A stretch of 29,123 nucleotides of DNA, taken from IMG/VR virus record IMGVR_UViG_3300006875_000101, positions 1 through 29,123 of that record, one strand, 5' to 3'. Below are positions 1 through 29,123 of the stretch, in pieces (positions within the stretch are counted from its first letter, which is position 1; each line of letters begins with the position of its first letter). The notes under the pieces were generated by a model. That model made no database searches. It was not told where the DNA came from and saw only the letters and a list, made by a program, of their open reading frames with translations. The position numbers were made by a program, and so were the translations under genes. Source of the DNA: a virus.

Positions 1-67
1 TGGGAGGTGTAGCACCATCAGGAAGTTTGTGCTCCAGGTTCACAACGGACCAAATAGGGGTAGCCAT
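1..67 (-). CDS. N-terminus of a virion protein, cut by window edge
   Basis: An ATG at 65-67 (minus strand) opens a frame that stays open to the left edge, giving 22 codons beginning MATPIWSVVNLEHKLPDG. The opening resembles the start of short cyanophage tail or structural proteins that often sit beside tail-fibre genes, but this is from memory of the family, not a search. It lies downstream of the tail-fibre gene on the same strand, with a 53-base gap in which I see no terminator, so co-transcription is likely. The rest of the gene is outside the window and the function cannot be decided. Confidence 0.55.
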   Translation of the reverse strand, partial: MATPIWSVVNLEHKLPDGATPP

Positions 68-120
68 AGCAAGATGTTTTTTCTTATTTTAATACCAGGG
101 TAATTAATGAAGGGGACTAA

Positions 121-2580
121 TCAGCTCAAGCGATAAGTCACCCAGGTATTCAGTGCTGTCCGCCGTGTAGCAAAGCGCCCTGAGTTGTTGGCTGATACTG
201 TGCCGGAGCCGACCAAGGTGTGATCAGTGCCAGCTTGCACTGTGACGGCATTGGTGCCGCCGGTGTTGATGACGCTCCATTCAAAGGTCATGTTGTTGTA
301 AGCACCGCTAAAGCCGCCCTCTGTAAGCGTGCCGGTGGGCAACGTCATGGTGACGGCTGCAGCAGTGGTGGATGTGATGATGCCCGTCTTGAGATTGGCA
401 ACAGTCAGCGTCGCAGTGGTGTTGACGGCTGCTGGTGCTGCTTTGTTGTAAGCAACGACTGCATCATTGGTGATGCGTAGAGCTTCAGTTGGCGAGGAGG
501 CGCCATCCGCGGTCGTGGATAGGACGATCCGCCCTGGCATGTCATTAGCGCCAGGGGTGCCGTCTACTTGAGCGCGAATAAATGCGCCGTAGCTATTTAG
601 GGTTGATCCATCGGCACCGGCAAAGATGATGTATCCAAGATCGTCATCTGCTTGAACAATCGTATTTGATCCGTTGGATGTACCCCTGGATCTTCCGAGA
701 ACAATTACAGGTGCAGCGCTTGCACTTCCATTGTCGTTGCGAACAATAGAAGCTGAACCGGCGGCTCCAGCAGCTTCAACCTGAAAACCACGTTCGGTGC
801 CTACCTGACGCGCACTACTTGTCCCCAACAGCAACCTGCCGGAGCTGTCAAGGCGAGCTACTTCGCTGGCACCGATATTGGCAATAAACGGTGCAGTAGA
901 TGCAGCAGATGTCAGGGTGGTAGTGCCTGCATTGCCAATCCTCATCCGCTCCGTCGGAGAACTCGCCCCATCCGCAGTAGTGGAGAACACTAGTCTTGAC
1001 GGTTTGTCACCCGATCCCTGAGTTGCGTCGGCAACACATTGGATAGACGCAGCCGTTTCCCAAACAGAGCCTGCATAACTTCTGAAAAAGATGTTTCCTA
1101 GCGTATCGCCAGAGGTTGTGCTTCCATCACTGCGTCCGACGACAAATGTTCCGGGTCCAGATGCAACACATTGCAGGAGAGCATTGGCGTTTCCTCCGCT
1201 AGCATCACTAGACGTGCCAACTAACAACCTGCCGGAGCTGGTGATGCGCAGTTTCTCGCTGGTTAATTCTTGAGCATCGTTATCAATACCATTGGTACCT
1301 ACATGAAAAGATAAGTACTCACTACCCCAGGGACCTCCGTTGAATCCCGCTCGAATGTCCGCCGTTCTGCGAGAGCCGTTGTCCGCAGTTCCTTCAAACG
1401 TTGAGTAAAAAGATAATGTAGACCTCAAGCCTTGCGCTGTACTTGGCGACGAAAGCTGTAACGTTTTTAGCTTGTTAGTGCCATCATTCACTACATGCAG
1501 TCCTGCTCCTGGGCTAGTAGTGCCAATCCCTAGTCGCCCACTTGAATCAAGCACCATGCGGGTGCCAAGTGTTTGCGAGCCGGACGCAGTATTGGCAGTC
1601 TGGAAATACAGAGCACCGCCAAAGTTATCCCCATCTCTTGCGGCGTAGAGACTGGCAACTTGCTTGACGGGACTTGCGGATGCGTTTGCTTGGTTGTTAA
1701 AGAACTTGACTCCAGCAAATTCGGCATTAGATCCCGACTGGTCGCCCCACAGCGCAATGTAGTTATCAGTGCCCGAACCATTTTGCCCAATTTGCAATGA
1801 CTCGCTAGGGGAAGAAGACCCAAGACCCAAGCGGCCACTGGAGTCCAGGCGCATCCGCTCTGAGTTATTGGTAACAAAGATGTATGGATGGTTGCTTGTT
1901 GTGCCCGAATAGCCTGCAGCATCATCCGCGAGCACCTGCATGTCAACGGTGCCGCGAGTGTCTTTAATCGAAATACGCGGGCCACTTCCAGACGACAGGC
2001 TCAGAAGTTGACTTGGGGATGATGCTCCAATGCCAACCCTTCCACTTGAGTCAATGAAGAGTCTCCCAACGGAAGAAGTCGAGATGGCTACTGCGTCTGC
2101 CCCGGAGGAGTAAATTCCCGTATTTGGGTCCCCGTTGAAACTAATTGAGGGACTTGCTGCGGTACCGCTGGGGACAGAAAGGCTGGAATTAAAGACGCCT
2201 TGGTTGCCGCTGATGGTATTAAATAAACCAACATCACCAGAAATAGTTGCACCAGAGATGCTAGTAGTAAATACACCAGTTGTTGCAGTAATTGTTGTGA
2301 ATTGACCAGATGTTCCGGTTACCGTTGCGCCGGAAATTCGACTGGTAAACGTGCCAGAGACGCCAGTGATGTTGGTAAAGTTAACAGTGCCGCCAGTGAT
2401 TGTGGTGAATTGGCCGGCATTACCTGTGACAGTGGCACCAGAGACAACTGTCGTAAAGACACCTGAAACACCAGAAATTAAAGGTGAACCGGAAATTGCA
2501 ATACCGCTGATTGCAACGCTGACATCACCGGTTGCGGTGTAGTATGTTAAGGTGTCAGCCTTAAGAATTCCGTATGGCAT
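121..2580 (-). CDS. Tail fibre-like protein with SSGRLGIG-type repeats
   Basis: 819 residues. Roughly the first 140 residues are the same short threonine/serine/glycine repeats (VSGxFTT, SGATVTG) as in the neighbouring 660-residue protein. The rest carries several copies of a longer module centred on RLDSSGRLGIGTTSP, which in phages marks receptor-binding or side-fibre shafts. The C-terminus ends in a compact block (ATRRTALNTWVTYRLS) likely to form the tip. No signal peptide, membrane segment or enzyme motif is visible. The gene lies 27 bases downstream of the other fibre gene on the same strand. The repeats suggest a trimeric beta-rich fibre and a tract prone to recombination. Fibre identity is inferred from composition and repeats; the receptor is unknown. 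Confidence 0.75.
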   Translation of the reverse strand: MPYGILKADTLTYYTATGDVSVAISGIAISGSPLISGVSGVFTTVVSGATVTGNAGQFTTITGGTVNFTNITGVSGTFTSRISGATVTGTSGQFTTITATTGVFTTSISGATISGDVGLFNTISGNQGVFNSSLSVPSGTAASPSISFNGDPNTGIYSSGADAVAISTSSVGRLFIDSSGRVGIGASSPSQLLSLSSGSGPRISIKDTRGTVDMQVLADDAAGYSGTTSNHPYIFVTNNSERMRLDSSGRLGLGSSSPSESLQIGQNGSGTDNYIALWGDQSGSNAEFAGVKFFNNQANASASPVKQVASLYAARDGDNFGGALYFQTANTASGSQTLGTRMVLDSSGRLGIGTTSPGAGLHVVNDGTNKLKTLQLSSPSTAQGLRSTLSFYSTFEGTADNGSRRTADIRAGFNGGPWGSEYLSFHVGTNGIDNDAQELTSEKLRITSSGRLLVGTSSDASGGNANALLQCVASGPGTFVVGRSDGSTTSGDTLGNIFFRSYAGSVWETAASIQCVADATQGSGDKPSRLVFSTTADGASSPTERMRIGNAGTTTLTSAASTAPFIANIGASEVARLDSSGRLLLGTSSARQVGTERGFQVEAAGAAGSASIVRNDNGSASAAPVIVLGRSRGTSNGSNTIVQADDDLGYIIFAGADGSTLNSYGAFIRAQVDGTPGANDMPGRIVLSTTADGASSPTEALRITNDAVVAYNKAAPAAVNTTATLTVANLKTGIITSTTAAAVTMTLPTGTLTEGGFSGAYNNMTFEWSVINTGGTNAVTVQAGTDHTLVGSGTVSANNSGRFATRRTALNTWVTYRLS

Positions 2581-2607
2581 CAGTAACTATTACCTTTTGT
2601 TTCTAGT

Positions 2608-4590
2608 TTAATCCAAGATTTTCCAAGTTGAACCAGATGGAACTGTGACCGTAATTCCAGATTCAATTCCTACTGGTCCAACAGATAGTCCGTTGTAACC
2701 AATACCAATTGCATAGTTAATATCGATCAAGATTTTAGTTTCTGCAATTGCGTTGGTAACGAGTGTTCCGGTGGTTGTTGCAACGGTCCAGGTGGTTTGA
2801 CCATTGCCCAACGTTGTTAGCACATAGCCTGATGTGCCAGGGGTGGCTGGGAAAGAAAATTGGTTGAAGGGGCGAATATCACCAGCGCCAGAAGCAAAGA
2901 CAACGCCGCCTGCAACATAAGTTCCGCCAACGATTCGGTTAAACGTACCTGTGCCAACGGTTAAGTTATTGCCTGTGATTGTGGTGCCCGACAGATTTGT
3001 GAATTGACCACTAACTGTTGTCAAGTTTGCAAATAAACCTGTGGCCCCGGTGACTGTTGCCCCGGAAACTTTGGTAAAGTTGCCAGTTTCTACTGTTTGA
3101 ACAGTAAATAAACCTGTAGCACCAGTTACTGTTGCACCCGATACATAAACAAAGTAACCACTGACAGTATTTAAGTTACTGGCATTGACAGTATTGCCTG
3201 TAACCGTGGCACCACTGAGCAGAGTCGTAAAAACACCAGTGACTCCAGTAATAGAGCGTCCAAGAACAACATCTCCAGTTACGGTTGGCGCATAAACAAT
3301 TGTGTTGCTATAAACACCATTACCTGTGATGCTGTCAAAGAGTGCCGTTGCACCCGTGATAATAGATCCAGAGAGTGTGCCGCTGACCGTTAAACCGCTA
3401 ACAACGGTGCCAGAACCACCGATAAATAAGTTGCCACTGGCAGAGAGGTTGCCTGTGGTCGAAATCGTACTGACGTTGATCTGGTCAGTGAAAGTACCGG
3501 TGGAAGCTGTAATACTGGTGAATAGACCCGTAACACCAGTAATAGTTTGACCAGAAAGCCGGCTGGTGAAAGTGCCGGAGACGCCAGTAACTATTGTAAA
3601 ACGAGCAGTGTCGCCCGTAATAACAGAACCCGAAACACTACTTGTGAACGTGCCGGAGACACCCTGTATCTCGTTGATGTTGCCTGTTAGAGCGGTAACA
3701 GTTGCACCTGAGACGCTGATTGCCCCTGTTACATAAGTCGCAGTCAGACTGGTGAATTGACCAGTACCACCCGTAACACTGGTACCAGATAAATTAACGA
3801 ATTGACCAGTGACAGAATTGAGTTGTGTGAATTGACCCGTAACGCCCGTGATGATGGCACCAGAGATGCGGGTTGTAAATGTACCAGAAACTCCTGTGGT
3901 GTTAGCAAATAGTGCTGTATCACCTGTAATGGTTGCGCCAGACAACCTCGTCGTAAAAGTTCCGGAGACTCCTGTTAAATTCGCAAAACGTCCTGTGTTT
4001 CCTGTAACAACAGCACCTGAAACACTGGTGGTAAAAACGCCCGTTACACCTGTAATGGATGTAGTGTTGACATTAATTGCGTTAACAGCATTGCCGGTGA
4101 TTGTTTGACCGGTAATTCCACTTGCCGCAATTGTATTGCCAGTGATGGCACCACCACTGATATTTGTAGATGTAACGGAATCAAATGCTGCATTAGGCGC
4201 TTGCAGTGATACAAAATATCCGTTAGTGCCGTTTACGTTTAGACCTTGGATGCTTTGACCAGTAATTGTGTTGCCACTGATTGTTCCAGTGACAGTCAGA
4301 TTGCTGATTGCAAGGTTATTAAAAATGCCGGTGCCAGCAACCGTTAAATTTCCTTGTACGGTTGTATTGCCTGATACACCTAAATTATTGGTAATCGTTA
4401 ACGAATTGACGGTGCCACCCGTCAACTGCAGGTAGTAATTATTGAGATATGCCTTATGTTCTTGAACGGTAAACTTCTTATTTTTTAACCCTGGATCTAC
4501 TTCTGCAACATGAACAATAGTAAATAGATCGGCATCATTGATGTCGATCGAAGTGATTGCAGGTAAATCTGAGATCCGCCTATTGGCCAC
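2608..4590 (-). CDS. Tail fibre/adaptor protein with TGVSGTFT repeats
   Basis: 660 residues. The N-terminal ~60 residues (MANRRISDLPAITSIDINDADLF onward) are non-repetitive and look like the baseplate- or tail-anchoring head seen in many phage fibre proteins. From about residue 70 to 590 the protein is built from degenerate short repeats alternating TGVSGTFT and SGATVTG motifs, compatible with a long beta-rich fibre. The final ~80 residues (from about GDIRPFNQFSFPA) are again non-repetitive, ending VPSGSTWKILD. It is followed by the second fibre gene, whose N-terminus uses the same repeat, so the two may form successive segments of one fibre or have arisen by duplication. Assignment rests on composition and position. 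Confidence 0.72.
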   Translation of the reverse strand: MANRRISDLPAITSIDINDADLFTIVHVAEVDPGLKNKKFTVQEHKAYLNNYYLQLTGGTVNSLTITNNLGVSGNTTVQGNLTVAGTGIFNNLAISNLTVTGTISGNTITGQSIQGLNVNGTNGYFVSLQAPNAAFDSVTSTNISGGAITGNTIAASGITGQTITGNAVNAINVNTTSITGVTGVFTTSVSGAVVTGNTGRFANLTGVSGTFTTRLSGATITGDTALFANTTGVSGTFTTRISGAIITGVTGQFTQLNSVTGQFVNLSGTSVTGGTGQFTSLTATYVTGAISVSGATVTALTGNINEIQGVSGTFTSSVSGSVITGDTARFTIVTGVSGTFTSRLSGQTITGVTGLFTSITASTGTFTDQINVSTISTTGNLSASGNLFIGGSGTVVSGLTVSGTLSGSIITGATALFDSITGNGVYSNTIVYAPTVTGDVVLGRSITGVTGVFTTLLSGATVTGNTVNASNLNTVSGYFVYVSGATVTGATGLFTVQTVETGNFTKVSGATVTGATGLFANLTTVSGQFTNLSGTTITGNNLTVGTGTFNRIVGGTYVAGGVVFASGAGDIRPFNQFSFPATPGTSGYVLTTLGNGQTTWTVATTTGTLVTNAIAETKILIDINYAIGIGYNGLSVGPVGIESGITVTVPSGSTWKILD

Positions 4591-4601
4591 CTACACGCTC
4601 G

Positions 4602-4635
4602 CAAACCTTATAACTAAAATTATAGTTTAGGTTTG
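4602..4635 (-). promoter_or_regulatory. Inverted repeat with TATAAT upstream of fibre gene
   Basis: The 52-base gap between the 113-residue gene and the fibre gene holds an inverted repeat: CAAACCT (4602-4608) pairs with AGGTTTG (4629-4635) and, inside it, AACTA pairs with TAGTT around a 6-nt loop. The minus strand of the loop region reads TATAAT, a perfect -10 hexamer, but no good -35 is seen. No run of T follows the stem, so it is more likely a promoter/operator or processing hairpin than an intrinsic terminator. Confidence 0.35.
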
Positions 4636-4642
4636 TCGTATT

Positions 4643-4984
4643 TTATTTGACCCTTACTTCAATCTGAGGTAAGATACGTGATCCAAATCCCCAAAGGACT
4701 TGCACTCCAGTCACCAAGCCGCAAGCCAGTGAAAAAACAAGAATCAATTCGGCAACTGTTAAATTACGTCGCAAATAAATAATCTCGGGCTTGGGTTGCG
4801 GAATGGGCGGCTGGAAGGAAGAAGGGGGTGCAACCATTCGCTGAGGTTGTTGCAACGGTTCTGCTCCTGCTTGAGCAATGGCGCGTTCACGAGCAATCGC
4901 TTTCAACATCTCGACTTGTTCAGCCGAGAGCTTTGGAGGATTAGAAAATTCTGGCGGGATGCTTCCAGGGATTTGTTCTTGCAT
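4643..4984 (-). CDS. Small single-pass membrane protein, unknown function
   Basis: 113 residues. The first ~75 are polar, rich in proline and glutamine, with a short helix (SAEQVEMLKAIARERAIAQ). A single hydrophobic segment follows at about residues 76-100 (LTVAELILVFSLACGLVTG), then a short tail ending IEVRVK. This layout recurs in a small cyanophage protein I remember next to fibre genes, whose role is not known. It could be a membrane-anchored virion or lysis accessory protein; one transmembrane span with a long N-terminal tail does not match a classical holin. It is divergent from the plus-strand HTH gene starting 53 bases away. Confidence 0.6.
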   Translation of the reverse strand: MQEQIPGSIPPEFSNPPKLSAEQVEMLKAIARERAIAQAGAEPLQQPQRMVAPPSSFQPPIPQPKPEIIYLRRNLTVAELILVFSLACGLVTGVQVLWGFGSRILPQIEVRVK

Positions 4985-5037
4985 GGTCTAACAATTCTTT
5001 TGCAAATACCTTAGCATTTAACCAAAACATTTGCTGT

Positions 5038-5523
5038 ATGAATCACGGAATTAGAAAAGGTTTGGAAGATGTTGCATACGAATTAAAAGGAATTCGCAAC
5101 ATTCTCTCCAGTATCTGGGCATTGCAGGACGGCGCAAGTCAGATGAATACCACCAATCCAGAGGTTTATGCCGATGAGTACATATCAACAGAAGAATGTG
5201 CCCGACGCCTTGGAGTCTCTGACCAAACCTTAAGGAATTGGATTGCCCTGGGCCGCAGGGGTGACAAGGCCAAAGGTTGGATTGAGGGTGTTCATTACGT
5301 CAACGTTAATCCAGTACCTGGGACTAGGACAAAAATCCGTGTGCCCTGGAATCATCTGGTGAGATCCTTTGTCAAAAATCCAAAAATCAAGAATACTGAC
5401 TACACATTTGCTCGTGGCGATAGGGCATATAAAACACAGCCTTATTCGATTGACGCCTACCTTGCTTCCTTAGAAACGGATACCGATGCAGAAAATGACG
5501 ATACCCCTGGCGCATCGGTTTAA
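5038..5523 (+). CDS. HTH DNA-binding protein (MerR/excisionase-like)
   Basis: 161 residues. Residues 49-71 (EYISTEECARRLGVSDQTLRNW) form a clear helix-turn-helix of the MerR/excisionase type. Next is a basic wing-like segment (EGVHYVNVNPVPGTRTKIRVPW), in which the VPW would contact DNA or close the domain. The first ~30 residues look like an amphipathic helix and the last 25 are acidic and disordered. It is the first gene of a plus-strand set (5038-7554) and is divergent from the membrane-protein gene, a good place for a regulator, but its target is unknown. A later ATG at residue 36 is possible; I kept the first because the helix before it looks like real protein. Confidence 0.65.
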   Translation: MNHGIRKGLEDVAYELKGIRNILSSIWALQDGASQMNTTNPEVYADEYISTEECARRLGVSDQTLRNWIALGRRGDKAKGWIEGVHYVNVNPVPGTRTKIRVPWNHLVRSFVKNPKIKNTDYTFARGDRAYKTQPYSIDAYLASLETDTDAENDDTPGASV

Positions 5524-5974
5524 AACTTTTATTATCGATGAAGTGACGGTTGAAAACCATAAAGAGATTTTACCAATGTCTCTTTGTTTACAAATTGAGA
5601 ATTTTTTGCCACCAGAAGGTTCTTTTGATGATGGGTGCTTGCGTCGCTACTTGGAAGTCATTAAGACTTATGAAGAAGAAGATGTCAATTCCAGTATGAC
5701 GCTGGCCAACCGTTTACGCGTTGCTTTCAGCGACATGCAGCCAGATACGATTTGCAGTAAATTTCCAGCTGCAGAACTGGCTTTAAAACGTAGGCTCCGG
5801 TGCGTAGCCGAGTACTTAATCCGTTCCGGCGAATTTGATAAACTACGAGATGAAAAAGGCAGACTTATTAAAAAACGCGGTATCCTTGGTAAATTAGTTG
5901 TGATTTATCAGCCGCTTCCCAAGCTCCAAGACGTTCTCCAAAGACAAGGATTGATACAAAATGAACAGACGTGA
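5486..5974 (+). CDS. Hypothetical protein
   Basis: 162 residues, function not recognised. It is mostly alpha-helical and charged, with a basic stretch near residues 125-135 (KGRLIKKRGILGK); no membrane segment or known motif is visible. The frame overlaps the end of the HTH gene by 38 bases. A second in-frame ATG follows at 5495, and another at 5576 (MSLCLQIENFLPPEG) would remove the overlap, but has only a weak ribosome site, so the start is uncertain. Its stop overlaps the start of the next gene, so the two are probably translationally coupled. Confidence 0.6.
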   Translation: MQKMTIPLAHRFKTFIIDEVTVENHKEILPMSLCLQIENFLPPEGSFDDGCLRRYLEVIKTYEEEDVNSSMTLANRLRVAFSDMQPDTICSKFPAAELALKRRLRCVAEYLIRSGEFDKLRDEKGRLIKKRGILGKLVVIYQPLPKLQDVLQRQGLIQNEQT

Positions 5975-6347
5975 GAAATTAATTGCTCAAACAATCGGTC
6001 CTGATTTGGATGAGACTAAAGTAAGAATGCTGGATGCAACAGTGCGCGTCATCCTTGGGGACATGGGCCAGCAATATTGCAAAATGTGGGAAGTGGAGGG
6101 GCCAGGGGTGATGGTCTTTCAGCCTAATAACAAAGAACGTTCAATGTTCTTTTGGACATTAAAAGAAATTCACTCTGCACAAGAAGAGTGCGAGCGTAAT
6201 AACGATGGCGATATGGCGGAAACGTTTCGACGTATTCTTTTAGCAGCACAAAAGATTGATCCAACTGAAAAAGCTGGTTACGTCATCAATGACAAAGAAG
6301 GAATCAGGTTTTTTGAAATTGATTACAACAAAGCAACTAACCAGTAA
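5961..6347 (+). CDS. Hypothetical protein
   Basis: 128 residues, not recognised. It starts inside the last codons of the previous gene (14-base overlap) and its stop shares a base with the next ATG (TAATG), so it sits in a tightly coupled series of plus-strand genes. The sequence is a soluble, mixed alpha/beta protein with a helix-rich middle (WTLKEIHSAQEECERNN) and no cysteine clusters or catalytic signatures that I can name. Position between a DNA-binding protein and a Dam-like protein suggests a role in DNA metabolism or take-over, which is only inference. Confidence 0.6.
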   Translation: MNRREKLIAQTIGPDLDETKVRMLDATVRVILGDMGQQYCKMWEVEGPGVMVFQPNNKERSMFFWTLKEIHSAQEECERNNDGDMAETFRRILLAAQKIDPTEKAGYVINDKEGIRFFEIDYNKATNQ

Positions 6348-6934
6348 TGGCAATTACTAAAAGCGGCGTGCGCCGCGAAGATCTTGAGTTAATTACTAAC
6401 GCGGATCTAGCGGCGGCAGCGCATGAACTGATGGGTCACATCGATCTGGATGTAGCCAGCTCAGACTTTGCCAATGAATACGTCCATGCTAAAAACTATT
6501 TCACACCAAGTGATGATGGGCTAAACGACCAAGAGTGGTTCGGCAAAGTTTACTTGTTTCCGCCCAGTGGTACGTACTACTTTGATAAAAAAAATGAACG
6601 CTGGAAGATGACGAGGGCTTGTTCACCTACCTTGACATCGTCCCATGCCGTGTGGTTTAGGCGTTTATTTAAGGCTTGGTTCCATAACGAAATTGAAGAA
6701 GGATTGTATTTTTCCAACTGCCCTGACATGTTTCGTTACGAACAACGTCTTTTTGATTTTCCTGTTTGCATCTTAAAGTCAGTGCCTACTTTGGTTGCCC
6801 GTACCAATGAAGAAGTCAGACAACATAACACATGCACTTCGTTCTTGGTTTATTTGCAACCAAAGCGTGACGTGGAGGAAGCAACCCAAAGATTTATCGA
6901 CGTTTACTCTGAAAAAGGGCGTATTCTTTGCTGA
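6347..6934 (+). CDS. Dam-like phage N6-adenine methyltransferase, catalytic motif altered
   Basis: 195 residues. Residues 20-75 follow the pattern of the phage Dam family (PF05869): a helix (ADLAAAAHELMG), then DLDVASSDFANEYVHA (33-48), DGLNDQEW (57-64) and a strand leading to the catalytic loop. In active enzymes that loop is NPPY or DPPY; here it is LFPPSG (70-75), so the Asn/Asp and the aromatic residue are both replaced. The protein may have lost methyl transfer and kept DNA or nucleotide binding, or may be an unusual active variant. It lies between a hypothetical gene (1-base overlap) and dCTP deaminase (32-base gap). Family assignment is from motif order, not a database hit. Confidence 0.5.
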   Translation: MAITKSGVRREDLELITNADLAAAAHELMGHIDLDVASSDFANEYVHAKNYFTPSDDGLNDQEWFGKVYLFPPSGTYYFDKKNERWKMTRACSPTLTSSHAVWFRRLFKAWFHNEIEEGLYFSNCPDMFRYEQRLFDFPVCILKSVPTLVARTNEEVRQHNTCTSFLVYLQPKRDVEEATQRFIDVYSEKGRILC

Positions 6935-6966
6935 ATGACCTATATTGAAAAAGCTTAAAAAGGTCT

Positions 6967-7554
6967 ATGAGCGTTCTCTGCGATAAGGAAATCCGCCGCC
7001 TTGCGGAAGAAGAGGAGATGATTGTCCCGTTCCAAGATCGTCTTGTCAGCGAAGAAAACGACCGTCGTATTCTGAGCTATGGGTTAAGCTCCTATGGCTA
7101 CGATATTCGTTTGTCACCAGAACAATGTTTGATTTTTGGACGCATTTCCGAAGGTGAGTGTGATCCCAAGGATTTTAAACCTGAGATTTTAAATCAAGCT
7201 GAACTCTTAGAGGACGAGAAAGGTAAGTATTTTTTATTGCCTCCTTATGGTTACTGCTTGGGCGTAGCACGTGAGCGCCTAAAACTTCCTCGTGATGTGA
7301 CTGTGGTTGCAGTCGGTAAATCTACTTATGCTCGATCGGGAATCCTGGTTAATATTACACCAGCGGAAAGCGGGTGGGAAGGCTATCTTACCCTGGAAAT
7401 CAGTAACTGCACTGGGCTTTTCAATCGCATTTATGCTGATGAGGGAGTGACTCAACTTCTTTTCTATCGCGGCAACCCGTGCGAAGTAAGCTACCAAGAT
7501 CGCAAGGGCAAGTACCAGAACCAAGCCCCGGAAGTGGTTTTTAGTAAGGTCTGA
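6967..7554 (+). CDS. dcd: dCTP deaminase
   Basis: 195 residues, the usual family length. It shows the signature GKSTYARSG (117-125), the NITPAESGWEGY loop and LTLEISN, in which Glu144 corresponds to the catalytic glutamate of Escherichia coli Dcd. The enzyme converts dCTP to dUTP (some members go directly to dUMP), feeding thymidylate synthesis for phage DNA replication in the host cytoplasm. The assembly is a homotrimer in known relatives. It ends the plus-strand set that starts at 5038; its stop abuts the stop of a convergent minus-strand gene with no gap. I am confident of the family; mono- versus bifunctional cannot be told here. Confidence 0.93.
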   Translation: MSVLCDKEIRRLAEEEEMIVPFQDRLVSEENDRRILSYGLSSYGYDIRLSPEQCLIFGRISEGECDPKDFKPEILNQAELLEDEKGKYFLLPPYGYCLGVARERLKLPRDVTVVAVGKSTYARSGILVNITPAESGWEGYLTLEISNCTGLFNRIYADEGVTQLLFYRGNPCEVSYQDRKGKYQNQAPEVVFSKV

Positions 7555-8016
7555 TCAACCAAAAGAATCGCGCCAGTTGTAAGGTTTGCCCGACCTTGGT
7601 TGAGGTTTGTTGGGGTAGTTGATACTTCCTCGTGCCCCAGGTGCTTCGCCAAGTGTGGGCAATATTACGCCTTGCCTGGACGTTGGTTCTCTTCGAAAAG
7701 AGCTACCGGTATTTGGATATTGGATATCGGCTTGTTGTTTGTACTTATTGGCAATACGTGACGCACTTAAAAAACGTGCAACACGGTTTTGTTGGATTGA
7801 GTTTTCAGTGTCAGCAGCTGCTGCAGTTGCAGCATTGTCTTGACCAAGACGCCGAAGGTCAACGTCATATTGACGTTCTGGCGTAAGGTCAGTAACTTCG
7901 CCACCGGAAGATCCTGAATCAACACGAGGATCGTATTGCGTGCGGCCACGAAAACCAACAGGCCCTTCTACCGGCTGGTCTTCTTGTCCAAAACGTGGGT
8001 TATAAAATCTTGCCAT
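7555..8016 (-). CDS. Hypothetical protein, Arg/Gln/Gly-rich
   Basis: 153 residues, not recognised. It begins MARFYNPRFGQEDQP, has a helical middle (AATAAAADTENSIQQ, then RVARFLSASRIANKY) and a disordered, arginine-, glycine- and proline-rich C-terminus ending PYNWRDSFG. Composition resembles small virion-associated proteins more than enzymes. It is an isolated minus-strand gene between two plus-strand genes: its stop touches the dCTP deaminase stop, and its start is 41 bases from a divergent plus-strand start. Confidence 0.55.
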   Translation of the reverse strand: MARFYNPRFGQEDQPVEGPVGFRGRTQYDPRVDSGSSGGEVTDLTPERQYDVDLRRLGQDNAATAAAADTENSIQQNRVARFLSASRIANKYKQQADIQYPNTGSSFRREPTSRQGVILPTLGEAPGARGSINYPNKPQPRSGKPYNWRDSFG

Positions 8017-8057
8017 GATAATATTGTAATCGAGGCAATTTAGGCCAAGATATTCAA

Positions 8058-8408
8058 ATGCATAACCTCGCAGACTACCACGACGGCCTTGGTCAAAGTA
8101 TCATTGATGAGGTCATCTGTCGTTGCTTGAATCAGGCTACCTTCGGTACCGATCTCGACAACGAAGAAAACGATGTGCCATTATATGATCAGTACAATCG
8201 TGGTCTAACGTTATGCGAAGAGGGGATTCCAAGGCAGAGCCTGGAACTCGAGGGGGCACGTCCTGGAATGACGGGCTACATTCCTTCGATGGAGGAGGGA
8301 TTAGCGATGGGAGCGTCGCCACGCCCGAAGGCACTGGTACTGGCACTGGAGGAGCCGGAGGAAATGGAACGGATGCTCTCGGCAAAACGTCGTGGTTTGC
8401 TCCGATAG
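8058..8408 (+). CDS. Hypothetical protein overlapping the DUF3310 gene
   Basis: 116 residues, not recognised. The first ~55 residues (MHNLADYHDGLGQSIIDEV onward) look like ordinary soluble protein, and the C-terminus has a charged helix (LALEEPEEMERMLSAKRRG). The last 196 bases are also read in another frame as the start of the DUF3310 protein. The unshared 5' part has no competing frame and follows a divergent promoter-sized gap, which favours a real gene. A frameshift joining it to the DUF3310 frame is an alternative explanation. Confidence 0.5.
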   Translation: MHNLADYHDGLGQSIIDEVICRCLNQATFGTDLDNEENDVPLYDQYNRGLTLCEEGIPRQSLELEGARPGMTGYIPSMEEGLAMGASPRPKALVLALEEPEEMERMLSAKRRGLLR

Positions 8409-8698
8409 AAGAAATTAGTGATTGCCCTGGCGGCGTCTGCCCTGTTCCTTGGGCTGTCAAAGAAGAACCTCCTGTAATCAAGGAGGATGTAGTCAATCAT
8501 CCTTCTCATTACACAGATGGCGGAATCGAATGCATCGAAGCAATTGAAGCTCAACTGACTTTAGAAGAGTTCCAAGGTTATCTGCGCGCTTGCTGCGTTA
8601 AATATCTCTGGCGTTATAAACTTAAGGGGAAACCGCTTCAAGATTTAGAAAAATGTCGGTGGTACCTAGAACGCCTAATGCAGACTTTAGAAGACTAA
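8213..8698 (+). CDS. DUF3310 protein (T7 gp1.7-like nucleotide kinase family)
   Basis: 161 residues. The C-terminal ~70 residues from VVNHPSHYTDGGIECIEAIE through the aromatic block ACCVKYLWRYKLKG to KCRWYLERL match the DUF3310 family, to which T7 gp1.7 (a nucleotide kinase) belongs. The N-terminal ~75 residues are a Gly/Thr-rich linker (TGTGTGGAGGNGTD) that overlaps the previous ORF in another frame. ATG at 8213 is the only in-frame start after an upstream stop. With dCTP deaminase nearby, a nucleotide-metabolism role fits. Kinase activity is known only for some members, so it is inference here. The HNH gene begins inside its last codons. Confidence 0.7.
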   Translation: MRRGDSKAEPGTRGGTSWNDGLHSFDGGGISDGSVATPEGTGTGTGGAGGNGTDALGKTSWFAPIEEISDCPGGVCPVPWAVKEEPPVIKEDVVNHPSHYTDGGIECIEAIEAQLTLEEFQGYLRACCVKYLWRYKLKGKPLQDLEKCRWYLERLMQTLED

Positions 8699-9123
8699 AT
8701 TTAGAAGGTCGTCCTTTTCGTAAAGGAGACGTACGAGAGGACGGCTTTATTTTTGCATGTTATGTTAAAACACAAATTTTAAGTAATGGATTTTACAAAG
8801 AAAAATGGCTTTCTCCAGAAGCCTACAAAAAACAAATGCAAGATCAACGTAAATCTGGTGATGAATGGAGAAAGAAACGCAGCAAAAACAGAAGGAAGTT
8901 AATTGACCAAATTAAACTATCAAAAGGTTGCTTGCACTGTGGCTATAAAAGCCATGCTGTTGCACTTGATTTTGATCATTTAAATCCTTCGGAAAAAAGA
9001 TTTAATATTAGCCAATACTTTGTGTTTGCATCGACCAAAGATCTAATGAAAGAAATTGCAAAATGTCAAGTTTTATGTGCAAACTGCCATAGAGTAAAAA
9101 CACAACAGGATTTAATAAATTAG
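8653..9123 (+). CDS. HNH homing endonuclease
   Basis: 156 residues. A basic N-terminal half is followed by a zinc-type HNH fold: CLHC (93-96), DFDHLNP (106-112, metal-binding His) and CANCH (142-146), the classic cysteine pairs flanking the beta-beta-alpha-metal centre. Such proteins cut a specific DNA site and spread their own gene into related phages. The start lies inside the DUF3310 coding end (46-base overlap) and the stop overlaps that of the convergent NblA-like gene by 4 bases, a tight insertion between two genes. Base composition is visibly more A+T rich than the DUF3310 gene. No intron core is visible around it, so it is freestanding. Confidence 0.85.
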   Translation: MSVVPRTPNADFRRLNLEGRPFRKGDVREDGFIFACYVKTQILSNGFYKEKWLSPEAYKKQMQDQRKSGDEWRKKRSKNRRKLIDQIKLSKGCLHCGYKSHAVALDFDHLNPSEKRFNISQYFVFASTKDLMKEIAKCQVLCANCHRVKTQQDLIN

Positions 9124-9419
9124 AACGGCTGAAGATCTTCGTCATCATCCTCGCTGTCGTAGATACATGCGGCAGCGAGTTCTGCTAATTCCAAGTCGGT
9201 GGGGATGTCAAATTCAATATTGACATTCTCATCGGCCATTAATGATTTAACGGCATACCATTCCATCAGCCGTTGGTGGTATAGGTTTAACAGTGCGCCA
9301 TATAGTTGTTCCCATGTCATCTCCTGGGCCTGGAGTTCAGCCTTACGCATGGAGAATTGAAGCTCCAGGGGAAGCTCAAACTGACGAGGCTCGATAGATC
9401 TTTCCATTCCTAGCTGCAT
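9120..9419 (-). CDS. nblA: NblA-like phycobilisome degradation adaptor
   Basis: 99 residues. Residues 13-61 (QFELPLELQFSMRKAELQ, then a helix MTWEQLYGALLNLYHQRLME) match the NblA pattern: short leader, LxLEqQF, helix 1, turn with Met-Ser/Thr-x-Glu-Gln, long helix 2 with LYxQ. NblA binds phycobilisomes and hands them to Clp protease, bleaching the cell; phage-borne nblA is known from freshwater and marine cyanophages. Unlike the usual ~60 residues, this one has a C-terminal ~38-residue acidic extension ending DSEDDDEDLQPF. A second ATG at 9407 is an alternative start. It lies 24 bases downstream of the lysozyme gene on the same strand. Assignment is from pattern memory. Confidence 0.6.
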   Translation of the reverse strand: MQLGMERSIEPRQFELPLELQFSMRKAELQAQEMTWEQLYGALLNLYHQRLMEWYAVKSLMADENVNIEFDIPTDLELAELAAACIYDSEDDDEDLQPF

Positions 9420-9443
9420 GCTTCAATTAAAACCATTTTAGAG

Positions 9444-10115
9444 CTAAATGTCGCAGATGCCGTTTAGATCAAATTCATCCGAACTGTCGAATGGCGCATC
9501 CCAAGGATCTTCATCTATTCTGAAGTCGTTAGCAAACTCCGACAGAGTATAGGGGTTAATGCTTTCCTCCAGTCGCCGAATCGCACGTACTTGATGGGTG
9601 GCTGCAGTGTAATTTCGGAATGCAGTCAACAAAATCTCAGTGGCCCGCCAGGGGCGGTCATTAGCTTCCCTGAGGAACAGGCTAACCTCTTCCTGACGCC
9701 TGTGGAGAAGAGAACCCACCATTTTGTGATCTTGATCAAAGACCCATTTGGGAATCTCTTGACTTACGCCACGCCAGTTTTCTTGTTCTAGGCAATCAAT
9801 GATGTTGCTGTACAAAAAGGAATTCCAGCCAACCGAATGGATAAACGACAGCAAAGCCTGGTGCATGGACTGATCTAAGCCTAGATTCAGCTTCTTGAGT
9901 TCTGTGTCTAATACTTCTAACTCGTGGTATAGATACTCCAGGGCTTTGCGTTTCGTGCAGAGATGTCCACGCCTGACCGGAGATCCGTCCGGGTAATACT
10001 GTGTCCCATAACCAATGGTGTACGGCTCACCACCAGTGGCCGGATCTGAGTATGCTTTTTCGTTATACCCTTCGTATTTTCTGATTAATTCAATTGCCGC
10101 AGAAAAATCAGACAT
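9444..10115 (-). CDS. T4-type lysozyme (GH24 endolysin)
   Basis: 223 residues. The N-terminal ~150 residues are a GH24 muramidase: Glu15 in IRKYEG, Asp24 in YSDP and Thr33 in YTIGYG match the Glu-Asp-Thr catalytic triad of T4 lysozyme (Glu11, Asp20, Thr26, with a short insertion before the Thr), and the helical lobe ends around KMVGSLLHRRQEE. It cleaves the peptidoglycan glycan backbone, most likely for lysis at the end of infection. The ~70-residue C-terminal extension (from about ATEILLTAFRN) is unlike T4 lysozyme and ends in an acidic stretch. No signal peptide, so it would need a holin. A strong hairpin lies 2 bases upstream of its start codon. Confidence 0.85.
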   Translation of the reverse strand: MSDFSAAIELIRKYEGYNEKAYSDPATGGEPYTIGYGTQYYPDGSPVRRGHLCTKRKALEYLYHELEVLDTELKKLNLGLDQSMHQALLSFIHSVGWNSFLYSNIIDCLEQENWRGVSQEIPKWVFDQDHKMVGSLLHRRQEEVSLFLREANDRPWRATEILLTAFRNYTAATHQVRAIRRLEESINPYTLSEFANDFRIDEDPWDAPFDSSDEFDLNGICDI

Positions 10116-10117
10116 AA

Positions 10118-10138
10118 GGGGGTAACTAAGTTACCCCC
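10118..10138 (-). promoter_or_regulatory. Hairpin directly upstream of the lysozyme start
   Basis: A perfect 9-bp stem with a 3-base loop (GGGGGTAAC / GTTACCCCC) ends two bases before the lysozyme ATG on the minus strand. It occupies the place where a ribosome-binding site should be, and no Shine-Dalgarno sequence is otherwise seen. T4 lysozyme is known to be silenced in early transcripts by a hairpin over its initiation region; a similar control is possible. It has no U-run, so it is a poor terminator for the upstream small gene. Confidence 0.5.
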
Positions 10139-10151
10139 AATCATACACAAA

Positions 10152-10277
10152 TTATTTACCTTGGCCGCGAGTTTTCTTGCGTCCATGGTTAGGCAAGGAG
10201 TGCAATCCCTGGCCCTGTCTCGTCTTTTTTGGCTTGGACTCAATCTTGATAGATGCGGTGGACTTGGGTTTTGCCAT
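10152..10277 (-). CDS. Small basic cyanophage protein (41 aa)
   Basis: A 41-residue ORF starting MAKPKSTASIKIESKP and ending HGRKKTRGQGK. It is strongly basic (Lys/Arg about one third), with no hydrophobic segment. I recognise the pattern KKTRQGxGxHS...RGQG from small conserved cyanophage proteins often found near late genes; their role is unknown, but nucleic-acid or capsid binding is plausible from charge. It lies between the 75-residue gene and the lysozyme on the same strand. Confidence 0.65.
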   Translation of the reverse strand: MAKPKSTASIKIESKPKKTRQGQGLHSLPNHGRKKTRGQGK

Positions 10278-10303
10278 GATGAATTGGGTTTGGCATACGC
10301 AGT

Positions 10304-10531
10304 TTAGCGGTAGTTTTGCTGTGTGGCTGCCTGCAAGACCAATTGCTTGATCTCAGGAGAATACTCAGAATTAATCAAATCTTCATGACGGAATGGATAC
10401 TGAAAATCAAGAAAAGCATTCCTTAGCTCAGGATTTTTTGTTTGTGCCGCCATCACATGCATGACCCTTTGATCCGGAAAGATTTCTGGCGTATAACCAG
10501 TACTGTACTTGCCTGCCAATTTCATCACCAT
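10304..10531 (-). CDS. Hypothetical protein (75 aa)
   Basis: 75 residues, not recognised. A soluble small protein with two likely helices (QRVMHVMAAQTKNPELRN and SPEIKQLVLQAATQQ) and no known motif. The start overlaps the stop of the preceding basic-protein gene by a few bases, giving tight coupling. A second ATG at codon 3 is equally possible as the start. It is counted as a gene because of its position in a continuous minus-strand series and the absence of a better frame. Confidence 0.5.
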   Translation of the reverse strand: MVMKLAGKYSTGYTPEIFPDQRVMHVMAAQTKNPELRNAFLDFQYPFRHEDLINSEYSPEIKQLVLQAATQQNYR

Positions 10532-10827
10532 TTCGTTTTGTGACTCCAGTACCGTGCCGACATCTTATCTGGATTGGGATCTTGAGCGTTATGTCGGGCG
10601 TAATAAGAACGCTTTCGTGCTTTATCTTTGGCACTCTTTGGATGTTTCCCAGCGCCTTCTACACCTTGTTGACCAAACCTGATGATACGCTCCTCTCCTC
10701 CCTCGCAGGCTTTAACGATATGGCTCTTAGTCTTATGCCCAGGCGTGCGTTGCGGCTTATTGCAAGCCATCTTATCCTTCTGGTATCGCTTGGCTGCAGC
10801 TACAGCTTTCCTTGGTTTGTCCGACAT
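10525..10827 (-). CDS. Small basic phage protein (DUF6321-like pattern)
   Basis: 100 residues, very basic. From about residue 27 it follows a pattern I know from small conserved phage proteins: KPQRTP...KACEGG, then RIIRFGQQG, then KRSYYARHNAQ and a terminal MSARYWSHKTKW. I believe this family carries the label DUF6321, but am not certain; the function is unknown and nucleic-acid binding is guessed from charge. Its first 56 bases overlap the end of the HNH endonuclease gene, and no ribosome site precedes its ATG, so it may depend on translation of that endonuclease gene or have lost its original leader when the endonuclease gene arrived. Confidence 0.6.
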   Translation of the reverse strand: MSDKPRKAVAAAKRYQKDKMACNKPQRTPGHKTKSHIVKACEGGEERIIRFGQQGVEGAGKHPKSAKDKARKRSYYARHNAQDPNPDKMSARYWSHKTKW

Positions 10828-11197
10828 AATTAATATGAACTAAAGAATGGTCTCCTTCTCTTTCCCAGTTCAATACTTGGAAGGGATCTTGGTCAATCCA
10901 TCTTTCAATTCTATTGAGCCTAGCCTTGGAGAAGAAATCTTGTTGTAGATACCATTCGTGCAACTTATAAGAAGCTTTGGACGTATTACAACGCCGGCAT
11001 GCTGGCACTAGGTTTTTACGAGTTGTTTCTCCAGATTTATAACGTGGTACAACATGATCTAAACTCGTGGCATCTTCACCGCAATATGCGCATTGGTGGT
11101 TCCAGGATTTATAAATTTCGTCTCGAAAACGTTTCTTTGCTAGTTTTGGAGTGACTTCAACGAGTAAGGCGATCGGCTCATGCTCGCTGTAGTACAT
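10772..11197 (-). CDS. HNH endonuclease
   Basis: 141 residues. The central ~45 residues are a textbook HNH nuclease: CAYC (36-39), SLDHVVPRYKSG with the catalytic His48, then NLVPACRRCNTSK (62-74) with the second cysteine pair and metal-binding Asn/His positions. The last ~55 residues form a helix-rich tail typical of cyanophage freestanding HNH proteins. It probably acts as a homing endonuclease; a role in packaging, known for some HNH proteins beside terminases, is unlikely here because the terminase is 15 kb away. The 3' end runs 56 bases into the next gene. No intron core is visible at its flanks. Confidence 0.85.
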   Translation of the reverse strand: MYYSEHEPIALLVEVTPKLAKKRFRDEIYKSWNHQCAYCGEDATSLDHVVPRYKSGETTRKNLVPACRRCNTSKASYKLHEWYLQQDFFSKARLNRIERWIDQDPFQVLNWEREGDHSLVHINYVGQTKESCSCSQAIPEG

Positions 11198-11237
11198 ACT
11201 CTTTAGTTGCCGTTAACTTATTCTAATTTCCTTAAGC

Positions 11238-11266
11238 TTTACATAAGTTCATACTACCCTTAAAAA
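11238..11266 (+). promoter_or_regulatory. Possible promoter of the excisionase-like gene
   Basis: In the 140-base gap between the divergent HNH and HTH genes, TTTACA (11238-11243) and TAAAAA (11261-11266) are separated by 17 bases, a fair match to a sigma-70 promoter reading rightwards. Transcription would start near 11273 and give a leader of about 65 bases to the ATG at 11338. Both hexamers are imperfect and the region is A+T rich, so the match may be fortuitous. Confidence 0.3.
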
Positions 11267-11337
11267 AACATGAATACTCTCGGCCAGAAGGTTAAGTCCG
11301 TTACGGTACAAGAGTTGTTCACCCTGACGCCTACGTC

Positions 11338-11556
11338 ATGGCTCAAAACACAGGCTGGGTTTCCGTTGCTCGCGCAGAGGAACTTCTCGGAATAGATCGC
11401 AAGGAACTCTTCCGTATGCGTGATGATGGAACCTTAAAGCTGGGTCCGCATTTTGCTGCTTTTCCTGAGACTCGTTCCAGGGATGGTTATCGCTGGAATG
11501 TGGAAGCAGTCAGGAAACACCTGCATAAACAGGAGAAGCTGCCTGTGGCTGCTTGA
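11338..11556 (+). CDS. Excisionase-like small HTH protein
   Basis: 72 residues. The N-terminal half (TGWVSVARAEELLGIDRKEL then FRMRDDGTLKLGPHF) is a winged helix-turn-helix of the type found in excisionases and small regulators beside cyanobacterial integrases; the second half (DGYRWNVEAVRKHLHK) completes the wing with the usual aromatic-Trp-Asn motif. It is convergent with, and overlaps by 47 bases, the recombinase-like gene on the other strand. No ribosome site precedes the ATG. It could regulate phage genes or be a relic of an integration module; which is open. Confidence 0.6.
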   Translation: MAQNTGWVSVARAEELLGIDRKELFRMRDDGTLKLGPHFAAFPETRSRDGYRWNVEAVRKHLHKQEKLPVAA

Positions 11557-11932
11557 TAGCTTTGTAGTGGTTCTTGCGCATCTTATGTGCCAAGAGCAAA
11601 TCAGTTACATTGATATCGATTGCCTGATGCGCCATTAACCTGTACAACTGAGACGAAAAAGGGGGAATACGGTCTTGCACTTCGCAAGGCCGTTTTTTTT
11701 GCAGGTTAAACAAAAACACCCACTGTGGATGCAACGGGTGAATAGGACGCTTTTTACTTGTAAGGACCAAGGTGTTCCCTGGTCCCCAGTCAAATGAAGC
11801 AAGGTCTTTTGCGTTGATGCCGTAGGTGGCGATCATTCCGAATAACCAGGCCGCATCTTTATTGACACGCTGGGAATCCAACTGGAAAAACGCATTTACA
11901 ATCCGCTGATCCACAGGGATGGGCTGAGTCAT
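11510..11932 (-). CDS. Degenerate tyrosine recombinase-like protein
   Basis: 140 residues, less than half the usual integrase length. Residues 26-77 follow the first half of the catalytic domain of cyanobacterial/cyanophage tyrosine recombinases: WLFGMIATYGINAKDL, a beta pair with SKKRPIHPLHPQWV, then LFNL. The catalytic arginine expected in the box I helix (family GLRPHE) is replaced (Asn40 in GINAKD), and I see no HxxR, second His or nucleophile Tyr in the C-terminus. It therefore looks catalytically dead and may survive as a DNA-binding protein, or be a decaying gene. A convergent excisionase-like gene overlaps its 3' end. The match is by eye. Confidence 0.5.
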   Translation of the reverse strand: MTQPIPVDQRIVNAFFQLDSQRVNKDAAWLFGMIATYGINAKDLASFDWGPGNTLVLTSKKRPIHPLHPQWVFLFNLQKKRPCEVQDRIPPFSSQLYRLMAHQAIDINVTDLLLAHKMRKNHYKAIKQPQAASPVYAGVS

Positions 11933-12007
11933 GGCTGAGGTGAGCTGCGTCCCCAGAATCTAAGAATCATGGATCACTGGTCGCCGCTTCTTAAGGAATT
12001 CCTAACA

Positions 12008-12039
12008 AGTCTTATAAGACTCAAGATAAGTATACCTTA
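12008..12039. promoter_or_regulatory. Paired palindromes upstream of the recombinase-like gene
   Basis: The 121-base gap 11933-12053 is A+T rich and holds a perfect 14-base palindrome (AGTCTTATAAGACT, 12008-12021) followed by a 5-bp inverted repeat (ATAAG / CTTAT around TATAC, 12026-12040). Both contain TATA-like steps. They precede the recombinase-like gene and follow the stop of the 596-residue virion gene, so they may be operator or promoter elements, or a weak transcription end for the late genes. Nothing else is seen in the gap. Confidence 0.35.
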
Positions 12040-12053
12040 TATGTAAATAAATA

Positions 12054-13844
12054 TTACGGATTATATGGCTGTCCGTTCTTATCAAACATGGTGAAATTCT
12101 CTACGGTGATATAAGAGGCTGGTACATTAAAAAGTTTTTGTAAAAATGGAAGCATGTTTGGAGACTGACAGTTATATGGTGGCACGTCCATCAAAGACAA
12201 AGATTTGCGTGTCATTTTTGCGGCTAACATTTCTTGCTGTTCTGTTTCCGTGTCTTCTACTAATTTTTGTTCCCATGCAACCATTGAACCTTCTTCTACC
12301 GGAAAATCAGATGGCTCTGGTGGGAATACGCCATCTTTAAAGCGCAACGCATAAATGTGTTTGCAATAACGCATTTCATCTAAAAGCGGCGTCCAGTTAT
12401 CTGTCACAGATGTGATAACAGATTGAGACGAAGAGTAATCTTCGTATGTGGGCATACTCTCTGGTGTTGATCCTTTAATGCCTGGATTTGAAGTGCTCCT
12501 TAAATAAGTAGCGCCAAATTCTCTGTAAACCCCCGGATTGTCTCGATTGGAATTGCGTTTAGCAATGTTATTAACAGATGATTCCAACCCTGGTGCATAA
12601 CCAGAAGGGTAATATACATTCAACGTATTTGACTGATCTGCTGGGACCATGGCACTGTTAAGTACACGAGCACGTGCCTCAAAGATTTTAGTGACTCCAG
12701 CGTTTAAAATACTGCCTATACCTGCATCTCCTTCAATAGAGTAAGTAAAACTAACCTCAGGATTGACACTGGTGATCTCATAAAAACCATCACCTACAGC
12801 GCCTGTAGTTCCTTGTACAGAAATAAAAGTATTAACTGCAGGAGGAACTGTTGTTGCAACAGTAATTGTAGAGCTGTTGGCTGTAATTGCATCAAACAAA
12901 ACAGGTGTTGATAAAACAACCGCAGTTGTTTGTTCAAAACGCCCAGGTTTAATAGAGGCAATGTTAGATCTTGGATAAGCCTTTTTATAAGATCTTTCAG
13001 TTGTGTTGTGAAGATATCGATAATCCCTGTGGGTAAAATCTTGACAAGAACAAGAGAATCTAGCGCCAGTATTTAAAAACCGTCCAGGCTGAAATCCTAT
13101 TACAGATGGAGTTCTATATTCTTTGTCAGGAGTTATTTGAACGGAGCCTGCTTTTTTAAAAGTTAGAATTCCATTAAATGGATCAGTGTCAATTAATACA
13201 GCTTGTACGTACCCATAACGTTTTTGAGTATTTGGATTAATACTATCGGCACTGATTAACGGACCATCTGCAACAATAATTCTGTCTTCAAAAATTTCTG
13301 TATTTAAAGGTTTTAAACCATTGGTCTGACCCGGAACAGGAATGTAAAAAGGCGGTGGCAATGGATTTGATGTGCTCCATGTACCAGAGAGAGTGACATA
13401 CCAATTATTTGAATCTTCTGTAACAGAAGCAATGCCCAACTTATTGGTGCTTACAGGATCAGTTAGTTTATCGGTCCTGGCAGACCCCGCATATCTCCAC
13501 ACAGCCCAATGCATACCAAGATCTCTGTTGGTTGTAGGGAATCCCGCAAACACTCCTGAAATAACTGGGTACGGATTAACGTTTGTATCTACGCTTCCAG
13601 ATGGTGTTGGAATTTGGTACTCAAATGGATATGAAAAATCATTGTCATAGAACGTTGCTGTAGCAAGTTCATAACCACGCCGCCAACGCGACCAGGCTGA
13701 CTCCCTGTTAATTGCACTTAAAGAATTAGGAATAGACCCTTTAGAAAACTCTGTTGTAATTGGTTTTAACTTAAAAGGATCTTTATCTCTTGCTTGTAAA
13801 AATTGATTGGAAGCACCAAAGCTATTTCCTTGTTTTGATGCCAT
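12054..13844 (-). CDS. Large virion structural protein, unknown role
   Basis: 596 residues, not assigned to a known family. It is rich in beta-strand segments, Asn, Thr and Pro, typical of tail or head-fibre proteins, with no enzyme motif. An aromatic N-terminal stretch (WSRWRRGYELATATFYDNDF) and a cysteine cluster RFSCSCQDFTHRDYRYL in the middle are distinctive; the latter resembles metal-binding CxC...H motifs but only two or three ligands are clear. It follows the 259-residue beta-rich protein with 3 bases between them and so is probably co-expressed with it. Role in the virion is inferred from size, composition and location in the late series. Confidence 0.6.
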   Translation of the reverse strand: MASKQGNSFGASNQFLQARDKDPFKLKPITTEFSKGSIPNSLSAINRESAWSRWRRGYELATATFYDNDFSYPFEYQIPTPSGSVDTNVNPYPVISGVFAGFPTTNRDLGMHWAVWRYAGSARTDKLTDPVSTNKLGIASVTEDSNNWYVTLSGTWSTSNPLPPPFYIPVPGQTNGLKPLNTEIFEDRIIVADGPLISADSINPNTQKRYGYVQAVLIDTDPFNGILTFKKAGSVQITPDKEYRTPSVIGFQPGRFLNTGARFSCSCQDFTHRDYRYLHNTTERSYKKAYPRSNIASIKPGRFEQTTAVVLSTPVLFDAITANSSTITVATTVPPAVNTFISVQGTTGAVGDGFYEITSVNPEVSFTYSIEGDAGIGSILNAGVTKIFEARARVLNSAMVPADQSNTLNVYYPSGYAPGLESSVNNIAKRNSNRDNPGVYREFGATYLRSTSNPGIKGSTPESMPTYEDYSSSQSVITSVTDNWTPLLDEMRYCKHIYALRFKDGVFPPEPSDFPVEEGSMVAWEQKLVEDTETEQQEMLAAKMTRKSLSLMDVPPYNCQSPNMLPFLQKLFNVPASYITVENFTMFDKNGQPYNP

Positions 13845-13847
13845 ACA

Positions 13848-14627
13848 TCAGAAGAATCCACCCTGTGCGTAGACGTGAGCACCTGGTGTATAACCGGAAA
13901 TGTTTGGACCTTCTGCAAAAACACCAACGTAAATACGATCGCCTCGCTCCAGGTAAATTCCTTTGTTCCGAAGGGGAGCGCTTGGGCCCAGTCCGTTAGT
14001 GTTTCCTGCTGTGGGCATGGGCACAGCCAACTGAGGCATCACATCTGAGCAATCAACAACACCACTGTTTGCTGGGACTGTTTTGGCAAACAAGACACGG
14101 TAGTCGCCACTTGCCGGAATAGGAGTGGTGGTATTACGAGTCTGATAAAAAACAAAGGTTACGGCTGGCTGATAACCATAAGCCACACCTTGATACTGGA
14201 AACCACTTGCAATAGCACCAGAGTAGTTTAATGCTGTATTGACACCAGTCAAAGTACCGGAACCGGTGTAAGTATAATAACCAACGCCGCTAGCAGTTCC
14301 ATTAGTTAAGACAGCGCTGGATTGTATGTAAATAACTTGACCACTCGTTAAAGCAACAACAGTACCTGATGTGCTTGCGTTAACGGTGTAATCAGGATCG
14401 CGATAACGATCATTGCGAACAATGGTGATTGAATCGACAACACCACCGTTGTTGTTATCTTCGCTAAGAGCAGCGTCCATATCCACCAGGATAGATGGGG
14501 CCTGGCCCCCCTGGACAAACACTGTATTACTGGCTTGACTACCAACGGTCTGAGTAGTAACACGCACCGTATCGAACAATGGACGGTCGATAAATACGGG
14601 CTGCTTGTTCGAGCTGGAAGAACTCAA
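13848..14627 (-). CDS. Beta-rich virion structural protein
   Basis: 259 residues, unknown family. After a serine-rich leader (MSSSSSNKQPVFIDRPLF) it is a chain of beta strands with many Gly, Thr, Ser and Tyr (for example GYYTYTGSGTLTGVN), ending GPNISGYTPGAHVYAQGGFF. Composition and neighbours point to a head-fibre, decoration or tail protein. The segment YLERGDRIYVGVF near the end resembles strands of jelly-roll-like capsid decoration proteins, which is weak evidence. It is directly followed by the 596-residue gene. A terminator lies 80 bases upstream of its start, so it probably has its own promoter in that gap. Confidence 0.6.
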   Translation of the reverse strand: MSSSSSNKQPVFIDRPLFDTVRVTTQTVGSQASNTVFVQGGQAPSILVDMDAALSEDNNNGGVVDSITIVRNDRYRDPDYTVNASTSGTVVALTSGQVIYIQSSAVLTNGTASGVGYYTYTGSGTLTGVNTALNYSGAIASGFQYQGVAYGYQPAVTFVFYQTRNTTTPIPASGDYRVLFAKTVPANSGVVDCSDVMPQLAVPMPTAGNTNGLGPSAPLRNKGIYLERGDRIYVGVFAEGPNISGYTPGAHVYAQGGFF

Positions 14628-14707
14628 AATAAACCTCCTCGATATAGCAGTTTTATCACTGCTTTTGCATACGTGTAGATAAATTCTAACGTAAAAAACT
14701 TAATGAA

Positions 14708-14730
14708 AAGCCTCACGTTTTGTGAGGCTT
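14708..14730 (-). terminator. Intrinsic terminator after the transglycosylase gene
   Basis: A 9-bp perfect stem (AAGCCTCAC / GTGAGGCTT) with a 5-base loop ends in TTTT on the minus strand, a few bases past the stop of the lytic transglycosylase gene. No U-run follows on the plus strand, so it acts leftwards. It would separate the transglycosylase and upstream genes from the two large virion genes 12054-14627. Confidence 0.75.
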
Positions 14731-14735
14731 AAAAC

Positions 14736-15356
14736 TCAAAACTGAGTTAAGGAATCAAGAAACGGCGTCCTTGGTGTATAAAGCGACGCAGCGGAAATGT
14801 CCGTTTCCAACTCAGTCATTGGCTTTTTGAAAATGTCAGCCAATAACTGTTGGCCCAACGGAATTGCTGGCTCTTGTGTACCCATTAAAAGATTTTTAAG
14901 AAGGTATCCCTTCAAAAAATCTTGGACACTAGAGCCAGAACTCGCCTCTTGTCCTTGAGGTTTTGCTGGTGGCGGTGCCGCGCCTCCAAGGATGTTCTTC
15001 ACATAGTTCTGTGTTTCCTTGAAAGGAGGAATTCCACCATACTTTTCAACATTACCCGGACCTGCGTTATAAGCAGCCAAGGCTTTGTCATAAGAACCAA
15101 AACGCTTGAGCTGTTGGCTTAAATAACGAGCCCCGCCCGTCAAGCTTTGGACGGGATCGTAGGGATTAGTTACGCCAAGACCTTGAGCAGTTCCAGGCAT
15201 GAGCTGGACAAGGCCAGCGGCACCTGCACTACTCTTCGCCTGTGGGTTCCAGCCGGATTCTGCGTTTACAAGACGCAGAAAAATGTTTTCATCTACACCA
15301 AAATCACGGGCCTTTTGCCGCGCAATTTCTTTTAGTTGTTCACTGGTGTAAGACAT
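14736..15356 (-). CDS. Virion-associated lytic transglycosylase (SLT fold)
   Basis: 206 residues. Residues 8-108 are a classic soluble lytic transglycosylase domain: Glu33 in [12 protein letters not shown] is the catalytic acid, followed by [13 protein letters not shown] (45-57), NPYDP and [10 protein letters not shown] (94-103). It cleaves the glycan strand of peptidoglycan with formation of 1,6-anhydro ends. The C-terminal half is low-complexity, proline-rich then helical, with no signal peptide, consistent with a protein carried in the virion for DNA entry rather than the lysis enzyme (a separate T4-type lysozyme is present). A terminator follows. Confidence 0.88.
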
Positions 15357-15500
15357 TGGCCTCTGGTTATTCTCCTACCCAATTTGAACTTGCCCTGAGA
15401 CCGGGAATAAACACTGTTTGAAGAGTAAGTGCAACAGCCAGATGGGTCAGGGATCGTTTAACAAATTTGGGACAGAGAATCATGGTTTTAAAGCAACAAC

Positions 15501-15565
15501 ACTGGCCCCCGTGAATCAAAGATTCGTGTCCAGCAGGCTGGGCTTACATGCAAAGCAATGCCAGT
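15501..15565 (-). other. Cloverleaf-like palindrome set in an intergenic gap
   Basis: The 215-base gap 15357-15571 has no convincing gene. Within it, 65 bases contain a perfect 6-bp closing stem (ACTGGC 15501-15506 with GCCAGT 15560-15565) enclosing three hairpins: GAATC/GATTC (3-nt loop), CCAG/CTGG (4-nt loop) and GCTT/AAGC (7-nt loop). The arrangement recalls a tRNA-like four-way junction, but loop sizes, T-loop and anticodon arm do not fit a functional tRNA. It starts 6 bases past the stop of the 346-residue gene on minus. It might be a processing, stability or packaging element, or chance. Confidence 0.3.
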
Positions 15566-15571
15566 TTTATA

Positions 15572-16612
15572 TTAACGTTTTTGCGCGTTTGCTTTATCCA
15601 GAAGGGCCTGGAATAAAGCAGAGCTATCGCGACGACGCTGCTCGGCGGGAGTAATAAAAGAAACGCCGGCTTGATCTGGAGATCCAATCGCATTCATCGG
15701 TGTGATATATTCACCCTGCTCTCCGCCGACAGCTTTAAGCATTGCCGCCTCGGTCGTGGACATCGGTGAATACGCAATGTTTGATGCACTGCTCATGGCA
15801 ACATTAGGGTCAAAACTCATAGCAGCAAGAATCTCTTGGTCCGTCAATTGCTGATTAGGACGGAACTGACTCTGAATATTTTGAGTTGTTGTCAGAACAG
15901 TATTTGGGTCAAAGCTCATGACGCCTAATACTTGCTCATTACTTAAAGCAGAAGGAGTGCCTGGGCCAACGGCGCCTTGGATCGCTTCGTAGCCTGTAGA
16001 TCCGGGCTTGACATTGGCTGCCAAACCCCCATGTCTTGCGGCCCAAATACGCATGCCTTCATCACGAACAGCGTTCATTTCCTCCTGAGTCTTGGCAACT
16101 TTGCGTGCTGCTTCGTAACGCTGCAGTTCTGGGTTCTGTGCTGCCAGCTGTGCAACCCGTGACTTTTCAGTTTGGTACGCACGTTCAGCGGCTAAGTCAG
16201 TGTTTGAAGGCAAATCAGGAACTGCTGGAGGTTGTAATTGATCTTTCGAAAGAACGCTTCCGTATTGACCACCAACATTGCCAGGGGCGCGTTTATAAAT
16301 TAAATCCTGCCCACTTTGTGCGGGATACCAGGTTTGACCTCCTACATTAATGGGACCACTGCCAGCGGTCACTGGATTCCAACCTCCTTTGGCAACCAGT
16401 TGCTCTTGTCCTCGTTTAGCAGTTGCATAAAGAGTGGGAATAGCTCCAGCCCCAACACCAGTGAGAGCCTGGATTGCGCTTATGATTGGGTCGGCGGGAC
16501 GAGCACCGCTAATACCTTGACCTGAACGCAGACGATTTAAGACTGCTTGTTGATCACGTGCTCGTTGCCGAGCTGCAGAAGCACTAATAAATGCGCCCGG
16601 TTGTCCTGGCAT
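15572..16612 (-). CDS. Virion-associated protein with tandem MSFDPN repeat
   Basis: 346 residues from the ATG at 16612, chosen because a strong GGAGG lies 5 bases upstream; the longer frame from 16624 has none. The protein is alanine-, glutamine- and glycine-rich. Two imperfect repeats of ~25 residues (QVLGVMSFDPNTVL at about 224-248 and EILAAMSFDPNVAM at about 258-281) are spaced by ~34 residues. A helical region (AERAYQTEKSRVAQLAAQN) precedes them. Not recognised; its place directly upstream of the transglycosylase suggests an internal head or tail protein. Confidence 0.6.
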   Translation of the reverse strand: MPGQPGAFISASAARQRARDQQAVLNRLRSGQGISGARPADPIISAIQALTGVGAGAIPTLYATAKRGQEQLVAKGGWNPVTAGSGPINVGGQTWYPAQSGQDLIYKRAPGNVGGQYGSVLSKDQLQPPAVPDLPSNTDLAAERAYQTEKSRVAQLAAQNPELQRYEAARKVAKTQEEMNAVRDEGMRIWAARHGGLAANVKPGSTGYEAIQGAVGPGTPSALSNEQVLGVMSFDPNTVLTTTQNIQSQFRPNQQLTDQEILAAMSFDPNVAMSSASNIAYSPMSTTEAAMLKAVGGEQGEYITPMNAIGSPDQAGVSFITPAEQRRRDSSALFQALLDKANAQKR

Positions 16613-16664
16613 AATTACCTCCAAACCTCATGTAAATAAAGACGAGAACCAACTGCTTCTCTGA

Positions 16665-17180
16665 TTAAAGACATTCTAAATCAAGACATGCAAACTCTCT
16701 GTAAAAGAGCTTCTGGGCATCCAGGGCTGCTTTTTTAGCTTCTTCCTCTGTTTTAAAATTCCCGACTGTAATTCGTTTACCTTCAAGCGTTACCCTAACT
16801 CTATATAACCCTGTGTCTTTTCTTTGTGAATAACCTACAAAAATTTTATTATAGTTATTTTCGGCTCCTTTAGCTAAACGCAGATTTTCCCAACGATTAT
16901 CTTTTGGGTTTCTATTCTTGTGTTCAACTAATAAAACACCTGGATCCTCACCGGTCATAAGAAACCAAGCAATTCTGCTTACGTAGTAACTTTTCCCTTT
17001 ATGTTTTATAACCCATGTTTTTCTTCTCTCCGGACCTCCTAAAGAGCCGATTGGTTTGTTTAATTTTTGCTTATCCGCTTTGCATCGTGATTTAATTAGA
17101 ATTAAATCACCTGTATCCGGAAGATATCTGTAGTATTCTCTTAATTCTTTTAAGTCCGGTAACGGTGCCGGAGCAACCAT
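16665..17180 (-). CDS. HNH homing endonuclease with AP2 domain
   Basis: 171 residues from the ATG at 17180. Residues ~66-112 are an HNH_3 type nuclease (VSRIAWFLMTGEDPG then EHKNRNPKDNRWENLRLA, with catalytic-type His87 and conserved Asn residues). Residues ~114-163 form an AP2 DNA-binding domain (GLYRVRVTLEGKRITVG, EEEAKKAALDAQ). This HNH plus AP2 arrangement is typical of phage and plant-like homing endonucleases. A TTG-initiated extension to 17222 exists but would start upstream of the promoter described at 17202-17210. The gene is A+T richer than its neighbours and lies between two virion genes without intron signs: a freestanding mobile gene. Confidence 0.85.
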   Translation of the reverse strand: MVAPAPLPDLKELREYYRYLPDTGDLILIKSRCKADKQKLNKPIGSLGGPERRKTWVIKHKGKSYYVSRIAWFLMTGEDPGVLLVEHKNRNPKDNRWENLRLAKGAENNYNKIFVGYSQRKDTGLYRVRVTLEGKRITVGNFKTEEEAKKAALDAQKLFYREFACLDLECL

Positions 17181-17201
17181 GCTTTTAATACGTGTATCAA
17201 T

Positions 17202-17210
17202 ATTATAGCA
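17202..17210 (-). promoter_or_regulatory. Extended -10 promoter for the HNH/AP2 gene
   Basis: The minus strand reads TGCTATAAT here: a perfect TATAAT preceded by the TG of an extended -10 element. Transcription would begin about 15 bases before the ATG at 17180, giving a very short leader. No good -35 is seen, which extended -10 promoters can tolerate. It supports 17180 over the upstream TTG start. Confidence 0.5.
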
Positions 17211-17222
17211 TACACGGATCAA

Positions 17223-17684
17223 CTAACGCCATAACTCGTGAAGATATATCCTTGTTCCTACCGAAACGTCTGCAGGACCAGGTAATGCCTGGATGAATTC
17301 AGCGCCAGAGCGTTCGTAACGGTATCTGGCCTGGAACGGATCCTTGTAGTTAGGAACGTAAAGAATCCCAGCTAAACGGTTAGTTTCGTAGAGATAAATC
17401 TCATCCCAAACCTTTAATGCCTCTTTGGCATTGCTGGAACGAATCGTGCGATCAACGTCACCGAGGATGCTTTCGATTCGTGTAGAAGGTGTTGATGCAA
17501 CTTCTGTTTTCTTTTCAGCCGTATCACAACGACCAAGCTGGATAACAACCTTGTCGTAAAAGTATGAATCCGGAATGGTATTCATTGCTTCTTCCAAGCG
17601 AGCATAATCACCCGCCGGGACAGACACGGTAAAGTAGCCCAGGTGATACCTAACTCTACTTTTGTCAAAGTCAGATAACTGCAC
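17223..17684 (-). CDS. Virion or neck protein, unknown
   Basis: 153 residues beginning with GTG at 17684 (QLSDFDKSRVRYHLGYFTV), with AAAGG 5 bases upstream. It is a soluble alpha/beta protein with aromatic-rich ends (LHELWR) and a variable acidic-threonine middle. I remember similar N-termini in cyanophage late proteins without assigned function. The conserved length (~150) and position after the capsid and peptidase genes would fit a head-tail connector or head-completion protein, which is inference only. Confidence 0.55.
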   Translation of the reverse strand: MQLSDFDKSRVRYHLGYFTVSVPAGDYARLEEAMNTIPDSYFYDKVVIQLGRCDTAEKKTEVASTPSTRIESILGDVDRTIRSSNAKEALKVWDEIYLYETNRLAGILYVPNYKDPFQARYRYERSGAEFIQALPGPADVSVGTRIYLHELWR

Positions 17685-17706
17685 GTCTACCTTTCGTTAT
17701 AGTTTA

Positions 17707-17712
17707 ATTATA
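17707..17712 (-). promoter_or_regulatory. Possible -10 element upstream of the 153-residue gene
   Basis: The minus strand reads TATAAT, 22 bases upstream of the GTG start at 17684. The gap 17685-17723 is A+T rich. No convincing -35 at the right distance is visible, so this is a weak candidate. Confidence 0.3.
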
Positions 17713-17723
17713 AAGTAATCAAT

Positions 17724-18347
17724 TTAAACAAGTCCTGGCAGTGGAGCATTCATGTACTCCATGAGGAACTGCTGCGTCATGCTTGGTTTTGGAGTTAAAG
17801 CTTCTCCTAAAGTTTGTTCAAGAAGTGATTCTTGTAGTGTTTTTTGTTTTGGTTTAGTTAACTGCAGTAGAGATAACAAAGTTGATAAATCGTCAGTAGA
17901 CCCACTTTCTTGTTGTTGTTGTTGAGCAGAAGCAACTAAATCTGCGCCGGGCATGATGTCGCTAAGTTTACCTTCAGCCGTTTTATAACGACCGGTAGCA
18001 AGCCATTCAAGCTGTGGGTCAGTAATAGATTTTTTGCCCGCAAGCGCCAGGTGAACATGGGTGTTGTGACCTGGATCGCCAGGGCCCAATACTTCGTTGA
18101 ACAGGCCAAGCTGTTTGGCACGCCAGCGGAGTTCACCCGTCCGTTCCTTCCAGGACTTTGGTTTTCCTCCTTCGTATGCAGGCGCAATATCAGCTCGCCA
18201 ATCACGTACGTCAATGGCTTGACCAACTGGGTGATAACCAGTGGGGGAATGGCCGCCACCAACACCACCAAATTCAGGGTGTTCACCAATATCTAATCCA
18301 AAATTCTTTAGATATCTACCAATGTCCGCAATGGTTCTTTCGGCCAT
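17724..18347 (-). CDS. M15-like peptidoglycan endopeptidase, virion-associated
   Basis: 207 residues. Residues 33-50 (HSPTGYHPVGQAIDVRDW) carry the HxxGxAxD zinc motif of M15-type peptidases (His39, Asp46), and THVHLAL (96-102) supplies the second histidine pair (His97/His99). The fold would cleave the peptide cross-links of peptidoglycan. From about residue 140 the protein is glutamine-rich, then helical and proline-rich to the end, unlike cellular carboxypeptidases, suggesting a virion-anchoring tail. There is no signal peptide. With the transglycosylase nearby it forms a wall-digesting pair in the late module. A terminator just upstream separates it from the HhH gene. Confidence 0.75.
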   Translation of the reverse strand: MAERTIADIGRYLKNFGLDIGEHPEFGGVGGGHSPTGYHPVGQAIDVRDWRADIAPAYEGGKPKSWKERTGELRWRAKQLGLFNEVLGPGDPGHNTHVHLALAGKKSITDPQLEWLATGRYKTAEGKLSDIMPGADLVASAQQQQQESGSTDDLSTLLSLLQLTKPKQKTLQESLLEQTLGEALTPKPSMTQQFLMEYMNAPLPGLV

Positions 18348-18372
18348 TATCTTTTTCTTTTTATTTTAAAAC

Positions 18373-18398
18373 GAAAAAACCCCTGGTTTTCCAGGGGT
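18373..18398 (-). terminator. Intrinsic terminator after the HhH gene
   Basis: Perfect 8-bp G+C-rich stem (ACCCCTGG / CCAGGGGT) with an AAAA loop on minus, immediately followed by TTTTTT (plus-strand A-run 18374-18379). This is the clearest intrinsic terminator in the window. It acts leftwards, ending the capsid-side transcript before the M15-like peptidase gene. Confidence 0.9.
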
Positions 18399-18416
18399 CT
18401 ATTTGTGGTGAATAAG

Positions 18417-18827
18417 TCAAACCCTGATTAAGTCGGCTGCCAAGACGGCGTCCCAATCCACACGCTTAATTTGTTTCAATTGCTCAAGGCTATTAAACTT
18501 CTCACCCGATAAGGACATCTGAAGATCTTTAATCTCACGAGCTGTCTTGACCCCGATACCTTTGATATGATCAGCGATCATCTGTGGGGTAGCGGTGTTG
18601 ATATTTAAACGTGTTTCGGGTGGGAAGGTACGAGGCTCTTCCTTGGCTGCTTTATCTTTAACTTGAAGCGTAGCAACTTTTTTAGTTGCAACTTCATCAG
18701 GGGTTAATTCATTTTTATAAGCGGTATAAAGGCGACCGTCCTGATCTTCGACCATGAACCATTCGCCATTATCCCATTCGCTTACAACCTTGACGCGAGC
18801 GCCAGTTTTGCGGTGCTGATAAAGCAT
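18417..18827 (-). CDS. Helix-hairpin-helix (ComEA-like) protein
   Basis: 136 residues. The N-terminal ~50 residues look like a small SH3-type beta barrel (GARVKVVSEWDNGEWFMV, then DGRLYTAY), followed by a lysine-rich linker. The C-terminal half is a ComEA-type helix-hairpin-helix: LNINTATPQMIADHIKGIG (74-92), VKTAREI and a second hairpin (SLEQLKQIKRV). HhH motifs bind DNA backbone non-specifically. Its place between a capsid-associated gene and a terminator means it may be a late DNA-binding virion or packaging protein; function is inferred from the fold only. Confidence 0.7.
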   Translation of the reverse strand: MLYQHRKTGARVKVVSEWDNGEWFMVEDQDGRLYTAYKNELTPDEVATKKVATLQVKDKAAKEEPRTFPPETRLNINTATPQMIADHIKGIGVKTAREIKDLQMSLSGEKFNSLEQLKQIKRVDWDAVLAADLIRV

Positions 18828-18868
18828 AAGGACCAGATGTTTTAATTTCTGGTCCTAGTTTAACCTAA

Positions 18869-19675
18869 TCAGCTAACAGTGCGGCCGAGGATATACTCTT
18901 CGATATCTTCGTAGCCAGGAGCGTCATCAGGCTGGATGTAGCACACCTCAACCACTAAGTAACCCTTCAGGCCAGCGTTGTAATCGGCATCGGCCAGATA
19001 TACGCCACCAGAAACGCCGGTGTCGGTGTTAGTGCCACGGGCAAACACCTTGAAGGTGGTAGCAGCAGTCAGAGACTTATACACGCCAGAAGGACCAACG
19101 CCGGTAGCGCCGGTAGCCGTCAGGAAGGGCGTAGTGCTGAGGGCCTGAGCACCAGCGGCAAACACGATCTTGGCAGAGGCGTCACCAGAGGTGGTGGAGG
19201 TGAGGTTGGCCTGAGCGATAGGCTCGCCCACACCGGTCACAGCCACGGGGCCGCTGGAATCACGGCCGAAGGTAACGACGTTACCGGTAGCAGCGTAGAT
19301 ACCAGTAGCAACGCGACCGTCACCCCAGCCAGAAGCAACCGAGATCGCAGCGCGATACACAAAAGCAGGCTGGGTGGAGTTACCAGAGATCACCATGCCG
19401 GTGATGTCGGGGCGGGTGTCGTCCTGGCGGTAAGGCGAAGGAACGATCACATCCATGGTCTGGCCCTTGGTGGCGGCATCGCCAGAGGCCCAAGACACTG
19501 GAACGTAACCACGCTGTTGGAAGTAGCGGTAACCAGGGACAGCCAACACCGAAGTGGGGCCGCCCTTGGAGCTATCGTTAGTACCGTCTTGGGTATTATC
19601 GATGTTCTTGTACCAGCCGTTTAAGGCGTTGGTCCAGTTACCTGGATAGATCTTCTTAGAAGATAAGTAAGACAT
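18869..19675 (-). CDS. Capsid-associated structural protein (decoration candidate)
   Basis: 268 residues, immediately downstream of the major capsid gene. It starts MSYLSSKKIYPGNWTNALNG and is rich in beta-prone Gly/Thr/Ala segments (for example TGIYAATGNVVTFGRDS), ending with an acidic helix (DIEEYILGRTVS). Like the capsid gene it has markedly G+C-rich, biased codons, typical of abundant virion proteins. The position suggests a head decoration or second capsid protein. No sequence motif proves this. Confidence 0.65.
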   Translation of the reverse strand: MSYLSSKKIYPGNWTNALNGWYKNIDNTQDGTNDSSKGGPTSVLAVPGYRYFQQRGYVPVSWASGDAATKGQTMDVIVPSPYRQDDTRPDITGMVISGNSTQPAFVYRAAISVASGWGDGRVATGIYAATGNVVTFGRDSSGPVAVTGVGEPIAQANLTSTTSGDASAKIVFAAGAQALSTTPFLTATGATGVGPSGVYKSLTAATTFKVFARGTNTDTGVSGGVYLADADYNAGLKGYLVVEVCYIQPDDAPGYEDIEEYILGRTVS

Positions 19676-19708
19676 TTATTTCTCCGTTAAGTTGTACTTT
19701 ATTTCTTA

Positions 19709-21702
19709 TCAAATAGTGCCGTCATCGGAGACAAAGCTGAACGCGGTGGTCACAAAATCCTTATTCAGAATTTCAAAGCCAGCGTAAAGTTGCCAGATCA
19801 GGATGATGAAACGGCTGAAGTCATCGTTGTTGTTGATGAGCACCTGAGCATTCGGGCCACCAATGCCCACGCCGATTGCTTGAGGACCGAAGAAGTAACC
19901 TTGAGCAACTTCTTGACTGGAGAAGGTATTTGCACCATCGCTTGCGAAGGTTGCAGACACATTCTTGGTTGGGAAGTTGGTCGACTCGAAGAACTTCACA
20001 CCCTCAAACTGAACGCCAGTCGGCATCACGGGCTCACCAGCCAGGAAGTAACCCTGACCAGCTTGAGGACCCATGTAGAAGCTGGCGTTATTAGGCATCA
20101 TGGGATTACCCATGTACATGCCTTGGCCAGGATTGCCGCTGTAGCGTGCGATCTCACGGAAGTCTGGGTCACGACGCAGATGCATCATGAAAGTAGGATC
20201 GCAAATGCAGCGATACAGACCATCAGCGAAGGTCGGCACGTTGCGCTTACGCAGATCCTTAACAACGGTCAGCAGGTCGGTACGCACCTGGAACTGCTGC
20301 ACCTGAGCTGCATATTCAGCAGCGGTGTAAGCAATCGAACCGTTAGCAGCTTTGTTTTTGCCACCGGGGAAGTAGTAACCACCCTGGGTGCTGGAAGCTT
20401 CACCATTAGCTTCAGCTTTGGCAAGTTCGTCAATGAAGACGCGGTCGCGCCACCGGCGGTAGTCATCCAGCAGCGTCAGGCTACCGATGGACTGGTGGAA
20501 CATGTTAAGGTTGCCAGAGTCCAGCAGCAGGCGCTGAGCCGTGATCAAGGTCTCGCGGGCAATCTTGAAGGTGCTAGGCTGGGTCGGATCACCCGGATCT
20601 GCAGGGCCAGTGTATTCCTTAAGCACCACCAGGACTTTCTCCTTGGTGATGTTACGGCTGTTAGCGGTACCGATGGTCTGATCGGCAATACGCTCACGGC
20701 TGTCCTTTGTACCAGGGGTGCCCCAGAACTTATACCTATCCAACTGGACCGTTTGACCAGGCTGACGAGTAAAGTCGTGAACGACCACAGGCTCGACTGC
20801 CATTTCTGCGATGTACGCAGGGTGGGGACGGTAAAGTTCCGCACCCAAGATTTTTGGAAAATCGTTCTCCTGGTCTCTAGTTTCTTAGAGGGGTGGACTA
20901 TCTCTTCATCCCTGTGGGATGCCGGACGCTAAATCTGGTATTACGTAACAAGGTCGTGTTACAGCCAGTAGTCTCTGCACCTTCCAATCACGCTTGACTG
21001 GCTTGGCTCAGGATTACCCTCGTCTTTACGTTAGGGCTTCCCTGAATTCATCCGGTTTGCACTCATCGATTGCTCGGTGAGGTGACAACGTTGAGCGTTC
21101 AGTTGAGGCATGCTATCATCTGGAAACTTGTTTATGAACAACATGGATCCAAAACTTGTTCCCGGATTTGGTAATCTTTACTTAACAGAAGAAGGAAAAG
21201 CTTTTGAAAAACAACTTGATCCCGACAATCAAGAATATTTTTTAGAGATTCCTATCAGTTCAACCAGTGCTTATGACCGTATTTCAGTTCTTGTAAATGG
21301 GAAGAGGAGGCGTTTTCATCTTCATGTCTTGATGGCTGTTGCCTTTTTGGGATTAGATCTGCGTTCTCATGGAACCAGTAACTTTTCCCTTCAGGTGGAT
21401 CACAAGGATAATAACAAGAGAAATAATTGTCTTGATAATCTTGAGATCGTTACCAAACAAGAAAATTTAACAAGAGCCTGGAAGAGCGGTTGTTATATAA
21501 ACAATGGCTTTGCCAGTAAAGGGAAACCGAAAAAATCTTTGAGAAAGTTTTCTTCGGATGACGTGACTCAGATTAAAGCTTTAAAAGAAGCGGGTCTTTC
21601 TTATCGAAAGATTGCTGAAAAGTTTAACTGTAATCACGGAGCTATTTACCAAATCTTGAAGGGTCATACCTACCAGGATCTGAACTAGCTATCAATGAAC
21701 AC
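19709..21702 (-). CDS. Major capsid protein, split by a group I intron
   Basis: Proposed two-exon gene. Exon 1 is GTG TTC ATT (21694-21702), 10 bases after a strong GGAGG at 21712-21716. Exon 2 is 19709-20869. The joined product is 389 residues, MFI-ENDFPKILGAELYRP onward. The intron-less frame starts only at a TTG (20848) with no ribosome site, and upstream codons ENDFPKI continue in frame into the intron's 3' end. The protein looks like an HK97-type capsid protein by position (after portal and scaffold), its size and its strong codon bias; motifs include HDFTRQPGQTVQLDRY and RRDPDFREIARYSGNPGQGM. It forms the head shell. Unspliced mRNA would stop after five codons, so splicing is needed for expression. 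Confidence 0.85.
21091..21119 (+). promoter_or_regulatory. Sigma-70 promoter for the intron-borne HNH gene
   Basis: TTGAGC (21091-21096), a 17-base spacer, then TATCAT (21114-21119) preceded by TGC, giving an extended -10. The predicted start of transcription is near 21126, just before the ATG at 21134. It fires rightwards, opposite to the capsid gene that hosts the intron. It also shows that the ATG at 21110, inside the promoter, is not the start. Confidence 0.65.
21134..21688 (+). CDS. Intron-encoded HNH homing endonuclease (antisense to host gene)
   Basis: 184 residues from ATG at 21134, chosen because a promoter covers the upstream ATG at 21110 and GGA lies ~9 bases before. Residues ~45-111 are an HNH nuclease: a beta segment with RRRFHLHVLMAVAFLG, then VDHKDNNKRNNCLDNLEIV (88-106), with catalytic-type His90 and conserved Asn residues. 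Residues ~139-178 form a helix-turn-helix DNA-reading domain (SSDDVTQIKALKEAGLSYR, NHGAIYQILKG). It should cut capsid genes that lack the intron so that the intron is copied in. It sits inside the P1 loop of the intron, on the opposite strand, ending 5 bases before the 5' splice site. Confidence 0.88.
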   Translation: MNNMDPKLVPGFGNLYLTEEGKAFEKQLDPDNQEYFLEIPISSTSAYDRISVLVNGKRRRFHLHVLMAVAFLGLDLRSHGTSNFSLQVDHKDNNKRNNCLDNLEIVTKQENLTRAWKSGCYINNGFASKGKPKKSLRKFSSDDVTQIKALKEAGLSYRKIAEKFNCNHGAIYQILKGHTYQDLN

Positions 21703-21711
21703 TTTGGTTTA

Positions 21712-21716
21712 TCCTC
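21712..21716 (-). promoter_or_regulatory. Ribosome-binding site of the capsid gene
   Basis: The minus strand reads ACTGGAGGAT, a perfect GGAGG core, placed 10 bases before GTG at 21702. No ATG lies in range, and the intronless capsid reading frame has no such site, which is why the exon 1 start was placed here. Confidence 0.75.
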
Positions 21717-21742
21717 CAGTGTCAGTGTTTTTATCGGGTGAA

Positions 21743-21767
21743 AGATAAAGACACATGTGTCTTATCT
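21743..21767. promoter_or_regulatory. Inverted repeat in the capsid leader
   Basis: A 25-base near-palindrome, AGATAAAGACAC / GTGTCTTATCT with one bulged base, lies 41 bases upstream of exon 1. No U-run follows on minus. It may be an operator, an RNA-stability hairpin at the 5' end of the capsid message or a processing site. Confidence 0.4.
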
Positions 21768-21787
21768 AACAAAAATTTTAGCAGGTC

Positions 21788-21803
21788 GTAACTTAAAAGT
21801 TAC
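21788..21803. promoter_or_regulatory. Inverted repeat at the end of the Ala/Gly-rich gene
   Basis: GTAACTT / AAGTTAC, a perfect 7-bp repeat about a 2-base centre, overlaps the stop of the 210-residue gene on minus. The loop is too small for a strong hairpin and no tight U-run follows, so terminator function is doubtful. Confidence 0.3.
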
Positions 21804-22432
21804 ATGTACTGCATAGTTGGCACACCCATACGTGCTAAATCCGTATTGTTGGAACTGTATCCTTCGGGATCAATTCCTTGTTGGAAGCCTGGGATGCCAA
21901 GTGCGCCAGGGATTGCGCCAGCAGCTACGCCACCGAGACCGGCAAGACCGGCAGCGAGAGGCACCCCAGCAACAGCAGCAGTTCCTCTAAGTGTATTAGC
22001 AATAGCTGCCTCTGATGGGACCGAGAGGCCTTGAATTGCCCCCGCCATTCCACCCAATGTGGCAGCACGCTTGCTTTCGCCCGCCCTTTGGGCACGTAGG
22101 CGATTGATATTTTCGGCAACAGCTGCTTCTCCAGCGGTAACCTGTCGCGCAGAAGTCTTGATAGGGGCGTAAATATTTTGAGAAGCTGTTGTTAAAGCGT
22201 CAACAGCACCTCGTTTAGCTGTTCCCATTAAATCAGAGACATTCCCCGCATATTTGCCAGCCAGACGTGCAGCACCTAAAGCGCCACGAGCGCCAAGGCC
22301 GGCAGCAAGTCCACCAAGTACAGCGCTACCGGGATCTTCGCCTTGTGCGGCAAGAGCCCCGCCAGCTACCAGACCGGCAGCTGCGGGAACTCCATATGCA
22401 AGCAAAGGACGACGTTGTCCTAATGGTTGCAT
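21800..22432 (-). CDS. Ala/Gly-rich head-region protein, possibly membrane-active
   Basis: 210 residues from ATG at 22432, preferred because GGAG lies 8 bases upstream; the GTG at 22441 overlaps the previous stop. Hydrophobic Ala/Gly stretches at the N-terminus (LLAYGVPAAAGLVAGGALAA) and near residues 155-180 (AVAGVPLAAGLAGLGGVAAG) could be membrane-inserting or helical bundles; the middle is charged (AVAENINRLRAQRAGESKR). No family is recognised. It lies between the scaffold-like gene and the capsid gene, where some phages encode internal head or ejection proteins. That role is inference. Overlap/coupling with the upstream gene is tight. Confidence 0.6.
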   Translation of the reverse strand: MQPLGQRRPLLAYGVPAAAGLVAGGALAAQGEDPGSAVLGGLAAGLGARGALGAARLAGKYAGNVSDLMGTAKRGAVDALTTASQNIYAPIKTSARQVTAGEAAVAENINRLRAQRAGESKRAATLGGMAGAIQGLSVPSEAAIANTLRGTAAVAGVPLAAGLAGLGGVAAGAIPGALGIPGFQQGIDPEGYSSNNTDLARMGVPTMQYM

Positions 22433-22437
22433 TTGCC

Positions 22438-23364
22438 TCACTCCATCACGAAGAGTTTATTGGACACAACGTTGGGCTGAGCCTGGTTCAGAACGCGCCA
22501 TGCATTCTGGGGGTCACGAGCCATGATGTCGTTGAAGGTGCCCCAGAAGTTGGTGGGCTGCTGAGGAGCAGCTGCAGCAGGGGGAGCAGGGAATTCACTA
22601 TAAGAATATGGATCCACTTGCTCAGTTGGATAACCATAAGCTTCAAGGTCTCCCTCGCCTTCATGCACAGGATACGGACCTTCGGGACCAAAGAACCGAA
22701 TGGTGTAATCGCTCAGCACGTCAGGGTTAGTCAGAATCTCGTTATAAGCAAGATTCTCGGTGTGCTCATTAGTAGCAAATTCAACATACTGCTTGAGGGT
22801 ATCGGTCATTTCCTGACCCCAGGTAACAGCGCTATCCAGCAGACCTTCGAGTTGAAGGGCGTAATTATTTAGAATTGCGGGAGCTTCGCTTCCGAACGCT
22901 GCGATTACTTGCTGGCTTTCCTGGCTCAGACCCTCCGAGTAGGTTGGGGAAGAGCTGGGCGAGTAACCCTGGTTGGTTGACCAGGTCTGCGGAGCCGATT
23001 GTTGCGTAGCTGGGGCGCTCGCTGAACCGTAGTTGGCCGGGGCGTAGGTCGTCGTCGGAGCTGACGGTTGACCCTGGAACGGGGATTGAACTGGTGCGCT
23101 CAGTAGATTCACTACTTTGTTGAACGCCGATTCCCATGGGTTGCTCTGTACTTCCGCCGGTTGGTATTGGGGGGCGTACTGAGTAGGGCTCGAGGGTTGG
23201 TAAACCGGGGCCGCCTGAGGTGCTGCCACCTGGTAATTCACCGGGGCTGCTTGGTACGATACCGGGGCTTGGCTCGGCTGGTAAGACGGAGTCACGTAAC
23301 TGCTCGGCGCTACTGCCGGAGTCGGGCTCGTCTGTGGGATCGATTGGACGGTAGCGTCCTGCAT
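22438..23364 (-). CDS. Scaffold-like protein overprinted on the portal gene
   Basis: 308 residues. The N-terminal ~140 are low-complexity, Pro/Gln/Tyr/Ala-rich (VSYQAAPVNYQVAAPQAAPV). The C-terminal half is helical and acidic (ALQLEGLLDSAVTWGQEM, EGEGDLEAYGYP) and ends WRVLNQAQPNVVSNKLFVME. Location between portal and capsid, disorder and acidity suit a scaffold that guides shell assembly. The ATG is preceded by AAAGGAG at a 7-base spacing. Its first 166 codons lie inside the portal gene in the +1 frame. It could instead be an internal head protein. Frame and ribosome site are seen; scaffold function is inferred. Confidence 0.7.
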   Translation of the reverse strand: MQDATVQSIPQTSPTPAVAPSSYVTPSYQPSQAPVSYQAAPVNYQVAAPQAAPVYQPSSPTQYAPQYQPAEVQSNPWESAFNKVVNLLSAPVQSPFQGQPSAPTTTYAPANYGSASAPATQQSAPQTWSTNQGYSPSSSPTYSEGLSQESQQVIAAFGSEAPAILNNYALQLEGLLDSAVTWGQEMTDTLKQYVEFATNEHTENLAYNEILTNPDVLSDYTIRFFGPEGPYPVHEGEGDLEAYGYPTEQVDPYSYSEFPAPPAAAAPQQPTNFWGTFNDIMARDPQNAWRVLNQAQPNVVSNKLFVME

Positions 23365-25114
23365 AACTCATCTCCTTTTGTAAAGCCTCTAATGTTCGAT
23401 ACAGATATGGAGTTAAATCCAACCTGGGATCGGCAGCCATCGGAAGGTTCGGTGACTGCGGGTGAGGGGTCTGCATCAGGCCACCCACCAGGCGAGAGAA
23501 TTGAGCAAAAGCGCCCTGAAGTTCACTCACCATCCTGAACGGAAACCCAGATAACATCTCGGCCCGTTCCTCATCCGTTTTAGACGGGAAGAGGTATTTC
23601 AGTGCTTCAATGCTATCAACACCTAATTCTTGCAAGTTGCGTACCACAATGGAGTTGTTAAGTACGTCTTGCGTGGAGTCCTCATAAACAGGTCCCGTCC
23701 ACCTCCACAGCATAGTGACATCACCATCTGGGATGAGACCTGTCACTCCAGGGGGTACATCTTGAGCTTGGATACATGCATTGATTGCGTCTTGAACAAG
23801 TTGTTCAAATTGATTCAGTGCTTCTTTATATGCATCTTTTTCTTCCTGTGTAGCATTTGCAGAAGGCTCAACAGGGCGTTCGATGCCAAGTGCAGAAGCA
23901 AGAGACATACGGAACAGCTGTTCTTCCTGATAAATAATTAACTCCAGACAGCGGCAGATACCGTAGGTATAAATAGCAGTTGCTTTTTTCTTCGATGTAG
24001 CAGACACGCGACCAAACAAAGACTTGTACTCGGTTGCGGTTACACCAGCAGAAATTGATAATTCATCAACACCACCAAGTGCTGTTCGAATTTCTTCCCT
24101 ATATTGACGAGCAAAATTATTTTGATCACCAGTGATTGCATCTGGGACAATGTAGCCAACACGGTCGTTTGGTTCCAGGTTTGCAATCACGCGTGGCACA
24201 CGGATCTGGCCGTCAACGCCACGAGAAACAGGATCAGATTTGAAGGTCGAACGACTCAGTGGGCTGGCACCGGCAAAACCTGAGTTTGCTGCAATGGATG
24301 GACGCTGAACAACTGAGTCCCCACCTGCCTCCATAAGGTCGGTCTTAGGACGAGATGACAACAGCGTGGGGCTACCAAAGAACTGCACGTTCTTCCGCAT
24401 GGTGCGTACCAACTCATCATGCGTGCAGATGTGATTGGCTAATGCATCAAATTCACCAACGCCTTCTTTTGCAAATCCCTTTGGATTATTAAAAATTTCA
24501 ACGCAAGGAATAAATCCAAGAGAATTTTTAAAGTTTTTAGTGCGACCGGGAGACATGCCTGATGGCATGTCAAATGTCATCTCAGCATCTGAGTGAGTTT
24601 CCTCGATTTCATTTGCTTTAATTGACAAGCGAATATAACGTTTTGCTCCAGGCTCACCAGTAATTGTGTTGCCAGTTACGTTGGTAACGTTAATGCCGTC
24701 GTGAGCACCGCCCGGCTTGCGCACCTTATAGCTGTAGATGATCACCACCTCATCCAGCTCGCCATCTACGTTGTAGTAACTGCGATACTCATGTTCGCGG
24801 AAATAGTAAACGCGATAGTTTTGCTTGGTAGGCCGAATGTAAAAAATGCCCTTACCATCGCACAGGAAATAATCCCAGATGGAATCAAGGCGAACATCAA
24901 TTTGATTATATTTAATTACGCGATCAATAAAATCTTTGCGCTGTGCACCAAAATTGTCTTGGCCTGGAAAAAACTCAACTCCTTGGCGAATACCAAAAAG
25001 TTTCATCTGGGCAAGGTGTGACGCAACAACACCAGTGTCTACAACCGTACCCGAATCTTTCTCAAGGTACGATTCGACAATTTCGTTAAGCCTTGCTTTT
25101 GCGTCGACTGCCAT
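22865..25114 (-). CDS. Portal protein
   Basis: 749 residues, of typical size for a large phage portal. It forms the dodecameric channel through which DNA enters the head and to which the tail binds. Support is the gene order (TerL, two small genes, portal, scaffold-like, capsid), a helical, charged N-terminal domain (RLNEIVESYLEKDSGT; FYIRPTKQNYRVYYFREHEY), and a central region typical of portal wings (SGVTATEYKSLFGRVSAT). The last ~165 residues are proline/serine-rich, basic at the very end, and coincide with the scaffold-like frame, so they may be a flexible extension peculiar to this phage. No unique catalytic residues exist in portals; confidence comes from context and resemblance. Confidence 0.85.
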   Translation of the reverse strand: MAVDAKARLNEIVESYLEKDSGTVVDTGVVASHLAQMKLFGIRQGVEFFPGQDNFGAQRKDFIDRVIKYNQIDVRLDSIWDYFLCDGKGIFYIRPTKQNYRVYYFREHEYRSYYNVDGELDEVVIIYSYKVRKPGGAHDGINVTNVTGNTITGEPGAKRYIRLSIKANEIEETHSDAEMTFDMPSGMSPGRTKNFKNSLGFIPCVEIFNNPKGFAKEGVGEFDALANHICTHDELVRTMRKNVQFFGSPTLLSSRPKTDLMEAGGDSVVQRPSIAANSGFAGASPLSRSTFKSDPVSRGVDGQIRVPRVIANLEPNDRVGYIVPDAITGDQNNFARQYREEIRTALGGVDELSISAGVTATEYKSLFGRVSATSKKKATAIYTYGICRCLELIIYQEEQLFRMSLASALGIERPVEPSANATQEEKDAYKEALNQFEQLVQDAINACIQAQDVPPGVTGLIPDGDVTMLWRWTGPVYEDSTQDVLNNSIVVRNLQELGVDSIEALKYLFPSKTDEERAEMLSGFPFRMVSELQGAFAQFSRLVGGLMQTPHPQSPNLPMAADPRLDLTPYLYRTLEALQKEMSYAGRYRPIDPTDEPDSGSSAEQLRDSVLPAEPSPGIVPSSPGELPGGSTSGGPGLPTLEPYSVRPPIPTGGSTEQPMGIGVQQSSESTERTSSIPVPGSTVSSDDDLRPGQLRFSERPSYATIGSADLVNQPGLLAQLFPNLLGGSEPGKPASNRSVRKRSSRNSK

Positions 25115-25148
25115 TATTTGCCTTGTTTATTAATTAAATACTAGCAGC

Positions 25149-25484
25149 TCAAGAAACATATTTTCCATCAAAACCGAAAGAATATGGTTGCGCCATTAAT
25201 CCACCCATGTTACCAACCGCTTGAGTTCCTGGATAAAAAGAACCAATTAAAGAACTTGAATCAAGTCCAAAAGCAAGAGGCAATTGAGGCCCTGTACGTT
25301 GTAAAAAAATTTCACGTTCGTTAGGATTGTCGGTACCCATCCCCTTGTTATAGATTTTTTGTTGGCGAGCATCCCTTTTAAACGCCTCTGGATTAATGGC
25401 GCTGCCTTGACTGCCCATAAAATTACCGCCTGCAAATAAATTGCCAGGTGCTCCAGGGACGTTAGATTCTCCGGCGTAATACAT
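25149..25484 (-). CDS. Hypothetical protein (Gly/Pro-rich)
   Basis: 111 residues, not recognised. Rich in Gly, Pro, Asn and Phe with one basic segment (EAFKRDARQQKIYNKG) and no obvious fold. It lies between the AbrB-like gene and the portal, both on minus, with short gaps. Position suggests a head-assembly accessory or small virion protein, but nothing in the sequence shows what it does. Confidence 0.55.
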   Translation of the reverse strand: MYYAGESNVPGAPGNLFAGGNFMGSQGSAINPEAFKRDARQQKIYNKGMGTDNPNEREIFLQRTGPQLPLAFGLDSSSLIGSFYPGTQAVGNMGGLMAQPYSFGFDGKYVS

Positions 25485-25509
25485 CTCTAAAGCTTTCAGT
25501 TTTTATATT

Positions 25510-25698
25510 CTACTCTTCTATAACCTCATACCCAGATGCATCATGGACTTTTGATAAAATAATCCCTTCGCTTCTAACGTCCCAATTAAGAATATCTCCT
25601 TCTTGCCAACCAAGCTCTTCAATTACCTCATCGGGAAATGTGATATACAACTCTCCGTTTTCGTCTTCTTCAATTTCAAGAATGTAGCTGCTGCTCAT
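25510..25698 (-). CDS. AbrB/MazE-like small DNA-binding protein
   Basis: 62 residues. The pattern YILEIEEDENGELYITFPDE then LGWQEGDILNWDV matches the swapped-hairpin AbrB/MazE fold known in antitoxins and transition regulators, also seen as short stand-alone proteins in cyanophages. It may bind DNA as a dimer. No toxin gene lies beside it: the upstream neighbour is a membrane/coiled-coil protein, and its start overlaps the neighbour's stop by 4 bases. Confidence 0.7.
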   Translation of the reverse strand: MSSSYILEIEEDENGELYITFPDEVIEELGWQEGDILNWDVRSEGIILSKVHDASGYEVIEE

Positions 25699-25988
25699 TT
25701 TGATAAAATCTTTTCCATAAGCTTATCAAGCTTATTGTTGATTTCGCGAAAATTATCATGCATTTCTTTAATTTCTCTTAAGAAATCAACCTTTAAAACA
25801 TACTCCATTGGCATGCGGTTAATTTGGTCTTCCAAAAGATCAATCCTTCTTTTTTGAGAATTTGTATAACTAAAAGCTTGTTGTATATCCTGGCTTTGAC
25901 GAGCAAGAATTTTATTTGCCATCCAAGTGCCGCCGGTTACCGCAGAAATAAGTGCAGTTAAACCAATGGCTACGTACTCCGGTCCCAC
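25695..25988 (-). CDS. Membrane-anchored coiled-coil protein
   Basis: 97 residues. A single N-terminal transmembrane segment (about residues 5-25, YVAIGLTALISAVTGGTWMA) is followed by a long heptad-containing helix (RRIDLLEDQINRMPMEYV, and REINNKLDKLMEKILSK). The architecture is that of holin-like or spanin-like small proteins, and a similar gene is common beside terminase in cyanophages. A pore-forming role needs evidence. It lies between TerL and the AbrB-like gene, with a 4-base overlap on the latter. Confidence 0.7.
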   Translation of the reverse strand: MGPEYVAIGLTALISAVTGGTWMANKILARQSQDIQQAFSYTNSQKRRIDLLEDQINRMPMEYVLKVDFLREIKEMHDNFREINNKLDKLMEKILSK

Positions 25989-26017
25989 AACAAAAATGCT
26001 TTTTTCTAATTCTAAAA

Positions 26018-27544
26018 TTAGTAATCAAGTTGAAGTTGTCCTTTACGCGCCAAACCTGTTACGAGCCAGACGAGAGCGTCGACGCAATCGTCGTGACTGC
26101 TGACACCAAAATTTGTTAGCTCTTCAAACATATTAGTGAAGTTACGGTATCGATTAAAAATAATCTTGCGATCTTCAAACATACCCATAATTCCACGGAA
26201 GCGGGCCAACTTGTCGGCGCGGAATCCTTTAACAGGATGCCAAATCAAGTTGTAGAGGCTTTCTTGATTTAAACAGACACGCTTGAAGTCTGCCTCCAAC
26301 GACGCTTGGTACTGAACCGCCTCGCTCCAAATATCACACGTGGAATAAGTGGGAAAGTAATTATCGTTTGCATCCTTACCAAGGATGGACCAATCATTCA
26401 AAAGTTCTTTGAGGGCATCTAATTTTTCAAGGTTGCCCATTACGCGCAACCGGCGGTAATCGATGATATGGATTCGATCACCAATACGGCCACCAAGAAC
26501 CATCACCGTGTAATCGTTTTTCTCTTTAGTACCAGCAGACAGGTCAACCCCAACACCCAGTGTGTCAAACTCAGTTGCAATTTCGGCTTTAACAATCAGT
26601 TCAGGCGCAAGTGAAAGTTCATTCTGCCTGATGATTTGATTCATGTACTGGAAAGAAAAAGCAATCGGTGCCTGCCTCTTTTTTTCCTTTAAGTAATCCA
26701 ATGACCACATCTCTGGCCAATATGAAATTTCCTCACCGGTTTTGGGATCGTTTTCAATTGCAGAAAGAACAATTTGTGTCCAGTTGTTTTGTTCGTTGAA
26801 TGTCGTGGCATGAATATCGTCATGGCGAAAGCGCGTACCAAGGCAAATGGCGCGGCCGCCCTCGAACATAGTGGGCGCAATCACCGCATTCCAATTGTCC
26901 TGCATCATTTTTCTGATGTCAGGGTTAGAAATATCCGCAGCTGATTTGATGGCGTCATCAATCATGACCAAGTGCGAACGCTTGGAGGTCACCGAACCTT
27001 TGAGGCCTGCAGCGCAGAGCGTAAACTGTTCGTCACCAGTTACGTCAATACCAGCAAACTTATGATCAATGGACCAGTATTCGTTACTGGTAACGTTTTT
27101 TAAAAGCCGAACCTCAGGGAAAACTTCTTGGTAGCGTTTGCTTTCAATGATGCGTTTAATGGTTGCTGATTTAGAACGCGCAATGTCAACCGTATAAGAC
27201 AAATAAAGAACTTGAAGTGGTTGTTTTGCTTGAGTGTGAATACCAATAGCCCAGGCAGTTAATAAACCAAGGACTGTGGATTTCGCGGATCCCCGTGGTG
27301 CAAGTAGATCAACGTTTGGACCAGCAATACGAAGAAGGCAACTGCTGTTTTCTTCGGTTATGAAATGGCGATGCCAGTTTTTATGGTGCTGAGCAGGAGG
27401 TTTATCAGCTACGTATTCACAAAAGAAACCAAAATCTTCTCGCGCCTTCTTGAGAGAATCAATATCTTTATGTGGTTTAATCGCATAGTTCTTGGAAGCA
27501 GCACGTGCGTTCCTGCGATAAGCCAGATGAAGATAAGAAGGCAC
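26018..27544 (-). CDS. terL: Terminase large subunit
   Basis: 508 residues. N-terminal ATPase: Walker A APRGSAKST (82-90), Walker B HLVMIDDAI (191-199, Asp196/197) and the coupling motif CLGTRF (234-239). C-terminal RNase H-like nuclease: Asp334 in VGVDLSAGT, a second acidic site near Asp404/Glu408 and Asp485/486/489 in SHDDCVDALV. The motor cuts concatemeric DNA and pumps it through the portal. The start is GTG at 27544 with no clear ribosome site. Upstream are a 53-residue basic gene and a small-subunit candidate; downstream is the membrane protein. Confidence 0.95.
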   Translation of the reverse strand: MPSYLHLAYRRNARAASKNYAIKPHKDIDSLKKAREDFGFFCEYVADKPPAQHHKNWHRHFITEENSSCLLRIAGPNVDLLAPRGSAKSTVLGLLTAWAIGIHTQAKQPLQVLYLSYTVDIARSKSATIKRIIESKRYQEVFPEVRLLKNVTSNEYWSIDHKFAGIDVTGDEQFTLCAAGLKGSVTSKRSHLVMIDDAIKSAADISNPDIRKMMQDNWNAVIAPTMFEGGRAICLGTRFRHDDIHATTFNEQNNWTQIVLSAIENDPKTGEEISYWPEMWSLDYLKEKKRQAPIAFSFQYMNQIIRQNELSLAPELIVKAEIATEFDTLGVGVDLSAGTKEKNDYTVMVLGGRIGDRIHIIDYRRLRVMGNLEKLDALKELLNDWSILGKDANDNYFPTYSTCDIWSEAVQYQASLEADFKRVCLNQESLYNLIWHPVKGFRADKLARFRGIMGMFEDRKIIFNRYRNFTNMFEELTNFGVSSHDDCVDALVWLVTGLARKGQLQLDY

Positions 27545-27576
27545 GAATAATATTCAATCGGTTACTGAATACTAAC

Positions 27577-27738
27577 TCAACCTTCTTGTTCTTTGCGTTT
27601 TTTGTTTTGGTACTTCCGTGCTTTATCTAAAGCGGCCCGGCGTTTTTCTTTGTCACTCATCTCAGTGCCGTCCTCATTTTTTGCTTCTTTTTTCTTGAAA
27701 TGTTCAAGAAGTTGAGGCGGCATTTTTCCTTTAGACAT
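27577..27738 (-). CDS. Small basic cyanophage protein (53 aa)
   Basis: 53 residues, MSKGKMPPQLLEHFKKKEAK to KYQNKKRKEQEG, very rich in lysine and glutamate. I recognise the pattern from small cyanophage ORFs placed just upstream of the large terminase gene. A long charged helix is likely; function unknown. It fills the gap between TerL and the small-subunit candidate on minus. Confidence 0.65.
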   Translation of the reverse strand: MSKGKMPPQLLEHFKKKEAKNEDGTEMSDKEKRRAALDKARKYQNKKRKEQEG

Positions 27739-27769
27739 AACAAATGTTTTTCTTTATTTTAATGTCCGT

Positions 27770-28324
27770 TTATTCTTCCAGCTGCATACGAGCCCAAACA
27801 CTCATACTTGCTTCATGTAAAGGCGATTCAATTGGATCATCTTTGAAAATAAACATTAACTCACGAATGGCTCGATCAGCGCCAGCCATTAATAAACCTT
27901 TGCGATCTTTGGCGGAAGTATATTGCTCGACTTGATTAATTGTGCCGCGCAATTCTTTTTCCATTGCGGCAATGCGAGCAACGCCAGCATCACGTTTAAC
28001 CGCATAATTTTCGATATCATCACGTAGTTTACGAATGTCTTCTCTCATCTCCTCAATTTCCATGAGAAGCATTTTTCTGTGATCAGGTTTAGGGTATTTA
28101 TTTTTGATCCAAGATTCACATGAAACAATGTTACCCACATAACCAAGGAAGCGAGCGTAAAGAAAACATTCGATGAACGAATAGTTTTCTGCCGAAAAAG
28201 CATGAAAAGATTCTTGAACCGCTTCAGGCTGTCTCAAAAACCATTCTTCAAAAACATTCCCGTCAAGATAAAAGGAATGTTGATTTTCTTTAATACTTGT
28301 AAGCTGCTTTTGCTGAACGCTCAT
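27770..28324 (-). CDS. Small terminase subunit candidate
   Basis: 184 residues. The middle is a long charged coiled coil (REDIRKLRDDIENYAVKR, VARIAAMEKEL), preceded by an aromatic helix-rich N-terminal domain (SFIECFLYARFLGYVGN) and followed by a helical tail. Small terminase subunits are oligomeric helical proteins just upstream of TerL with little sequence conservation, and this gene has the right place and shape. No DNA-binding motif is obvious, so the call is from context only. Its start overlaps the end of the upstream gene by 35 bases. Confidence 0.4.
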   Translation of the reverse strand: MSVQQKQLTSIKENQHSFYLDGNVFEEWFLRQPEAVQESFHAFSAENYSFIECFLYARFLGYVGNIVSCESWIKNKYPKPDHRKMLLMEIEEMREDIRKLRDDIENYAVKRDAGVARIAAMEKELRGTINQVEQYTSAKDRKGLLMAGADRAIRELMFIFKDDPIESPLHEASMSVWARMQLEE

Positions 28325-29123
28325 TCCATTCTTTTTGACGATATTTAGACGATTCTAGCTCGCCTAAAAGATTACGGAAAAGGTCAGGGTCAAATGCCCC
28401 GACATCTTGTTGTGATTCAAATGACTTAACCCAATCATCAAACTCACTTGTTCCTGCATCAGAAGAACTTTTTTGAACCGCGTTTTGAGCACTGTAGCTT
28501 GAAAGAGCTGTATCTAAATCTTCTTGAGTAAGACCAGTTGACGTGATGTTTGCTAACGCGTTGTCTAAATCTTCTTGAGTAAGGCCAGGAGAAGAAGAAG
28601 AAGAAGAAGAAGCCGTTGCCTTGTCTAACGCGGCCTTGATGGCTGCATCTAATTCTTCTTGGGTATAGCCGCCAGGTTTATTTTGCAACGACTGTTTTGC
28701 AGCTGCTACAGCCTCTTTCTTTTTTGTTTGTAGATTTTCTACACGTGTATCTTTGCCAAGATCTTTTAACTTGCCGAGGATGTCTTTGAATTTACCTGGA
28801 TCAGCAATACCAGAAGCAGTAGCACCTGAAATTAAACCTTTTGCTTTTTCCGTTAAAGATTGAACGCGCTCTTGTTTTTTTTCTTTTTGTTCTTGTTTGT
28901 TTTCTTTTTGTTTAGAAGAAGAAGAGCCAACGGAAGGGGTACTGGCTGATTGATAAGCTTTTGCTGCGGCTACTGCTTGACCAGCAGAAGAGGAACCGCC
29001 ACCACTAGGGGAAGTTGGTGGCTTGGGGCCAGGAGTTGGCGCAGGGGGTGTAGGGTTGCCGCCACTTTTCCCACCGCCACCGCCACCTGACGGAGCGTTA
29101 CCACCACCACTTTTCCCACCGCC
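28290..29123 (-). CDS. Low-complexity virion-type protein, truncated by window edge
   Basis: The frame is open for 277 codons to the right edge, with no stop; the TTG at 28688 is not needed as a start. The visible N-terminal part is glycine-rich (GGGKSGGG motifs) and proline-rich, then a lysine/glutamine-rich helix (QKENKQEQKEKKQERVQ), then three copies of the TQE[E/D]LDxAL motif (about every 35 then 22 residues) separated by serine runs (up to seven). The C-terminal ~70 residues look folded (EFDDWVKSFESQQ, KYRQKEWNERSAKAAYKY). Not recognised. The serine run comes from an AGA/TCT trinucleotide repeat, a slippage-prone tract. It overlaps the next gene by 35 bases. Confidence 0.6.
   Translation of the reverse strand, partial: GGGKSGGGNAPSGGGGGGKSGGNPTPPAPTPGPKPPTSPSGGGSSSAGQAVAAAKAYQSASTPSVGSSSSKQKENKQEQKEKKQERVQSLTEKAKGLISGATASGIADPGKFKDILGKLKDLGKDTRVENLQTKKKEAVAAAKQSLQNKPGGYTQEELDAAIKAALDKATASSSSSSSPGLTQEDLDNALANITSTGLTQEDLDTALSSYSAQNAVQKSSSDAGTSEFDDWVKSFESQQDVGAFDPDLFRNLLGELESSKYRQKEWNERSAKAAYKY

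Follow-up and report, generated by a model that had tools for sequence, protein, structure and literature searches.

A putative mobile group I intron directly after the start codon of a cyanophage major capsid gene, with a homing endonuclease gene on the opposite strand

The interrupted capsid locus

The DNA analysed here, called the window throughout, is a viral stretch of 29,123 nucleotides (IMG/VR record IMGVR_UViG_3300006875_000101), in which the major capsid gene lies on the minus strand and is divided into two very unequal exons. A Shine-Dalgarno sequence (GGAGG, 21713–21717, minus strand), which is retained 5′ of the GTG in intron-free relatives, precedes an exon of four codons including the start codon (GTG TTC ATT GAT, encoding V F I D; 21691–21702, minus strand); intron-free alleles have identical or synonymous codons here. 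This is followed by a group I intron of 824 nt (20867–21690, minus strand), which starts AGCTAG and ends ACCAGGAG, and by the second exon (19709–20866, minus strand), which matches the major head protein family phrog_1357 (E = 2e-16). The predicted spliced protein comprises 389 aa and begins MFIDNDFPKILGAEL.

The protein encoded by exon 2 shares 88% identity with a coding stretch in Synechococcus phage S-EIV1 (KJ410740) and, judged by the capsid, which is the gene compared, the virus is a lake cyanophage of the S-EIV1 lineage. In the S-EIV1 reference (KJ410740.1, 2989–4143) the major capsid frame, with its GTG start, is not annotated as capsid; the annotation gives instead a hypothetical protein on the other strand (AHV82227.1) together with a C-terminal fragment (AHV82228.1).

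Read without splicing, the capsid frame meets an in-frame TAG at codon 6 (21685–21687, minus strand), leaving VFIDS before the stop as in 70 of 79 alleles, and all 79 terminate by codon 11. A preliminary description of this DNA had likewise held that unspliced translation stops after five codons and that the capsid frame of exon 2 lacks a start codon; both points are borne out, the start being the GTG of exon 1 by comparison with intron-free homologues. The stop forms part of a CTAG palindrome, one strand of which ends the unspliced capsid frame after VFIDS while the other ends a gene running antisense through the intron.

This antisense gene, which had no place in the earlier account of the intron, occupies 579 of its 824 nt (21110–21688, plus strand) and lies within the P1 loop. 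It encodes a predicted homing endonuclease with HNH and helix-turn-helix domains (HNH_3, E = 3e-8; HTH_38, E = 2e-5; phrog_59, E = 2e-27), related to the HNH homing endonucleases of phages and alignable with I-HmuI (1U3E) over 135 residues (E = 1.2e-6). The open reading frame of this homing endonuclease gene (HEG) extends for 192 aa from 21110; the ATG at 21143, which would give 181 aa, is the likely start because the preceding residues vary in the alignment and one allele has GTG at that position. Each of the 71 full-length copies examined has an open frame and, with a dN/dS of 0.106 (0.075 in the capsid gene), the HEG is by this measure under strong purifying selection. No convincing promoter was found for the antisense HEG, the best match (21091–21119) being no better than those in shuffled sequences and its −10 element, judged by eye, not being conserved in relatives.

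Elsewhere in the window, further HNH or HNH-like frames stand free between genes, at 16665–17222 (minus strand; HNH_3 with a weak AP2 match), 10772–11197 (minus strand; HNH) and 8653–9123 (plus strand; HNH-like by eye, with no Pfam match). A tRNA-Leu (gag) called by ARAGORN at 23183–23275 (plus strand) runs antisense inside a Pro/Gln-rich coding frame and was set aside as a probable false call.

Allele states among related capsid genes

Of the 80 capsid genes nearest to this one in IMG/VR, 54 are intron-free and 26 carry an intron at the identical site; the S-EIV1 gene is intron-free and reads through the exact junction. A typical empty allele reads GGAGG-n10-GTG TTC ATT GAT AAC GAC TTT, and the intron-free homologues have the Shine-Dalgarno sequence, the GTG and the peptide VFIDNDFPK exactly where the predicted join would put them. 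Since these relatives read through the site, the capsid gene can be taken to start at that GTG, with the intron just 3′ of the start.

Three allele states occur: empty, intron with HEG, and an HEG-less intron of 229–325 nt. The HEG-less introns measure 256–277 nt in a close set, 325 nt in L162 and 229 nt in L165, and several retain the final HEG codons (ATCCTGGTA), as expected after deletion of the gene. Introns L083, L088 and L165 bear no trace of these codons; the very short P1 loops of L083 and L088, with no remnant of an HEG, possibly represent the state that preceded HEG gain. A distant allele, L165 (7223–7451, minus strand), belongs to a capsid gene with 69% identity and an ATG rather than a GTG start. 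Its 229-nt intron occupies the same site, and P1 there is a simple hairpin, AUGUUUAUUGAU^AAGUAAAGUUGUCA (UGAU^AAGUAAAGUUGUCA), with a loop of 10 nt; the junction is the same as that of the window intron and the protein would start MFIDNDFPK. When intron copies were sought at other sites with the core motif, every capsid-type match fell at this same site, and matches elsewhere were to more distant introns only.

A tree of 140 capsid genes was calculated with the first 300 nt of exon 2 left out. Intron presence changes on it at least 29 times, 16 of these changes being forced by well-supported (starred) branches, in a count that does not separate gain from loss and that recombination within the capsid gene could inflate. 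HEG-less introns arise in six places, and sisters only 0.7% apart may differ in state, L002 having the intron and L003 lacking it. Sister pairs of mixed state diverge in the upstream 190 nt by a mean of 0.17, against 0.06 in pairs of the same state, with a smaller excess in the downstream 150 nt (0.038 against 0.014). This flank divergence fits co-conversion during homing, a signal that is suggestive only, because the pairs are not mutually independent and the upstream flank varies in its own right.

Scattered presence of this kind is the pattern expected of active homing. It might instead have arisen by repeated losses from an ancestor that had the intron, recent homing playing no part and the antisense frame being a passenger, and the indifference of the tree counts to gain or loss, together with the antisense placement of an HEG that has no clear promoter, would suit such a history. 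We consider it quite unlikely, nonetheless: it would need at least 16 precise losses, near-identical sister phages differ in their flanks mainly beside the intron, and strong purifying selection on an HEG that every full-length copy retains intact requires ongoing use. Recurrent homing is accordingly our preferred reading of the distribution, and it is considered further below.

RNA fold, guide and splice junction

Searched against Rfam, the window gives a single match, to the group I intron model Intron_gpI (RF00028), on the minus strand at 20874–21115, covering the whole length of the model with 93.5 bits (E = 4e-23) against a gathering score of 50. The match and the covariation, counted over 52 distinct alleles, uphold the complete core from P3 to P9 with P7.1 and P7.2 that the preliminary description had drawn on this strand. 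The named helices are paired in 91–100% of cells, and two-sided compensatory changes occur in seven of them: the P1-extension stem, P2, P6a, P7, P7.2, P8 and P9.

All of these elements lie on the minus strand. The P1-extension stem pairs GUUCAG (21680–21685) with CUGAAC (21097–21102), changing on both sides in relatives, for example to GCUCAG/CUGAGC in L088. P2 is a hairpin, CUCACCGA-GCAA-UCGAUGAG (21062–21081), with compensatory changes at five of its eight pairs; its consensus is CUCAYCGA-GNAA-UCGRUGAG, and its arms co-vary as CUUAUCGA/UUGAUAAG, CUCAUUAA/UUAAUGAG and CCCA/UGGG. The guanosine-binding helix P7, placed by the Rfam alignment, pairs GACUA (20969–20973) with UAGUC (20900–20896) and shows a U-A/C-G exchange in relatives. 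Between P7 and P3′ stand P7.1 (CUGG/CCAG) and P7.2 (GUAACA/UGUUAC), the latter with two-sided changes at five of six pairs, and the presence of both places the intron in group IA2. The P9 hairpin, CUCUA-AGAAAC-UAGAG (20875–20890), changes on both sides at three of five pairs.

P1 itself is short, 4 bp plus the extension; neither it nor P10 displays covariation, both being invariant among close alleles. The two are formed by an internal guide, CGUUGUCA (21083–21090, minus strand), in which GUCA pairs with the end of exon 1 (UGAU, P1) and CGUU with the start of exon 2 (AACG, P10). Against UGAU^AACG the guide makes eight pairs of eight, which was achieved by no other junction offset tried and by 30 of 20,000 shuffled versions of the region, and it is unchanged in the 52 distinct aligned alleles. 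U21691, the last base of exon 1, stands opposite the G of GUCA, so that a U-G pair marks the splice site; the intron's last base is G20867. The predicted junction is GTGTTCATTGAT^AACGAT, and the joined frame, GTG TTC ATT GAT AAC GAT, matches the intron-free alleles exactly. The limits 21690–20867 (824 nt) and the four-codon exon 1 follow from the pairing of this guide and are settled by the minimal intron of L165.

The preliminary description had placed both splice sites 3 nt away from these, closing exon 1 after three codons (GTG TTC ATT) and opening exon 2 with GAG, and had taken GATGAGTG (21067–21060) as the guide in a P1 of 6–9 bp. The same intron would then be delimited as ATT^GATAGC...ACCAG^GAGAAC, with VFIENDFPK as its product. 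Such a junction keeps the frame, leaves an intron ending in G, and in the window sequence allows 8–11 contiguous pairs to be drawn (UGUUCAUUGAU with AUCGAUGAGUG) with a U-G pair at ATT^G. We regard it as very improbable all the same, given that the GATGAGTG stretch is the 3′ arm of the covarying P2 hairpin, that its 6-bp pairing with exon 1 is broken in 12 of the 52 alleles, comes with no P10 and has no counterpart of the same form in L165, and that codon 4, an Asp codon in each of the 46 intron-free alleles of the tree set, would become Glu, Val or Ala. Alignment of the N-terminus with intron-free homologues, which the preliminary description had proposed as a check, thus confirms an intron near the start and contradicts the junction claimed for it. 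GAG is the end of the intron, a triplet that varies among alleles between GAG, GTG and GCG; the introns of L083, L088, L104 and L151 end in GTG or GCG. A further idea considered in this analysis, that an 11-bp P1 hides the start codon, falls together with the rejected helix.

Least credible of all is that the core is a relic, left unspliced, with the capsid starting within exon 2, for example at TTG 20848: the exon 2 frame is indeed open from there, but compensatory changes maintain the core helices, the N-terminus VFIDNDFPK is conserved with its Shine-Dalgarno sequence and GTG in intron-free relatives, and the junction is precise even in the distant L165. The Rfam match, the precisely empty alleles and the covariation together lend strong support to a group I intron that interrupts the major capsid gene immediately past the start codon.

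Predicted homing cycle and comparison with known introns

The sequences themselves show the fold and its guide, the precise junction, the intron-free sites and the conserved endonuclease, and we think it very probable that the locus holds a mobile, self-splicing, IA2-like group I intron, situated between capsid codons 4 and 5 and homing by means of the antisense HNH/helix-turn-helix endonuclease. The RNA would fold so that CGUUGUCA aligns exon 1 (..UGAU) with exon 2 (AACG..); guanosine would attack after U21691 and exon 1 would then attack after G20867, and ligation is predicted to restore GTG TTC ATT GAT AAC GAT, the sequence of the intron-free gene. We infer that self-splicing started by guanosine restores the capsid message in this way. 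During co-infection, the endonuclease would cut or nick intron-free alleles, and repair would copy the intron into them. A cycle of gain, decay and loss may therefore turn at this one site, loss of the HEG leaving an HEG-less intron, loss of the intron an empty site, and the empty site allowing a restart.

Understood thus, the locus would provide a natural, population-scale record of the homing cycle at a single nucleotide position in a much-needed phage gene, where empty, endonuclease-bearing and endonuclease-free alleles coexist among near-identical cyanophages. It would also offer a natural test of group I intron splicing where hardly any upstream exon is available for translation. With a 5′ exon of 12 nt in total, a ribosome initiating at the capsid start site would necessarily sit over the 5′ strand of P1. 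Capsid splicing might conceivably compete directly with translation initiation, the intron serving as a switch that sets the timing or dosage at which capsid is made, a proposal that we hold to be unlikely. In T4 introns, a ribosome translating the upstream exon aids splicing, which is the opposite of the competition proposed here. Reviews describe translation of the upstream exon as usually aiding the splicing of phage introns, and a stop codon shortly 3′ of the 5′ splice site as usual among them (PMC3073962).

Introns in L107, L131 and L141 (contigs of up to 245 kb) and in L100 have a P4–P6 core motif in common with the capsid intron but belong to a different host gene, lying 5′ of a PHP-domain frame that is probably DNA polymerase III alpha of large phages. 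The intron encoding I-HmuI resides in the DNA polymerase gene of phage SPO1. I-HmuI (PDB 1U3E) is likewise a homing endonuclease of the HNH type from a group I intron in a phage, although its sequence matches the endonuclease predicted here only remotely. The intron of the freshwater cyanophage Pf-WMP3 belongs to group IA2 with P7.1 and P7.2, has a 4-bp P10, is associated with the HNH endonuclease I-PfoP3I and is missing from a sister phage (PMC3428280). That intron lies in a DNA polymerase gene and is spliced both in vivo and in vitro (PMC3428280), whereas splicing of the capsid intron is inferred from sequence.

The preliminary description had thought an insertion so near the start of a capsid gene unusual among phage introns. 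The very short 5′ exon is indeed distinctive, but capsid-gene introns as such are known, both in mycobacteriophage LittleE and, as cited in the LittleE paper, in lactococcal phage Tuc2009 (PMC3706429). LittleE offers a close parallel, having an intron of approximately 820 bp in its major capsid gene, very likely of group I, with an HEG on the opposite strand and intron-free sister phages; its splicing has been demonstrated, and is efficient late in infection (PMC3706429), where ours is predicted. The LittleE endonuclease is of the LAGLIDADG type, the phage is of another lineage, the insertion point is internal to the gene, close to the capsid processing site and not 12 nt away from the start codon, and a single phage is concerned in place of the dense natural polymorphism seen here (PMC3706429). 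A capsid intron with an antisense HEG was therefore already known from LittleE, and what distinguishes the present case is its position at the start codon, its lineage and its abundant natural variants.
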